Assembly: GCF_030812215.1 (NCBI RefSeq)
Contig: NZ_JAUSSG010000010.1
Span: 186,001 to 250,000, forward strand
Reading direction: 5' to 3'
Length of the DNA stretch: 64,000 nucleotides
Source: Variovorax boronicumulans
Lineage (GTDB): Bacteria > Pseudomonadota > Gammaproteobacteria > Burkholderiales > Burkholderiaceae_C
A program made the position numbers and the translations under genes. Under the pieces are notes generated by a model that saw only the letters and a program-made list of their open reading frames with translations, ran no database searches and was not told where the DNA came from. Positions 1 through 64,000 of this stretch are shown here, one piece after another. Each line of letters starts with the position of its first letter. Positions within the stretch are counted from its first letter, which is position 1.

Positions 1-55
1 TGCGCAGCCCAGCACGCCCGTGCTCGGCACGCCCTTCTGGCACCACGCGGCATGA
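1..55 (+). CDS. C-terminal end of an upstream gene, probably thiG (thiazole synthase)
   Basis: Only the last 17 codons are in the window, ending at TGA 53-55. The visible tail contains STPVLGTPFW. ThiG proteins usually end in an A-x-x-S-[ST]-P-[LV]-x-G pattern, and thiG commonly precedes thiE in Burkholderiales, so thiG is the best guess. The evidence is thin. The stop codon overlaps the thiE ATG (ATGA), so the two genes are translationally coupled in one operon. Confidence 0.4.
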   Translation, partial: AQPSTPVLGTPFWHHAA

Positions 56-987
56 GCAACATGACCGACGCGCGCTCCATCGCCCACGCCATCGTCGCGG
101 CCCACGGGCTGCGCTTCGGCGCCATCACCGCATCGACCGTGGGCGCCACGCCCTTCTCTTCGGACGACGCGGTCTACCGCGGCGCCAAGCAGGCCTGTGC
201 GGCGCTCGGCTTCATCGAGGTCGATGCCGAATGCCTCGCGCTCGCCTGGCATGCGCAGACCGAACGCATCGGCCATTTCGACGCCGCGCGATGGCCCGAC
301 GCGCCCGCCGATTTCGGCATGCGCCCATTCCCGCCCGCATCGCGCGACGACGCTTTCCTGCCCTGCCCTGAGCGGCTCGGCCTCTACGCCGTGCTGCCCG
401 ATGCGGCATGGGTCGGCCGCATGGCGCGTGCCGGCGTGCCGACGGTGCAGTTGCGCTTCAAGTCCGCCGACGCCGCGGCCGTCGAACGCGAAGTCCAGGC
501 GGCCGTCGAGGCTGTGCAGGGCACGGGCGCGCTGCTCTTCATCAACGACCACTGGCAAGTCGCCATTGCCGCAGGCGCCTATGGCATCCACCTCGGGCAG
601 GAAGACCTCGACGCCCTCTCGCCGGAGGAACTGGGTCAGCTGCGCGCCTCAGGCCTGCGCCTGGGCGTCAGCACGCATGGCTATGCCGAGATGGTGCGCG
701 CCGATGCGGTGAGCCCGAGCTACATCGCGATGGGCGCGGTCTATCCGACCACGCTCAAGAAAATGGCGACCGCGCCGCAGGGTGTGGCGCGGCTCGCAGC
801 GTATGCGCGCCTGCTGCGCGGCTATCCGCAAGTGGGCATCGGCGGCATCGACGCGGTGCGGCTGCCCGAAGTGCTGGCCACCGGCGTGGGCTCGGTTGCC
901 GTGGTGCGCGCGCTGGTGACGGCCGCCGATCCCGAGGCCACGGCCGCGCAATGGATGACGGCCATGGGCGCCGCCATCGGCAACTGA
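52..987 (+). CDS. thiE: Thiamine-phosphate synthase ThiE, with N-terminal extension
   Basis: Joins the pyrimidine (HMP-PP) and thiazole (THZ-P) moieties into thiamine monophosphate in the cytoplasm. The TIM barrel occupies about residues 108-305. Recognisable elements are QLRFK (133-137), NDHW (165-168), HLGQEDL (180-186), GVSTH (205-209), YPTTLKK (231-237, the catalytic-lysine loop) and the phosphate-binding GIGGI (262-266). At 311 aa it is about 100 residues longer than the usual ThiE of around 210. The first 105 residues carry no motif I recognise; long ThiE forms are, as I recall, usual in Burkholderiales. The ATG overlaps the upstream stop, and a second ATG lies 9 bases on. A TonB-dependent receptor follows after only 16 bp, so it is probably in the same thiamin-regulated transcript. 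Confidence 0.93.
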   Translation: MSNMTDARSIAHAIVAAHGLRFGAITASTVGATPFSSDDAVYRGAKQACAALGFIEVDAECLALAWHAQTERIGHFDAARWPDAPADFGMRPFPPASRDDAFLPCPERLGLYAVLPDAAWVGRMARAGVPTVQLRFKSADAAAVEREVQAAVEAVQGTGALLFINDHWQVAIAAGAYGIHLGQEDLDALSPEELGQLRASGLRLGVSTHGYAEMVRADAVSPSYIAMGAVYPTTLKKMATAPQGVARLAAYARLLRGYPQVGIGGIDAVRLPEVLATGVGSVAVVRALVTAADPEATAAQWMTAMGAAIGN

Positions 988-1003
988 ATACATCGAACCC
1001 TCA

Positions 1004-3166
1004 ATGACTCAACGACGCTTTCCACATTCTTTTGCCTTGACGCTTTCGCCCATCTCATGCGCCGTTGCCGCCGTGCTTTTCGCAGCCGCCTGCAGCGCGC
1101 ACGCGCAGCAGGCCGCGCTACCCGAAGTCGTCGTCAATGAAGGCGCAGCGGCACCGCAAGCCGATGTCAGCGGCTTCGGCGACGTGCCCCTGCGCGAATT
1201 GCCGCTGTCGGCCACGGTGATCGACAGCAAGCAACTGATTACCAGCGGCGCGCGCCGGCTCGCCGACCTCACGCAGTTCGATTCGTCGGTCACCGACGCC
1301 TACAACTCCGCCGGCTACTGGGACTACCTGACCGTGCGCGGCTTCGTGCTCGACAATCGCTTCAACTACCGGCGCGAAGGCCTGCCGATCAGCGCCGAGA
1401 CCTCGATCCCGCTCGACAACAAGGAGCGCATCGAGATCCTGCGCGGCACCAGCGGCATCCAGGCCGGCACCAGCGCACCGGGCGGGCTCGTCAACTACGT
1501 GGTGAAGCGCCCGACTGAACAAGACCTGCGCACGGTGCGCATCGAGACCACCAGCCGCGGCAGCGTGCTCGGCGCGCTCGACCTGGGCGGCCGCTTCGGC
1601 GAGGCCCGCCAGTTCGGCTACCGGCTCAACATCGCGAGCGAAAACCTCAAGCCGCTCACGCACAACCTGGACGGCAACCGCAACATGTTCTCCCTCGCGG
1701 CCGACTGGCGCATCACGCGCGACTCGGTGCTGGAGTTCGAGATCGAGCAAAGCCGCAAGACACAGCCAAGCCAGAACGGCTACAGCCTCCTGGGCAGTGT
1801 GCTGCCCGCGCCGGTCGATCCGCGCATCAACCTCAACAACCAGCCGTGGTCGCAGCCCTCGGTGTTCAAGGCGCTGACCGGCACCGTGCGCTTCAGCCAG
1901 GCGCTGAACGCCGACTGGCGCTGGACCGCGCAGATCGGCCAGCAGCGCCTGAAGACCGACGACCGCCTGGCCTACGCCTTCGGTTGCGGCGCTGAACTCA
2001 ACTACGACCGCTACTGCTCCGACGGCACCTTCGACGTCTACGACTTCCGCAGCGAAAACGAGCGCCGCACGCAGACCGCGGGCAGCCTGAACCTCAAGGG
2101 CAACGTGATGACCGGCAGCGTGCGGCACGAGTTGGGCTTCGGCCTCCTGCAAAGCCGTGTGCGCAACCGCTTCCAGGACCAGGCCTACAACTACGTGGGC
2201 ACGGGCAACATCTGGGCAACCGCCGTGGTGCCGGCCAACCCGGCGCTCACCGACGTCAACACCAACCGCGACGAACGCTCGACCGAGCTCTCGGTGCAGG
2301 ACGCCATTCGCTGGAACGAGCGCTTCACGACCTGGGCCGGCGTGCGCCACACGCGGCTGGACCGCAGCAGCATTCGCACCGACGGCTCGCGTCCCACCGG
2401 CTACAAGGACGGCATCACCACGCCGTGGATCGCAGCCAGCTACGCGATCCAGCCCGGACTGCTCGCGTATGCGAGCTGGGGCAAGGGCGTCGAATCGCAG
2501 GTCGTGCCGAACAAGAGTTCGCAGTACAGCAACGCTGGGGAAGCGCTGCCCGCGCTCAGCTCGCGCCAGTGGGAACTTGGCATCAAGGGCGGCAACGAGG
2601 CGTTCAATTGGCAGCTCGCGTGGTTCGACATCTCGCGCCCCATGACCAACCTGGATGCGTGCAACCGCCTCGGCATCACGCCGTGCGAAGCGAAGTACGA
2701 CGGCCGCGCCGTGCACCGCGGCCTCGAAGCCGGCGCGCAGTGGACCCAGGGCCCCTGGCGCATCGGCGGCAGCGTGACGCTGATGGACGCCAAGCGCCGC
2801 GGCAGCATCGTGGAACCGGCCAGCAATGGGCAATGGCCGACCAATGTGCCCAAGCAGGTGCTGCGCGCGCAGGCGGCGTATCGCGTGCCCTCGGTGCCGG
2901 GCCTGGAAGTGGCGGGCCAGCTGTCGCACGAAGGACGCCGCAACGTGCTCGCCGATGGCTCGATCACGTTGCCCTCGTGGACGCGCGTCGATGCGGTGCT
3001 GCGCTACGACACGAAACTGCGCGGCGTGAACACGAGTTGGACACTGGCCGTCGACAACCTGTTCGATCGCCGCTACTGGAAGGAATCGCCCTACCAGTTC
3101 GGGCATGTCTACCTGTTTCCTGGCGCGCCGCGCACGCTGCGTCTGGGCCTGAGCGTCGCCCTGTGA
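1004..3166 (+). CDS. TonB-dependent outer-membrane receptor (siderophore-receptor type)
   Basis: A 720-residue outer-membrane active transporter. It has a signal peptide (about 1-35, ending AHAQQ), a TonB-box-like segment LPEVVV near residue 39, a plug domain (about 60-170, with the classical ERIEILRG and APGGLVNYVVKRP stretches) and a C-terminal beta-barrel. The sequence most resembles ferrisiderophore receptors. The protein ends in Leu, not the usual aromatic residue. It starts 16 bp after thiE with no room for a promoter or riboswitch, so it is co-transcribed with the thiamin genes. That suggests the ligand may be thiamin or a thiamin precursor, but nothing in the sequence proves the substrate. 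A gap of about 80 bp and the tRNA-Asn promoter follow. Confidence 0.9.
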   Translation: MTQRRFPHSFALTLSPISCAVAAVLFAAACSAHAQQAALPEVVVNEGAAAPQADVSGFGDVPLRELPLSATVIDSKQLITSGARRLADLTQFDSSVTDAYNSAGYWDYLTVRGFVLDNRFNYRREGLPISAETSIPLDNKERIEILRGTSGIQAGTSAPGGLVNYVVKRPTEQDLRTVRIETTSRGSVLGALDLGGRFGEARQFGYRLNIASENLKPLTHNLDGNRNMFSLAADWRITRDSVLEFEIEQSRKTQPSQNGYSLLGSVLPAPVDPRINLNNQPWSQPSVFKALTGTVRFSQALNADWRWTAQIGQQRLKTDDRLAYAFGCGAELNYDRYCSDGTFDVYDFRSENERRTQTAGSLNLKGNVMTGSVRHELGFGLLQSRVRNRFQDQAYNYVGTGNIWATAVVPANPALTDVNTNRDERSTELSVQDAIRWNERFTTWAGVRHTRLDRSSIRTDGSRPTGYKDGITTPWIAASYAIQPGLLAYASWGKGVESQVVPNKSSQYSNAGEALPALSSRQWELGIKGGNEAFNWQLAWFDISRPMTNLDACNRLGITPCEAKYDGRAVHRGLEAGAQWTQGPWRIGGSVTLMDAKRRGSIVEPASNGQWPTNVPKQVLRAQAAYRVPSVPGLEVAGQLSHEGRRNVLADGSITLPSWTRVDAVLRYDTKLRGVNTSWTLAVDNLFDRRYWKESPYQFGHVYLFPGAPRTLRLGLSVAL

Positions 3167-3208
3167 TGACGCACGAACGAAAGTTTTTTGCGCAAAAGTT
3201 TCGGAGGC

Positions 3209-3238
3209 TTGAGAAGGTCCAAAAAACCGCGCTATAAT
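3209..3238 (+). promoter_or_regulatory. Sigma-70 promoter of tRNA-Asn
   Basis: A perfect -10 box TATAAT lies at 3233-3238. A -35 box TTGAGA lies at 3209-3214 with an 18-bp spacer. The tRNA starts 12 bases after the -10 box, as expected for a stable-RNA promoter. Confidence 0.8.
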
Positions 3239-3249
3239 CTGAGGCTTGT

Positions 3250-3325
3250 TCCTCGATAGCTCAGTTGGTAGAGCGCCGGACTGTTAATCCGTAGGTCCCT
3301 GGTTCGAGCCCAGGTCGAGGAGCCA
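3250..3325 (+). tRNA. tRNA-Asn (anticodon GTT)
   Basis: This is a 76-nt cloverleaf. The acceptor stem TCCTCGA (3250-3256) pairs with TCGAGGA (3315-3321), followed by discriminator G and an encoded CCA (3323-3325). The D-arm has AGCTCAGTTGGTAGAGC. The anticodon GTT is at 3283-3285 in a CTGTTAA loop, and the T-arm GGTTCGAGCCC is present. It matches bacterial tRNA-Asn, and its own promoter and terminator flank it. Confidence 0.97.
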
Positions 3326-3348
3326 CTACAAGCCGCAAGGCAACTGGA

Positions 3349-3382
3349 TGCCCCGCTACTCAAAAGGTAGCGGGGCATTTTC
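3349..3382 (+). terminator. Rho-independent terminator after tRNA-Asn
   Basis: An 11-bp perfect stem, TGCCCCGCTAC (3349-3359) with GTAGCGGGGCA (3367-3377), closes a short A-rich loop and is followed by TTTTC. It lies 24 bp after the tRNA. Confidence 0.85.
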
Positions 3383-3461
3383 AATTGTGGGCCGCTTGTT
3401 TGGCGATCGGCACCGCCGCTAGACTCGCACCTCGTCCGTCCACCGAATCGAGGTCTTCAGC

Positions 3462-3707
3462 ATGAACAACACGAGTCGATACGAATTCAGTCTGCCCCTT
3501 TGCAGCGAAGCGCAGCAGCTGCAGGTCGAGCAAGTGCTCAAGCTTCCCGGCGCGATCACCACGGCAACGGTCAGCCGCAGCATGGGATCGGCCGGCGTGA
3601 CCGTACAAGCCACCTTCCTTCCGGCCCACTCCCCTGCGCTCATGCAGGCCGAGGTCATTGCGCGCATCTCGCCCATCGGCTTGCTGCCGATGCGAGTTCC
3701 GGGCTGA
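3462..3707 (+). CDS. Small hypothetical protein (81 aa)
   Basis: An 81-residue soluble protein with no signal peptide or membrane segment. Its predicted pattern (strand, helix AQQLQVEQVL, strand, strand, helix MQAEVIARI, strand) resembles the small ferredoxin-like fold of heavy-metal-associated domains, but no CxxC metal site is present, so a metallochaperone role is not supported. It lies between the tRNA terminator and the NlpD-like gene. The ATG at 3462 has only a weak upstream GAGG. The third-position GC bias of this frame looks coding, but I do not recognise the family and give no function. Confidence 0.45.
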   Translation: MNNTSRYEFSLPLCSEAQQLQVEQVLKLPGAITTATVSRSMGSAGVTVQATFLPAHSPALMQAEVIARISPIGLLPMRVPG

Positions 3708-3971
3708 TCGGCAAGGCAAGGCAAGGCGAAGCGGGGCCACTCTCGCGATGCCGCATACATGGTTCTCGTCGGCGGCGTGCGACCCGGCATCGCGGCCCGC
3801 GAGGTCGGCACCAGCCCGCAGGCCCCCACCAACACGCTGCGAAAACCGAGGGACGCCATGAAGGAGTCCACCGACCACGGCCGCATGCATTCCACCGCGG
3901 ACCATCACGTCGGGAGCTGATCAATCGTTCGCTCAGGCGAACGGCCGACGGATTCCAATACAGTCCTCACC

Positions 3972-4625
3972 ATGCATTTCAAGCCGCAAGCTGAACCCGG
4001 ACTTCCCGACCTCTCCCCGCCCCGCCCGCTCATCGCCCATCGGATCGCACTGGCCCTTGCCTCTGGCATGCTGGGCGTCCTGCTCGTCGGCTGCGCCTCC
4101 AAGCCAGCCCCGGCGCCCGCACCGAAGAAATCAGCAAGCGCCAAGCCCGCACCCGCTGCCCGCAACGACGAGCGCCCCGCACCGGCACGCCGCTCGCGCA
4201 GCAGCGAGGGAGCACCTTCCGCATCGTCCACGCCCTCCGCTCCGGTGGCCAAGGCGGAGCGAAATTTCCTTCGCCCGTCGAACGGCACCGTCATCCAGCG
4301 ATTCAATGGCCGCAACAGCAAGGGCGTCGACTTCGCGGGATCGGAAGGCGATCCGGTCATCGCCGCGCGCGACGGCAAGGTCGTGTATTCGGCCGTGGGC
4401 CCGCGCGGCTATGGCCAACTCGTCATGATCAAGCACGACGCGATCTTCGTGACCGCCTACGCGCACAACAGCAAGCTGCTCGTCAAGGAAGGGCAGTCAG
4501 TCAAGCGGGGCCAGGTGATCGCCCGCATGGGCCGCACCGAAGCCGATCGCGTCAAGCTGCACTTCGAGTTGCGCCGGAACGGCAATGCGGTCGATCCCGT
4601 TCCCTATTTCGTTTCGCCCGACTGA
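3972..4625 (+). CDS. NlpD/LytM-like lipoprotein with degenerate M23 peptidase domain
   Basis: A 217-residue lipoprotein. The N-terminal hydrophobic stretch (23-40) ends in a lipobox, LVGC, at 38-41. An Ala/Pro/Lys-rich linker (45-95) follows, then an M23 (LytM/peptidase M23) domain at about 97-214, close to that of NlpD. The NlpD LysM domain is absent. Two zinc ligands of active M23 enzymes are missing: the HxGxD site reads NSKGVD, and the HxH site reads KLHFE. It is therefore probably an inactive amidase activator of the EnvC/NlpD kind, acting on septal or envelope amidases; that role is inferred from the family. It appears monocistronic. Confidence 0.8.
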   Translation: MHFKPQAEPGLPDLSPPRPLIAHRIALALASGMLGVLLVGCASKPAPAPAPKKSASAKPAPAARNDERPAPARRSRSSEGAPSASSTPSAPVAKAERNFLRPSNGTVIQRFNGRNSKGVDFAGSEGDPVIAARDGKVVYSAVGPRGYGQLVMIKHDAIFVTAYAHNSKLLVKEGQSVKRGQVIARMGRTEADRVKLHFELRRNGNAVDPVPYFVSPD

Positions 4626-4691
4626 CCAGCAAGGGCCTTCGATGAAGCGATCCGGTTGAATCCGGATCGCCCCCTCCCGCGTAGCACTTGC

Positions 4692-4955
4692 ATGGCAAGT
4701 ACAAACGAAGAACGCAAGCCCGCCCCACGGCTGGGTTTCGAGGACATCTGTGCGCAATTCAACGTCCCCGCAAGAAAGGGGGCACGCGTCAGTTTTCAAG
4801 GCCAGCCGGGAACGGTCACGACCGCCCGGGGATTGATGGTTCGCGTACGGCTGGACGGGATGTCATGGTCCCGGCCCTATTCGCCGAACGAACTCGAATG
4901 GCTCGACGACCAGGCGAAGGCCATGGCCGGAGGCGCGCGCCGCCCGCGCAGCTGA
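4692..4955 (+). CDS. Small hypothetical protein (87 aa)
   Basis: An 87-residue soluble protein. I start it at ATG 4692 (MASTNEERK); the frame could extend to a TTG at 4656, but no ribosome site supports that. The middle (GARVSFQGQPGTVT..GLMVRVRLDG) reads as a small SH3/KOW-like beta-barrel, with a C-terminal aromatic SWSRPYSPNELEWL segment. I do not recognise the family. It lies 66 bp after the NlpD-like gene and converges on the next small gene. Confidence 0.45.
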   Translation: MASTNEERKPAPRLGFEDICAQFNVPARKGARVSFQGQPGTVTTARGLMVRVRLDGMSWSRPYSPNELEWLDDQAKAMAGGARRPRS

Positions 4956-4982
4956 AAAGCCCGGGGCGGATCGCACCGAGGA

Positions 4983-5201
4983 TCAGTGCTGCACGACGGG
5001 GGTGCGGCCCTTCGCGTTGTCGATGGTCGCGCTGACGGAGTTGGTGTTGACGGCCAGGGCCACCAGGACGGAGCCGACGAAAGCCGGATCGGAAGCGCCG
5101 CTGAAATTCGATGCCCCGGCAATGGCCAGGGCCTGTGCGACTTGTTGGCGGGTCAGTTCCGCTGCTGCTTCGCCAACGACATTCTTCTTGGTGGTTGCCA
5201 T
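4983..5201 (-). CDS. Small hypothetical protein (72 aa)
   Basis: A 72-residue Ala/Val-rich protein on the minus strand. A good ribosome site (GAGGAG, 7 bases before ATG 5201) supports it as a real gene. It begins MATTKKNVVGEAAAELTRQQ, has no Cys and no signal peptide, and its weakly hydrophobic centre (SVLVALAVNT) is not a convincing membrane helix. The KKNVVGEAAAELTRQQV start looks like a short helical DNA- or nucleoid-associated segment, but this is not enough to name a function. It is an orphan, transcribed toward the preceding small gene. Confidence 0.5.
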   Translation of the reverse strand: MATTKKNVVGEAAAELTRQQVAQALAIAGASNFSGASDPAFVGSVLVALAVNTNSVSATIDNAKGRTPVVQH

Positions 5202-5519
5202 CTGAAAACTCCTCGTGATGAAGGCCCGACTGTAACGGCCCCCGCGCCCCGCCGAAGGCCATCACCCCGCCCACTCCGGGGCGCTTGTTGTCCCCCGCCC
5301 ACGGGCCTTGCGCTGGGTAATAATCTCGCCCGCTTCACTGCGCGCGGACCATGACTTTCGGCACTGGCATGCCGCTTCTGCGGGTCGTATCGTCGCGCGG
5401 TCGCTGGCGGCGCGACGATTCGGGGGAGGTCACACAGGCCATGCGGTCCCACTTCGGTATCCGAGGAGTGGCGTCTCCCACTGGGGCGCCTCTTCACTCT
5501 TCTCTCTCTGGATCCGGAC
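5202..5519. other. Intergenic stretch upstream of the CsgG-like gene
   Basis: These 318 bp lie between two divergently transcribed genes. I see no gene with a ribosome site and no convincing -35/-10 pair. The part nearest the lipoprotein gene has a small hairpin-forming GGCGTCTCCCACTGGGGCGCC-like segment (5471-5491) and a pyrimidine-rich leader. Confidence 0.5.
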
Positions 5520-6413
5520 ATGGCTTCTTCCAAATTCTCTTTCGCGAGCGCAGGCGTTCTTGCAGGCGTGCTGGTTCTCTCTGGCTGCGCGACCACCGAC
5601 ATGCAAATGGGCAGCCAGTCGGCCAAGACCGTGGCCACCGGCAGCGCCGCCGGTTCGGCCACCTCCGGTGAAAGCAGCGCGCTCGAGCGCTGCGATTCGC
5701 CGCTGGGCACTGTCTCCCTCATCGAGAACGTCAATGCCGGCTGGTACACCGTTCTCACCGGCGAATACAAGCTCCCGCCGACCGCGAACCTGCTGCGCCT
5801 CCTGGTGCAGCAGTCGAACTGCTTCGTGGTGGTCGAGCGCGGCGCGGCCGGCATGAACGCCATGACGCGCGAGCGCGCGCTCATGCAGTCGGGCGAGATG
5901 CGCGGCGGCAGCAACTTCGGGCGCGGCCAGATGGTGGCTTCCGACTACGGCCTGTCGCCCGAGATCGTGTTCAGCAACAACGACGCCGGCGGCATCGGCG
6001 GTGCGCTGGGCGGCCTGGTGGGCGGTGGCCGCGGCCGCGCCATTGCCAGCATCGGCGCCAGCCTGCAGACCAAGGAAGCCAGCGCGCTCCTGACCCTCAT
6101 CGACAACCGCTCGGGCGTGCAGGTGGCGGCCGCCGAAGGCAGCGCCTCCAAGACCGACTTCGCGGGCTTCGGCGGCCTGGGCGGTCTGTCCGCCGCGGGC
6201 GGCATCGGTGGCTACACGCGCACGCCGCAGGGCAAGGTGATTGCCGCTGCCTTCATGGACGCGTTCAACCAGATGGTCCGGTCGCTGCGCAACTACAAGG
6301 CGCAAACGGTGCGCGGCCAGGGCCTGGGCGGCGGCGGTCGTCTCGGCGTGGACGGCGGTGCCGCGCCTTCGCAAACCTCGGCGCCGGGCGCGCCCCGCTC
6401 GCGCCGCAAGTAA
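5520..6413 (+). CDS. CsgG/HfaB-family outer-membrane lipoprotein
   Basis: A 297-residue lipoprotein with lipobox LSGC at 20-23. The following domain has the CsgG signature of this family, including a LVQQSNCFVVVERG strand-helix-strand near residue 100 and the PEIVFSNND and SIGASLQTKEASALLTLID segments. CsgG forms the outer-membrane pore for curli subunits. No csgA, B, E or F genes are nearby, and this protein has a Gly-rich insertion (160-225) and an Arg/Ser/Pro-rich tail, so a curli role is not supported. It more likely belongs to the broader group of CsgG-like lipoproteins of unknown envelope function. It is monocistronic. Confidence 0.78.
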   Translation: MASSKFSFASAGVLAGVLVLSGCATTDMQMGSQSAKTVATGSAAGSATSGESSALERCDSPLGTVSLIENVNAGWYTVLTGEYKLPPTANLLRLLVQQSNCFVVVERGAAGMNAMTRERALMQSGEMRGGSNFGRGQMVASDYGLSPEIVFSNNDAGGIGGALGGLVGGGRGRAIASIGASLQTKEASALLTLIDNRSGVQVAAAEGSASKTDFAGFGGLGGLSAAGGIGGYTRTPQGKVIAAAFMDAFNQMVRSLRNYKAQTVRGQGLGGGGRLGVDGGAAPSQTSAPGAPRSRRK

Positions 6414-6495
6414 GCGCGCCAGTCCATCGTCATCGGGCAAGGCCCGGCCCTGATTGCGGCCGGGTTCACAATTCATCCCTCTGGAGGTGAACACG

Positions 6496-7566
6496 ATGGA
6501 TGGTCTGGAAGAGACGGCGGAATCGGCAAAAGGCAAGCTCGTCTACCCCTTTGCGGAACTCCCACCGCGCGGCAAATCGATCGAGGTCGCTGCGGGCGTC
6601 CACTGGATCCGCATGCCGCTGCCCTACTCGCTCGACCACATCAACCTGTGGGCGCTGGACGACGGCGCCGGCTGGGCCGTGGTGGACACGGGCGTGCGCA
6701 CCGAGGAAACGGTGGCCGTCTGGCGCGAGCTCTTCGCCAATTCGCCCGACACGCGCGGCCTCACCCGCGTGTTCGTGACGCACATGCACCCCGACCACGT
6801 GGGCATGGCCGGCTGGCTCACGCGCAAGTTCGGCGTGCGGCTGTGGATGACCCGCTCCGAATACCTCATGTGCCGCGTGATGGTGTCCGACACCGGACGC
6901 GAGGCGCCCGACGACGCCATCGCCTTCTACCGGCGCGCCGGCTGGGGCGAGGCGGCCATCGAGACCTACCGCACGCGCTTCGGCAACTTCGGCAAGCACA
7001 TCCATCCGCTGCCCGACAGCTTCCGGCGCCTGCGCGACGGCGAGGTGCTGCGCATCGGCGCACACGACTGGCGCATCGTCACCGGCAACGGCCATTCGCC
7101 CGAGCATGCGTGCCTGTACTGCCCCGACCTCAAGGTGCTGATCTCGGGCGACCAGATCCTGCCGCGTATCTCGTCCAACGTGTCGGTCTCGCCCATCGAG
7201 CCCGACGCCGACCCGATGGCCGACTGGCTCTCATCGCTCGCCAAGCTCAGGCGCGAGGTGCCCGACGACGTGCTGGTGCTGCCCTCTCACAACGAGTGCT
7301 TCCGCGGGCTGCATGCGCGCATCGACCGGCTGCAGCAGGGGCAGGAGCGCTCGCTCGACCGGCTGCGCAACACCTTGAAGACGCCGAAACGCGCAGTCGA
7401 CGTGTTCGCCAGCCTGTTCGCGCGCAGCATCGCCGAGTCCGACGTGCAGTTGCTGGGCATGGCAACGGGTGAAAGCCTCGCCTGCCTCAACTACCTGCTG
7501 CACCGCGGCGAGGTCGCGTGCGACATCGCCGACGACGGCATCGGCTGGTACCGGCTCGTCGGCTAG
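6496..7566 (+). CDS. MBL-fold metallo-hydrolase
   Basis: A 356-residue cytoplasmic hydrolase of the metallo-beta-lactamase fold. The metal motif THMHPDH is at about 95-101, with further conserved points NGHSPEHAC, SGDQILPRI and the C-terminal LPSHNECFRGL. I start it at ATG 6496, which has GGAGG ten bases upstream. The C-terminal third (about 270-356) is helical, as in the beta-lactamase-like-2 group. The substrate cannot be told; thioester, glyoxalase-II-like and lactone hydrolysis all occur in this family. Its stop codon overlaps the convergent SDR stop in a shared CTAG (7563-7566), so the two genes end tail to tail. Confidence 0.88.
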   Translation: MDGLEETAESAKGKLVYPFAELPPRGKSIEVAAGVHWIRMPLPYSLDHINLWALDDGAGWAVVDTGVRTEETVAVWRELFANSPDTRGLTRVFVTHMHPDHVGMAGWLTRKFGVRLWMTRSEYLMCRVMVSDTGREAPDDAIAFYRRAGWGEAAIETYRTRFGNFGKHIHPLPDSFRRLRDGEVLRIGAHDWRIVTGNGHSPEHACLYCPDLKVLISGDQILPRISSNVSVSPIEPDADPMADWLSSLAKLRREVPDDVLVLPSHNECFRGLHARIDRLQQGQERSLDRLRNTLKTPKRAVDVFASLFARSIAESDVQLLGMATGESLACLNYLLHRGEVACDIADDGIGWYRLVG

Positions 7567-8351
7567 CCGCCGAACCAGTCGCGCGCCGACCGCCCCTGGT
7601 CCGGGCCCAGCATCGAGAAGCCGCCGTCGACCGGAATGTCCGCGCCGGTCACGAAGCGCGCCGCGTCCGAGCACAGGAACAGCACCACCTGCGCCACGTC
7701 GTCGCCGTCGCCCGCGCGGCCCAGTGGATGCAGCGGCGCCGCCATACGGTCCGCATACGCGCGGTCGCCGCCCGCCATGCGCGAGAGCGCATCTGACCAG
7801 GTCCATCCGGGCGACACCGAGTTCACGCGCACGCGCCGGTGCGCCAGGCTCGCGGCCTGGTTGCGCGTGAGCTGCAGGATAGCCGCCTTGGCCGCTGGAT
7901 AGAGCGCCCGGCCCGCCGTGCCGAACTTGCCCCCGACGCTGCCCATGTTCACCACCGCCCCGCCCTGCGCCGCCAGCGCATCGGCGGTCTTGTGCACCAG
8001 CAGCGCACCGGAAACCAGGTTGACGTCGAGCGCATGCAGCCATTCGCTGCGCGAAGCCGCGAGCCCGTTGTCGCCGTACACGACCGCGTTGTTGATGAGG
8101 AAGTCGATGCGCCCTTCGCTGGCGAGCGCATCGGCCACCAGCGCATCGAGCGCCGTGTCGGAGGCGATATCGCATGCCACGAAGCGACAGCGCGACCCCA
8201 GCTCGGCCGCCAGCGCCTCGCCGCGTGTGGCATCGATGTCCACCGCGAGCACCTGCGCACCGGCTTTCACGAAAGCGCCAACGATGGCGCTGCCGAGCAT
8301 GGCCGCTGCGCCGGTGACGATGGCGACTTTTCCTTCGAAGTTCGAGTTCAT
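7563..8351 (-). CDS. SDR-family oxidoreductase (dihydrodiol dehydrogenase-like role inferred)
   Basis: A 262-residue NAD(P)-dependent short-chain dehydrogenase. It has the Rossmann motif TGAAAMLG (13-20), NNAV (87-90), catalytic Ser138 and YPAAK (151-155), and the C-terminal PVDGG typical of classical SDRs. It is the last gene of the Rieske oxygenase operon; its ATG overlaps the preceding stop (ATGA). In such operons an SDR often re-aromatises the cis-dihydrodiol made by the dioxygenase, and that is the likely job here, but the substrate is unknown. Confidence 0.88.
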   Translation of the reverse strand: MNSNFEGKVAIVTGAAAMLGSAIVGAFVKAGAQVLAVDIDATRGEALAAELGSRCRFVACDIASDTALDALVADALASEGRIDFLINNAVVYGDNGLAASRSEWLHALDVNLVSGALLVHKTADALAAQGGAVVNMGSVGGKFGTAGRALYPAAKAAILQLTRNQAASLAHRRVRVNSVSPGWTWSDALSRMAGGDRAYADRMAAPLHPLGRAGDGDDVAQVVLFLCSDAARFVTGADIPVDGGFSMLGPDQGRSARDWFGG

Positions 8352-8941
8352 CGCATGACCTCCATTTGCGCGACTGCTTCAGCGACGTTCACTACATCCG
8401 CGAGCATCGCCAATGTTTCAAGGCTTGCCGCATGCAGGTGCGCCTGCGCAGTGTTGCAGGCATCGGCGACGACCGCCACCTGGTAACCCAGGTCGCTCGC
8501 GTGGCGCGCGCCGTGCTCGACCACGTGGTTGGTCGCAATGCCCGCCACATAGAGCCTCGATGCGCCGGTGTTGCGCACGACATCTTCAAGACCGCTGGCC
8601 CAGAACGGGTTGTTGCGCTTGTGGGTGACAACGGCCTCGCCCGGCCGCGGCGCGAGTTCTTCGTAGAACTCCGCACCCCATTCGCCATCGATCACTGCGC
8701 CCGTTTCGGCCACGCGCCGGAACAGCGTGCAGTTGCGAAGGCAATCGGCATACCCCGGTGCAAATGCGATGCGCACGAAGATCACCGGCACGCCGTTCGC
8801 CCGCGCGCCGGCGATCAGGCGCGCGGCCGAGGCGATGAGAAGCGGGCGCGCCGGGTCGTCGGCCGCCACGCCCACGCGCACCTTGCCATCGGCGTGCAGC
8901 ACGTCGTTCTGGTAGTGCATGGCCAGCAGCGCGGCCTTCAC
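8348..8941 (-). CDS. Isochorismatase-like hydrolase lacking the catalytic Cys
   Basis: A 197-residue member of the isochorismatase-like/cysteine hydrolase superfamily. Asp13 (YQNDV) and Lys108 (THKRNNPFW) of the usual triad are present, but the GxATxxC motif reads GIATNHVVE, with Val140 where the Cys should be. Amidase activity of the nicotinamidase or N-carbamoylsarcosine type is therefore unlikely. Family members without this Cys (isochorismatase, PhzD) cleave vinyl ethers. The start is GTG 8941, overlapping the stop of the oxygenase beta subunit (GTGA); no ATG fits. It is coupled inside the oxygenase operon, so it probably processes a product of ring oxidation. Confidence 0.8.
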   Translation of the reverse strand: MKAALLAMHYQNDVLHADGKVRVGVAADDPARPLLIASAARLIAGARANGVPVIFVRIAFAPGYADCLRNCTLFRRVAETGAVIDGEWGAEFYEELAPRPGEAVVTHKRNNPFWASGLEDVVRNTGASRLYVAGIATNHVVEHGARHASDLGYQVAVVADACNTAQAHLHAASLETLAMLADVVNVAEAVAQMEVMR

Positions 8942-9423
8942 ATGAACACCTGCAAGGCTTCGTGCGGCGCGTCGCAGTTGACGAGCTCGACGCGCTTCAT
9001 GTGGATGCGGAATTCGCCGCCCTCGCGCCGCAGCGTGTGCAGCACGCTGCCGCCGAAAGTGCGCTGCTCGGTCTTGCGCCATTCAAGGAGCAGGAAGGTC
9101 GATCGCACGACACAGCCCTCCTCGTCGCGCGATTCGAGGCCGATGTTGCCCACCACATGCACCGTGCGCGTGGGCGGTTGCTGCGAATAGGCACGCGCCT
9201 GCTCGAGCCGCCGCGCCCGCATCGAGCGCAGCAAGGCGTCTTCGCAGAACAGCGAGGCGTGGTTGATGGGGTCCGTCTGCCCGTGCACCAGCGGCACCCA
9301 GTAGAGCCCGTCGGGCGTGAAGAGCCGCTGCCATTCGTCCCAGCGATGCTCGTCCAGGAGGCGCGCCTCGTGGTGCAGGAACTGCGCGATCGCCTGCTGC
9401 TCGTGCCAGTCGTTGAAGTTCAT
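8938..9423 (-). CDS. Aromatic-ring-hydroxylating dioxygenase, beta subunit
   Basis: A 161-residue small subunit with the NTF2-like fold of ring-hydroxylating dioxygenases. It begins MNFNDWHEQQAI and has the family stretch LDEHRWDEWQRLFTPDGLYWVPL. The last strands VLHTLRREGGEFRIHMKRVELVN are typical. It has no cofactor and supports the alpha3beta3 hexamer. The start overlaps the alpha-subunit stop (ATGA at 9420-9423), which assures equal expression. The stop overlaps the next gene (GTGA). Confidence 0.93.
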   Translation of the reverse strand: MNFNDWHEQQAIAQFLHHEARLLDEHRWDEWQRLFTPDGLYWVPLVHGQTDPINHASLFCEDALLRSMRARRLEQARAYSQQPPTRTVHVVGNIGLESRDEEGCVVRSTFLLLEWRKTEQRTFGGSVLHTLRREGGEFRIHMKRVELVNCDAPHEALQVFM

Positions 9424-10763
9424 TCGCCACTCCCGGCCCGCACGCCCATGTACGAAGCCCACGCCGCGAACATGTTGCGCGACGGCATCTCGCTGTTGCC
9501 GTTGGAGGCCCGCCCGCCCGGCAGCGGCTGGTCGCGCCCGGCGGCGCGGTGCATGCTGACCCAGTCGCCGCCGTCGGAGGCCAGTCCTTCCTGCACCCGG
9601 TTGTAGGCCTCCAGGTCGTCGGGCATCACGTTCGACGAGGGCGAGTTGACGATGTTGGTGTACTTCAAGGTGCGCTGGAAGGTCGCCTCCGGCGCGCCCT
9701 TCAGGCGGAAGCTGAAGATCTCCACCAGCGTGCGGTCCACCGACAGCGGCCGGATCACGCGGATCTGCTGGAAGGATGTGTGCGGCGAACAGCTCGGATA
9801 GACGATGGTGTTGTGCCGGTTCACCCGCAATATCTCGTCGGCGCGCTGCGCGCCCTGGCGGGCCTCGAGCGCCGCCACATAGGCCAGGCTCACCGGGTCG
9901 GTGGGCGGCACGAAGATGCCTTCCATGAAGCCATGGCCGTTGTCGTAGCCCTTGAGCTCCAGTCTCTCCCAGAACTCCAGCGGCTCACCGTTGCCATCGA
10001 CGATCACCACCTCGAAGGGCTTGGGCGTGCCCGAAGGCATGGCCTCGAATTCTTCCTTGGCCGCGCGCCACGACGACTCGTGTGTGGCTACCGCGTGGAT
10101 CGTGTCGTGCAGGTTCTCGAAAAAGATCTTCCAGTTGTTGCGCTGGATCACGCGCTGCACGCCGCCGGCCACTTCCACTTCGCCCTCGGGGGCGCGGTCG
10201 CAGAAGTTGTCGAGCGAGGTGGCCACGCCGCCGAGGAAATCGGCCAGTTCGGGCCCCTCTTCGGACAAGCTGGCGAACACGAAGCCGCGATGGCTCGCCA
10301 CGCGCGCCACCTTGCGCACCGAATGCGACCCGCTCTTGAGATCGAGCGCCGTGTCTTCGTAGCCGCTGCGCAGCGGCACAGACAAGAGGCTGCCGTCGCA
10401 CTTGAAGGTCCAGCCGTGGTACAGGCAGCGCAGGAACTTGCCGGCGCTGCCGCTGCCATCGGGAACGATCTTGGCGCCCTTGTGCGGGCAGCGGTTGTAG
10501 AGCACGTTCACCGCACCGTCGGTGTGCCTCACCATCACCACGGGCTCGCGGCCCAGGCGCGTGGTGAAGTAGTCGCCGACGTTCGGCACCTGACTCTCGT
10601 GGCCCACGTACAGCCAGGCCTGGCCGAAGACGCGGTCCATCTCCAGCTCGAAGATGGCGGGGTCGGTGTAGACGCGCTTGTGCACCCGGTCGGGCTGCAC
10701 GAGCGCCTGGATGTCGATGGACTTTGTCGCTGCAATGGGGGTTATCGGGATCACGGAATTCAT
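9420..10763 (-). CDS. Aromatic-ring-hydroxylating dioxygenase, alpha subunit (Rieske)
   Basis: A 447-residue catalytic subunit. Rieske [2Fe-2S] ligands are Cys92/His94 (CPHKG) and Cys113/His116 (CLYHGW). The mononuclear iron site is N217-x2-D220-x2-H223-x4-H228 in ENLHDTIHAVATH. I start at ATG 10763 (MNSVIPITPI), which has AGGAG upstream. It receives electrons from the reductase encoded 23 bp upstream. The sequence looks like the benzoate/salicylate/anthranilate broad group, but I cannot assign the ring substrate. It is the core enzyme of a six-gene operon read right to left: hydrolase, reductase, alpha, beta, isochorismatase-like, SDR. Confidence 0.95.
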   Translation of the reverse strand: MNSVIPITPIAATKSIDIQALVQPDRVHKRVYTDPAIFELEMDRVFGQAWLYVGHESQVPNVGDYFTTRLGREPVVMVRHTDGAVNVLYNRCPHKGAKIVPDGSGSAGKFLRCLYHGWTFKCDGSLLSVPLRSGYEDTALDLKSGSHSVRKVARVASHRGFVFASLSEEGPELADFLGGVATSLDNFCDRAPEGEVEVAGGVQRVIQRNNWKIFFENLHDTIHAVATHESSWRAAKEEFEAMPSGTPKPFEVVIVDGNGEPLEFWERLELKGYDNGHGFMEGIFVPPTDPVSLAYVAALEARQGAQRADEILRVNRHNTIVYPSCSPHTSFQQIRVIRPLSVDRTLVEIFSFRLKGAPEATFQRTLKYTNIVNSPSSNVMPDDLEAYNRVQEGLASDGGDWVSMHRAAGRDQPLPGGRASNGNSEMPSRNMFAAWASYMGVRAGSGE

Positions 10764-10786
10764 CGGGTGGGTCTCCTGAAGCGTCA

Positions 10787-11767
10787 TCAGATGTCGAGCA
10801 CCAGGCACGGCGTCTTTGCGCGCGACACGCAGGTGCAGAGGGTCTTGCCGCCCGCCTTCTCGCGGGGGCTCAGGTTGTGGTCACGGTGGTCGGGAACGCC
10901 CTCGACCACGTCTACCGCGCACACGCCGCAATCGCCCTGGCGGCAGTCGTACATCGGGTCGAGCCCGGCGGCGATCAGCACATCCAGAAGGCTCTGCCCG
11001 GGCGGCACCGTCAGCGTCTTGCCCGAGCGCAGCGTGCGCACCTCGAAGGGCATGTCGCCGACCTCGGCGAGCGCGCCGGCGAAGAGTTCGAAGTGCACGT
11101 GGTCCTCTGGCCAGCCCTGTGCGCGGGCGGTGTCCACGACCGCCTGCACCATGCCGCGCGGGCCGCAGACATGCAAATGGCGCCCCCTCCGCGGCGCCGC
11201 GAGCAGCGCGCGCAGGTCGAGTCCGCGCGCGGGGTCGCCGCCGTCGTGCACCACCGTGCCGCCGAGCGCGCGCACTTCGTCCAGGTAGGCGGTCGCTTGC
11301 TCGCTGCGTGTCGCATAGAAGAAGTCGAAAGCGTGGCCCTCGGCGGCCAGCGCGCGCGCCATGCACAGCAGCGGCGTGATGCCGATGCCGCCCGCCACCA
11401 ACAGCGGCTGCTGGCCGCTCTTGTCGTCCTTGTCGCCCTTGTGCAGCGCGAAATCGTTGCGCGGCGGGTGCGCGGCCAGCACCGCGCCGGGGGCAAGGCC
11501 ATGCATCCAGGCCGAGCCGCCCGCGCCCTGCGGCTCGTGCAGCACCGCGATCTCGTAGCTGCCGGAGCCATCGTGCGGGCGAACCAGCGAATACGCGCGC
11601 TGCCCGCTCGCCCCCGCCGTCCGCACGCTCACGCTCAGGTGCGCGCCCGGTGCGAACGGTGGCAGGTCGCCGCCGTTCGCCGCCCGCAGCACGAAGGCCT
11701 TGATGGCCGGCGTGAGCGGCGTGACCGAAGCCACGACCAGCGCCAGCATGTCTGCGCCCTGCGTCAT
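10787..11767 (-). CDS. PDR/VanB-type oxygenase reductase (FMN/NAD domain plus C-terminal 2Fe-2S)
   Basis: A 326-residue electron-transfer protein of the phthalate dioxygenase reductase/VanB type. In order it has a flavin-binding barrel (about 8-105, with RAYSLVRP), an NAD-binding domain (GGIGITPLL 126-134, CGPRGM 201-206) and a plant-type ferredoxin domain with Cys275, Cys280, Cys283 and Cys311. It takes NADH electrons to the Rieske cluster of the alpha subunit. The start ATG 11767 overlaps the upstream hydrolase stop (ATGA). The open frame runs much further upstream, but that part is antisense-like shadow inside the hydrolase gene. Confidence 0.93.
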   Translation of the reverse strand: MTQGADMLALVVASVTPLTPAIKAFVLRAANGGDLPPFAPGAHLSVSVRTAGASGQRAYSLVRPHDGSGSYEIAVLHEPQGAGGSAWMHGLAPGAVLAAHPPRNDFALHKGDKDDKSGQQPLLVAGGIGITPLLCMARALAAEGHAFDFFYATRSEQATAYLDEVRALGGTVVHDGGDPARGLDLRALLAAPRRGRHLHVCGPRGMVQAVVDTARAQGWPEDHVHFELFAGALAEVGDMPFEVRTLRSGKTLTVPPGQSLLDVLIAAGLDPMYDCRQGDCGVCAVDVVEGVPDHRDHNLSPREKAGGKTLCTCVSRAKTPCLVLDI

Positions 11768-13023
11768 CCGAGCGGCAGCGCGGGGTCGGCGATGGTGAAG
11801 CCGCTCGACTTCGACCAGCGCGGCATCAGCGTGTTCGAGGGCAGCGTCTCGTCCACCAGCTTGCGCGCGGTGTCCACGCCCGCCACGGGCAGGCCCTTGG
11901 CATCGAGCAGGCCGATCTGCACCAGCACGCTGGCCTGGTCCCAGTAGATGTGCTCGTGGTAGAGCTTGTCGCCTCGGAACTTGACGATGGCCACCAGCGG
12001 AATCTCCACCGGCTTGCCGGTCGGCGCGATGCCCGGCAGCATCCAGTCGATCTCCACCGTGTGGGTGAAGCGGAACAGCATCTCGTCGACGATCTGCGTC
12101 GCGCCCACGGTGCGTGAAATGGGCGTGAGCCGCGTGTCGGGCGGCGTCGTCGGAATGAAGTGGTGCTTGTAGAAGCGCGACAGCTCCTTTGCGCCCACGC
12201 CACCGGTCATCGTCGGGATGTGGTTGACATAGGGCTCGCTCACCATCGTGCCCATGGTGGCGACAACATCGCGCATGGCGAACTCGTATTCGCAATGCTT
12301 GTCCCAGAGCGCCGACAGGTCGTAGACCGGGCCGATGGCTTCCTTGAACAGCGCCATCGAGCGCTGGTGCGCCATCAGCGTGGAAGGCTTGTCGAAGTGG
12401 TCGCCGCCGGTGCGCGCGAAGGCGTGGTCCACGCCGGGGTAGACATACATCTGCGCGCCGGCCTTGCCGGCAAAAGCCTCGAGCACCTGGGCACGGGCCT
12501 CGGGCGGGCAGAACTTGTCGAGCTCGGCGAAGTGCAGCGCGATCGGGCATTCGATCTTCGGCACGAGATCCAGCGCGGCCTCGATGCCGACGCCGTAATA
12601 GCCCACCGCCGCATCCACGCCCGAATGCGCGGCCGCGAGGTAAGCCAGCTTGCCGCCGAGGCAATAGCCCAGCGCGCCGACCTTGCCGGTGCAGGCCGGG
12701 TGTGCGCGCAGCGCCTTCACGCTCGCGGTGACGTCGGCGATGCCCGCGTCGATGTCGAACTTCTGGAAGAAGCCGAAGGCACGCTCCCAGTCTTCGGGCG
12801 AGTAACCCAGGTCGACGTTGGGCTCCATGCGCCAGAAGAGGTCGGGTGCGAGCACCACGTAGCCTTCCTCGGCATAGAGGTCGGCCACCTCGCGCACATA
12901 GTCGTTGATGCCGAAGATTTCCTGGCACAGCACGATGCCGGGGCCGCTGCCGGAAGCCGGCAGTGCGAGGTAGCCGCGAAAGCTGCGGCCGTCGCCGGCC
13001 GGGATGTCGATGTACTGGCTCAT
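11764..13023 (-). CDS. Dienelactone hydrolase fused to SnoaL-like domain
   Basis: A 419-residue fusion. Residues 1-235 are a dienelactone hydrolase (carboxymethylenebutenolidase-type alpha/beta hydrolase) with Glu35 (CQEIFG), nucleophile Cys121 (GYCLGG), Asp169 (AELDKF) and His200 (GVDHAF). Residues about 250-400 form a SnoaL/NTF2-like domain (LSRFYKHHFIP ... VEIPLVAIVKFRGDKLYHEHIYWDQA). ATG 13023 fits the first residues MSQYIDIPAG of the family. It is the first gene of the oxygenase operon, in an upstream promoter region shared with the divergent binding protein. The SnoaL domain could bind the same ring-cleavage lactone or a carbonyl intermediate; this is inference. Confidence 0.88.
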   Translation of the reverse strand: MSQYIDIPAGDGRSFRGYLALPASGSGPGIVLCQEIFGINDYVREVADLYAEEGYVVLAPDLFWRMEPNVDLGYSPEDWERAFGFFQKFDIDAGIADVTASVKALRAHPACTGKVGALGYCLGGKLAYLAAAHSGVDAAVGYYGVGIEAALDLVPKIECPIALHFAELDKFCPPEARAQVLEAFAGKAGAQMYVYPGVDHAFARTGGDHFDKPSTLMAHQRSMALFKEAIGPVYDLSALWDKHCEYEFAMRDVVATMGTMVSEPYVNHIPTMTGGVGAKELSRFYKHHFIPTTPPDTRLTPISRTVGATQIVDEMLFRFTHTVEIDWMLPGIAPTGKPVEIPLVAIVKFRGDKLYHEHIYWDQASVLVQIGLLDAKGLPVAGVDTARKLVDETLPSNTLMPRWSKSSGFTIADPALPLG

Positions 13024-13210
13024 CGTGGATGTCTCTCGAAGTGGTGGGGCTTGCGAAATTCTGGGCAGCACCCTTGCCGCTGTCTGTCCACTTCGTGCAA
13101 GCGATGTCGCTGCGAGAAACGGATAGCCCGCCGCCGCCTCGGCACGCAGACTGCGACCCGCATTGCATTCACCTCCCCACGCAACCGAATCCCTTCAGAG
13201 GAGATTTCCC
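13024..13210. promoter_or_regulatory. Divergent control region of the oxygenase operon and the ABC binding protein
   Basis: 187 bp separate the two divergent starts, so both promoters must lie here. I see no strong sigma-70 hexamers. On the plus strand 13062-13077 reads TGGGCAGCACCCTTGC, with GG (13064-13065) and GC (13076-13077) exactly 10 bp apart; it is similar to a sigma-54 -24/-12 element, but a chance match in GC-rich DNA is quite possible. The AraC regulator at 14412-15416 is the natural candidate to bind here. Confidence 0.45.
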
Positions 13211-14392
13211 ATGTCGCAGGCAAGCATCCGAACGGCCGCATTGGCCTTCGCCGTCGTCACCGGCGCGTCGTTGTCGCAGGCCCAGCCCGTCAAGGTTGGT
13301 CTCGCGATGGACCTCTCCGGCCCCTTCGCCGTCGGCGGCGCCGAAGCCAAGGCCGGCTTCGCCGTGGCGATGAAGCAGCTCGACGGCAAGCTCGGCGGCG
13401 TGCCGGTCGAGTTCGTCGAGGCCGACACCGCCGGCAACCCCGAGCTCGCCCGGCAGGTGGTGGAGCGCATGCTGCTGCGCGACAAGATCGACCTCTTCAC
13501 CGGCCCCATCGGCTCCTCCGTGGCGCTCGCGGTCGGCCCGCCGCTCTTCGCCGCCAAGGTGCCCTACCTGTCGAGCAACACCGGCCCGAGCGACTACTCG
13601 GGCGCCAAGTGCAACCCCTACTTCTTCGGCGCGTCGTACCCGAACGATGCGTACCACGAAGCCGCGGGCAAGTTCGCCTCCGACAAGGGCTTCAGGAAAG
13701 TGGCGCTCATCGCGCCGAGCTACCCAGGCGGCAAGGACGCGGCCAGCGGCTTCAAGCGCAACTTCAAGGGCACCGTGGGCGACGAGCTCTACACCAAGCT
13801 CGGGCAGCTCGACTACTCGGCCGAGATCGCCCAGATCCGCGCGAGCAAGCCCGATGCGCTCTACTTCTTCCTGCCCGGCGCGATGGGCGTGAGCTTCATC
13901 AAGCAATTCGTCGGCGCGGGCCTGTCCAAAGACGTGGCGCTGATCTCGACCGCCTTCTCGGCCGACGAGGACATGATTCCCGCCGTGGGCGAACCCATGC
14001 TCGGTCTCTTCAATACCGCGCATTGGTCCTACGACCTGGACAACCCCGCCAACCAGCGCTTCGTGGCCGCATTCCGCCAGCAGAACAACGGGCGCAATCC
14101 GTCGTTCTATGCCGGCCAGGCCTACGACGTGCTGATGGCCATGGACGCGGCCGTGCGCGACGCCGGCGGCAAGGTGGACGACAAGCCGGCACTGCTCAAG
14201 GCGATCAAGGCCGCGAAGTACAAGTCGGTGCGCGGCGATTTCAGCTACGGCGCCAACAACTTCCCCATCCAGAACTACTACCTGCGCGTGATCGGCAAGG
14301 ACGCCAGCGGCCGCATCACCAACAAGGTGATCGGCACCGTGCTGCAAAACTACCAGGACACCACGGCCGCCAAGTGCGCGATGAAGTCCTAG
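13211..14392 (+). CDS. ABC transporter substrate-binding protein (LivJ/leucine-binding type)
   Basis: A 393-residue periplasmic receptor with a signal peptide (1-24, cut near SLSQAQ) and the periplasmic binding fold of the branched-chain amino-acid (LivK/LivJ) family: VGLAMDLSGPFAVGG, ELARQVVERMLLRDKIDLFTGP, SFYAGQAYDVLMAMDAAV. ATG 13211 is preceded by AGAGGAG. No permease or ATPase genes are adjacent, so it must share a transporter encoded elsewhere. Proteins of this family often bind aromatic acids in Burkholderiales. Its position opposite the oxygenase operon suggests that it captures the operon's substrate, but this is inferred. Confidence 0.9.
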   Translation: MSQASIRTAALAFAVVTGASLSQAQPVKVGLAMDLSGPFAVGGAEAKAGFAVAMKQLDGKLGGVPVEFVEADTAGNPELARQVVERMLLRDKIDLFTGPIGSSVALAVGPPLFAAKVPYLSSNTGPSDYSGAKCNPYFFGASYPNDAYHEAAGKFASDKGFRKVALIAPSYPGGKDAASGFKRNFKGTVGDELYTKLGQLDYSAEIAQIRASKPDALYFFLPGAMGVSFIKQFVGAGLSKDVALISTAFSADEDMIPAVGEPMLGLFNTAHWSYDLDNPANQRFVAAFRQQNNGRNPSFYAGQAYDVLMAMDAAVRDAGGKVDDKPALLKAIKAAKYKSVRGDFSYGANNFPIQNYYLRVIGKDASGRITNKVIGTVLQNYQDTTAAKCAMKS

Positions 14393-14411
14393 TGCAGTCC
14401 TGAATGCAGCG

Positions 14412-15416
14412 CTAGTGTCTTGAGGTTTCGCGCGGGAGCTGGCCGAAGCGCTCCCGGTAGCAGGCGGCGAATCGGCTCAGGTGCGAGAAGCCGCAGTCGA
14501 GCGCGATCTGCGTCACGCTCGCGCCGTCGTGGCGCGCGAGTTGTGCGTGCGCGGCATCCAGCCGCATGTTGCGCAGCACCTCCATCGGCGACAGGTCGCG
14601 GTGGCGCCTGAAGAGCAGCGCCAGCGTGCGCCGCGTCACGCCCGCGGCCTCTGCCACCTCTTCGAGCGACACGGCGGTTTCGAGCCGGCTGCGCATGAAC
14701 TCCTCGGCGCGCCGCAGCTGACCGAGGCTGGCCGCCTCCGAGCCGAGCCGCAGCGCATCGTGCTGCCGCCGCACCGAGTTGGGCCGGTGGCACAGCAGGT
14801 AGAGCATGAGGTTGTCTTCGCAGTGGGCCAGCCAGCGCGGGTCGTACGGGGTGCTGCTGTCGCCCGCCGGCGGCAGCAGCGATGCGAGGTTGGCCACCAT
14901 GCGGCACCACTGCGTGCCGGCGGCGTCGTCCAGCCGCAGCGGCATGTCGAAATCGATCTCGCCCACGTCTTGCGCATGACGCGTGGCGAAGGCGCGGCGC
15001 GCCACTTCCTGCAGGCGGCCAAGCTCGATCTTGAGCATCAGTTGCTCGCAGTCGGCATGCCAGCGCAGCCGCACCGGCTTGTGCGCGGACACCACCGCGC
15101 CTTGCCCTGGATGGATGTGCAGCGTCTGCCCGCCCGCGCGGATTTCGGCATGGCCGCGCAGCGGCATCTGCACCAGCACGAAGTTGCCGAGCGCATCGGG
15201 CTCGATGTCCACGTCGCAGCCATAGCGCAGGATGCACAGCGACAGTGCGCTCAGTTCGGCGCGGCAAAAAACCGCATCGACCTTGCCCCGCCCCCAGACG
15301 CTGCGATGGTCCTTCAATTCATTGGCGACCAGCGCATGGGTCTCGTCCGCCTCGCGCGAGCGGAACACCTCGCGTCCGTACAAGGGAGAAAGCTGCTGGC
15401 TCGACCATGCGTCCAC
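14412..15416 (-). CDS. AraC-family transcriptional regulator
   Basis: About 334 residues. The N-terminal half is an AraC-binding-like sensor domain, and the C-terminal 100 residues have two HTH motifs (SLEEVAEAAGVTRRTLALLFRRH and TQIALDCGFSHLSRFAACYRERFG). No ATG fits. I take GTG 15416 (VDAWSSQQLSPL), with AGGAG five bases upstream; GTG 15422 is the alternative. It follows the binding-protein gene tail to tail by 19 bp. It is the likely activator of the oxygenase operon and the binding-protein gene. Confidence 0.85.
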   Translation of the reverse strand: MDAWSSQQLSPLYGREVFRSREADETHALVANELKDHRSVWGRGKVDAVFCRAELSALSLCILRYGCDVDIEPDALGNFVLVQMPLRGHAEIRAGGQTLHIHPGQGAVVSAHKPVRLRWHADCEQLMLKIELGRLQEVARRAFATRHAQDVGEIDFDMPLRLDDAAGTQWCRMVANLASLLPPAGDSSTPYDPRWLAHCEDNLMLYLLCHRPNSVRRQHDALRLGSEAASLGQLRRAEEFMRSRLETAVSLEEVAEAAGVTRRTLALLFRRHRDLSPMEVLRNMRLDAAHAQLARHDGASVTQIALDCGFSHLSRFAACYRERFGQLPRETSRH

Positions 15417-15561
15417 GGGCACTCCTGGGGGGTCAGGGGGTTGGAAACCTTTGTTTGCCACGGGGGCGTGCCTGCAATCTACCGCCGGGCCGCGCTTCCT
15501 GCCATGGGACTTGCCCCGACGTGCAAGAAGCTTGCCCGGCTTTGACTCCGTGGCGCCCCGC

Positions 15562-16575
15562 TCAAACCGTGAGCACGACCTTGCCGATGTGCCCCGCGCG
15601 CTCCAGGTATCGATGGGCCTGCACCACGTCGCCGAGCGCGAAGGCGCGGTCGATGCGCACCTGCAGCGTGCCGCCCGCGAGGCCCGCATCGACGAAGGCC
15701 AGCGCACGGCCGAGCGCGGCCTCGTCACGCGGCAATCCCATGGTGGCCGCGCCGGTGTGCTCCAGCACCTTGTAGACGTGAAAGCGCCAGCTCTTGCGGA
15801 ACTGCGCGATCACGGGGTACTTGAACTCCGCGCCCCCCGAGAGGCCATACAGCACGTACCAGCCGCGGTGCGCGACCACATCGCCGAGCCGTTCGACTTG
15901 CGCGCCGCCCACGCCGTCGTAGACCAGGTCGACGCCGCGGCCCTCGGTGAGCTCCAGCACGCGTTCGACCACGTCTTCATCGTCCGTCACGACCACATGC
16001 GCCGCACCGGCTTCGCGCAGCGCATCGCGCTTGGCCGCCGTGCGCGTGACCGCGATGGCGACGATGCCGGCCGCACGCGCCATCTGCAGCGCCGCCATGC
16101 CGGTGCCCGATGAAGCGCCGGTCACCAGCAGCGTCTGGCCGCGCTTCAGTTGCGCCATCTCGAACATCGGGAAGTAGCCCGTGAGATAGGCCATGTAGGC
16201 ACCCGCCGCCTGCGCAGCCGACAGGTTCGCGGGATACCGCACCAGGTGCGCTGCCGGCAGCAGGATGTTTTCGCCATAGGTGGGGTAGCGGCCCTGCCCC
16301 GCGCCCGGCAACACCGCGACCTTGTCTCCGACCTTCAGCCCCTCGACGCCCTCGCCGACCGCCTCGACGACACCCGCGGCCTCGTTGCCCAGCCCTGCCG
16401 GCAGCGTCGCGTCTTCGACATACAGGTTCTCTCGCCACAGCGCATCGGCCCGGTTCAGGCCGATGGCATGCACCGCGACGCGCACCTCGCCGGCGCCGGG
16501 TGCCGGCGTCGCGACCTCCTCGAGCTTCAGGACGTCGGCGCCGCCGAATGTGTGGAAGCGAACCATCTTGCTCAT
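15562..16575 (-). CDS. Quinone oxidoreductase-like / zinc-independent MDR alcohol dehydrogenase
   Basis: A 337-residue medium-chain dehydrogenase/reductase. The GroES-like domain (residues 1-120) lacks the Cys ligands of the structural and catalytic zinc sites. The Rossmann domain has VTGASSGTGMAALQMARAAG (151-170). It resembles NADPH:quinone oxidoreductase (QOR) and acts in the cytoplasm. It has a clear ribosome site (AAGGAG, 8 bases before ATG 16575). It diverges from the LysR gene at 16694, 118 bp away, the usual arrangement of a LysR target; that LysR gene is frameshifted. Confidence 0.9.
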   Translation of the reverse strand: MSKMVRFHTFGGADVLKLEEVATPAPGAGEVRVAVHAIGLNRADALWRENLYVEDATLPAGLGNEAAGVVEAVGEGVEGLKVGDKVAVLPGAGQGRYPTYGENILLPAAHLVRYPANLSAAQAAGAYMAYLTGYFPMFEMAQLKRGQTLLVTGASSGTGMAALQMARAAGIVAIAVTRTAAKRDALREAGAAHVVVTDDEDVVERVLELTEGRGVDLVYDGVGGAQVERLGDVVAHRGWYVLYGLSGGAEFKYPVIAQFRKSWRFHVYKVLEHTGAATMGLPRDEAALGRALAFVDAGLAGGTLQVRIDRAFALGDVVQAHRYLERAGHIGKVVLTV

Positions 16576-16693
16576 GAAAGAACTCCTTCTTCTTGAATGA
16601 CCGATGGCATCAATCTAGAGGCCGCAGGACAATCAAGGAAATCGATTCGCCGGATATTCGCTATGCGCGCAATCGATAACGCCAGGACCACCG

Positions 16694-17594
16694 ATGAAAC
16701 CCGTCGAACTCAACCGCATCGACCTGAACCTGCTCACCATGCTGGCCGCGCTCATGCGAGAGCGCCACGTCAGCCGCGCGGCCGAGCGGCTGAACCTCGG
16801 CCAGCCCGCGGTGAGCCATGCGCTGGCGCGGCTGCGCGAACTCACCGGCGATCCGCTGCTGGTGCGCCAGGGCCGCGTGATGGAGCCGACCGAGCGCGCG
16901 CTGGCACTGATGCAGGGCCTGGGCCCCGCGCTCGCGCAGATCGAGGCCACGTTCCGCGCAGGCCGACTTCGAACCCGAGCGCGCCGCGCCGGTGTTCCGC
17001 ATCGGCCTGACCGACGACCTGCAGATCGCGATGCTGCCCCGCCTGCTGCGCGCCCTGAGCGCCGAAGTGCCCCGCGCCAAGCTGGTGACGCTCACGGTCT
17101 GCTATCGCAATGCCATGAGCTACCTGGAGCAGGGAGAGGTCAGCGCGGTGATGTCGTTCCTGAAAGACCTGCCCGCCGATGCCAAGGTGCGCAAGGTCCG
17201 TACGGCACGCTTCGCCATGCTGCGCGCCGACACCGTGCCCGGCAAGCTCTCGCTCGACGACTACTGCCGCCGCCGCCACGTGCTCGTGACCTATGCGGGC
17301 GACCTGTGCGGCACCGTCGACGAAACGCTGGGCGAAATGGGGCGCCAGCGCGACGTGGCCTTCTCGGTGCCGCAGTTCGGCAGCCTCCCCGCCGTGCTGG
17401 CCGGCACCGACCTGCTGGCCACGGTGCCCGAGCACGTGGCGCTGGCACTGTCGGCGCAAGGTGGGCTTCGCTACGAGGCCTTGCCGTTCGAGAGCCCGGA
17501 CTACCAGATCAAGCTCGCCTGGCGCGCGGTGACGGACAAGGACTCAGCAGAAACGTGGTTGCGCAAGGCGATGCTGCGCAGTTTCAATGACTAG
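16694..17594 (+). pseudogene. LysR-family regulator, frameshifted
   Basis: The first 86 codons (16694-16955) encode a normal LysR HTH domain (LLTMLAALMRERHVSRAAERL, QPAVSHALARLREL). The frame then switches to +1, and from about 16963 to the stop at 17592-17594 the rest of a LysR sensor domain reads cleanly (FRIGLTDDLQIAMLPRLL ... KAMLRSFND). The join lies in the CG-rich run GTTCCGCGCAGG (16951-16962). Removing one C or adding GC restores a continuous protein of about 300 aa. This may be a true inactivation, a slippage site or a sequencing error; the rest of the gene is intact. It probably controlled the divergent quinone oxidoreductase. Confidence 0.85.
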
Positions 17595-17621
17595 GACAAC
17601 AACCTCCCGCAAGGACACCGC

Positions 17622-18494
17622 ATGCCCCATACCGAGACGAACTTCGAACTGACCGCCAACGACGGCCACCCCGTGGAAGCCCACCGCTGGCAGGGTGCCG
17701 CGCCGCGCGCCATCGTCCAACTGGCGCACGGCATGGGCGAGCATTCGCTGCGCTATCGCCCGCTCGCCGATGCGCTCACGCAGGCCGGCTGCGTGGTCTA
17801 TGCGAACGAGCACCGCGGTCATGGCGCCTACGCCCTGGCGAACAACGAACTCGGCGAATTCGGCCCGCGCAACTTCGCCGGCCTCGTGGACGACATGGCG
17901 CTGCTGAGCCGGCATGCGCGCGCCGCGCACCCCGGCCTGCCGCTCATCCTCATCGGCCACAGCATGGGCTCGTTCGCCACGCAGTACTACCTGGTGCGGC
18001 ACAGCGAGCTCTTGTCCGGCGCGGTGCTCTCGGGCACCGCGGCGCTCGACCTGCTGGGCACCGCGCTGCAGAGCGGCTTTCGCCTCGAAGACATGAATGC
18101 CACGCTGCCCGATGTGCGCACGCCGTTCGACTGGCTCAGCCGCGATCCGGCACAGGTCGATGCGTACATCGCCGATCCGCTGTGCGGCTTCACGGTGTCG
18201 GCCGAGGGGCTGGGGTCGATGTTCGCGAACCTCGACGACCTGACGCCCGCAGCCATGCAATCGCGCATCCGGCCCGAGCTGCCGCTGTACCTCTTCATCG
18301 GCGACCAGGACCCGGTCAGCAACAAGGCCGAATGGTTCTACCCGCTGGTGCAGCGCTATCGCGAGGCGGGCCTGCGCGACGTGTCGTGCCATGTGTTCGG
18401 CGGCGCGCGCCACGAGACGCTGAACGAAACCAACCGGGATGAAGTCGTGGCGGTGCTGCTCGCCTGGATCGCGCGCGTCGTGCGCACGCCCTGA
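17622..18494 (+). CDS. Alpha/beta hydrolase, monoacylglycerol lipase/lysophospholipase-like
   Basis: A 290-residue cytoplasmic serine hydrolase of the Hydrolase_4/monoacylglycerol-lipase group. It has QLAHGMGEHSLRYRPLADAL near the oxyanion loop, nucleophile Ser in GHSMGS, Asp in GDQDPVS and His in GGARHETLNE. The start is ATG 17622, 27 bp after the LysR-like gene, with an upstream CAAGGA. No signal peptide, so any lipid substrate is handled inside the cell. Functional role is inferred from the family only. Confidence 0.88.
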   Translation: MPHTETNFELTANDGHPVEAHRWQGAAPRAIVQLAHGMGEHSLRYRPLADALTQAGCVVYANEHRGHGAYALANNELGEFGPRNFAGLVDDMALLSRHARAAHPGLPLILIGHSMGSFATQYYLVRHSELLSGAVLSGTAALDLLGTALQSGFRLEDMNATLPDVRTPFDWLSRDPAQVDAYIADPLCGFTVSAEGLGSMFANLDDLTPAAMQSRIRPELPLYLFIGDQDPVSNKAEWFYPLVQRYREAGLRDVSCHVFGGARHETLNETNRDEVVAVLLAWIARVVRTP

Positions 18495-18592
18495 AAGGCG
18501 GGCTTCTCCCGGGCGAAAGGCCGCCATCCGGCCTGCCGCGCATGCGCCGGAGGCCGACACGCCGCCACAACGAGGTCTGGTAGAAGAAACCC

Positions 18593-19726
18593 ATGGCGAC
18601 TCCTCTCGTGTCCTCCATCCTCCAACTCCTGCTCGGCGTGGACCTCGGCGCCTCCGATGGAACCGCAGGCAATCGCTTCGCGATCGAAGGTCTGGCCTGG
18701 GCGCCGGAAAAGGATGGCACGGCCAGCCTCCGGATCGACCGACTCGAAGCGGCATCCCTTCAGCTCTCCTCCGGAGAGCTCACGCTGGCAATCGGCCGCG
18801 TGGCCGTGCGCGGCCTCGTCGCGCAGATACGCAGCGAGGCCGGCGCGCCGCAGTTGGCCGGCGTCGAGGCCCGCGAAGCCGAGTTCTCGGGCCTGAAGCT
18901 GCACGGCCCCTTGCGCATGCCGCCGCGGCTGCACGAGGCATGGAACACCGCGCATGCGCCGGCTGCAGAAGCCCCCGCCTCTCAAGCGTCGGCCGATGCA
19001 ACAAGCCTCACGCCCCTCGGCACGGCCCACGGCACCATCCGCGGACAGATCACCGATGCGCACCTGCTCTTCGATGCCGACGTGACGGTGCCGGTACGCG
19101 GTGGGCGGATCGATTTCAACGACGCGACGGTCGAGCACCTCGGTCCCGACTCGCGCATGGGCGTGAGCCGCCTGGGCATCTATGTCGATGCGCCCAATGG
19201 CCGCAGCTATGTGTACCGGTTCGCCTCGGCTCCGCTGGCCGGCGTGGCCTTCGAGCGCCGCGGTGCGCTGTTGAGCCCATGGATCTCCGAGCGCGGCAAG
19301 CTGCAGTTGCAGGAATTCGCCGAATCGATGCTGCGCCGGGGCCTTGGCCAGGGGCACGAGGGATTGACCGAGCAGGCGCGCGACCTGCTGGGGCGCACTT
19401 CGCTGTCCGGCGACCTGCAGCTGGGCGACGGAGGCTTCGCGCTGCCGGGATTGCAAGGCCGCCTCGAAGGCCGCGACGAAGGCCGCAACCGCATCGGGCT
19501 GCATTCCGAGGCCGTGGGCCGCGGCGTGACGGTGGAGATCGATTCGCTGCTGGTGCGCGACGCAGCCTCCGCTGCGGAGAACGCGCACCTTAGCTGCGAC
19601 ACGCTGCGGGCGAAGCTCAAGCTCCAGCTTGTTTCAGAGGGCGCGGAGATGCGCTTCGTGCTCGATCTCGAGAGCGGAACCGCGGCCGGACTCCGGTTCG
19701 ACCGAAGCGCACCCGCGGCTGGATGA
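18593..19726 (+). CDS. Hypothetical protein (377 aa)
   Basis: A 377-residue protein of unknown function, not recognised. The beginning MATPLVSSILQLLLGVDLG is mildly hydrophobic and may be an N-terminal helix, not a cleavable signal. Much of the rest is alternating beta-strand with repeated short patterns (LAIGRVAVRGLVAQI, VEAREAEFSGLKLHGPLRM, GTIRGQITDAHLLFDADVTV), reminiscent of the repeated beta-strands of AsmA/YhdP-like or bactericidal-lipid-binding proteins, but this is not assured. It has an Ala/Pro-rich linker near 122-140. It stands alone after the lipase-like gene, and its end faces the convergent LysR gene, 20 bp away. Confidence 0.6.
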   Translation: MATPLVSSILQLLLGVDLGASDGTAGNRFAIEGLAWAPEKDGTASLRIDRLEAASLQLSSGELTLAIGRVAVRGLVAQIRSEAGAPQLAGVEAREAEFSGLKLHGPLRMPPRLHEAWNTAHAPAAEAPASQASADATSLTPLGTAHGTIRGQITDAHLLFDADVTVPVRGGRIDFNDATVEHLGPDSRMGVSRLGIYVDAPNGRSYVYRFASAPLAGVAFERRGALLSPWISERGKLQLQEFAESMLRRGLGQGHEGLTEQARDLLGRTSLSGDLQLGDGGFALPGLQGRLEGRDEGRNRIGLHSEAVGRGVTVEIDSLLVRDAASAAENAHLSCDTLRAKLKLQLVSEGAEMRFVLDLESGTAAGLRFDRSAPAAG

Positions 19727-19746
19727 GCGTGGATCGAAAACGCCGA

Positions 19747-21036
19747 TCAGCCACCCGCTCGCCGCACCGTCGCCCTGAAATCCGGGGACCGCGCCACCAC
19801 CGCCGCGATTTCCGCCATCAACGCCCTCGCCCCCGGCGATGCCAATGCGCCCTGCCGCTGCGTCAACCCGATCTCGCGGCGCGTCTCGTCGAGCGGGAAG
19901 CCCAGCACCACCAAGCTGCCGTCGCGGATTTCGTAGCGCAGTTGATGCGGCGAGATCGCTGTGAGCATGTCGCTCTCCAGCAGCAGGCCGCGCAGCACGG
20001 CGAGGTCGCCTGTTTCCACCGCGGGGATCGGAGGTGCCTCGCGTGCCGACGAGAAGAAGCGCTCGAGCAGTTCGCGTGACGGCGTGTTGTGCCGCGAGAG
20101 GGCCCACGTCGCCTGCCGCAGCGCATTGAAGTCGATGCGCTTCGCGCGCTCCAGCGGATGGCCGGCGCGCGCGATCACCGCAATGCTGTCCTCGAACAGC
20201 GCCTCCTGCTGCAGGTCCCTGGCTTCGGCGGGGCTGCGCAGCGCGCCGAGGATGAAGTCGACGTCGCCGCTGCGCAGCGATGCGGCCAGCGCGTCGTACG
20301 GGCTCTCGACCGTGGCCACATGCAGCCCCGGATGCCGCGCGAGCAGCGAGGCGATCGCGAGCGGCAGGATCTGCGTGCGCCCGAGCGGAAGCGCCCCGAC
20401 GGTCACGCTCCCCTGCAGCATGCCTTCGCTCGCGGCGATGTCCGGCCCGATGTGGCGCAGCTCCGCGAGCACGCGCTTGAAGTAGAGGGCCACGATCTCC
20501 CCGGCCGGCGTCGGCGCGAGGCCGCGCGCCTTGCGTTCGAGCAACGCAACGCCCAGGCCGCCCTCCAGGTCCTTCAGCGCGCTGCTGACGGCCGGCTGCG
20601 TGATGCCGAACTCGCGCGCGACCGCCGGCATGTTGCGCTTCTCGACCAGGCTCGCGATCACCGCGAGCCGCCGGCCGTTGAGGATCGACGCGAAGAGCGA
20701 AGGCACATCGGCCGTCGCGCCGATGCCGCCGCGCGCAACGAGCTGCGCGCGCGCCTCCTCGAACTCGCGCTCGATGCGGCGCGCGCGCACCAGCACCAGG
20801 TCGCCGTAGGAATTGAGCGCCATGCCGCGCGCGCGGCGATCGAAAAGCGGCCTGCCCAGCGCGCGCTCGAGTTCGGAAATGGAGCGCGTGACGCCCGAGG
20901 CGACGCGGTACAGCTGCTCGTCCGCGGCCCTGGCGATGCTGCCGGCGGCGGCCACGGCCGAGAACGCGCGCAGGTGCCGCAGGTTGATGGCGAGCGCGCT
21001 GCCGATCACTTTGTCTTGCTGGTTGGCCGGAGTCAC
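19747..21036 (-). CDS. LysR-family regulator with two HTH domains
   Basis: About 429 residues, longer than the LysR norm of about 300. There are two consecutive HTH_1 domains: residues 17-76 (LRHLRAFSAVAAAGSIARAAD ... LGRPLFDRRARGM) and 117-176 (RLAVIASLVEKRNMPAVARE ... LGVALLERKARGL). A LysR substrate domain follows. It starts at GTG 21036 (AGGGA upstream); GTG 21009 is possible. It faces ligJ with 136 bp between, which contains a T-N11-A palindrome. It is likely to be the activator of ligJ-ligK in response to a 4,5-pathway intermediate. I infer this from position. Confidence 0.85.
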   Translation of the reverse strand: MTPANQQDKVIGSALAINLRHLRAFSAVAAAGSIARAADEQLYRVASGVTRSISELERALGRPLFDRRARGMALNSYGDLVLVRARRIEREFEEARAQLVARGGIGATADVPSLFASILNGRRLAVIASLVEKRNMPAVAREFGITQPAVSSALKDLEGGLGVALLERKARGLAPTPAGEIVALYFKRVLAELRHIGPDIAASEGMLQGSVTVGALPLGRTQILPLAIASLLARHPGLHVATVESPYDALAASLRSGDVDFILGALRSPAEARDLQQEALFEDSIAVIARAGHPLERAKRIDFNALRQATWALSRHNTPSRELLERFFSSAREAPPIPAVETGDLAVLRGLLLESDMLTAISPHQLRYEIRDGSLVVLGFPLDETRREIGLTQRQGALASPGARALMAEIAAVVARSPDFRATVRRAGG

Positions 21037-21062
21037 TTCGATCCCTGGGGTAAACCCTGCCG

Positions 21063-21077
21063 ATAAGAAAGTCTGAT
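21063..21077. promoter_or_regulatory. LysR-type T-N11-A operator
   Basis: The 15 bases ATAAGAAAGTCTGAT form a near-palindrome (ATAAGA / TCTGAT, 5 of 6 paired) with the T-N11-A spacing of LysR boxes. It lies in the lysR-ligJ divergent gap. Confidence 0.45.
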
Positions 21078-21172
21078 GGTAGGGCAACGCGAACTCACCC
21101 CACGCAACGGCGCGTGCAAACACACTCGAAGGCATCCGAGCCAACAACAACCGATGGGGTTGCCAAAAGAAA

Positions 21173-22201
21173 ATGATCATCGACTGCCACGGCCACTACA
21201 CCACCGCGCCCAAGGCGCTGGAGAACTGGCGCAACCAGCAGATCGCAGGGCTGAAAGACCCGGCGATGAAGCCCCGTGTCGCCGACCTGAAGATCAGCGA
21301 CGACGAGTTGCGCGAATCGATCGAGGGCAACCAGCTTCGTCTCATGAAGGAGCGCGGCAGCGACCTCACGATCTTCAGCCCACGCGCGAGCTTCATGGCG
21401 CACCACATCGGCGACTTCGAAACCTCGTCGACCTGGGCCGCGATCTGCAACGAGCTGTGCTTCCGGGTGAGCGAGCTGTTTCCCGACCACTTCATCGGCG
21501 CGGCGATGCTGCCGCAGTCGCCCGGCGTGGACCCGCGCACCTGCATTCCCGAGCTGGAGCGCTGCGTGCGCGAATACGGCTTCGTGGCGATCAACCTCAA
21601 CCCCGATCCCTCGGGCGGGCACTGGACTTCGCCGCCGCTGTCGGACCGCCACTGGTATCCGCTCTACGAGAAGATGGTCGAGCACGACATTCCGGCGATG
21701 GTGCATGTCAGCACCAGCTGCAACGCCTGCTTTCACACCACCGGCGCGCATTACCTCAACGCGGACACCACCGCGTTCATGCAGTGCCTCACCTCCGATC
21801 TCTTCACCGATTTCCCCACGCTGCGCTTCGTGATCCCGCACGGCGGCGGCGCGGTGCCGTATCACTGGGGGCGCTTTCGCGGATTGGCGCAAGAGATGAA
21901 GAAGCCCTTGCTCAAGGACCACCTGCTCAACAACATCTTCTTCGACACCTGCGTCTACCACCAGCCGGGCATCGACCTGCTGACGCGCGTGATTCCCGTG
22001 GACAACATCCTCTTTGCAAGCGAGATGATCGGCGCGGTGCGCGGCATCGATCCGGAGACCGGGTTCTTCTACGACGACACGCGCCGCTACATCGACGCGA
22101 CGCCGATGCTCGATACCGAGACGCGGCACAAGGTGTTCGAAGCCAACGCACGCCGCGTCTATCCGCGCCTGGATCGCGCACTCATCGCCAAAGGCCTCTG
22201 A
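21173..22201 (+). CDS. ligJ: 4-oxalomesaconate hydratase LigJ
   Basis: A 342-residue amidohydrolase-fold enzyme of the LigJ type. It begins MIIDCHGHYTTAPKAL, the signature start of this family, with the metal-binding HGH; later IPHGGGAVPYHWGRFRG also matches. LigJ hydrates 4-oxalomesaconate to 4-carboxy-4-hydroxy-2-oxoadipate (CHA) in the protocatechuate and gallate 4,5-cleavage pathway. The length equals that of the Sphingobium enzyme (about 341 aa). The ATG is preceded by AAAAGAAA. ligK follows 3 bp later. The ring-opening and tautomerase genes of the pathway are not in the window. Confidence 0.92.
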   Translation: MIIDCHGHYTTAPKALENWRNQQIAGLKDPAMKPRVADLKISDDELRESIEGNQLRLMKERGSDLTIFSPRASFMAHHIGDFETSSTWAAICNELCFRVSELFPDHFIGAAMLPQSPGVDPRTCIPELERCVREYGFVAINLNPDPSGGHWTSPPLSDRHWYPLYEKMVEHDIPAMVHVSTSCNACFHTTGAHYLNADTTAFMQCLTSDLFTDFPTLRFVIPHGGGAVPYHWGRFRGLAQEMKKPLLKDHLLNNIFFDTCVYHQPGIDLLTRVIPVDNILFASEMIGAVRGIDPETGFFYDDTRRYIDATPMLDTETRHKVFEANARRVYPRLDRALIAKGL

Positions 22202-22204
22202 CCC

Positions 22205-22903
22205 ATGTCCAACACCCTCCAACAGCAACTCGGCGTCGTCCATCGCAACATTGCGCGCGCCGATGCAGCCGCGGTCGAAAAGCTCTCGCGCTTCGGCGTC
22301 TCCACCGTGCACGAAGCGCTCGGCCGGCTCGGGCTGATGCAGCCGCGCATCCGCCCCATCCACCCCGATGCGCGCTTCTGCGGCACCGCCGTCACCGTGC
22401 TGCTGCAGCCCGGCGACAACTGGATGCTGCACGTCGCGGCCGAGCAGCTCCAGCCCGGCGACGTCGTGGTCGCCGCCTGCACCAGCGACAGCACCGACGG
22501 CTTCTTCGGCGACCTGCTCGCGACCTCGTTCAAGGCGCGCGGCTGCAAGGGCCTGGTGATCGATGGCGGCGTGCGCGACGTGCGCGACCTCAACGCGATG
22601 GGCTTCCCCGTGTTCAGCCGCGCCATCCATTCGAAAGGCACCATCAAGGCAACCCTCGGCTCGGTCAACGTGCCGGTGGTGTGCGCTGGCGCGCTGGTGA
22701 ACCCGGGCGACGTGGTCGTCGCCGACATCGATGGCGTGGTGGTCGTGCCGGCCGCGCGTGCGCAGCAGGTGGCCGATGCGGCCGAGGCCCGCGAAGCCAA
22801 CGAGACCGCCAAGCGCGAGCGCTTCGCCGCCGGCGAACTGGGCCTGGACATGTACGCCATGCGCGAGCCGCTGGCCAAGGCGGGTCTGCGCTACATCGAC
22901 TGA
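22205..22903 (+). CDS. ligK: 4-carboxy-4-hydroxy-2-oxoadipate aldolase LigK (RraA-like fold)
   Basis: A 232-residue class II aldolase with the RraA/RNase-E-inhibitor-like fold. The Mg2+ and substrate site [19 protein letters not shown] and the downstream [11 protein letters not shown] are characteristic of CHA/HMG aldolases. LigK cleaves CHA to pyruvate and oxaloacetate, the last step of the 4,5-cleavage route. Length matches the LigK family (about 228 aa). It is 3 bp after ligJ and clearly in the same operon. RraA itself is shorter (about 160 aa) and lacks the C-terminal helical extension. Confidence 0.92.
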
Positions 22904-22939
22904 CGAGACCGCACCGCAGTCCTACCCTCCCGCGAAACC

Positions 22940-23935
22940 ATGAAGACCTCTTCCCTCCGCCGCCCTTTCCTCGCTCTCCCCCTCGCCCTTGCCGGGCTGC
23001 TCGCGCTCGGCGCCTCGATCCACGCCGGCGCCGCCGACGCCTATCCGTCCAGGCCCGTGAAGATCCTCGTCGGCTACAGCGCCGGGGGCGCGGTCGATGC
23101 CATCGCGCGCTCGGTCGGCCAGCGCATGGCGACGATCCTCGGCCAGCCCGTGGTCGTCGAGAACAAGCCCGGCGCCGGCACCAACATCGCGATCAAGTCG
23201 CTGACGTCGAGCGTGCCCGATGGCTACACGCTGCTGCTGGCGGCCAATGCGCTTGCGGTGAACCCGTCGATGTACCAGCCCGCACCCTACGACCTCGATC
23301 GCGACTTCACGCCCATCTCGATGGTCGGCCGCGTGCCCGTGGTGTTCGCGGTGCGCGAAGGCTCGCCGATCAAGACGCTGCCCGAGTTCGTGGCCGCGGC
23401 CAAGGCCAAGCCGGGCGGCGTGACCGTCGCGACGCCGGGCAACGGCGCCACGCCGCACCTGGCGATGGAGCTGTTCCAGCACACCGCCGGCCTCAAGCTG
23501 AGCCATGTGCCCTACAAGGGCGGCGCGCAGGCGATCACCGACGTGCTGGGCGGTCACGTCGACGTGGTGGCGGTCAACGCGCTCGAAGTGCTGCCGCTCG
23601 TGAAGGGCGGCAAGCTGAAGGTGCTGGCGGTAATGAGCACCGAGCGCTCCGCCGTGCTGCCGGGCGTGCCGACGGTGGCCGAGTCAGGCTATCCGGGCTT
23701 CGAGGCCAGCGTCTGGTACGGCTTCGTGGCGCCTGCCGGGCTGCCGAAGCCGGTGCAGGAGAAGCTGCACGAGGCGGTGCAGAAAGCGATCGATTCGAAG
23801 GAGGTGCGCGATCAACTCGCCGCGGCCGGCGGCGTTCCCCTGCCGGGGCCGACCGCGCAGTTCGAGAAGCTGCTCAAGAGCGACGCGGCCCGCTACGGCA
23901 AGCTGATTCGCGAAGCCAGCATCAAGCCGGATTGA
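22940..23935 (+). CDS. Bug-family tripartite tricarboxylate transporter (TTT) receptor
   Basis: A 331-residue periplasmic receptor with a signal peptide (1-31, ...GAADAYPSRPVKILVGYSAGGAVD). The PSRPVKILV start of the mature protein and the ENKPGAGTNIA segment are Bug/TctC hallmarks. Bug receptors are much expanded in Burkholderiales and bind carboxylates. No TctA/TctB membrane components are nearby. Its place, 36 bp after ligK in the ligJK operon, suggests uptake of a di- or tricarboxylate or aromatic acid feeding the pathway. Confidence 0.92.
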   Translation: MKTSSLRRPFLALPLALAGLLALGASIHAGAADAYPSRPVKILVGYSAGGAVDAIARSVGQRMATILGQPVVVENKPGAGTNIAIKSLTSSVPDGYTLLLAANALAVNPSMYQPAPYDLDRDFTPISMVGRVPVVFAVREGSPIKTLPEFVAAAKAKPGGVTVATPGNGATPHLAMELFQHTAGLKLSHVPYKGGAQAITDVLGGHVDVVAVNALEVLPLVKGGKLKVLAVMSTERSAVLPGVPTVAESGYPGFEASVWYGFVAPAGLPKPVQEKLHEAVQKAIDSKEVRDQLAAAGGVPLPGPTAQFEKLLKSDAARYGKLIREASIKPD

Positions 23936-23939
23936 CTCC

Positions 23940-24638
23940 ATGGCAACGCCCCTCAAGGGAATCTGCTCGATGGCGACCCGCGGGTTGCTGGACGAACTGG
24001 CGGCGGCGCACTCGCGGCAGAGCGGCGTGCCGGTCTCGTTCCTGGCTGTGGGCGGCGTCGATGCCGCGCGGCGCGTGGCCGATGGCGAGGCTTTCGATGT
24101 GGTAGCCCTGGCCTCGGACGCGATCGACAAGCTCATTGCAGCAGGCAGCCTCGACGCAGCGGGCAAGGTCGACATCGTCCGCTCGGAAGTCGGCGTCGCG
24201 GTGCATGCCGATGCCGAGCCGCCCGGCATCGCCACGGAAGATGCCGTGCGCCGCACCGTGCAGGCGGCGGCCAGCATCGCCTATTCGACCGGCCCGAGCG
24301 GCGTTGCGCTGCTCGCATTGTTCGGGCGCTGGGGCATCGCCGACGAGATCCGCGGCCGCCTCGTGCAAGCGCCGCCCGGTGTGCCGGTCGGTGCGCTGGT
24401 CGCACGCGGCGAGGCCGCGCTCGGGTTCCAGCAGATGAGCGAACTGATCGGCCTCGAAGGCATCCGCTTGCTCGGCCCGCTGCCGCAGGCCATCCAGATC
24501 GTCACGACCTTCTCGGCCGCGCCGGGCTTCTGCACCCCGCAGCCGGCCGCCGTGCGCGCCCTGCTCGATTTCATGGCCTCGGACGGCAGCGCCGAAGCCA
24601 AGCGCCGCCACGGCATGGCGCCGGCTCCTCAGAGGTAG
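23940..24638 (+). CDS. Signal-less ModA-like substrate-binding protein
   Basis: A 232-residue protein with the type 2 periplasmic binding fold, closest in pattern to molybdate-binding ModA (LDELAAAHSRQSGVPVSF, DVVALASDAIDKLIAAGSLDAAGK, GEAALGFQQMSELIGLEGI). It has no signal peptide or lipobox; the N-terminal MATPLKGICSMATRG is too polar. It therefore probably acts in the cytoplasm as a ligand sensor or enzyme, not as a transport receptor. It starts 5 bases after the Bug gene stop and overlaps the convergent GFA gene end by 10 bp. Its place as the last gene of the ligJK operon suggests a role in the pathway that I cannot name. Confidence 0.75.
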   Translation: MATPLKGICSMATRGLLDELAAAHSRQSGVPVSFLAVGGVDAARRVADGEAFDVVALASDAIDKLIAAGSLDAAGKVDIVRSEVGVAVHADAEPPGIATEDAVRRTVQAAASIAYSTGPSGVALLALFGRWGIADEIRGRLVQAPPGVPVGALVARGEAALGFQQMSELIGLEGIRLLGPLPQAIQIVTTFSAAPGFCTPQPAAVRALLDFMASDGSAEAKRRHGMAPAPQR

Positions 24639-25033
24639 CGCACCTCTGCCGGCACCTCGAACCAGTTGTTGTTGCGCCCGTCCATGTAGCGCACCGGCGC
24701 GGTCGAAAGCTCTTCCAGCGTCGCATCGTCCAGGCAGCTCACATTCACGCTGACATACGCGCCGCCGATCTGCGGCACGTTGCCGCGGCCGAACGACTTG
24801 ATGCCGCAGGTCTTGCAGAACAGGTGCTCGGCGCTGTGCGAGGCGAACTGGTAGCTCGACAGGTTTTCTTCGCCCGAAAGCAGCGTGAAGTCTTCGGGCT
24901 TGACGATGGCGCCCCAGCCGCGCGCCTTCATGCAGATCGAGCAATTGCACTTGCCGGTGCCCGCGGCGAGGTCGATGAGGGCCTGGAAGCGGACCTTGCC
25001 GCAGTGGCAGCTGCCGTTGTATGTCTTCTTCAT
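24629..25033 (-). CDS. GFA/CENP-V family protein (glutathione-dependent formaldehyde-activating type)
   Basis: A 134-residue Zn-binding protein of the GFA superfamily. The Cys motifs are all present: GSCHCGKV near residue 10, CNCSIC near 30 and FCKTCG near 74. The original member was described as catalysing glutathione-formaldehyde adduct formation, but most family members are untested. The ATG has a good context. It is divergent from the WYL regulator at 25125, and its end overlaps the ModA-like gene by 10 bp. The WYL protein may control it. Confidence 0.9.
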   Translation of the reverse strand: MKKTYNGSCHCGKVRFQALIDLAAGTGKCNCSICMKARGWGAIVKPEDFTLLSGEENLSSYQFASHSAEHLFCKTCGIKSFGRGNVPQIGGAYVSVNVSCLDDATLEELSTAPVRYMDGRNNNWFEVPAEVRYL

Positions 25034-25124
25034 GGTGACGTCCTAGAGATGGGTTGGAGAGAAACCCGAGGCTACGACCCATTGCGGACAGATTCTGTCC
25101 TCGATCCGAGGCATCATCCGGTCC

Positions 25125-26123
25125 ATGCTGTCTGCCTCCGCACGCCTCATCAGGCTTCTTTCCCTGTTCCAGGCCCAACGCGCATGGACCGGCGCCGGCC
25201 TCGCCGAACGGCTCGAAATCACCGAACGCACGCTGCGCCGCGACGTCGACCGGCTGCGCAGCCTGGGCTACACGGTCGACTCGACCTCGGGCGTGGCCGG
25301 CGGCTACCGGCTCGGCGCAGGCGCCGCCCTGCCCCCGCTGCTGCTCGAAGACGAAGAGGCCATCGCGGTGGCGCTGGGCCTGGGCAACCCGAGCGACGGC
25401 AAGGGCGACATCGAGAACGCGTCGATGCGCGCCCTCGCCAAGCTGGAGCAGTTGATGCCGCCGCGCCTGCGCAAGCGGCTCGACAGCGTGCGCGCATCGG
25501 TGGTGCCGCTCGCGCGCGGCAAGTCGGAGGTACGGCTGAAGGCGGTCACGCTGTTCGCCGAAGCCTGCACCGACCGGGCCGCACTGCGCTTCGACTACCG
25601 CGACCACCACGCCAAGGCGACCGCGCGCACGGTGGAGCCGCACCGCGTGGTGCAGTCGGGCCAGCGCTGGTACCTGCTGGCGTGGGACACGGCGCGCGAG
25701 GACTGGCGCACCTTTCGCCTCGACCGCATCGTGGCGCCCGTGCCGACCGGCGCGCGCTTCACGCCACGCAGGCTCCCGCACGGCGATGTGGCGGCGTACA
25801 TGGAACAGGCGCTGCGCGTCTCGCCCTACCTGCACCACGCGCGTGTCGTGGTGCATGCGCCCGCCAAGGCGCTCGAGGCGCACCTGGGCTGGGTGGGCGG
25901 CGTGCCCGAGGCGATCGACGACAGCACGACACGGATCGCGACCGCAGCCAATTCGCTCGATGCGCTGGCCGTGTGGCTCGGCTGCCTCGGGCATGACTTC
26001 GAGGTGGAATCGCCGCCGGCGCTGGCCGAGCACCTGGCGCTCGTCGCGGGGCGGCTCGGCAAGGCTGGGGCGCGCACGCCGCGCAAACCGCAAAAGCCGG
26101 CTGCCCGCCTCCCTCATCTATAG
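25125..26123 (+). CDS. YafY-type HTH/WYL transcriptional regulator
   Basis: A 332-residue regulator. An N-terminal HTH_11 domain (SARLIRLLSLFQAQ ... ERTLRRDVDRLRSLGY, 1-60) is followed by a WYL domain (about 145-230) with the name-giving QRWYLLAWD and the ligand loop WRTFRLDRI. A WCX-like C-terminal domain follows. WYL domains bind nucleotide-like or nucleic-acid ligands. It faces the GFA gene, 91 bp away, which is the likely target. The C-terminus is Lys/Pro/Arg-rich. Confidence 0.88.
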   Translation: MLSASARLIRLLSLFQAQRAWTGAGLAERLEITERTLRRDVDRLRSLGYTVDSTSGVAGGYRLGAGAALPPLLLEDEEAIAVALGLGNPSDGKGDIENASMRALAKLEQLMPPRLRKRLDSVRASVVPLARGKSEVRLKAVTLFAEACTDRAALRFDYRDHHAKATARTVEPHRVVQSGQRWYLLAWDTAREDWRTFRLDRIVAPVPTGARFTPRRLPHGDVAAYMEQALRVSPYLHHARVVVHAPAKALEAHLGWVGGVPEAIDDSTTRIATAANSLDALAVWLGCLGHDFEVESPPALAEHLALVAGRLGKAGARTPRKPQKPAARLPHL

Positions 26124-26212
26124 GATAGGCAGGCGCCGCGCCGATCCGTACGCTGGCGACTGTCGCAACCCTTCCAGGAACCGCCCATGTGCCTCGCCCG
26201 CGGCCCGATTCC

Positions 26213-26902
26213 ATGACGACCACGCAGGTCGCGCTGGTCGAGGACGACACCGGCGTGCGCGAGCGCATCGCGCGCGTCATCGGTGCCGACCCTTCGCTCG
26301 CGCTGGCCTACAGCGCCTCGAGCGCCGTGGACATGCTGCGCTGGCTGGGCGAGAACCCGGTGGAGGTGCTGCTGGTGGACCTGGGCCTGCCCGACCTGCC
26401 GGGCCTGCAGGTGATTCGCCGCTGCCGCAGCATGCAGCCGGCCTGCGCGGTGATGGTGCTGTCGATCTTCGGCGACGAGGCCAACATGGTCCTGGCCTTC
26501 GAGGCCGGCGCGAGCGGCTACCTGCTCAAGGACGGCACCGAGGCCGATCTCGCCACCCACATCCGCAACCTGCGCGCAGGCGGCTCGCCGATGTCGCCGG
26601 TGATCGCGCGGCAGCTGCTGCGGCGCTGGCAGACCCGCGCCGACGCGTCGCAGCGCGGTCCGGGGAGCCCCGGCGCCGGTGCCGCCCGCTTCTCCGCCGT
26701 GACGCCCGAGCGCCTGTCGCCGCGCGAGTCGGAGGTGCTCGGGCTGGTCTCTCGTGGTTTCACCTATGTCGAAGTCGGCGCGCAGATGGGAGTCTCGGCC
26801 TCGACGGTCCAATCCCATATCCGCAATATCTACGGCAAGCTGGATGTGCACAACAAATCGGAAGCTGTGTTCGAAGCCCGCAACCTGGGCTGGCTTCCCT
26901 GA
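26213..26902 (+). CDS. NarL/LuxR-family response regulator
   Basis: A 229-residue response regulator. The receiver domain has the acidic pair ED at the start, phospho-acceptor Asp in LLVDLGLPDLPG (about residue 55) and Lys in LLKDG. The C-terminal LuxR HTH reads LSPRESEVLGLVSRGFTYVEVGAQ ... VQSHIRNIYGKL. I start it at ATG 26213 (MTTTQVALVEDD); GTG 26189 is an alternative. The partner kinase gene follows and overlaps or nearly abuts. The signal is unknown. Confidence 0.9.
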   Translation: MTTTQVALVEDDTGVRERIARVIGADPSLALAYSASSAVDMLRWLGENPVEVLLVDLGLPDLPGLQVIRRCRSMQPACAVMVLSIFGDEANMVLAFEAGASGYLLKDGTEADLATHIRNLRAGGSPMSPVIARQLLRRWQTRADASQRGPGSPGAGAARFSAVTPERLSPRESEVLGLVSRGFTYVEVGAQMGVSASTVQSHIRNIYGKLDVHNKSEAVFEARNLGWLP

Positions 26903-28859
26903 GTTCCCTGAAGCGGTCCGGCGGGCCTGCCTGCGCTGGCCCTTGCTCGCCGCCGCCACGCTGTCGCTCCTGATCCTGGCCCCCGCGCTGCTCCTGCCGG
27001 CCTCCACCGGCCATGCGCGCTCGGTCGATGCCGCCGGCAGCCTGCCCGACGGCATGGACGTGCGCTCGGCCGAGGCCACGCTCGAGCCCGACGGCCTGCC
27101 GCCGCAGGTGCGCCGGGTGCAGTTGCCCTTTCGGTGGGACCACGCCTTTCCCGGCCGCGGCGGCAAGGCGAGCTACCGCATCGAGCTGCCGGCCGTGGCC
27201 GTGCCCGAGGGCGGACCCGCGGCGCTGCTGCTCTCGGGCGTGGGCAACCAGGTAACGATCTCGCTGGACGGTGCGCTGCTTGCGAGCTTCGGCAGCCTCG
27301 GCAACCCCGGCTACGACGCGGCCAAGGGCTCGCAGCTGGTGCCGGTCGCCGCTGCCCTGCACCGCAGCGACCAACCGCAGCAACTGGTGATCCGGACCAC
27401 GCTGCAGCGCCAACGCGGCGGCGGGCTCGCGAGCATCCGCTATGGCGCCGAGGCGCCGCTCGCCGCGCTCCACCGCACGCAGCAGAACTGGCGCAACAAC
27501 TCGGCCATCGTGTATTCGGTGAGCCTGCTGCTGATGGGCGGGCTGGCCGGCGGCCTGTGGCTGCGCCAGCGCGACGCGCTCTACGGCTGCTTCGCGCTGG
27601 CAGCGCTCTCGGGCGTCACGCGCAACCTCGACCGCGTCTGGCCCGACGTGCCGGTGCCATGGCCGCTCTGGGGCGCGCTGGTGGCGGTCTGCTATGCCTG
27701 CCACATCGGGCTCATTGCACGCTTCGTGCTGCTGGTGCTGGACCGCAACCCGCCCTGGCTGGTGCGCTCGATCTACGGCGCGCTGGCGCTGTCGGTCACG
27801 CTGGCCTGCGCTTCCTTCGCGCTCGCCAGGCCCCTGCTGTGGACCAGCGGCCTGGTGGTTCTGCAGGTAACCAGCATCGTCTGCCTGCCCTATGTGATCC
27901 ACGGCGCGCTGGTGGCGCGGCGGCGCATCGCGGGGGTGCTGATGGCGGCGGGCATGCTGGCCATCCTGGCCGGCGCGCACGATCTGCTGCTGGTGCGCAT
28001 GGGCCTCTTCGGCGGCGCCTACTACACGCTCACGCCGCATGCGATGTTCTTCTTCGTGGTGATCCTGGCCGGCCTGGTGGTGGAGCGCTACAGCCGCACG
28101 GTGGCCGACTATGGCGCGCTCAACGCCAGCCTTGCGGCGCGCGTGGCCGAGCGCGAGGAACAGCTGCGCGGCGCCTTCGAAACGGTGCGCCTGCAGCAGC
28201 AGGAGCAGGCGGTGCTGGTGGAGCGGCAGCGGATCATGCGGGAGATCCACGACGGCGTCGGCTCGCAGCTGGTGGGCCTGCTCAACGTGGTGACGCAGCC
28301 CGCGCCCGACCGGGCCGTGGTCGAGGAGCATGTGAAGCTCGCGCTCGACGAAATGCGCATGGCGGTCGATTCGCTGCAGCCCGCGCAGGACGACCTCTCC
28401 ACCGTGCTGGCGACGCTGCGCTACCGGCTGCAGCCGCGGCTGGACGCGGCCGGCATCGAACTGGTCTGGAACGTGGCGCTCATCCCCACCGTTGCGCCTT
28501 TCGCGGCGCAGGCCGCGCTGCAACTGCAGCGCATCCTGCTGGAGGCCTTCACCAACGTGCTCAAGCATGCGGCGGCCACGCGCATTGTGATGCAGGTGAG
28601 CTGGCACGGTGACGAAACGCCGCCGCTGGTGCGCATCGTGCTCACCGACAACGGGCGGGGCCTGTCCCGCGCGACGGGCGGGACCGGTGAGAACGCGGAC
28701 GCGGGCGCGGGCGCAGCGGCGAGGCCAGCGGGCCACGGCATCTCGAACATGCGCTCGCGCGCGCAGGCGATCGGCGCGCGGCTGGAAATCGAGCCGGCAG
28801 ACGCCGAGACTGGCGGCGGCACGCGCGTGCGGCTCGAATGGCCCTGCGTCATGCCCTGA
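26844..28859 (+). CDS. Membrane sensor histidine kinase (7TMR-DISM-like, HisKA_3)
   Basis: A sensor kinase of up to 671 residues and partner of the preceding regulator. After a first hydrophobic segment there is a beta-rich extracellular domain (about 70-215), seven predicted membrane helices (about 225-435, SLLLMGGLAGGLWL onward), a coiled-coil, then HisKA_3 with the phospho-His in REIHDGVGSQLVGLL and a HATPase domain (LEAFTNVLKHA, DNGRGL, GHGISNMRSRA). The start is uncertain. ATG 26844 overlaps the regulator by 59 bp; a TTG at 26943 would place the start just at the first hydrophobic segment. Neither has a good ribosome site. Confidence 0.85.
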   Translation: MCTTNRKLCSKPATWAGFPEFPEAVRRACLRWPLLAAATLSLLILAPALLLPASTGHARSVDAAGSLPDGMDVRSAEATLEPDGLPPQVRRVQLPFRWDHAFPGRGGKASYRIELPAVAVPEGGPAALLLSGVGNQVTISLDGALLASFGSLGNPGYDAAKGSQLVPVAAALHRSDQPQQLVIRTTLQRQRGGGLASIRYGAEAPLAALHRTQQNWRNNSAIVYSVSLLLMGGLAGGLWLRQRDALYGCFALAALSGVTRNLDRVWPDVPVPWPLWGALVAVCYACHIGLIARFVLLVLDRNPPWLVRSIYGALALSVTLACASFALARPLLWTSGLVVLQVTSIVCLPYVIHGALVARRRIAGVLMAAGMLAILAGAHDLLLVRMGLFGGAYYTLTPHAMFFFVVILAGLVVERYSRTVADYGALNASLAARVAEREEQLRGAFETVRLQQQEQAVLVERQRIMREIHDGVGSQLVGLLNVVTQPAPDRAVVEEHVKLALDEMRMAVDSLQPAQDDLSTVLATLRYRLQPRLDAAGIELVWNVALIPTVAPFAAQAALQLQRILLEAFTNVLKHAAATRIVMQVSWHGDETPPLVRIVLTDNGRGLSRATGGTGENADAGAGAAARPAGHGISNMRSRAQAIGARLEIEPADAETGGGTRVRLEWPCVMP

Positions 28860-28880
28860 AGCAGCCCGGCCGGGCCGGGC

Positions 28881-29183
28881 TCACCGCAACGCGAATGCAA
28901 GCGTGACCGCGCCCAGCGCCAGCAGCCCGAGGCCGGCGATGAACACCATCTCGCCCCAGGCCTCCAGCCGTGCACCCGAACGGCGCGAACGCATCGAGAT
29001 GAAAGACAGCAACGCGCTGGCCAGGAAGACCAGCGCGTCGATGGCAAGAAGCCGGTCGATCAGCAACCGCATGTCGTCGCGCGGCCCGAGGTGGCCGATG
29101 GACATCACGGTCATGCACACGCCGATCATCGTGGCCGAGGTGGGCAGGATGTGCGCGGAGAGACCGCCAGTAGATGAAGTCAT
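28881..29183 (-). CDS. Small membrane protein (100 aa)
   Basis: A 100-residue protein with three predicted membrane helices (ATMIGVCMTVMSIGHL, LAIDALVFLASALLSFIS and MVFIAGLGLLALGAVTLAFAL) and an Arg-rich loop between the last two. The ATG 29183 gives MTSSTGGLSAHILPTS; a longer frame exists, but the upstream part overlaps the divergent-repeat DNA and is unlikely to be coding. It lies 124 bp downstream of degP, on the same strand, and may be in the degP transcript. The family is not recognised. Confidence 0.6.
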   Translation of the reverse strand: MTSSTGGLSAHILPTSATMIGVCMTVMSIGHLGPRDDMRLLIDRLLAIDALVFLASALLSFISMRSRRSGARLEAWGEMVFIAGLGLLALGAVTLAFALR

Positions 29184-29227
29184 GCGAAGGCTGTCCGTAT
29201 CGGGCTTTTCGAGGGACACCGAGGAAC

Positions 29228-29308
29228 CGGCTTGGCCGGGCCTCTGGTGTCGCCCCCGGTAGGGGGTTGGCGCGCGCGACACGAAGTGCGCGCGGCCTGG
29301 GGCGAGCC
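29228..29308. repeat. Diverged copy of the GC-rich palindromic repeat
   Basis: The segment has GCCCCCGGTAGGGGG (29252-29266) followed by a hairpin CGCGCG-ACACGAAGTG-CGCGCG-like (29271-29293) and GGCCTGGGGCGAG. It shares the order and several words (CCGGGCC, CCCCC..GGGGG, CGACACGxAGTGCG, TGGGG) with the repeat at 45233-45309. It ends at the degP stop codon (29308-29310), so it may also act as a terminator or mRNA 3' end. Confidence 0.55.
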
Positions 29309-30786
29309 TATCCAATGCGCACCGGGACGAAGATCTTGTCTTCGCCGCGCTGGATCAGCAGCGCCACCGACTTGTTGGCCGCCTTCGCCACCACCTCGCG
29401 CACCTGCTCCAGGCTCTGCGCCGGCGTGCCGTTGATGGCCAGCAGCACGTCGCCGGCTTGTACGCCCGCCTGCGCCGAAGGGCCGGCCGCGTCTTCGATC
29501 AGGAGGCCGGTGTCGACGCCGGCCTCGCGCTTCTCCTGCGGCTGCAGGGGGCGCAGCGCCAGGCCCAGCTTGCCCTGGCCAGCGCCGGTGTCGGCCTTCG
29601 CGACCTGGGCCGGCTTGTCGCTGGCATCGCCGAGCTTGGCCTGCAGCTCTTGCCGCTCGCCCTGGCGCCACACTTCGAGCGTGACCTTCTTGCCGGGCGC
29701 CTGCTGGCCGATCACCGCGGGCAGGTCGCCCGAGGAGACGATGGCCTGGCCGTCGACCTTGCGGATCACGTCGCCCGCCTTCAGGCCCGCCTTGTCGCCG
29801 GGGCCGCCCTTCTCGATGTTCGAGACCAGCGCGCCTTCGGGCTTGTCGAGCTTGAACGAATCGGCGAAGGCCTGGTTCACTTCCTGCACCGCGACGCCCA
29901 GGCGTGCATGCGAGGCCTTGCCGGTCGCGACGATCTGGTCCTTCACCTGCACTGCAACATCGATCGGGATCGCGAACGACACGCCCTGGTAGCCGCCGCT
30001 GCGGCTGTAGATCTGCGAGTTGATGCCCACCACCTCGCCCCGCGTGTTGAGCAGCGGGCCGCCGGAGTTGCCGGGGTTCACCGCCACGTCGGTCTGGATG
30101 AAGGGCACGTAGCTGTCGTCGGGCAGCGAGCGGCCCTTGGCGCTCACGACGCCGGCCGTCACCGTGTTCTCGAAGCCGAAGGGCGAGCCGATGGCCAGCA
30201 CCCATTCGCCGACCTTCAGGTCCTTGGTGTTGCCCAGCGCGAGCACGGGCAGGTTCTTCGCATCGATCTTCAGCACGGCGATGTCGGTCTTGGCATCGGC
30301 ACCGAGCACCTTGGCGCGGTATTCGCGGCGGTCGGTCAGCTTGACGGTGACCTCCTTCGCGTCCTTCACGACGTGGGCGTTGGTGATGATGATGCCGCTC
30401 GGGTCGACGATGAAGCCCGAGCCCTGCGCGCGCACCGGCACGTCGCGTTGTTGCTGCTGGCCGCGCGGCCCCATCTGGCCCTGGAAGCGCCGGAAGAACT
30501 GGAACATCGGGTCATCGGGGTCGATGCCCTGGATCTCGGCGGCAGCCTCGTCGTCCGACGCCTTCATGGTGCCGGTCACGCTGATGTTGACCACGGCCGG
30601 GCCGTCGCGCGAGGTGATGGTCGAGAAATCGGGCAGCGTCACCATCGCGGGGGCTGCGGCGATGGGGGTGGCGTTGGTCGGGGCGCTCACGGCGCTGGTG
30701 TAGGCGCCGGCACCGACGGCGCCGATCACGCCGGCGCTTGCCAGGGCGATCACCAGGGCGCGGGGGGAAGTCAGGCGGGTGTTCAT
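29308..30786 (-). CDS. degP: Do-family periplasmic serine protease DegP/HtrA
   Basis: A 492-residue periplasmic protease-chaperone. It has a signal or anchor segment (about 8-30), a trypsin-like domain with His (NAHVV), Asp (TDIAVLKID) and Ser (GNSGGPLL), and two PDZ domains (ARLGVAVQEVNQAF ... and the C-terminal LLAINGTPAQSL). It degrades misfolded envelope proteins. ATG 30786 is preceded by GAAAGGAACC. It lies 86 bp downstream of a two-component system on the same strand, which suggests that the kinase senses envelope damage and controls it, a common pairing. Confidence 0.95.
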   Translation of the reverse strand: MNTRLTSPRALVIALASAGVIGAVGAGAYTSAVSAPTNATPIAAAPAMVTLPDFSTITSRDGPAVVNISVTGTMKASDDEAAAEIQGIDPDDPMFQFFRRFQGQMGPRGQQQQRDVPVRAQGSGFIVDPSGIIITNAHVVKDAKEVTVKLTDRREYRAKVLGADAKTDIAVLKIDAKNLPVLALGNTKDLKVGEWVLAIGSPFGFENTVTAGVVSAKGRSLPDDSYVPFIQTDVAVNPGNSGGPLLNTRGEVVGINSQIYSRSGGYQGVSFAIPIDVAVQVKDQIVATGKASHARLGVAVQEVNQAFADSFKLDKPEGALVSNIEKGGPGDKAGLKAGDVIRKVDGQAIVSSGDLPAVIGQQAPGKKVTLEVWRQGERQELQAKLGDASDKPAQVAKADTGAGQGKLGLALRPLQPQEKREAGVDTGLLIEDAAGPSAQAGVQAGDVLLAINGTPAQSLEQVREVVAKAANKSVALLIQRGEDKIFVPVRIG

Positions 30787-30872
30787 GGCTCGGTTCCTTT
30801 CAATTGCGTATGGACGCAAAACACGATGAAAGGAATGTCGTTGCGCTGACTTAAGCGCGGCTTAAACGGGAA

Positions 30873-32216
30873 CTACGCTCCTCTGCCTCCCGAAGAGGGA
30901 GCGAAGACCACGCGCACGCGCAGCCCGCCGAGGCTGGGGGATTTCTCCAGCGTCACCGTGGCGCCGTGCAGATCGGCAATCGACTTGACGATGGACAGCC
31001 CCAACCCGCTGCCCGGCGCCTGCGGTTCGCCCGAGCGGTAGAAGCGGTCGAGCACGCGCTCTCGCTCGGCTTCCGGCAGCCCGGGGCCGCTGTCGTCCAC
31101 GCTGAGTTCGACCGCATCGCCACGCTTGGCGATGCCGATGTCGACGCGCCCTTCCTCGGGCGTGTACTTGACCGCGTTGTCCAGCAGGTTGCGCAGCAAC
31201 ATGCGCAGCGCCTCGGGCTGGCCCTGGACGACTGCCGTATCGGCATGCGCGATGCCGATGTCGATGCGGCGTGCCTGCGCGCCCGCCACCGCGTCCGAAA
31301 TGGCGAGGCGCGCCACCTCGCCCAGGTCGACCGGTTCCGGCTTCGCGCCGGCCGCCATGCTGGCCTCGTGCCGGGCCAGAGCGAGCATCTGCTCGACCAG
31401 CCGCGTTGCGCGGTCGATGCCCGCGACCAGCCGGCTCACGGCGAGCTCCCGCGCCGCATCGTCGGGCGCGCGCTGCAGGCCCTGCACCTGGAGCTTCAAT
31501 GCCGCGAGCGGCGAGCGCAGTTCGTGCGCGGCATCGGCGACGAAGTGCTTCTGCGCATCGAAGGCATGGCGCACACGGCCGAAGAGCAGGTTCAGTTCCT
31601 GCACCAGCGGGCGCACCTCCTCGGGCAGGCCCTCGTCGCTCACCGGCGAAAGATCGTCGGCCTGCCGCGAAGCCACCTGCTTGCGCACGCGGGCCACCGG
31701 CGCGAGCGAGCGGCTCACGACCCACCACACGACCAGCATCAAGAGCGGCGCCATCAGCGCGACCGGTGCGATGGTGCGCAGCGCCAGCGTGCCGGCCATG
31801 CTGCGCCGCGCCGCCATGTCCTGCGCCACCTGGATCACGAGGCCGCGCGTCTGCATCGAGAACACGCGGTAGGTGGTGCCGCGCGCGCGCACGTCGGCAA
31901 AGCCCAGCACCGCGAGCTGCGGCAGCGCCGCCTGGTCGGCGGACTCGAAGACGCGCACGCCGTCGGCGGTCCACACCTGCACCACGAATTCGAAGTTCTG
32001 CTCGCCGCTGCCGATGCCGCCGACGGCCGCGCTGGGCGGCAGGCCCGAGCGCAGCGACATCGCCATCTGCTGCATGTGGTAGTCGAAGATGTCGTCGGCC
32101 TCGTGCAACACCGTGCGGTAGGCGACAAGGGCCTGCGCCCCAGCGGCCAGCACGATGGCCGCGAGCAGGAACCACAGGAGACGCGCGCGCAGCGATCCGG
32201 TCAGGCTCCGGGTCAT
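30873..32216 (-). CDS. Sensor histidine kinase (QseC/PmrB-like)
   Basis: A 447-residue membrane kinase. An N-terminal helix (about 12-32), a periplasmic domain of about 115 residues, a second membrane helix (about 150-175), HAMP-like linker, HisKA with HELRSPLAALKLQ and HATPase_c (NLLDNAVKYTP, DSGPGLP, GSGLGLSIVKSIADLHG). The start ATG 32216 overlaps the regulator stop (ATGA), so the two are coupled. The regulator partner is PmrA/QseB-like. Metal or envelope stress is a plausible signal, but only the downstream degP supports that. Confidence 0.93.
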   Translation of the reverse strand: MTRSLTGSLRARLLWFLLAAIVLAAGAQALVAYRTVLHEADDIFDYHMQQMAMSLRSGLPPSAAVGGIGSGEQNFEFVVQVWTADGVRVFESADQAALPQLAVLGFADVRARGTTYRVFSMQTRGLVIQVAQDMAARRSMAGTLALRTIAPVALMAPLLMLVVWWVVSRSLAPVARVRKQVASRQADDLSPVSDEGLPEEVRPLVQELNLLFGRVRHAFDAQKHFVADAAHELRSPLAALKLQVQGLQRAPDDAARELAVSRLVAGIDRATRLVEQMLALARHEASMAAGAKPEPVDLGEVARLAISDAVAGAQARRIDIGIAHADTAVVQGQPEALRMLLRNLLDNAVKYTPEEGRVDIGIAKRGDAVELSVDDSGPGLPEAERERVLDRFYRSGEPQAPGSGLGLSIVKSIADLHGATVTLEKSPSLGGLRVRVVFAPSSGGRGA

Positions 32217-32872
32217 ACCTTCGGCACCATGTAGCCGACGCCGCGCACGTTGCGGATGAACTCGGCGCCCAGCTTCTTGCGCAGGCCATGCACATAGACC
32301 TCGACCGCGTTGCTGCTGATCTCGTCTTTCCAGCTGTAGAGCTTTTCCTCGAGCTGCGCGCGCGAGAGCACCATGCCCGGACGCGCCAGCAGCGGCTCGA
32401 GCACCGCCCACTCGCGCGCCGACAGCACCACCGGCTGCCCGGCCACCGTGACCTCGCGGGTGGCGGGGTTGATGCTCACGCCCATGTGCTCGTACACCGG
32501 CTCGGCGCGCCCCGCCGCGCGGCGCAGCAAGGCACGGATGCGGGCCAGCAGCTCGTCGAGGTCGTAGGGCTTGAGCACGTAGTCGTCGGCGCCGGCATCG
32601 AGCCCTTCGATGCGCTGCTGCACCGAGTCGCGCGCGGTGGCGATGAGCACCGGCATGCGCTGCTTGCGGGCGCGCAGGCTGCGCAGCACCTCCAGCCCGT
32701 CGCGGCGCGGCACGCCCAGATCGAGCAGCACCAGGTCGTACTGCTGGGTGCGCAGGGCCGACTCGGCGGCCTCGCCGTCCTTCACCCAGTCCACCGCGTA
32801 TTGCTCGGCGCGCAGCAGGTCGAGCACGGCCTCGCCGATCATCACGTCGTCTTCGAGAAGCAGGAGTCGCAT
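32213..32872 (-). CDS. OmpR-family response regulator (QseB/PmrA-like)
   Basis: A 219-residue regulator with a receiver domain (MRLLLLEDDVMIGEAV, phospho-Asp in LVLLDLGVPRRDG, Lys in LKPYDLDEL) and an OmpR winged helix (REWAVLEPLLARPG ... EVYVHGLRKKLGAEFIRNVRGVGYMV). ATG 32872. It overlaps the kinase gene by 4 bases. Regulation probably includes degP downstream. Confidence 0.94.
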   Translation of the reverse strand: MRLLLLEDDVMIGEAVLDLLRAEQYAVDWVKDGEAAESALRTQQYDLVLLDLGVPRRDGLEVLRSLRARKQRMPVLIATARDSVQQRIEGLDAGADDYVLKPYDLDELLARIRALLRRAAGRAEPVYEHMGVSINPATREVTVAGQPVVLSAREWAVLEPLLARPGMVLSRAQLEEKLYSWKDEISSNAVEVYVHGLRKKLGAEFIRNVRGVGYMVPKV

Positions 32873-32931
32873 GGTTGTGTTCCGTTGTCCGGTCTTCGGG
32901 ATTCGAGGCGGCGGCCGTGGCGAAGTTCAGT

Positions 32932-33702
32932 TCAGAGGAGCGAGCGGACTTCGCGAGCGGCCTCAAACAGCAGCGGCAGCATCTCGCGCTGCAAGGCTTC
33001 TTCCTGGTAGCGCGTGCCTGACAGCACCACGTTGAGCGCGGCCACCGTGTGGCCCTGCATGTCGCGCAGCGGCACCGCGAGCGCCTGCACGCCGAGCTCG
33101 TGCTCCTCGCTGGCAAAACAATAGTCGTCCTTGCGCGTGCGGGCAACGAGCGTGCGAAGGCCCCGCGCCTGCGTCACCGTCTGCGGCGTGAGCCGCGCGA
33201 GGTGACGGCCCTTGAGCCATTGCGTGAACTGCGCGGGCGCCAGGGCGGCGAGCAGCACGCGGCCGGTGGAGGTCGCATGCGCCGGCAGCCGCGCGCCCAG
33301 GTGCAGGCCGTAGGCCAGCACGCGCGTCGGCGTGCCGTAGCTGCCGCTGCGCGCGACGATGACCACCTCTTCGCCATCGAGCACTACCGCGGAAAACGAT
33401 TCGCCGGTCTGCGCCGCGAGCCGGTTCAGCGTGGGTTGCAGCGCGCGCGGCAGGCGCGACGAGGCGAGGTAGCTCCCCGAGAAGCGCAGCACCTTGGGCG
33501 CCATCCAGAAATAGCTGCCGTCGGTCTCCAGGTAGCCCAGGTGGGCGAGCGTGAGCAGGTGGCGCCGGGCCGCGGCGCGCGTGAGGCCGGCGCGTTCGGC
33601 AGCCAGCGTGGCATTGAGGCGCTGGCGCTCGGTGTCGAAGCTTTCGAGCACCGCCATTCCCTTGGCGATGCCCTCGATGAAATCGGCCTTGGCGATGGTC
33701 AT
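32932..33702 (-). CDS. IclR-family regulator, PobR/PcaR-like
   Basis: A 256-residue regulator with an N-terminal winged HTH (FDTERQRLNATLAAERAGLTRAAARRHLLTLAHLGYL) and an IclR effector domain (about 80-250) containing LPAHATSTGRVLLA. The spacing and the ARRHLLTL helix match PcaR/PobR-type proteins. It is divergent from pobA (134 bp apart), the classical arrangement of pobR, which activates pobA in response to 4-hydroxybenzoate. I start at ATG 33702 (MTIAKADFIEG). Confidence 0.88.
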   Translation of the reverse strand: MTIAKADFIEGIAKGMAVLESFDTERQRLNATLAAERAGLTRAAARRHLLTLAHLGYLETDGSYFWMAPKVLRFSGSYLASSRLPRALQPTLNRLAAQTGESFSAVVLDGEEVVIVARSGSYGTPTRVLAYGLHLGARLPAHATSTGRVLLAALAPAQFTQWLKGRHLARLTPQTVTQARGLRTLVARTRKDDYCFASEEHELGVQALAVPLRDMQGHTVAALNVVLSGTRYQEEALQREMLPLLFEAAREVRSLL

Positions 33703-33724
33703 TCGGGGTCTCAATTCGAAGTGT

Positions 33725-35420
<1,696 letters not shown>

Positions 35421-35424
<4 letters not shown>

Positions 35425-35825
35425 CTGCGTTGTGTCTCCAGCGTCTTCTTCATCGCTTCACCGCCCTTCTCCATCATCGGCCCGACGTAGGCGGCGAACT
35501 CGTCGGGCAGCACGTCGGTGATCCATACGAAGCGCGAACGCCCTTCGCCATCGGCGAACACCTGCGCGGATGCATGGTGGTGGCTCGCCTTGCCATCGGT
35601 GATCGTGTAGGCGAGCCGGCGATTCGCCTCGTCGATGCCCACCAGCAGCTCCCGCGCGACGAGGCCGTTGGCAAAGCTCACGATGCGGGCGCCCTGCCCG
35701 TCCAGCTTGCAGTCCGTGAGGAAGCCGGGTGCGAGACGCGTGTGCACGGCGCCGAAGTCGCGCAGCGCATCCCACACCTGCGCAGCATCGGCCTCGACGC
35801 TGAATTCCTTGTAGATCGTGGCCAT
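35421..35825 (-). CDS. SRPBCC/START-like protein (134 aa)
   Basis: A 134-residue protein of the SRPBCC (polyketide cyclase/dehydrase or START-like) superfamily: YKEFSVEADAAQVWDALRDFGAVHTRLAPGF at the start, RFVWITDVLPDEF near the C-terminus. This fold gives a deep hydrophobic pocket for lipids or aromatics. It stands between the VOC and NTF2-like genes in a tightly packed operon. The cargo is unknown. Confidence 0.85.
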
Positions 35826-35847
35826 GGTGCTTTTTCCTTTCCGCGCT

Positions 35848-36207
35848 TCAAGGGCAGACCGCCTCGACGTTGTTGCCGTCGGGGTCGATGAGGAAGGCCG
35901 CGTAGTAGGTCGGGCTGTAGTCGGCGCGCGGACCGGCGCCGCCGTTGTCGGTGCCGCCGGCCTTCAAGCCCGCCTTGTGGAAGGCCTCGACAGCCTTGTG
36001 ATCGGGTGCGCGGAACGCGATGTGCGTGCCCGGCCCCTTGGCGCCCTTGGCCGCATAGAGCCAGAGCGCGGGTGCGTCGGCCGGGCCGATGCCGGCATAG
36101 CTGTCGTCGTGGCTGCCCAGCACATGGCCGAGCGGTGCGAGCGCGGCTTCGTAGAAGCGCCGGCTCGCGGCGAGGTCTTTGACTTTCAGTCCGATGTGGT
36201 CGTACAT
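35848..36207 (-). CDS. VOC-family (glyoxalase/dioxygenase fold) protein (119 aa)
   Basis: A 119-residue single-module vicinal-oxygen-chelate protein: [28 protein letters not shown] with the metal His near residue 4, and [13 protein letters not shown] with the terminal Glu. It resembles bleomycin-resistance/glyoxalase-type proteins; the substrate is not assignable. Its start overlaps the end of the AraC gene by 22 bp, so it is in its operon. Confidence 0.9.
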
Positions 36208-37100
36208 GGCGATGACTTCCTGCTTGATGAATGAACCAGGCGGTCATCATTGAGCAGGGCTGCCATGCGGTCTTGGAGAATCTTGCGGTCGCCCTTGGCG
36301 GCCTGCCGGAAGCCGCGCGGCGACACGCCGGCCGCACGATGGAAGGTGCGCGTGAAGTTGCTGAGGTCGGCAAAACCCACGTCGAACGCCACATCGGTCA
36401 CGGGCCGATCGTCGTCCGCCAGCAGGCGTGCCGCGTGGCGCAGGCGGGAGCGGACCAGGTACTGGTGCGGCGTGACGCCGAGCACCTGCGAGAACAGGCG
36501 AAGGAAATGGAAGGAGCTCAGGCCCGCTTCGGAGGCCGCGCCTTCGAGCCCGATGTCGTCGTGCGAATTGGCATCGATCCAGATCGCGGCATCGACCGCA
36601 CGGCGCCTGTCGCGGGGCGCGGCGGACTGCGGCAATGACGGCTTGCCGCGGCCGCCCACCACCTCGACGAATCGGCTGGCGAACCACATGCCCAGTTCGT
36701 CGAGCCCGATATCGCTCTCGCCCTCGGCCGCGACTTGCGCAAGCTCACCGAGCACCATGAGTTCGGGCAATGGCGGAAGCCCTGCGGTGCGCCAGGTCTG
36801 CTTGTCGCCGCCGATCAGGTCGACGAAGCCGGGCGAGAGGTGGAACGCCAGGCACTCGTCGCCGCAGAGGTGGTGGTCGTGGGTGCAGACGTATTCATCG
36901 CCCGGGCAACCCACCAGCACCGAGCCGGCCACCAACTCGTAGGCGTTGCCCCGCGTGCGGTAGCCGAAGCTGCCCTTGCGCACGTACGAGACCGAGTAGT
37001 CCTCGTGCATCTCGGTGAAGGACGGCGCACCCGGCCCCGCGTCGCAGCGGTAGCTGGACACGCGGATCGGATCGGTCTGCAGTTCGGTGGTGATGAGCAT
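36186..37100 (-). CDS. AraC-family transcriptional regulator
   Basis: A 304-residue regulator. The N-terminal part is a cupin-like sensor domain that has a Cys/His cluster ([20 protein letters not shown]). The C-terminal 100 residues carry two HTH motifs ([46 protein letters not shown]). It is the first gene of an AraC-VOC-SRPBCC-NTF2 operon and probably controls it. The Cys/His cluster could bind metal or respond to redox; this is speculation. A large palindromic repeat lies just upstream. Confidence 0.9.
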
Positions 37101-37141
37101 GGCGCGTCTGCTCTTTGTACACCCTGTCGTGGGAAGCGCTC

Positions 37142-37263
37142 AGAAGGTGTGAAGAAACCGTAGCGAGCGGTTCGAGCTTGCACCGAGGACAGGAGCCGTA
37201 CTCTGTACGGTGAGGACCGCAGGTGCGAGATCGGACCGCGCAGTAGGTTTATTCACACCTTCT
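37142..37263. repeat. 122-bp imperfect palindrome between coxL and the AraC operon
   Basis: The outer arms are AGAAGGTGTGAAGAAACC (37142-37159) and GGTTTATTCACACCTTCT (37246-37263), 17 of 18 paired. Inner arms also pair (GCGGTTCGAGCTTGCACC with the complement of GGTGCGAGATCGGACCGC), and the centre is GCCGTAC-TCT-GTACGG. The whole element can fold into one long hairpin, and it touches the coxL stop codon. It resembles an ERIC-like or MITE-like intergenic repeat; it may end coxL mRNA. Confidence 0.8.
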
Positions 37264-39593
37264 CAGTCCACTGTGTGCATGGCCGCCCATACCCGCGAGG
37301 GGGACAGCGGCATGTGCAGGCGCGGCGCGGTCGCGGCGAGGCCGTTGCGCGCGAAGGCATCGGCCACCGCGTTCACGATGGCCGGCGTGGCGCCGATGGT
37401 GCCCAGCTCGCCCACGCCCTTCACGCCCAGCGGGTTGTTCGTGCAGGGCGTCGATTCGTCCATCTCCATGTGGAACATGGTGTCGACGATGTCGGCGCGC
37501 GGCGCGGCGTAGTCCATCAGGCTGCCGGTCACGGGCTGGCCGGTTTCGTTGTCGTACACCACCTGCTCGTACAGCGCCTGCCCGATGCCCTGCACCGCGC
37601 CGCCTTCGAGCTGGCCGCGCACGATCATCGGGTTGATCACGCGGCCCACGTCGTTGACCGAGCTGTAGGCCACCACGCTGATTTCGCCAGTCGGCGGATC
37701 GAGCTCGATCTCGCAGATGTGGCAGCCGTTGGGCCAGGTCGGGCCGGCGACGGTGCTGGTGGAGTCCACGAAGATCTCGCGCTCGGGCTGCTTGCCCGCG
37801 AGCGTGAAGAGGTCGAGCTCCAGGTCGGTGCCGGCCACCGAGAAGCTGCCGCGGCTGTAGATGATGTCGTCGATGGCGGCTTCGAACTCCTGCGCCGCGA
37901 GTTCGCGCGCCTTGTCGATGGTGCGCTCCGCGCCGATGCGCACGGCCGAGCCGCCGGTAAAGAGCGAGCGGGAACCTGCGCTGCCGAAGCCGTCGCCGCG
38001 GTCGGTGTCGCCGAGCACCACGCGCACCTTCTCGATGGGCACGCCGAAGGCATCGACCGCGAGTTGCGCGAGCGAGGTGGCAATGCCCTGCCCCATGGCG
38101 TTGACGGCGGAGAACACCTCGATCACGCCGTCGGCCTGCACCGATACCGTGACGCGTTCCTCGAACACGTTGCCGCCGGTCCATTCGAGAAAAGTGGCAA
38201 TGCCCAGGCCCCGATGCTTTCCGTTCTTCGCGGACTCGGCGGCGCGGGCCTCGAAGCCCTGCCAGTCGGCCAGGGTGAGCGCCTGGTCCATCACCGACTC
38301 GAAGTTGCCGGTGTCGTAGACCTGCGCCATCGGGTTCTTGTAGGGCATCTGGTCGGGCTGGATGAAGTTCATCCGGCGCAGGATGATGCGGTCGATGCCG
38401 GTCTGGCGCGCGGCCTCGTCCATCAGGCGTTCGATGGTGAAGATGGCCTCGGGCCGGCCCGCGCCGCGGTAGGCGCCGGTCGGCGCGGTGTTGGTGAGCA
38501 CCGCCTTGAAATGGAAGTCGATGGTCTGGATGTCGTAGACGCTGGTCTGCACCCAGGGGCCGATGAGCAGCTGGATCGCGACGCCCGTGCCGGTGGCGTA
38601 GGCCCCCACGTTGGCCAGCGTCTTGATGCGCAGCGCGAGGATCTTTCCTTCGGCATCGAGCGCGAGCTCGGCGCGCGCTTCGATGTCGCGGCCGTGTGCG
38701 CTGGAGAGGAATTCTTCGCTGCGGTCGGCCACCCATTTCACCGGGCGCTTGACCTGCAGCGCGGCGAAGGCGACCGCGATGTCTTCGGGATAGGCGCCGG
38801 TCTTCATGCCGAAACCGCCGCCCACGTCGCCCACCACCACGCGCACTTTTTCTTTCGCAAGGCCGATGGCAGCGCACACGGAATCGCGCACGCCCGACGG
38901 CATCTGCGTGCTCATGCGGATCGTGAGGCGATCGGTCTTGGCGTCGTGCACGGCGAGCACCGAGCGCGGCTCGATGGTGAGCGCGACCACGCGCTGGTTG
39001 ATGACGTCGAGCGCCACCACGTGGCTGGCCTTGGCGAAGGCGGCGGTCGCGGCCTCGCTGTTGCCGTGCCGCATTTCGGCGGCGATGTTGCCGGACGCCT
39101 CTTCGCACAGCTGCGGCGCGCCTTCGGCGGTAGCGCTGGCGAGGTCGACCACCATGGGCAGGTCTTCGTAGTCGACCATCACGGCCTCGGCGGCATCGCG
39201 CGCCTGCTGGACGGTGTCGGCAATCACCGCGGCCACCGCCTCGCCCACGAAGCGCGTGCGCTCGTTCGCCATGGCGTAGCGCGGCGGGCTGGCGCTGTCG
39301 CTGCCGTCGGCGCGCTTGAATCCGGCGGCACCCGGCATCGGCTTGACCCCCGCGGCTGCCAGCTCGGCCCCGGTGATGACCCGCAACACGCCGGGCATGG
39401 CGGCGGCGGCGCTTGTGTCGATGGAAACGATGCGTGCGTGCGGATGGGGAGAGCGAAGGAAAACGAGATGCGCCTGATCGGGAAGCGTGACGTCGTCCGT
39501 GTAGCGTCCGGCGCCTGCCAGCAGGCTTTCGTCCTCGAGGCGGCGCACCGCCTGGCCGCTGCCGAAGCGGGTGGGGTTGAGTTCAGTGGTCAA
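37263..39593 (-). CDS. Xanthine dehydrogenase-family molybdopterin subunit, form II CoxL-like, orphan
   Basis: A 776-residue molybdenum hydroxylase large subunit. It has the typical [23 protein letters not shown] start, an [10 protein letters not shown] active-site loop of the form II type (form I CO dehydrogenases have AYxCSFR), and the C-terminal GVKGVGELG. The medium (FAD) and small (2Fe-2S) subunit genes that normally neighbour it are absent, so they must be elsewhere or the complex is unusual. The start is TTG 39593, with AGAGGA upstream; no ATG is nearby. The substrate (aldehyde, purine or CO) cannot be told. Confidence 0.88.
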
Positions 39594-39816
39594 CGTGGTC
39601 CTCTTGTGCTGATTCCCGGTGGGCAACGCTGGCCCGCTGGATCCGCTTTATGGGGGGCAAATGGAAGCAGCACTATATGGGCTTCGGGGGTTCTTGTCCG
39701 CTGCGACGGCAGGCCTGTGGCGCACGGACCGCAATCGTTTGCGACACCCGGCGACCGGGCCTTCATTTTCCCTCATCCCACAGGGGACGCCGGCGAAGCC
39801 GTGTATACCTACGGCC

Positions 39817-40572
39817 ATGCGACAACTGCCCTGGCTCGAACCCGGCGACACCCTGCCCGACCCGGCATCGGCATGGGGGGTGGCCGACCCCGTTCCAGGC
39901 CTTCTCGCGGCGGGCGGCGCACTCGATGTCGATACTCTGGTGCAGGCCTACAGCCATTGCGTCTTCCCCTGGTTCAGCGACGACCAGCCGATCCTGTGGT
40001 GGAGCCCCGACCCGCGCATGGTGCTGCAGGTGGCCGAGTTCAGGCTGCACCGGTCGCTTCGCAAGACCTTGATCCGATTCGCGGAAACGCCCGGTTGCGA
40101 AGTGCGCATCGACCACGACTTCGCGGCGGTCATCAAGGCCTGTTCGCTCTCGCCGCGCGTCGGCCAGTCGGGCACGTGGATCGTGCCGGACATGGTGCAG
40201 GCCTATACGCAATTGCACGCGGCAGGCCATGCGCACAGCGTGGAGACCTGGATCGACGGCGAGCTCGCGGGCGGACTCTACTGCGTGGCGCTCGGCCGCG
40301 CGGTGTTCGGCGAGTCGATGTTCACCCGCCGCCCGGACGCCTCGAAGATCGCGCTGGCGGCGCTGGTGAGCCTGTGCCGCCGCGCCGGCGTGCAGATGAT
40401 CGACTGCCAGCAGAACACCGCCCATCTCGCCAGCCTGGGTGCCCACGAGATACCGCGCAAGCGCTTCGTCGCCCACGTGGCCAAGGCCCGGGAACAGGAG
40501 GGGCCACGGTGGCAATTCGAGCCCGTATACTGGACCGAACTCCTTTCCGCGCGACCTCTTTCACCGACGTGA
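39817..40572 (+). CDS. aat: Leucyl/phenylalanyl-tRNA--protein transferase Aat
   Basis: A 251-residue transferase that attaches Leu or Phe from aminoacyl-tRNA to N-terminal Arg/Lys residues, marking proteins for ClpAP via ClpS. Signature segments are [50 protein letters not shown] and the GESMF block. I start at ATG 39817 ([11 protein letters not shown]), the usual start of the family. It overlaps the bpt start (GTGA at 40569-40572). Confidence 0.96.
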
Positions 40573-41402
40573 CGCACCTCAAGGATCTCCCGCTTCACAC
40601 GCTGCAGTTCTACGCGACGGCGCCCTATCCCTGCAGCTACCTGCCGGACCGGCAGGCCCGCTCGCAGGTGGCCACGCCCAGCCACCTGATCCACAACGAC
40701 GCTTATTCCGACCTCGTGCTCAGCGGGTTCCGGCGCAGCGGCATGTTCACCTACCGGCCCTACTGCGACGGCTGCCGCGCCTGCATTCCGCTGCGCGTGC
40801 TGGTCAACAGCTTCCGGCCCACACGCAGCCAGCGCCGTGCCGCCAAACAGCATGCCGACCTGCAGGCCCGCGTGCTCAAGCTGTGCTTCGTGCCCGAGCA
40901 TTACCAGCTCTACCTGCGCTACCAGAACGGCCGCCACGCAGGCGGCGGCATGGACCACGACAGCATCGACCAGTACACCCAGTTCCTGCTGCAGAGCCGG
41001 GTCAATTCGCGGCTGGTCGAGTTTCGCGAAACGCTGGCCGACGGCAGCGCGGGCGCGCTCAAGATGGTGTCGATCCTCGACGTGCTGAACGACGGCATCT
41101 CGGCCGTGTATACCTTCTATGAACCCGATGCCCGCGCAGCGCCGGGCCACCCCAAGCAAGCGAACGGCCTCCTCGGGGGGCAGCAAGAGCAGGCAGCGCC
41201 GAGCGTGGGGGCCTCATCCACGGGCTATGGCACCTACAGCGTGCTCTGGCAGATCGAGCAGGCCCGCAAGCTGGGCCTGCCGCACGTCTACCTCGGGTAC
41301 TGGATCGAGCGCAGCCCCAAGATGCATTACAAGGCGCGCTTTTCTCCGCACGAAGTGTTGGTGGATGGACACTGGCAGCCATCCAGCGATTTCACAAGGT
41401 AA
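40569..41402 (+). CDS. bpt: Aspartate/glutamate leucyltransferase Bpt, with a repeat-derived insert
   Basis: A 277-residue enzyme that adds Leu to N-terminal Asp/Glu, a second arm of the bacterial N-end rule. It begins [25 protein letters not shown] and has the [13 protein letters not shown] and [28 protein letters not shown] motifs. Usual length is about 247 aa. An extra segment (residues about 192-217) reads [17 protein letters not shown] and on, between YTFYEPDA and the GYGTYS core. The DNA there is a copy of a dispersed repeat (see 41142-41217). The frame stays open, so the protein probably remains functional. Start GTG overlaps aat. Confidence 0.95.
41142..41217. repeat. In-frame copy of the GC-rich palindromic repeat, in bpt
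   Basis: About 76 bp matching the intergenic copy at 45233-45309 in order: CCGGGCC, CCAAG, GGCCTCCTCGGGGGGCAGC, CGAGCGTGGGGG, TCAT. It lies inside bpt where the family has no such segment, adds about 25 codons and keeps the frame. Confidence 0.8.
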
Positions 41403-41432
41403 AATGGCGCTCGGTCATCACCGCACAGCGCC

Positions 41433-42263
41433 ATGAGAAAAAACCAATCCGACGTTCCTGCCGTTCCCGTGATCCAGGTGATCGAGCGCATGTTCGCGCT
41501 GATCGACGTCCTGGCGTCCCGCGAGGAGGCCATCTCCCTGAAGGAAATCAGCGAGAAAACCGGGCTCCACCCTTCGACCACGCACCGCATCCTCAACGAC
41601 CTGGCCGTGGGCCGCTTCGTCGACCGGCCCGAGGCGGGCAGCTACCGGTTGGGCATGCGCCTGCTGGAACTGGGCAACCTGGTGAAGGGGCGGCTCAATG
41701 TGCGCGATGCCGCGCTGGGCCCGATGCGCGAGCTGCACAAGCTCACGCAGCAGCCGGTGAACCTCAGCATGCGACAGGGCGACGAGATCGTCTACATCGA
41801 GCGCTCGTACAGCGAGCGCTCGGGCATGCAGGTGGTGCGCGCCATCGGTGGGCGCGCAGCTTTGCACCTCACCTCGACAGGCAAGCTTTTCCTGGCAGCC
41901 GATGACCCGGCACGGGTGCGCAGCTATGCCACCCGCACCGGACTGGCCGGCCACACCCGCAACAGCATCACCCAACTGCCTGCGCTGGAGCGCGAACTGT
42001 CGAAGGCTCGCCAATACGGCATTGCCCGGGACAACGAAGAACTGGAGCTGGGCGTGCGCTGCATGGCCGCCGGCATCTACGACGACCAGGGCAAGCTGGT
42101 GGCAGGCCTGTCGATCTCGGCGCCGGCCGACCGGCTGGACGAAGGCTGGCTGCCCAAGCTGCAGGCAACGGCCAATGAAATCTCGAGCGCCTTGGGCTTC
42201 AAGGATGGCGTGGCTGCGGCAACGCCTTCCCCGACAAGCAACACGCCTTCAGCGAGCGCCTGA
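41433..42263 (+). CDS. IclR-family transcriptional regulator
   Basis: A 276-residue regulator with an HTH (FALIDVLASREEAISLKEISEKTGLHPSTTHRILNDL, about residues 20-60) and an IclR effector domain (about 85-255, LTSTGKLFLA and YGIARDNEELELGVRCMAAGIYDDQGK). It begins MRKNQSDVPAVPVIQVIERM. A Pro/Ser/Thr-rich C-terminal tail follows. It lies 30 bp after bpt on the same strand and ends at a shared terminator. Its targets are not adjacent; in many Comamonadaceae an IclR gene follows bpt, which I recall but cannot check. Confidence 0.9.
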   Translation: MRKNQSDVPAVPVIQVIERMFALIDVLASREEAISLKEISEKTGLHPSTTHRILNDLAVGRFVDRPEAGSYRLGMRLLELGNLVKGRLNVRDAALGPMRELHKLTQQPVNLSMRQGDEIVYIERSYSERSGMQVVRAIGGRAALHLTSTGKLFLAADDPARVRSYATRTGLAGHTRNSITQLPALERELSKARQYGIARDNEELELGVRCMAAGIYDDQGKLVAGLSISAPADRLDEGWLPKLQATANEISSALGFKDGVAAATPSPTSNTPSASA

Positions 42264-42287
42264 CCCCTTTGCGGGACACCAAAAGAC

Positions 42288-42312
42288 AAAGCGGGCCTTC
42301 TTGGCCCGCTTT
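42288..42312. terminator. Bidirectional terminator between iclR and pbpG
   Basis: A perfect 10-bp stem AAAGCGGGCC (42288-42297) / GGCCCGCTTT (42303-42312) with a 5-nt loop, A-rich on the left and T-rich on the right. It can end both the plus-strand iclR and minus-strand pbpG transcripts. Confidence 0.88.
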
Positions 42313-42347
42313 ACTTTTGTCGACCGCTATCGCGGCGCTGCAGCGAT

Positions 42348-43532
42348 TCAGCCTGCGACCTGGTAGCTCACACTGCGCGAAGCGGCCGGTGAGCCCGGCA
42401 CGGCGTGCGTCGCCTCGACCCAGCGGCGAACGCGCTCGGCATCGGCGATACGACTGAACTTGCCGGCCGAATCCAGGAACACCATGATCAGCTTGCGGCC
42501 AGCCACCTTGGCCTGCATCACGAGGCACTGACCAGCTTCGTTGATGAAGCCGGTCTTCTGCACGCCGATTTCCCAATCGGGGCTCTTCACGAGTCGGTTG
42601 GTGGTGTTGAACTGCAGCACGCGGTTGCCGACCTCGACCTGGTATTCAGGCGACGTGGAAAGCGAGCGCACCGTGGCATCGGCGTAGGCGGCATTGACCA
42701 GCAGCGCCAGGTCTTGCGCGCTCGACTGGTTGCGGCTCGACAGGCCCGTGGGCTCAACGTAGCGCGTGTCCTTCATGCCGAGCATCTTGGCCTTGGCATT
42801 CATGATGCTCACGAAGGTCGTGAGGCCGCCCGGATAGGTACGGCCCAACGCGTGCGCCGCACGGTTTTCGCTCGACATCAGCGCCAGATGCAGCAGTTCG
42901 CCGCGAGACAACATCGTGCCGACGGTCAGGCGCGAGCGGCTGCCCTTTTCGGTATCGACGTCGTCCTGCGTGATGGTGATCAGCTCGTCGTTCGGCAGAT
43001 GGGCTTCGCTGATGAGCAAGCCGGTCATCAGCTTGGTGAGCGAGGCGATCGGCAGCACGGCGTGGTCGTTCTTGCTGAAAAGCACTTCGTGCGTGTCCTG
43101 GTCGATCACGAGGGCGACGCTCGACTTCAGGTCGAGTGCGTCGTCGGTGCCGTGCAGGCCGGCCATCTGGCCGAAGGACTGGCGCGCCGGCGTTTCGACG
43201 CGCACCACCGAGCGGCGCTGGACGGCCACCACGGTCTTGCCATTCTTCTTGCGGATGGTGGCCACCACGTTGCGGCCGCCGCGAACGACTTTTTCAGCCT
43301 TTTCGCTTCGCTTGGCGACCGTCTTGCTGGAAGCCGCATTGCGCTTGACTTCGACCGGCACGGGCCCCTTCGCCTTTTTGGCGACGGAGGTCTTGGCGGC
43401 CGTTGGCTTTTCTTTCTTTGCAGCCTGGGCGCCAGGCAGCAAAAACGCCGTGGCGCAAAGCGCGACGGCGATGAATTTGAATGCGGGCAGAAACCGCTGG
43501 CTGGAAACTCGGCGGAGACGGGCTTCAGGCAT
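42348..43532 (-). CDS. pbpG: D-alanyl-D-alanine endopeptidase PbpG (PBP7-like, S11 family)
   Basis: A 394-residue periplasmic penicillin-binding protein. It has a signal peptide (FKFIAVALCATAFLLPGAQA, cut after QAA), a Lys/Ala-rich linker (40-110) and an S11 domain with the active-site SxxK (ASLTK), SxN (SSENR) and KTG (QKTGFINEAG). It hydrolyses D-Ala-meso-DAP crosslinks in peptidoglycan. The Lys-rich region before the catalytic domain is longer than in E. coli PBP7 and may bind the wall. ATG 43532 has CTGGAG upstream. Confidence 0.92.
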   Translation of the reverse strand: MPEARLRRVSSQRFLPAFKFIAVALCATAFLLPGAQAAKKEKPTAAKTSVAKKAKGPVPVEVKRNAASSKTVAKRSEKAEKVVRGGRNVVATIRKKNGKTVVAVQRRSVVRVETPARQSFGQMAGLHGTDDALDLKSSVALVIDQDTHEVLFSKNDHAVLPIASLTKLMTGLLISEAHLPNDELITITQDDVDTEKGSRSRLTVGTMLSRGELLHLALMSSENRAAHALGRTYPGGLTTFVSIMNAKAKMLGMKDTRYVEPTGLSSRNQSSAQDLALLVNAAYADATVRSLSTSPEYQVEVGNRVLQFNTTNRLVKSPDWEIGVQKTGFINEAGQCLVMQAKVAGRKLIMVFLDSAGKFSRIADAERVRRWVEATHAVPGSPAASRSVSYQVAG

Positions 43533-43649
43533 TAATAAATCTCCAGCGGCGACAAACGAGGACCGCAGTGTATCGAATTCAAAAAAGACACGCAATATCA
43601 GTTACTTGCATCCTCTTCTTCATTCGAATACCAAGGAACGCCTGAAAAC

Positions 43650-45188
43650 CTAACCTTGCGCTGCAACTCTCTCAGCTTGGCTCTGTAACTTATTGAGAGC
43701 ACTCAAATAAGCCTTCGCCGAAGCGACCACGATGTCTGGGTCTGCACCCACACCATTGACCACCCGCCCTGCGTTTTGTAACCGAACTGTAACTTCACCT
43801 TGGCTCTCTGTCGAGCCACTGATGGCATTCACCGAGTAAAGAACCATCTCGGCGCCGCTCTTGACATGCGACTCGATGGCTTTCAGAGAAGCATCAACCG
43901 GGCCATTGCCGTCGGATTCTCCGGTCACTTCCTTGCCCTGGACTGTGAAGACGACTTTCGCCTGGGGGCGCTCGCCGGTTTCGCTGTGCTGGGAGAGAGA
44001 GACAAATGCAAACTGCTCGTCAACGTTCGACAGCTCTTCCGCGCTGACGAGCGCCAGGATGTCCTCGTCAAAAATTTCGGACTTGCGATCGGCCAGCTCC
44101 TTGAAGCGCAGGAAGGCGGCGTTGATGTCAGCCTCGCCGGCCATCGTCACGCCCAACTCCTGCAGCCGCTGCTTGAATGCGTTGCGGCCGCTGAGCTTGC
44201 CCAACACGATCTTGTTCGCGGCCCAGCCCACGTCTTCCGCACGCATGATCTCGTAGGTGTCGCGGGCCTTGAGCACGCCGTCCTGGTGGATGCCCGAGGC
44301 GTGGGCAAAGGCATTGGCGCCCACGACAGCCTTGTTGGGCTGCACCACGAAGCCGGTGGTCTGGCTCACCATGCGGCTCGCGGCCACGATGTGCTGGGTG
44401 TCGATGTTCAGGTCAAGCCCGAAATAGTCGCGGCGTGTCTTCACCGCCATCACCACTTCTTCGAGCGAGCAGTTGCCCGCGCGCTCGCCCAGGCCGTTGA
44501 TGGTGCACTCCACCTGGCGCGCGCCGCCGATCTTCACGCCGGCGAGCGAGTTGGCCACCGCCATGCCGAGGTCGTTATGGCAATGCACCGACCAGATCGC
44601 CTTGTCGCTGTTGGGAACGCGCTCCCGCAGCATCTTGATGAAGTTGCCATAGAGCTCGGGGATGGCGTAGCCGACGGTGTCGGGCACGTTGATGGTGGTA
44701 GCGCCCTCGGCGATCACGGTTTCGAGCACGCGGCACAGGAAGTCCGGGTCGCTGCGGTAGCCGTCTTCGGGGCTGAACTCCACGTCGCCCACGAGGTTGC
44801 GCGCAAACCGCACGGCGAGCTTGGCCTGCTCATGCACCTCGTCGGGCGACATGCGCAGCTTCTTTTCCATGTGCAGCGGCGAGGTCGCGATGAAGGTGTG
44901 GATGCGCCCGCGGGCGGCGCCCTTGAGGGCCTCCGCAGCGCGGCCGATGTCGCGGTCGTTGGCCCGGGACAGGCCGCACACGGTCGATTCCTTGATGGCG
45001 TTGGCAATCGCCTTGACCGCCTCGAAGTCGCCGTTCGAGCTGGCCGGGAAACCGGCCTCGATGACGTCGACCTTCAGCCTTTCGAGCTGCTTGGCGATGC
45101 GCATCTTTTCGTCGCGCGTCATGGAGGCGCCGGGCGATTGCTCGCCGTCGCGCAAGGTGGTGTCGAAAATAATGAGTTGGTCAGCCAT
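43650..45188 (-). CDS. leuA: 2-isopropylmalate synthase (canonical class)
   Basis: A 512-residue enzyme of the standard LeuA class. It has [16 protein letters not shown] (catalytic metal Asp/Arg), [28 protein letters not shown], and the C-terminal LeuA dimer/regulatory domain. It condenses acetyl-CoA and 2-oxoisovalerate in the first step of leucine synthesis. It lies 125 bp downstream of the second leuA (45314-47017) on the same strand. The gap contains a dispersed repeat (45233-45309). Feedback inhibition by Leu is expected from the C-terminal domain. Confidence 0.95.
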
Positions 45189-45232
45189 CGTGAATCTCCT
45201 TGGGTTTTATTCAGCCGTCGATCAGGCCGACG

Positions 45233-45309
45233 CCGGGCCGCTCCCAAGGCGGCCTGCGGCCCCCTCGGGGGGCAGCGACGACACGCAGTGCGGGGAGCGT
45301 GGGGGTCAT
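45233..45309. repeat. Intergenic copy of the GC-rich palindromic repeat
   Basis: About 77 bp between the two leuA genes. CGCTCCCA (45239-45246) pairs with GGGGAGCG (45292-45299), and the centre has GGCCCCCTCGGGGGGCAG. It matches copies inside bpt (41142-41217) and, inverted, inside the FemAB/GNAT-like gene (58344-58419). Confidence 0.85.
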
Positions 45310-45313
45310 GCCT

Positions 45314-47017
45314 TCAGGCGACTTCAACCACCGATTGTGCGCTGTGCGCGCCCCGGGTTCGCGCCCGTTGCACGCCCGAGACGATGGCTTTCAGCGACGC
45401 CGTGATCACGTTCGCGTCGATGCCGACGCCGAACAGCGTCTGGCTCTCGTCCACGCGCAGCTCGAGGTAAGCCACCGACTTCGCATCGGCGCCGGCGCCG
45501 ATTGCATGCTGGTGGTAGTCCATCACGCGCACCGTATGGCCGGTGGCCTTGCTCAGCGCTTGGGTGAAGGCGTCGATCGGACCGTTGCCGCGGCCTTCGA
45601 TGGCGCGGGTTTCACCGTCCCAGGGCAGGTCGCCGCGCAGGATGACGGAGGCATTGGCGCCCTCGCCTTCTTCCTCGATCACGCGGTGCTGCAGCGACTG
45701 CGCGGTCTCGATGCCGTACTCGCTCACGAAGAGCTGCCAGAGGTCGGCGGCCGTGAGTTCCTTGCCGGCGACGTCCATCACGCGCTGCACGGTCTGCATG
45801 AATTCCATCTGCAGGCGGCGCGGCATCTCGAGGCCGTACTCGCTCTCGAGCAGATAGGCCATGCCGCCCTTGCCTGACTGGCTGTTCACGCGGATCACCG
45901 CCTCATAGCTGCGCCCCACATCCTTCGGATCGATGGGGAGGTAGGGCATGTCCCAGATGTCGCCTTCCTTGCGCGCGGCGAAGGCCTTCTTGATCGCGTC
46001 CTGGTGCGAGCCGGAGAACGAGGTGTAGACGAGGTCGCCGACGTAGGGATGGCGCGGATGCACGGGGATCTGGTTGCAGTGCTCGACCGTCGCGCGGATC
46101 TCGTCGATGTTCGAGAAGTCCAGTTCGGGCGAGACGCCCTGCGTGTAGAGGTTGAGCGCGACGTTCACGAGGTCGAGGTTGCCGGTTCGCTCGCCGTTGC
46201 CGAAGAGGCAGCCTTCGATGCGCTCGGCGCCGGCCATCAAGGCCAGCTCGCCGGCGGCGGTGCCGGTGCCGCGGTCGTTGTGCGGATGCACGCACAAGAC
46301 GATGGAATCGCGACGCGCGAGGTTGCGGTGCATCCACTCGATCATGTCCGCGAAGATGTTCGGCGTGGAGTGCTCGACCGTGGTGGGCAGGTTGACGATG
46401 CACTTGCGCTCGGGCGTCGGCGCCCAGACCTCGGTGACCGCATCGACCACGCGCTTGGAAAAGACCACGTCGGTGCCAGAGAACATTTCTGGCGAGTACT
46501 GGAAGGTCCACTTCGTGTTCGGCTGCTTCGCGGCGAAGTCGTTGAACATACGTGCGTGGCTGCTGGCGAGTTCGACGATCTGGTCTTCGTCCATGCCGAG
46601 CACTACGCGACGCATCACCGGGGCTACCGCGTTGTAGAGGTGCACGATGGCGCGCGGGGCGCCCTGCAGCGATTCGAAGGTGCGGGCGATGAGGTGATCG
46701 CGTGCCTGCGTCAGCACCTGGATCGTCACATCATCGGGGATGCGGTCTTCCTCGATGAGCTTGCGCACGAAGTCGAATTCGACCTGCGATGCGGAGGGAA
46801 AGCCGACTTCGATTTCCTTGAAACCGATCGCCACGAGGGTCTCGAACATGCGCATCTTGCGGGCAATGTCCATGGGCTCGACCAGAGCCTGGTTGCCATC
46901 GCGCAGGTCGGTCGACAGCCAGATCGGGGCCTTGGTCAGCACGGCATCGGGCCAGGTGCGGTCCTTGAGGCCGATCGGGGCGAATGCGCGGTATTTGGCT
47001 TGAGGTTGCTTGAGCAT
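45314..47017 (-). CDS. leuA: 2-isopropylmalate synthase (long class)
   Basis: A 567-residue LeuA of the longer, second class (as in Corynebacterium-type LeuA2). It has [32 protein letters not shown] and the C-terminal LeuA_dimer domain. The start is ATG 47017 ([16 protein letters not shown]). The leader upstream contains a Leu-rich peptide and attenuator. Two classes of leuA in tandem is unusual; one may use a different substrate such as 2-ketobutyrate-derived acids, or the two may be regulated apart. Confidence 0.92.
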
Positions 47018-47066
47018 GTCGATTTCTCTGTGATGGTTGGTAATCAACCAGCAACCCCAAAAACAA

Positions 47067-47095
47067 ACGGCCCGTTGCTGGTGCGAACGGGCCGT
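47067..47095 (-). terminator. Attenuator of the leu leader
   Basis: A perfect 10-bp stem (plus-strand ACGGCCCGTT 47067-47076 and AACGGGCCGT 47086-47095) followed, on the minus strand, by TTTGTTTTT. It lies 21 bases after the leader-peptide stop and about 50 bases before the leuA start, as in classical transcription attenuation. Confidence 0.8.
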
Positions 47096-47116
47096 GGTGA
47101 GGGATTTGCGCGTGCG

Positions 47117-47173
47117 CTACCGTCTCCGCCCGTGAGGGAGGGCTAGTAGGGCCAGCAGCGAAATCTTGGTCAT
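47117..47173 (-). CDS. leuL: leu operon leader peptide
   Basis: An 18-residue open frame MTKISLLALLALPHGRRR on the minus strand, from ATG 47173 to TAG 47117. Five of seven consecutive codons (residues 6-12) are Leu, two of them the rare CTA. It lies just before the attenuator at 47067-47095. Stalling at the Leu codons in low leucine should favour read-through into leuA. There is no strong ribosome site; the ATG is only a few bases after a possible transcription start. It is too short for standard gene finding. Confidence 0.8.
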   Translation of the reverse strand: MTKISLLALLALPHGRRR

Positions 47174-47183
47174 GAGGGTTGCG

Positions 47184-47214
47184 AATGTAGCACAAGCGAC
47201 ATTCAGTTATGCAA
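47184..47214 (-). promoter_or_regulatory. Possible leu leader promoter
   Basis: On the minus strand, TTGCAT (47214-47209) and TACATT (47189-47184) are separated by 19 bp. It would overlap the end of pssA and start transcription only a few bases before the leader ATG. The -10 match is moderate and the spacing long. Confidence 0.3.
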
Positions 47215-48027
47215 GCCCCGCTCGTCGGGCTCCTCGGTCGAGGTGCTGATCACGCTGACCGGCTGCCCTTTGGCCCTGCGCCACGCATAGACCACGTAGC
47301 CGCTCAAACCGTAAGCCACGAAGAGGCCGAACAGCACCGTCGGCGGATGGATGTTGATGACCGCGATGCCCAGCGCAATGAGCACGATCACGACGAAGGG
47401 CACGCTCTTCTTCATCTGCACGTCCTTGAAGCTGTAGAACGGCGCGTTGGTGACCATGCTGAGGCCGGCATACAGCGTGAACGCAAAGGTGACCCAGGTG
47501 ATCTGCGTCCACGAGAGGTACAGCACCTCGCCGCCCCGCTTGCCCCATTCGTTCACGAGCCAGATGAAGCCCGCCACGAGCGCCGCGGCCGCGGGCGACG
47601 GCAGCCCCTGGAACCAGCGCTTGTCGACCACGCCGGTGTTCACGTTGAAGCGCGCAAGGCGCAGGGCCGCGCAGGCGCAGTACACGAAGGCCGCGATCCA
47701 GCCCCAGCGACCCAGGCCCTTGAGGGACCATTCGTAGGCGATGAGCGCCGGCGCGGCGCCGAACGACACCATGTCGGACAGCGAATCCATCTGCTCGCCG
47801 AACGCGCTTTGCGTGTTGGTCATGCGTGCGACGCGCCCGTCCAGGCTGTCGAGGATCATCGCGGCGAACACGCCGAGCGCCGCGAGGTCGAAGCGCGCGT
47901 TCATGGCCATCACGACCGAGTAGAAGCCGCCGAACAACGCCGCCAGCGTGAACAGGTTCGGCAGGATGTAGATGCCCTTGCGACGCTTGCGCGGCTGCAC
48001 ATCGTCGGGGAGCGTGTCGTCATGCAT
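47203..48027 (-). CDS. pssA: CDP-diacylglycerol--serine O-phosphatidyltransferase PssA
   Basis: A 274-residue inner-membrane enzyme making phosphatidylserine from CDP-diacylglycerol and serine. The CDP-alcohol phosphotransferase motif is complete: LDGRVARMTNTQSAFGEQMDSLSD (about residues 62-85). About seven hydrophobic helices follow. It begins MHDDTLPDDVQPRKRRKGIYILPN. It stands between ilvC and leuL on the same strand; the ilvC-pssA-leuA order is common in betaproteobacteria. A small palindromic repeat (48066-48082) and the ilvC terminator lie upstream. Confidence 0.95.
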   Translation of the reverse strand: MHDDTLPDDVQPRKRRKGIYILPNLFTLAALFGGFYSVVMAMNARFDLAALGVFAAMILDSLDGRVARMTNTQSAFGEQMDSLSDMVSFGAAPALIAYEWSLKGLGRWGWIAAFVYCACAALRLARFNVNTGVVDKRWFQGLPSPAAAALVAGFIWLVNEWGKRGGEVLYLSWTQITWVTFAFTLYAGLSMVTNAPFYSFKDVQMKKSVPFVVIVLIALGIAVINIHPPTVLFGLFVAYGLSGYVVYAWRRAKGQPVSVISTSTEEPDERGLHN

Positions 48028-48065
48028 TGAAGTTGCCTCCGTCCCTCATGGGCACTGCGCGAGCA

Positions 48066-48082
48066 GCTATCCATTCGATAGC
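48066..48082. repeat. Short palindrome GCTATC-N5-GATAGC
   Basis: A perfect 6-bp inverted repeat around CATTC, between ilvC and pssA. Short elements of this AGCTATC..GATAGC kind are, as I recall, scattered in Comamonadaceae intergenic DNA. The function is unknown. Confidence 0.5.
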
Positions 48083-48146
48083 GTTTTGATCTGTAAGTCG
48101 CATGGTTCGCAGTGTAGTTCAGGGGCGCTGCGCCCCCGGCAAACAA

Positions 48147-48172
48147 AAGGGCCACCGCAACGGGTGGCCCTT
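48147..48172 (-). terminator. Terminator after ilvC
   Basis: A 10-bp perfect stem (AAGGGCCACC 48147-48156 / GGTGGCCCTT 48163-48172), read on the minus strand with a downstream TTTTGTTTG run. It ends the ilvB-ilvH-ilvC transcript before pssA. Confidence 0.88.
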
Positions 48173-48216
48173 GGGAAAAGAGTGCCGAGCACCCCTTCCG
48201 GTTTCTGATTTCCAGA

Positions 48217-49245
<1,029 letters not shown>

Positions 49246-49259
49246 CTAATTAATCTCGA

Positions 49260-49281
49260 GCACCCCCTCAAGCGGGGGTGC
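49260..49281. other. Hairpin between the DUF4282 gene and ilvC
   Basis: GCACCCCC (49260-49267) pairs with GGGGGTGC (49274-49281). There is no T-run on the minus strand, so it is more likely to be an mRNA-stability or processing hairpin than a terminator. Confidence 0.45.
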
Positions 49282-49287
49282 GTTCAC

Positions 49288-49560
49288 TCACAGTTGGCCG
49301 GAGGGATTCCGGTCCTTCATTTGCTGGTTGATGGACACGAGGTTGTCGTGAATGCGGAACAGCAGGATCAGCAATTCGCTGTAGACGCGAACCATGATCG
49401 CGCCGAAAACCAAAATGGCGAGGCCGGTAAGAACCCCTCGGAGGCCGCCGCTGAAAAGCGTCGCGACCCCGGTAATCAATACCACCAGCAGTCCGAGAAA
49501 ATAGACTATCCGGATGATGATGGGGGTCACCATTTTGTCGAAGCCCAACAACTGTTGCAT
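49288..49560 (-). CDS. DUF4282-family small membrane protein (90 aa)
   Basis: A 90-residue protein with two membrane helices (PIIIRIVYFLGLLVVLITGVATL and GVLTGLAILVFGAIMVRVYSELLILLF), followed by a hydrophilic tail RIHDNLVSINQQMKDRN. It matches the DUF4282 pattern. The function is unknown. It is cotranscribed within the ilv operon, between ilvH and ilvC, which is odd for a membrane protein in amino-acid synthesis. Confidence 0.85.
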   Translation of the reverse strand: MQQLLGFDKMVTPIIIRIVYFLGLLVVLITGVATLFSGGLRGVLTGLAILVFGAIMVRVYSELLILLFRIHDNLVSINQQMKDRNPSGQL

Positions 49561-49615
49561 TACCTTCTCCTCATGTCGTGTTGATAAACGATGAAACTGA
49601 GGGGATCTTCACCCC

Positions 49616-50107
49616 CTACACGCGCAGGATGCGCTCGCCGCGCCCGATGCCGCTGGCACCGGTGCGGACAGTCTCGAGGATAGCGCTACGGTCGATCGCT
49701 TCCAAAAAAGCGTCGTTTTTGCCGTGATCGCCGGTGAGTTCGATGGTGTAGCTCTTGTCGGTGACGTCAATGATGCGGCCGCGGAAAATCTCGGCCATGC
49801 GCATCATTTCTTCCCGCTCCTTGCCCACCGCGCGCACCTTGACCATCATGAGCTCGCGCTCGGTGTAGGCGCCTTCGGTCAGGTCGACGACCTTCACGAC
49901 CTCGATCAGGCGGTTCAAGTGCTTGGTGATCTGCTCGATCACGTCGTCCGAACCGGTCGTGACGATGGTCATGCGCGAGAGGCTGGCATCCTCGGTCGGC
50001 GCGACGGTCAGCGATTCGATGTTGTAGCCACGGGCCGAGAACAGGCCCACCACGCGGGAAAGAGCACCCGGCTCGTTTTCCAGCAGCACTGCAATGATGT
50101 GTTTCAT
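49616..50107 (-). CDS. ilvH: Acetolactate synthase small (regulatory) subunit IlvH
   Basis: A 163-residue regulatory subunit with an ACT domain (MKHIIAVLLENEPGALSRVVGLFSARGYNIESL, 1-75) and a C-terminal ALS small-subunit domain. It stimulates the catalytic subunit and confers valine feedback inhibition. It follows ilvB by 109 bp. Confidence 0.96.
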   Translation of the reverse strand: MKHIIAVLLENEPGALSRVVGLFSARGYNIESLTVAPTEDASLSRMTIVTTGSDDVIEQITKHLNRLIEVVKVVDLTEGAYTERELMMVKVRAVGKEREEMMRMAEIFRGRIIDVTDKSYTIELTGDHGKNDAFLEAIDRSAILETVRTGASGIGRGERILRV

Positions 50108-50216
50108 GTTTGCGTGACTCCTCTTTTCGCCGCCCTCCCCCGTGCACGGTAATGCGCGGGCTCGGCGGACAATAGATTCGTCAGTAAAGAGTTAAAGCGA
50201 ATGCGCCGCAGACCGC

Positions 50217-52001
50217 TCAGAGGTCTTCGGAGCCCAACAGCATCTCGGTGATGCCCATGCCGGCCTTCACCATCGGAAACACGTTCTCAGTGGGGTCGGT
50301 ACGGAAGTCCATGAACACCGTGCGGTCCTTGAGCTTGCGCGCTTCACGCAGCGCGGGCTCCACGTCTTGTGGACGCTCGATCAGCATGCCGACGTGACCA
50401 TAGGCCTCGGCAAGCTTCACGAAGTTCGGCAATGCATCCATGTAGCTGTGGCTGTAGCGACCGGAGTATTCGATCTCCTGCCACTGGCGCACCATGCCCA
50501 GATAGCGGTTGTTGAGCGAGCAGATCTTGATCGGCGTGTTGTATTGCAGGCAGGTGGAGAGTTCCTGGATGCACATCTGTACCGAGCCTTCGCCGGTGAT
50601 GGTGAACACTTCCGAATCGGGCTTCGCGAGCTTGATCCCCATGGCGTAGGGAATGCCCACGCCCATGGTGCCCAGGCCGCCAGAGTTGATCCAGCGGCGT
50701 GGCTCGTCGAAGCGGTAGTACTGGGCGGCCCACATCTGGTGCTGGCCCACGTCCGACGTGATGTACGCGTCAGCATCCTTGGTCATGTTCCAGAGCGTCT
50801 CGACCACGTACTGTGGCTTGATCACGTCCTTGTTGCCGCGGTCGTACTTGAGGCAGTCGCGCGAGCGCCAGGCCTCGATGGTCTTCCACCAGTCGGCCAG
50901 CGCACCGGCATCGGGCTTGGTCGTGCTCTCGCGGATCATCGAGATCAGTTCGGTGAGCACGTCCTTCACGTCGCCAACGATCGGGATGTCGACCTTCACG
51001 CGCTTGGAGATGCTCGACGGGTCGATGTCGACGTGGATGATCTTGCGTTCGTTCGTCGCGAAGTGCTTGGGGTTGCCGATCACTCGGTCGTCGAAGCGCG
51101 CACCCACGGCCAGCAGCACGTCACAGTTCTGCATCGCGTTGTTGGCTTCGATGGTGCCGTGCATGCCCAGCATGCCGAGGAACTTGCGGTCGCTCGCCGG
51201 GTAGGCGCCCAGGCCCATCAGTGTGTTGGTGACCGGGTAGCCGAGCATGTCGACCAGCGTGCGCAGTTCGTTGCAGGCGTTGCCCAGGAGCACACCGCCA
51301 CCGGTGTAGATGTAGGGGCGCTTGGCCGCCAGCAACAACTGCAGCGCCTTGCGGATCTGCCCGCCGTGGCCCTTGCGCACCGGGTTGTACGAACGCATCT
51401 CGACCTTGTCGGGATAGCCGGCGTAGGGCGTTTTCTTGAAGGAAACGTCCTTGGGCACGTCCACGACCACGGGGCCGGGACGGCCGCTGCGTGCAATGTG
51501 GAAGGCCTTCTTCATCGTCATGGCCAGATCCTTGGGATCCTTGACGAGGAAGTTGTGCTTGACGATGGGGCGAGTGATGCCGACCGTGTCGCATTCCTGG
51601 AAGGCATCCAGGCCAATGGCAGCTGTGGGAACCTGGCCCGAGATGATCACCATCGGGATGGAGTCCATATACGCCGTGGCGATGCCGGTGACCGCGTTGG
51701 TCAGGCCGGGGCCGGAGGTGACCAGTGCCACGCCGACCTCGCCGGTAGCGCGCGCATAGCCATCGGCTGCGTGCACGGCGGCCTGCTCGTGGCGCACCAG
51801 CACATGCTGGATGGTGTCCTGCTTGTAGAACGCGTCGTAGATGTACAGAACCGCGCCGCCGGGGTAGCCCCAGATGTACTGGACGCCTTCGGCCTGCAGT
51901 GCCTTGACCAGCACTTCAGCGCCCATGAGTTCTTGCGTTGGGTTGCCGGCGCCAGAGGACGCGGCCGCTGCGGAGATGATCTCCGCCTTCGAGATTTCCA
52001 T
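50217..52001 (-). CDS. ilvB: Acetolactate synthase large subunit (IlvB/IlvI type)
   Basis: A 594-residue ThDP enzyme. It has the ThDP-activating Glu in RHEQAAVHAADGYARATG, SGPGLTNAVTGIATA, FAD-binding central domain and the C-terminal ThDP motif GEGSVQMCIQEL ... NN. It makes 2-acetolactate from two pyruvates, the first common step of Val/Leu synthesis, and acetohydroxybutyrate for Ile. The start is ATG 52001; TTG 52007 is less likely. Upstream 52002-52286 is the divergent region toward the sigma-factor gene; a 29-codon frame there has no excess of Ile, Leu or Val codons, so it is not an obvious leader peptide. Confidence 0.95.
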   Translation of the reverse strand: MEISKAEIISAAAASSGAGNPTQELMGAEVLVKALQAEGVQYIWGYPGGAVLYIYDAFYKQDTIQHVLVRHEQAAVHAADGYARATGEVGVALVTSGPGLTNAVTGIATAYMDSIPMVIISGQVPTAAIGLDAFQECDTVGITRPIVKHNFLVKDPKDLAMTMKKAFHIARSGRPGPVVVDVPKDVSFKKTPYAGYPDKVEMRSYNPVRKGHGGQIRKALQLLLAAKRPYIYTGGGVLLGNACNELRTLVDMLGYPVTNTLMGLGAYPASDRKFLGMLGMHGTIEANNAMQNCDVLLAVGARFDDRVIGNPKHFATNERKIIHVDIDPSSISKRVKVDIPIVGDVKDVLTELISMIRESTTKPDAGALADWWKTIEAWRSRDCLKYDRGNKDVIKPQYVVETLWNMTKDADAYITSDVGQHQMWAAQYYRFDEPRRWINSGGLGTMGVGIPYAMGIKLAKPDSEVFTITGEGSVQMCIQELSTCLQYNTPIKICSLNNRYLGMVRQWQEIEYSGRYSHSYMDALPNFVKLAEAYGHVGMLIERPQDVEPALREARKLKDRTVFMDFRTDPTENVFPMVKAGMGITEMLLGSEDL

Positions 52002-52286
52002 GATCAACCTTTGTGTTTTTTCGGGAACGAAAAACCTTGGGTGCCCCTTGCCAACCCTTGTGGGGTCGCGCCAGGACTTGAGGCCATAGCCATGAGCGGA
52101 CTGATGTTCCGCCGGACCTTGACCCGTTTGCCTTTTGACTTGCAGGGCGGATTATGACATTACACGGCGGTTCAGATTCGCTTCAGGCGGCTTGTAAAGG
52201 CATCGGGGCATAATCCGCGGCGGAAAACATACGCGTTCGCTAGACATCCCTTCCCACGCGGCGCGCCTTTGCGCGCCCCCTCTCGC

Positions 52287-52853
52287 TTGGCCACTGAACA
52301 AGAACTCTCCGACTTCCTGAAAAGCGTCGAACGACGCGCTTTCAAGCGCTCGGTCTACCACGTGCGGGACGAAGAAGCGGCACTCGACATCGTGCAGGAC
52401 AGCATGATGAAGCTGGCGCAGCACTATGGCGACAAGCCGGCCAACGAACTGCCGATGCTGTTCCAGCGCATCCTGTCGAACTGCACCCTCGACTGGTTCC
52501 GCCGCCAGAAAACCCGGCGCGCGCTGTTCTCGAACCTGAGTGACTTCGACTCGGTCGACGACGACGGGGATTTTGACCTTCTGGAGAACTTCGTCTCGCC
52601 AACCGACTCCAGAGAAACGGAAAGCGCCGAAGACACCACCCGCCGCGCCCAGGTCTTCCACGAGATCGAGGAACAGATCGCCGCATTGCCGGGCCGTCAA
52701 CGCGAGGCTTTCCTGATGCGTTACTGGGAGGAAATGGACGTTGCAGAGACGGCCGCCGCGATGGGCTGCTCCGAGGGCAGCGTCAAAACCCATTGCTCGC
52801 GAGCCGTCCACGCTCTGAGCAAGGCGCTCAAGGCCAAGGGAATATCGCTATGA
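52287..52853 (+). CDS. RNA polymerase sigma factor, ECF-like
   Basis: A 188-residue sigma factor. Region 2 is ALDIVQDSMMKLAQHYGDKPANELPMLFQRILSNCTLDWFRRQKTR, and region 4 is IAALPGRQREAFLMRYWEEMDVAETAAAMGCSEGSVKTHCSRAVHAL. There is no region 1 or 3, as in ECF factors. An acidic linker (DSVDDDGDFD) joins them. The start is TTG 52287 (LATEQELSDFLK); no ATG fits. The DUF3619 gene begins at its stop (ATGA), so a regulatory partner role is likely. Confidence 0.92.
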   Translation: MATEQELSDFLKSVERRAFKRSVYHVRDEEAALDIVQDSMMKLAQHYGDKPANELPMLFQRILSNCTLDWFRRQKTRRALFSNLSDFDSVDDDGDFDLLENFVSPTDSRETESAEDTTRRAQVFHEIEEQIAALPGRQREAFLMRYWEEMDVAETAAAMGCSEGSVKTHCSRAVHALSKALKAKGISL

Positions 52854-53272
52854 ACACTAAGGTTCCAACTTCTTCTAACGCCGCCGAAGATCAGTTCGGT
52901 CAGCGTCTGGCTGCCCGGTTGTCTGACGGCAACCAGGAGCTGTCTCACGACATTGGCGAGCGGCTGCGCGTTGCGCGTGCGCAGGCCGTGGCCGCGCGCA
53001 AGCAAGCTCCGCAATTGCGGACTGCGCCTGAAGTGGTGCAGTCCGGCCACGCGCTCACGCTCGGCGGTGGCTGGTGGACCCGCATCGGGTCGGTGGTGCC
53101 GCTGATCGCCCTCGTGGCCGGCCTCATCACCATCAGCGTGATGCAGGACGACGACCGCGTCAGCGAGCTGGCCGAAGTCGATTCCGCGCTCCTCACCGGC
53201 GATCTGCCTCCGGCCGCCTACACCGACCCGGGCTTCGCCCAATTCCTGAAGGCCGACGGCGCCTCCGACTGA
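52850..53272 (+). CDS. DUF3619-family membrane protein, possible anti-sigma factor
   Basis: A 140-residue protein. The N-terminal 80 residues are hydrophilic (EDQFGQRLAARLSDGNQELSHDIGERLRVARAQAV, probably cytoplasmic), followed by one membrane helix (WTRIGSVVPLIALVAGLITISVM, about 79-101) and a short external tail. It matches DUF3619. The overlap with the sigma-factor stop (ATGA) and this topology resemble RseA-type anti-sigma factors, but sequence similarity to them is not visible. Function is inferred. Confidence 0.8.
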   Translation: MNTKVPTSSNAAEDQFGQRLAARLSDGNQELSHDIGERLRVARAQAVAARKQAPQLRTAPEVVQSGHALTLGGGWWTRIGSVVPLIALVAGLITISVMQDDDRVSELAEVDSALLTGDLPPAAYTDPGFAQFLKADGASD

Positions 53273-53286
53273 CCCTCTCCGACCGA

Positions 53287-54117
53287 ATGCGACGCCGTTC
53301 CAATTCCAGCGCGAACACCCACCGCCCCTTGCGCCCGCTCACGACGGGCGCATTCGTTTGGGCGGGTGCGCTCGCTGTCGCCGCCTTCGGCCTGACGCTG
53401 GCCTCTGCCCAGCCACCCTCCGAGGTCAACAGAGCCGGGCAGACGAGTGCCGCGAGCTCCGCGTCGGCCGGCGCCGTCAAGGCAGTTCCCGCGACCAAGC
53501 CGCTCTGGAGCGAGCTCACCGCCGAACAGCAGCAAGCCCTCAAGCCCCTGGTCTCGCACTGGACCACGATGAACACCGGGCAGAAGCGCAAATGGCTGGC
53601 ACTGTCACGAAACTTCGCGAACATGTCGGCGGATGATCAAGTCACCCTGCACAGCCGCATGATCGAATGGGCCGCCCTGAGCAATCAGCAGCGGGCCCAG
53701 GCGCGCCTGAACTTCGCCGAAGTCAAGCGCGTGCCGGCCGACGAACGCAAGGCCAAGTGGGAGCAGTACCAGGCCCTGAGCGAGGAAGAAAAGCGCAAGC
53801 TCGCCGAGCGTGCGCCGGCCAAGCCGCGTGGCGCAGCCATTCCGGTGCGTCCTGTCTCGTCGCAAAAGCTGGTGCCGGTGCCAGCTGTCACGCCGCCCGG
53901 CCAGCACACGCCCCGCATCGTGCTGGCACCGCCGCCAACCCCGCCGTCCATGCCCTCGGCCATCCTGGTGACGACCCCGCTGGAGCGGACGCCTGCTGCC
54001 GCAAGCATTGCGCCCACTGCGGCGCCTGCACCCGCCAACGTCACTTCGCCACCGGTTCCTGCCGAGGCCCAGGTTCCGGCGCCGGCCGCGGCCGAGCCCC
54101 CACCCTCCGCCCCCTGA
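53287..54117 (+). CDS. DUF3106-family secreted protein
   Basis: A 276-residue protein with a signal peptide (GAFVWAGALAVAAFGLTLASAQ). A helical DUF3106 domain follows (LWSELTAEQQQALKPLVSHWTTMNTGQKRKWLALSRNFANMS ... ALSEEEKRKLAERA), then a long Pro/Ala/Val-rich tail (about 185-276). It is 14 bp after the DUF3619 gene. The helical repeats look like CpxP/Spy-like LTxxQ stress proteins, which would fit an envelope sigma regulon; this is inferred only. Confidence 0.85.
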   Translation: MRRRSNSSANTHRPLRPLTTGAFVWAGALAVAAFGLTLASAQPPSEVNRAGQTSAASSASAGAVKAVPATKPLWSELTAEQQQALKPLVSHWTTMNTGQKRKWLALSRNFANMSADDQVTLHSRMIEWAALSNQQRAQARLNFAEVKRVPADERKAKWEQYQALSEEEKRKLAERAPAKPRGAAIPVRPVSSQKLVPVPAVTPPGQHTPRIVLAPPPTPPSMPSAILVTTPLERTPAAASIAPTAAPAPANVTSPPVPAEAQVPAPAAAEPPPSAP

Positions 54118-54130
54118 CACCAAGGCTTCG

Positions 54131-54697
54131 ATGGTTTCCAGTTCTCCCGAGGCTTCGGGGCCCGATCAGCCCGCCTCGCCGGCTTCCTCGGAAACCAGCG
54201 CCCCTCCTTCCATAGTGCCCGGCCTCTGGCGCCGGATGGCCTGCTGGCTCTACGAAGGCATGCTGCTGTTCGCGGTCGTGTTCGTCTCGGGCTGGCTGTT
54301 CAGCACGCTGGGCCAGATGCGCGACGCCATGGATTCGCGTCGGCACCTGTTCCAGGCGTTCCTCTTCGTGGTGTTCGGCGTGTACTTCGTCTGGTTCTGG
54401 GCAAAGGGCCAGACGCTCGCGATGAAGACCTGGAACATCCGCATCGTCGACGTCCGCGGCCAGCCCGTCAGCCAGGGCCGAGCCCTGGCTCGCTACCTTC
54501 TGAGCTGGATCTGGTTCCTGCCACCGCTCGCCGCGATCGCGCCTTTCAAGCTGTCTGGCGGCGAATCGACCGTCCTGATCTTCGGCTGGGTCGCCGTCTG
54601 GGCCGTGCTTGCCCGTTTTCACCCCGATCGCCAGTTCTGGCACGACGCCTGGGCCGGTACGCGGCTCATCACCTCCAAGCCCATGAGCCGCCGATGA
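54131..54697 (+). CDS. RDD-family membrane protein
   Basis: A 188-residue RDD protein with a Ser/Pro-rich N-terminal end, then PGLWRRMACWLYEGMLLFAVVFVSGWL (the R of the RDD motif), DAMDSRR, FWAKGQTLAMKTWNIRIVD, and several helices. RDD proteins are implicated in Na+/H+ antiport or transport, but functions are mostly untested. The dgkA start overlaps its stop (ATGA). Presumably part of the sigma-DUF3619-DUF3106-RDD-dgkA transcript. Confidence 0.9.
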   Translation: MVSSSPEASGPDQPASPASSETSAPPSIVPGLWRRMACWLYEGMLLFAVVFVSGWLFSTLGQMRDAMDSRRHLFQAFLFVVFGVYFVWFWAKGQTLAMKTWNIRIVDVRGQPVSQGRALARYLLSWIWFLPPLAAIAPFKLSGGESTVLIFGWVAVWAVLARFHPDRQFWHDAWAGTRLITSKPMSRR

Positions 54698-55101
54698 GTG
54701 CCCTGCCCGAGCTTCCCGACCCCGCCGTCAATCCGCAGAAGGCCCGCAAGGGCTTCGAGCGCGTCTTTCATGCCACGCTGATCTCGCTGCACGGGCTTCG
54801 CGCCGGCTGGAGCGAGCCCGCCTTCCGGCAGGAAGCGATCCTGTCGATCGTGATGATCCCGGCCGCCTTCTGGCTCGGGCGCAGCTGGGTCGAGGTGGCG
54901 CTGCTCGCCGGCAGCGCGATCCTGGTGATGATCGTGGAGCTGCTCAACACCGCGGTCGAGGCCGCCATCGACCGCATCGGCCCCGAATGGCACGACCTCT
55001 CCAAGCGCGCCAAGGACATGGGCAGCGCCGCAGTGCTGCTCTCGCTCACCCTGTGCGGTGGCATCTGGGCGGCGGCATTGTGGGCGCGCTTCGTGTCATG
55101 A
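54694..55101 (+). CDS. dgkA: Diacylglycerol kinase DgkA
   Basis: A 135-residue membrane kinase with three helices. The DgkA signature is LLNTAVEAAIDRIGPEWHDLSKRAKDMGSAAVLL. It phosphorylates diacylglycerol to phosphatidate, recycling lipid from membrane-derived oligosaccharide synthesis. It overlaps the RDD gene by 4 bases. Confidence 0.95.
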   Translation: MSALPELPDPAVNPQKARKGFERVFHATLISLHGLRAGWSEPAFRQEAILSIVMIPAAFWLGRSWVEVALLAGSAILVMIVELLNTAVEAAIDRIGPEWHDLSKRAKDMGSAAVLLSLTLCGGIWAAALWARFVS

Positions 55102-55132
55102 GCGGGCCCGGATCCCGAGGCATGATGGCGGG

Positions 55133-55723
55133 ATGAATCCTGAATTTTCGATCTGTGTGTATTGCGGCTCGCGCCCCGGCGAGCGTCCCGAGTTTTCCGA
55201 GGCCGCCAAGGCGGTCGGCCAATGGATCGGCCAGCATGGCGGCCAACTGGTCTACGGTGGCGGCCGCACCGGCCTGATGGGCACGGTGGCCGAAGCCACC
55301 CGTCTGGCCGGCGGCCGCGTCGTCGGCATCATCCCCAAGGCCCTGGTCGACAAGGAACTGGCCAACCCCCTCTGCGACGAACTGCACGTGGTGGACACCA
55401 TGCACGAGCGCAAGGCCATGATGGGCGAGCGCGCCGATGCCTTCATCGCCCTCCCGGGCGGCATTGGCACCTTCGAGGAACTGTTCGAGATCTGGACCTG
55501 GCGCCAGCTTGGTTACCACGACAAGCCGACCGGCATTCTCAACACCGCCGGCTACTACGACAAGCTGCTCGATTTTCTTGCGCACAGCGTGCGCGAGGGC
55601 TTCATGGGCGACTGGCAGATGCAGTTGATCCGCACCGGCACCGACGCCACCGAACTGCTCACTGCGCTGCGCGCCGAAGCGCCGCTCCATCCTCGCGAAG
55701 ACAGGCTGTCGGAAAACCTCTGA
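55133..55723 (+). CDS. LOG-family (TIGR00730) nucleotide phosphoribohydrolase
   Basis: A 196-residue Rossmann-like protein of the LONELY GUY family: SICVYCGSRPGE at the start, LVYGGGRTGLMG, and the PGGIGTFEELFE active-site signature. Family members hydrolyse cytokinin riboside monophosphates or AMP to the free base. I start at ATG 55133 (MNPEFSIC). It follows dgkA by 31 bp and ends at a terminator. Confidence 0.93.
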   Translation: MNPEFSICVYCGSRPGERPEFSEAAKAVGQWIGQHGGQLVYGGGRTGLMGTVAEATRLAGGRVVGIIPKALVDKELANPLCDELHVVDTMHERKAMMGERADAFIALPGGIGTFEELFEIWTWRQLGYHDKPTGILNTAGYYDKLLDFLAHSVREGFMGDWQMQLIRTGTDATELLTALRAEAPLHPREDRLSENL

Positions 55724-55740
55724 CGCCCGTCTCCAAAGAA

Positions 55741-55766
55741 AAAGCCCCGCTCGATGGGGCTTTTTT
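55741..55766. terminator. Terminator between the LOG gene and glnB
   Basis: AAAGCCCC (55741-55748) pairs with GGGGCTTT (55756-55763) and is followed by TTTTTT. It can end the plus-strand transcript, and on the minus strand the A-rich side ends glnB as well. Confidence 0.88.
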
Positions 55767-55768
55767 GC

Positions 55769-57801
<2,033 letters not shown>

Positions 57802-57820
57802 ACAGAAGGAAGAAAAAGGC

Positions 57821-59056
57821 TTGAACGATTATGTCATTCGGGTTCTGGCGTCGCCGTCGGACGTGAGCCCGAAAGCCTGGAACGCGCTGCTCGCCGCGCA
57901 GGCCGAGCCCTCGCCTTTCATGCGCCACGAATACCTCGCGGCACTGCACGAAAGCGACAGCGCATCGCCAGCGAGCGGATGGACGGCGCAGTTCCTCACG
58001 CTCTGGCGCGGCAAGCAGCTCGAAGCCGCCTGCCCGGTCTACATCAAGGACCATTCCTACGGCGAGTACGTCTTCGACTGGGCCTGGGCGAATGCGTACG
58101 AGCAGCACGGGCCCGCCTACTACCCCAAGGCCGTCGTCGCCGTGCCGTTCACGCCGGTGCCAGGCACGCGTCTCCTGGCGCGCGATGCGCAGAGCCGCAC
58201 GCTGCTGGTGCAGGCACTGGTCGCGTGGTGCAAGCAGGAAGAACTGTCGTCCCTGCACCTGCTCTTCGGTGCCGATGACGACATCGCCGCATGCACCGAA
58301 GCCGGGCTGATGCTGCGCAATACGGTGCAGTTCCATTGGACGAATGTGGCCCCCACGCTCGGCACTGACGTGTCCTCGCTGCCCCCCGAGGGGGCGCGTT
58401 TCGCCTTGGGGCGGCCCGGCGGCGAAACCGGCTATCCGGATTTCGACACCTTCCTCGCCAGCCTCGCCCACGACAAGCGCAAGAAGATCCGCCAGGAGCG
58501 CCGCAAGGTCGCCGACGCCGGCGTGAGCTTCCGCTGGTCGCGCGGCAAGGACATCTCCAAGGCCGACTGGGATTTCTTCTACCGCTGCTACGAGCGCACC
58601 TACCGCGAGCACGGCAACCCGCCCTATCTCACACGCGATTTCTTCCAGCGCATGGCCGACACCCTGCCCGAGGCCTGGCTGCTGTTCGTCGCCGAGCGCA
58701 ACGGCAAGCCCATGGCGACGAGCCTGATCGCGCTCTCCACGCAGCCGGACGAACCTCTCGTGGCATACGGCCGCTACTGGGGCGCGCTGGAGCGCGTCGA
58801 CTGCCTGCACTTCGAGGCCTGCTACTACCAGCCCCTTGCCTGGTGCATCGAACACGGCGCCAAGCGCTTCGAGGGCGGTGCGCAGGGCGAGCACAAGATG
58901 GCGCGCGCGCTGATGCCAGTGAAGACCACCAGCGCCCACTGGCTGGCGCACCCGGCGTTCTCGGATGCGGTCGAGCGCTTCCTCGAACGCGAAGGGGCCG
59001 GCATCGAGAACTACATGGACCACCTGGGCGAGCGCAGCCCGTTCAAGGCCGGCTGA
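57821..59056 (+). CDS. GNAT/FemAB-like acyltransferase (DUF482-type), with a repeat-derived insert
   Basis: A 411-residue acyltransferase-like protein of the DUF482/peptidogalycan-biosynthesis family: SPFMRHEYLAALHES, CPVYIKDHSYGEYVFDWAWANAYEQHG, DFDTFLASLAHDKRKKIRQERRK, and YYQPLAWCIEHGAKRFEGGAQGEHKMARALMPVKT. The start is TTG 57821 (AGGAAG upstream). Between FHWTN and GYPDF, where homologues run directly on, there is an extra segment (about residues 175-200, APTLGTDVSSLPPEGARFAL) made by an inverted copy of the dispersed repeat (58344-58419), still in frame. Confidence 0.9.
   Translation: MNDYVIRVLASPSDVSPKAWNALLAAQAEPSPFMRHEYLAALHESDSASPASGWTAQFLTLWRGKQLEAACPVYIKDHSYGEYVFDWAWANAYEQHGPAYYPKAVVAVPFTPVPGTRLLARDAQSRTLLVQALVAWCKQEELSSLHLLFGADDDIAACTEAGLMLRNTVQFHWTNVAPTLGTDVSSLPPEGARFALGRPGGETGYPDFDTFLASLAHDKRKKIRQERRKVADAGVSFRWSRGKDISKADWDFFYRCYERTYREHGNPPYLTRDFFQRMADTLPEAWLLFVAERNGKPMATSLIALSTQPDEPLVAYGRYWGALERVDCLHFEACYYQPLAWCIEHGAKRFEGGAQGEHKMARALMPVKTTSAHWLAHPAFSDAVERFLEREGAGIENYMDHLGERSPFKAG
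58344..58419. repeat. Inverted, in-frame copy of the palindromic repeat
   Basis: Read in reverse complement, this segment matches 45233-45309: GGCCCCCACGCTC, TGCCCCCCGAGGGGGC, CGCCTTGGG, GCGGCCCGG. It lies inside the GNAT/FemAB-like gene, in frame, at a place where the family has no such segment. Confidence 0.82.
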
Positions 59057-59128
59057 TCGGGGCCTCCGAATTGCCTCCCCGGGCTGCTATAAAAGCGCCC
59101 AATATTCAGACAACAAGGAGGGATTTCG

Positions 59129-59881
59129 ATGCCATTCATCGGACTGGGACTGCACGTCCTCATCGCGCTGTTCTTCGCCGTGCATGCCATGCGCCACGGC
59201 AAGCAGATCTACTGGCTCATCATCCTGTTCAGCTTCCCGCTGCTGGGCAGCGTGGTGTATTTCGTAGTCGAGTACCTGCCCGCCTCGCGAATGCAGCGCA
59301 CCGCAGGGAAGGTGGCCACTGCCGCCATCGGCTTCATCGACCCCGAGCGCGAGTACCGCGCAGCTACCGAAGCCTACGACCTCGCCCCTACAGCCCAGAA
59401 CAAGCTGCGCCTCGCGAAGGCCGCTCTCGACAAGGGCCAGGCTGCCGATGCGGTCGGGCACTACCGCGACGCACTGAAAGGCCCGCTCTCCTCGGACCCC
59501 GAACTGCAGTTCGGCCTGGCCAGCGCGTTGCTCGCCGCAGGCGGTGCTGCTTCGGGTCGCGAAGCGCTGCAGGCACTCCAGGCCCTGCGCACCGCACGTG
59601 ACGACTACCGCAAGGACGAGGTCGCAGTGCTCACCGCTCGCGCGCTCGCCGCCGATGGCCGCCAGGCGGAAGCACGCGAGGCCTTCGAGGCCGCGCTGAG
59701 CCAGTACAACACCGTCGAGATCCGCGCCCGCTACATCGCGTGGCTGGCCGAGCAGGGCGACACCAATGGCGCACAGCGCCACTGGAACGAGCTCCAGCAA
59801 TCTGCTCGCCATTGGAATTCGCACGCACGGTCCGTCAATCGCGAGTGGATGCGGCTGGCCGAGGGTGCCACGCGGGCCTGA
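59129..59881 (+). CDS. TPR-like membrane-anchored protein (250 aa)
   Basis: A 250-residue protein. Two N-terminal membrane helices (GLGLHVLIALFFAVHAM and IYWLIILFSFPLLGSVVYFVVEYL) resemble the PLDc_N/phospholipase-D nuclease N-terminal module. The rest is a helical solenoid with TPR-like units (AATEAYDLAPTAQNKLRLAKAALDKGQAADAVGHYRDAL and on). It has a good ribosome site (AAGGAGG). Probably a scaffold at the inner membrane; partners are unknown. Confidence 0.82.
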   Translation: MPFIGLGLHVLIALFFAVHAMRHGKQIYWLIILFSFPLLGSVVYFVVEYLPASRMQRTAGKVATAAIGFIDPEREYRAATEAYDLAPTAQNKLRLAKAALDKGQAADAVGHYRDALKGPLSSDPELQFGLASALLAAGGAASGREALQALQALRTARDDYRKDEVAVLTARALAADGRQAEAREAFEAALSQYNTVEIRARYIAWLAEQGDTNGAQRHWNELQQSARHWNSHARSVNREWMRLAEGATRA

Positions 59882-59917
59882 TCGCCTTCACCAAAAGAAA
59901 AAAAGGGAGTACCGGCA

Positions 59918-60658
59918 ATGAAGATCACTGAGTCCAGGCGTCGCTGCCTGATCGCCGCTGCATGCGCAGCACTGTCCTGGGGCCAAGGAAACGCTCTGGC
60001 CGCGCAGGCCTTGGAGTCTGTCGCGTCTCACATCGAGAGAACCGGGGCAGTGGGAGGCCTTGCCAGAATGCCCGCGCCGTTGGGAGCAAGGGCCGAAGTC
60101 GACTACCCCGACCTTGCCAAACGGGCAGGCATGGGAGGTCGAGTGACCGTCGCTGTGTTCGTCGACGAAAACGGTCGGCCTCTCAAGACGCGGATCGCTT
60201 CGCGCGAGCCCATGTTCCTGGATATCTTCGACGACGCCTCGCGTCGTTCGGCCATGGGTGTCCGCTATAGCCCAGGCCTGGATGAAAACGGAAAACCGAC
60301 CGCAATGTGGGTCGAGCAGCCGTTCAGGTACGCGCTCAATGGCGAGACACCGCCACGCTGCACGGTGGACACGGCAGCACATTACCCAGAGGCTGCCCGC
60401 GCTGCGGGGATCGAAGCCACGGTTGGCGTCTTCGTGAATCTGGACGCAAACGGCTGGCCCGCCAGGAACGGAATGGCCGTCATCGGCCGAATTCCGACGA
60501 ATGCGAGTCTGTTCGATGAGCCGGCAAAGGCAGCCCTGCTGAAAATTCGCTGCCAGCCTGCCAATCGGGGCGGCGCGAACGTTCCAAGCATCGCCGTGGT
60601 CGATATCGCCTTCACGCCTCCCGTGGACAAGCTACCCGGAACCCCGGCGCAGGATTGA
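59918..60658 (+). CDS. Secreted protein with two TonB-C-like domains
   Basis: A 246-residue protein. The signal peptide (1-29, ending ALAAQ) is followed by two successive TonB C-terminal-like units: about 60-140 (DYPDLAKRAGMGGRVTVAVFVDENGRPLKTRI) and about 145-240 (HYPEAARAAGIEATVGVFVNLDANGWPARNGMAVI). A membrane anchor and Pro-rich spacer typical of TonB are absent. It may be a soluble periplasmic competitor or adaptor, not an energiser. AAAAGGGAG precedes the ATG. Confidence 0.75.
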   Translation: MKITESRRRCLIAAACAALSWGQGNALAAQALESVASHIERTGAVGGLARMPAPLGARAEVDYPDLAKRAGMGGRVTVAVFVDENGRPLKTRIASREPMFLDIFDDASRRSAMGVRYSPGLDENGKPTAMWVEQPFRYALNGETPPRCTVDTAAHYPEAARAAGIEATVGVFVNLDANGWPARNGMAVIGRIPTNASLFDEPAKAALLKIRCQPANRGGANVPSIAVVDIAFTPPVDKLPGTPAQD

Positions 60659-60779
60659 TGCGCCAATCTGCACCGGCCCCGCGAAAGGCATAGCCGCCCT
60701 CACCTTTCGTCGGATCGACAGGCTGCAGTGCTTCCCGCAGCATGCGAGCGGACAGTAACACCCTGCCAAAGGAAGACGC

Positions 60780-61436
60780 ATGCGGATCAAGCAAGCCCTC
60801 GCTCAACTCGCTCTGGGTGTCTTCATGGGAGCCGGCATCTCGGCCGCAAGTGCCGCGAGCTTCGACTGCGCCAAAGCCGGCAACGCGACCGAAAAAGCCA
60901 TCTGCGCCGACCCCGGCCTGTCGCGGCAGGACGAAGCCCTGGCTGCGCTCTACCAGCGCCAGCTCGATATGCCCGATACGGGCCAATGGGCAGCGATCCT
61001 GCGGCGCGACCAGCGCGACTGGATCGTCGTGCGCAACCGCGAATGCAAGGGCAACTTCGATTGCCTGAAGCAGGACTACCAGCGCCGCATCACCTACCTC
61101 AGCCATCCGCTGCTGCAATGGATGGGCCGCTACGTGCAGGGCAAATGCCCGCACGAAGGCCGCTTCCTCGACGTCACGCCCGGCGATGGCGGGCAGCTCG
61201 ATGTGGAGATCTACGTCTGCCCCAACCCGCGCGGCAACATGCTGCTGCAGGGCAGGAACGAGCTCGAAGCCGGGCAGCGCCTGCGGGTGGCAGAAAGCGG
61301 GCGTTGCACCCGCACTTTCCAGTTCGCCGCCGACCGCATCACGGTCGGCGACGGGCCCGAATGCGCACCCGCGCTGAAAGGCGTTTATGTGCGCGACCCG
61401 CGCCGCTCGCCGTTCGAACTCGAGGGCGCGAAGTGA
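60780..61436 (+). CDS. LprI-type lysozyme-inhibitor-like secreted protein
   Basis: A 218-residue protein with a signal peptide (1-25) and an N-terminal LprI domain: FDCAKAGNATEKAICADPGLSRQDEALAALYQRQ, with conserved Cys pairs and the RDQRDWIVVRNREC segment. The C-terminal half (about 115-218) is a Cys-containing beta-rich domain of unknown type. LprI inhibits lysozyme in mycobacteria; here the function is inferred from the domain. The ppa gene converges on it, 9 bp away. Confidence 0.83.
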   Translation: MRIKQALAQLALGVFMGAGISAASAASFDCAKAGNATEKAICADPGLSRQDEALAALYQRQLDMPDTGQWAAILRRDQRDWIVVRNRECKGNFDCLKQDYQRRITYLSHPLLQWMGRYVQGKCPHEGRFLDVTPGDGGQLDVEIYVCPNPRGNMLLQGRNELEAGQRLRVAESGRCTRTFQFAADRITVGDGPECAPALKGVYVRDPRRSPFELEGAK

Positions 61437-61445
61437 AAGACTGAA

Positions 61446-61973
61446 TTACTTCTTGTACGCGGCGATGCCGTCGACGACTTCCTTCTTCGCCGCATCGATG
61501 CCTTCCCAGCCCAGCACCTTGACCCACTTGCCGGCTTCCAGGTCCTTGTAGTGCTCGAAGAAGTGGCTGATGGCCTTCAGGCGCATCGGGTTCACATCGT
61601 CGACGGACTTCCAGTGGCTGTAGATCGGCAGCACCTTGTCGGTGGGCACGGCGAGCACCTTGCCGTCGACGCCGGCTTCGTCTTCCATCATCAGGATGCC
61701 CAGGGGGCGGCAGGGCACGACCACGCCCGGCAGCAGCGGATACGGGGCGATCACCAGCACGTCGACCGGGTCGCCGTCGCCCGACAGGGTCTGCGGCACG
61801 TAGCCGTAGTTGGCGGGGTAGTACATGGCCGTCGTCATGAAGCGGTCCACGAAGATCGCGCCGGATTCCTTGTCGACTTCGTACTTGATCGGGTCGGCGT
61901 TCATCGGGATTTCGATCACGACGTTGAAGGCATCGGGGACGTTCTTGCCGGGGGAGACTTTGTCGAAGGACAT
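61446..61973 (-). CDS. ppa: Soluble inorganic pyrophosphatase (family I)
   Basis: A 175-residue family I PPase. It has the [23 protein letters not shown] start, [24 protein letters not shown] with the metal-binding Asp set, and [16 protein letters not shown]. It hydrolyses PPi to 2 Pi in the cytoplasm. ATG 61973 (MSFDKVSPG). The membrane-bound PPase gene hppA is divergent, 256 bp away, so two unlike pyrophosphatases share a control region. Confidence 0.97.
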
Positions 61974-62229
61974 GACGTTTTTCGAGTAGTTGAAAAGTAT
62001 TGGGGAGACGGGGACAAACCCTGAGTTTACTTTCCGTGTCACCGGGCGGTCGCACACGACCGCGTTTTTGCCTGTAAATTGCAGCCGTTGGCCAATCGGC
62101 TCCTCACCTTTTCGGTGCAGCGAGCTTCGAGGAAGCAACGCGGCGGAGAACATGGTCCCGTACGCGTTGCACGCAGGGCCCATGCTGTCCGTCTCCACAA
62201 GTCACAACGAACGAATGGAGAAGCAAAGC

Positions 62230-64000
62230 ATGATCGGCAACACCCCCCTGATACTCGCCATCGTCTGCGGCCTCGTGGCCGTCGGCTACGGTTTCTGGGC
62301 CCGAAGTTGGATTCTCGCCAAGGACCCGGGCAACGCCCGGATGCAGGAAATCGCCGCCGCCATCCAGGCCGGCGCCTCGGCCTACCTTGCCAAGCAATAC
62401 ACGACCATCGCGGTGGTCGGCGTCGTCCTGGCGGTCCTCATCGCCCTCTTCCTCGACCTGACCACGGCCGTCGGCTTCGTGGTCGGTGCGGTGCTCTCGG
62501 GCGCCTGCGGCTTCATCGGCATGAACGTGTCGGTGCGCGCCAACGTGCGCACGGCGCAGGCGGCCACCAAGGGCATCGGCCCGGCGCTGGACGTGGCGTT
62601 CCGCGGCGGCGCCATCACCGGCATGCTGGTGGTGGGCCTGGGCCTCTTGGGCGTGACCGTCTTCTACTGGTTCCTGGCCGGCAGCGCGCCGAAGTCGGAC
62701 CACACCCTCGCGGCCATCCTCAACCCGCTGATCGGCTTTGCCTTCGGCTCCTCGCTGATCTCGATCTTCGCGCGGCTGGGCGGCGGCATCTTCACCAAGG
62801 GTGCCGACGTCGGCGCCGACCTGGTGGGCAAGGTCGAGGCCGGCATTCCGGAAGACGACCCGCGCAACCCGGCGGTGATCGCCGACAACGTGGGCGACAA
62901 CGTCGGCGACTGCGCCGGCATGGCGGCCGACCTGTTCGAGACCTACGCGGTGACGCTGATCGCCACCATGGTGCTCGGCGCGCTGATGGTCACCACGGCG
63001 CCCGGCAACGCGGTGCTGTATCCGCTCGCATTGGGCGGCGTGTCGATCATCGCGTCGATCATCGGCTGCTTCTTCGTGAAGGCGTCGCCGGGCATGGTCA
63101 ACGTGATGCCGGCGCTCTACAAGGGCCTGGCGGTCGCGGGCGTCCTGTCGCTGATCGCGTTCTGGTTCGTCACGGCCTGGATCATTCCGGACAACGCCAT
63201 CGCCGCGAGCGGCAGCCAGTTGAAGCTGTTCGGCGCCTGCTTCGTGGGCCTCGCGCTCACCGCCGCGCTGGTGTGGGTCACCGAGTACTACACCGGCACG
63301 CAGTACAAGCCGGTGCAGCACATCGCGCAGGCCTCGACCACGGGCCACGGCACCAACATCATCGCGGGCCTGGGCGTCTCGATGCGCTCGACGGCCTGGC
63401 CGGTGATCTTCGTCTGCATCGCGATCCTGGCGTCGTACGCGCTGGCCGGCCTGTTCGGCATCGCGGTGGCCGCCACCTCCATGCTGAGCATGGCAGGCAT
63501 CGTGGTCGCGCTGGATGCCTACGGCCCCATCACCGACAACGCCGGCGGCATCGCCGAGATGAGCGAGCTGCCCGACAGCGTGCGCGCCGTGACCGACCCG
63601 CTCGATGCCGTCGGCAACACGACCAAGGCCGTGACCAAGGGCTACGCCATCGGCTCGGCCGGCCTCGCCTCGCTGGTGCTCTTTGCCGACTACACCCACA
63701 AGCTGGAGAGCTTCGGGCTGAATATCAGCTTCAACCTGAGCGACCCAATGGTGATCGTGGGCCTCTTCATCGGCGGGCTGATTCCCTACCTCTTCGGCGC
63801 GATGGCCATGGAAGCCGTCGGCCGCGCAGCCGGTGCGGTGGTTGAGGAAGTGCGCCGTCAGTTCCGCGAGATCCCCGGGATCATGGAAGGCACCGGCAAG
63901 CCCGAGTACGGCAAGGCCGTGGGCATGCTGACCGGCGCGGCCATCAAGGAAATGATGATCCCGTCGCTGCTGCCGGTGGTGGTGCCGATCGTCGTGGGCC
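62230..64000 (+). CDS. hppA: Membrane proton-translocating pyrophosphatase HppA (partial, K+-independent type)
   Basis: The first 590 residues of a membrane H+-PPase that pumps protons by PPi hydrolysis; the gene runs off the window end, so no stop is seen. It starts at ATG 62230 ([14 protein letters not shown]). The PPi-binding block [18 protein letters not shown] is followed by [27 protein letters not shown]. Near residue 465 the [15 protein letters not shown] segment carries Lys after GNTT, the mark of the K+-independent group (K+-dependent enzymes have Ala). About 13 helices are visible. Together with soluble ppa it lets PPi be used for either heat or proton motive force. Confidence 0.96.

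Follow-up and report, generated by a model that had tools for sequence, protein, structure and literature searches.

An in-frame insert in a Variovorax bpt gene as a copy of a hairpin-forming repeat, most probably the BRE, that lies mainly between genes

The in-frame insert in bpt

The window, a stretch of 64,000 nucleotides on contig 10 of a 6.75-Mb genome, holds a bpt gene that is longer than its counterparts in relatives, and the additional segment has two further copies nearby, one between genes and one inverted within another gene. The features concerned are the following, whereby the ends of the bpt insert can be placed only to within a few bases.

40569..41402, + strand: bpt, GTG start, 277 aa, ATE_N and ATE_C domains, in-frame insert inside
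about 41133..41216, + strand: 84-bp in-frame insert, a repeat copy that is missing from the 249-aa Bpt of relatives
41141..41156 (contig 10: 227141-227156), + strand: 16-bp core in bpt, GCCGGGCCACCCCAAG, one mismatch to the family core
45231..45308, + strand: intergenic copy between a 577-aa ORF (45314-47047, - strand) and a 512-aa ORF (43650-45188, - strand)
57821..59056, + strand: FemAB-like gene that holds an inverted copy; start codon uncertain, Pfam match in two stretches
58344..58421, - strand: in-frame copy in the FemAB-like gene, inverted relative to its host gene

By reading, the two ORFs beside the intergenic copy are both leuA-like. The bpt start itself overlaps the upstream ORF (39619-40572) by the GTGA at 40569-40572, a stop/start overlap that is free of the repeat.

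With the insert, Bpt has 277 residues as compared to about 249 in relatives with an empty site, and as 84 bp correspond to 28 codons, the frame is kept. When the insert-bearing Bpt was used as query, five of the best 80 of 585 loci contained the insert, all of them from Variovorax (Variovorax gossypii, sp. 679, OV700, CF313, and Root411; match length 831 nt), whereas the remaining 75 had matches of 723-768 nt without it. The named genomes with the best Bpt matches are also Variovorax. The insertion site was read in 42 of these 80 loci, and the five carriers had the same insert at the same position, while the non-carriers had sequences like YEPDTSAGYG or YEPEPGAGYG. The Pfam match of ATE_C to Bpt is split into two stretches, the first of which stops at residue 189, and in an AlphaFold prediction the insert is modeled as a coil between a strand (179-186) and a helix (220-234), in what is overall a poor model (mean pLDDT 49.7, alignment of 16 sequences).

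The dN/dS ratio was 1.06 inside the insert and 0.06 in the rest of bpt (15 pairs, 6 sequences), on which basis we read the inserted peptide as a passenger of which only the open frame seems to be kept. Judged from the sequences, the about 28 added residues look like a tolerated passenger, a peptide without detectable selection. Synonymous divergence was lower in the insert than outside (0.141 versus 0.306), which could reflect a late or recent spread of the insert or a constraint on its DNA. When 12 long copies of the own genome were compared, any given frame of the six was open in 8 to 12 of them, and survival of the frame is therefore easy in such G+C-rich DNA. In a bpt tree of 18 sequences from which the insert had been removed, the carriers were scattered, with four label changes, at least three of which are forced by well-supported branches, and the nearest bpt outside the insert (locus L033, 94.5% nucleotide identity) has an empty site. 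Insertion alone does not account for this pattern, and there must also have been losses or exchange of alleles.

Copies in the genome and in relatives, and their hairpin

Using blastn within the window, the bpt copy matched 58421-58344 with 83% identity (E 1.4e-15) and 45231-45305 with 76% identity (E 1.6e-8), and the next match had an E value of only 0.18. In the own genome, the same query gave at least 40 matches with E values up to 0.01, with scores obtained for 40 of 92 candidates. The 16-bp core GCCGGGCCGCCCCAAG occurs 67 times when up to one mismatch is allowed, versus 0 for the reversed control, and the right half CCCCCTCGGGGGGCAGCGAGGACACG occurs 16 times with up to three mismatches, versus 0 for its control. 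One of the 67 core matches (L151) is accompanied by no other element sequence. The fetched own loci contained 71 core matches, and 69 copies were kept after two had been dropped for want of element context (L151 and the second match in L015); copies whose core contains an indel (the window leuA copy, L010, L013) were left out of the pairing and flank counts. According to a home-made gene caller, 62 of the 69 kept copies lie between genes, four are located 36-71 nt from the start or end of a gene, and three are interior to genes; the nine of 71 matches that the caller flagged in genes are thus the two dropped ones, the four near predicted gene ends or starts, and the three interior ones. The earlier note had seen a dispersed repeat in bpt with an intergenic and an inverted in-gene copy, inserted in frame where the usual Bpt has nothing, and all of this is confirmed by our analyses, including the genome-wide search that it had proposed. 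Its emphasis on insertion into genes is correct for bpt and incomplete as a description of the habit of the repeat, since most copies lie between genes.

In the FemAB-like gene, a query that included the repeat matched in 79 of 81 genus genomes. Among the 30 best loci, eight contained one copy (the own locus included), two contained three tandem copies, ten were empty, nine had shortened remnants, and one could not be parsed; as the best matches were taken with a repeat-bearing query, carriers are over-represented in this sample, and as the loci were read via translation, the preservation of the frame is partly built in. The two genus relatives with three tandem in-frame copies (L171, L179) are longer by 249 nt, and the period is 84 nt by reading. 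The third in-gene copy of the own genome is located in RibF (L136:962-2074, contig 9) at residues about 161-188, directly after the FAD synthetase match (14-163, which stops at position 150 of the 158-position profile); the riboflavin kinase match (213-354) begins further downstream. An annotated Fic family protein encoded on a plasmid of Rhodoferax antarcticus (L187:761-1993) also contains a copy, located after the Fic domain match. The intergenic copy in the leu spacer was recognisable only in L033 among 69 compared loci; the leu spacer of L045 was flagged by a lax pattern, and no element is visible there. An Rfam scan of 41000-45500, which covers two of the three window copies, gave no family at gathering score and four weak hits (E 0.094-2.9) that lie off the copies.

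The repeat is scattered over a large group of bacteria from soil and water: the exact core was present in 73 of the 81 genus genomes with up to 68 copies (reversed control 0), in 120 of 150 family genomes representing 112 of 141 genera (reversed control 3), and in 23 of 200 order genomes (reversed control 1), of which 18 do not belong to the family. Plasmid matches were found in Azoarcus, Burkholderia, Paraburkholderia, Acidovorax, Rhodoferax, and Variovorax. Inserts measure 81-86 bp and a short class A unit 65 bp (class A is defined below); tandem spacings among the matches listed range from 60 to 111 nt, and the core-to-core period is 82-94 bp in genome G364. In the order relative G310 (L259-L261), tandem spacings are 108 and 111 nt and in one case 87 nt, each divisible by three, and the arrays in L260 and L261 begin beside ATGAGC.

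Copies across genera have the apex GCCGGGCCGCCCCAA in common, with arms that vary and yet stay complementary. The 37 representatives used to test this comprise one copy each from a genome or named record (two genomes contributed two) and 19 own copies that differ in their arms. On average, 6.89 of the 9 positions of the arms are paired, as compared to 3.83 after permutation of the right arms, and 0 of 5000 permutations reached the observed value; arm positions 2 to 9 each show three or four Watson-Crick types. As the representatives were found through their core, the way in which they were sampled accounts in part for the invariant apex, which does not apply to the pairing of the arms. The 35 own copies outside class A also show this signal (6.60 versus 4.54 permuted, maximum 5.31 of 2000), whereas the 34 class A copies, whose arms hardly vary, show no covariation (2.32 versus 2.31). 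Folding energies of five single copies were not significantly beyond those of shuffled sequences (z -1.39 to +1.26), and the bpt copy folds worse than its shuffle mean (z +1.26). The term palindromic, used in the earlier note, is thus appropriate for the family because of the complementary arms and only weakly so for the bpt copy itself.

Stop/start junctions and their empty counterparts

We define class A as those copies in which the core is followed by CAAG or CAGG, and 34 own copies, among them that in bpt, belong to it. An ATGA is found 11 nt before the core in 31 of the 34 and on both sides in 27 of the 34, at a background of 0.0028 per position. The geometry is regular: the upstream stop ends 7 nt before the core, and the downstream ATGA mostly lies at +54, +66 or +75. 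The flanks of the 35 non-A copies are less regular; some have TCAT, the other-strand ATGA, on both sides, and many do not. In class A units such as L021, L022, and L113 (around 1500), a putative mini-ORF MSAAPGRPKQARTAV... starts at the upstream ATGA, and that of L021 terminates with the ATGA on the downstream side.

Empty sites in relatives, which reveal in which direction the change went, could be compared at two junctions, ispD-ispF and rapZ, whose genes were named by reading. At ispD-ispF, 59 of 61 genomes were matched, and the best 30 loci comprise 26 empty ones with an ATGA overlap, three filled ones, and one with a decayed copy; two of the three filled loci carry other arms, GAGCCCCC/GGGGGCTC. 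At rapZ, 60 of 61 genomes were matched, and the best 30 loci comprise three filled, eight longer or remnant-like, and 19 short ones, of which 13 have an ATGA and six a TGATG overlap. At both junctions, ATGA is present once in the empty site and on both sides of the unit when the site is filled, an arrangement that corresponds to a MITE-type target site duplication, and we infer that the second ATGA results from duplication rather than being a codon that the unit carries. Due to the ATGA on both sides of the inserted unit, both junction genes retain their stop and start; in filled junctions the upstream TGA and the downstream ATG are both kept, with a GGAGG- or GGGGG-type sequence before the ATG. 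Near bpt, a junction of two-component genes (assigned by reading) has an ATGA overlap in the short loci L045, L047, L049, L051, L052, and L057. At this junction, L063 contains a single copy, L060 a decayed one, and L064 a tandem, and other loci have other spacers. At the in-gene sites of bpt and the FemAB-like gene, no clean duplication was readable.

As many left arms resemble a host ribosome-binding site and start or a T-tract, we also considered that arms might be derived from the target DNA. This is ruled out at ispD-ispF and in the FemAB-like gene, where the empty sites contain no arm, and at these sites the arms therefore travel with the element.

Origin of the insert and relation to known repeats

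On the evidence of these sequence comparisons, we consider it quite probable that the bpt insert derives from a mobile repeat that is non-autonomous, forms a hairpin, has units of about 65-90 bp, and most probably belongs to BRE; it would insert at gene junctions and, inside genes, would be a tolerated passenger. In the mechanism that we propose, an enzyme acting in trans would recognise the hairpin and insert the unit with a short duplication of about 4 nt, and copies would survive mostly where this duplication re-creates both stop and start codon and the unit brings a Shine-Dalgarno-like sequence. Survival within a gene would be rare, as the length has to be a multiple of three, the frame has to be open, which is easily the case at high G+C, and the site has to tolerate extra residues; the bpt copy, with its about 28 added residues, would be such a passenger.

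Four other explanations have to be weighed against this. An ancestral Bpt loop that resembles the repeat by chance, an objection that the earlier note had raised against itself, can be ruled out, as 75 of the 80 best loci have an empty site and the core has 67 matches in the genome versus 0 for the control. It is possible, although we do not favor it, that a single ancient insertion was followed by homologous recombination, which carried the insert from one bpt allele of Variovorax to another without any recent mobility: the site is identical in all six carriers seen, these are scattered on the bpt tree, and synonymous divergence within the insert is low. Such a history leaves the many unrelated copy sites unexplained, and the identity profile of the window bpt around the insert revealed no clear donor segment. 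Somewhat less probable still, in our view, is that copies are kept mainly as functional RNA elements at operon junctions, where they would act as Shine-Dalgarno carriers or translation-tuning hairpins, with the in-gene copies being accidental. The fixed class A geometry, with its constant distance from stop to core and its few positions of the downstream ATGA, agrees with this, as do the covarying hairpin arms and the GGGAGG in the other-strand stem arm of subfamily B, which has an ATG within a few nt (L011, L016, L018); the patchy presence among relatives at both tested junctions, the occurrence of decayed copies, and the ordinary folding energies of the five tested copies speak against it.

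Very unlikely, finally, is a REP-like repeat that is mobilised by a RAYT (Y1_Tnp, IS200-like) transposase. The hairpin unit, the tandem arrays, the tetranucleotide that lies 5' of class A hairpins, and the presence of one Y1_Tnp gene in the own genome would fit. However, 78 of 81 genus genomes encode Y1_Tnp, among them all eight without an exact core copy, and the three genus genomes without Y1_Tnp still hold 15, 3, and 2 core copies; moreover, the 3.3 kb around the own Y1_Tnp gene contain no core copy (up to two mismatches), and no GTAG tag was noticed by eye. This single Y1_Tnp gene (L153:1471-2163, contig 8) has a gene downstream that was identified by eye as gltB-like.

Returning to the mobile repeat as the preferred explanation, its most probable identity is the Beta-proteobacterial Repeat Element (BRE). 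According to the available part of the description by Hot et al. (2011; PMC3110155), BREs are G+C-rich units of about 90 bp (75-91), with partial forms of about 40-60 bp, that are mostly intergenic, overlap ORF ends, and in some cases lie wholly within coding sequences; they form tandem arrays of variable copy number with no or few nucleotides between copies, have a patchy genetic context, and occur in Bordetella, Comamonadaceae, and Azoarcus, with 29 copies as the highest count per genome. The bpt-type repeat agrees with this in its unit size, its hosts among Comamonadaceae and Betaproteobacteria, its tandem copies, and its mainly intergenic position with some in-gene copies, and by these features, rather than by sequence, it is most probably the BRE. 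The earlier note knew of no such family in Comamonadaceae, and this novelty probably falls, given a reported BRE of matching size, hosts, tandem habit, and copies in coding sequences (PMC3110155). The same source places a BRE array beside lexA in Bordetella (locus 3); LexA was matched in 58 of the 61 genomes of G364's family, and the core (up to two mismatches) was present at 0 of 30 of these loci, in a sample that perhaps does not include the B. pertussis group. The BRE account (section 14, PMC3110155) mentions neither insertion at ATGA overlaps nor empty sites, and neither maintenance of the frame nor a hairpin apex shared by copies with covarying arms. In the literature searched, the BRE name appears in just one paper and the core and right-half strings in none, and among the titles and abstracts listed there was, beyond the work cited here, no paper on a repeat that inserts at ATGA, on a palindrome kept in frame, or on a repeat from Comamonadaceae; the accessible portions of PMC2817692, PMC5217627, and PMC2267715 contain nothing on the bpt-type repeat.

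The Rickettsia palindromic elements, to which the earlier note had likened the insert, are described in the part of PMC10969869 at hand as units of about 150 bp that lie in frame in genes that stay open. The comparison is right in kind, as here, too, a palindromic repeat is inserted in frame, the host gene stays open, and relatives have the empty site. The units in our case are only about 65-90 bp long (84 bp in bpt), and unlike the conserved peptide of the Rickettsia elements, the peptides in bpt and the FemAB-like gene, which are read from opposite strands, differ, with the dN/dS given above for bpt; in addition, of the 69 kept own copies, three have an in-gene position. According to the portion of PMC3733652 consulted, GTAG/CGTC REPs are hairpins at gene ends that sometimes supply the stop codon and in some cases lie within ORFs. 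The bpt-type repeat is likewise a hairpin repeat at gene ends with occasional in-gene copies; in contrast to these REPs, no GTAG/CGTC tag was noticed by eye, and there is no link to the presence of Y1_Tnp.

The occurrence of the repeat in 112 of 141 sampled genera, together with the covarying arms, points to an enzyme that handles the hairpin. More tentatively, we suggest that a mobile hairpin, whose apex is shared and whose self-matching arms are freely exchangeable, may seek out, or survive almost only at, ATGA overlaps, duplicate the overlap, and give the downstream gene a new ribosome-binding site, and that it may in this way have uncoupled overlapping gene pairs repeatedly across Comamonadaceae and beyond, occasionally adding spacer peptides to working proteins; a hairpin-recognising recombinase would then be the responsible enzyme. 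The features that most deserve to be followed up are the habit of occupying ATGA-flanked junctions and the covarying hairpin arms. A little-studied repeat thereby gains a testable site rule, and its filled and empty sites offer a natural comparison for how important translational coupling is at ATGA overlaps and for how new peptide spacers enter conserved proteins.
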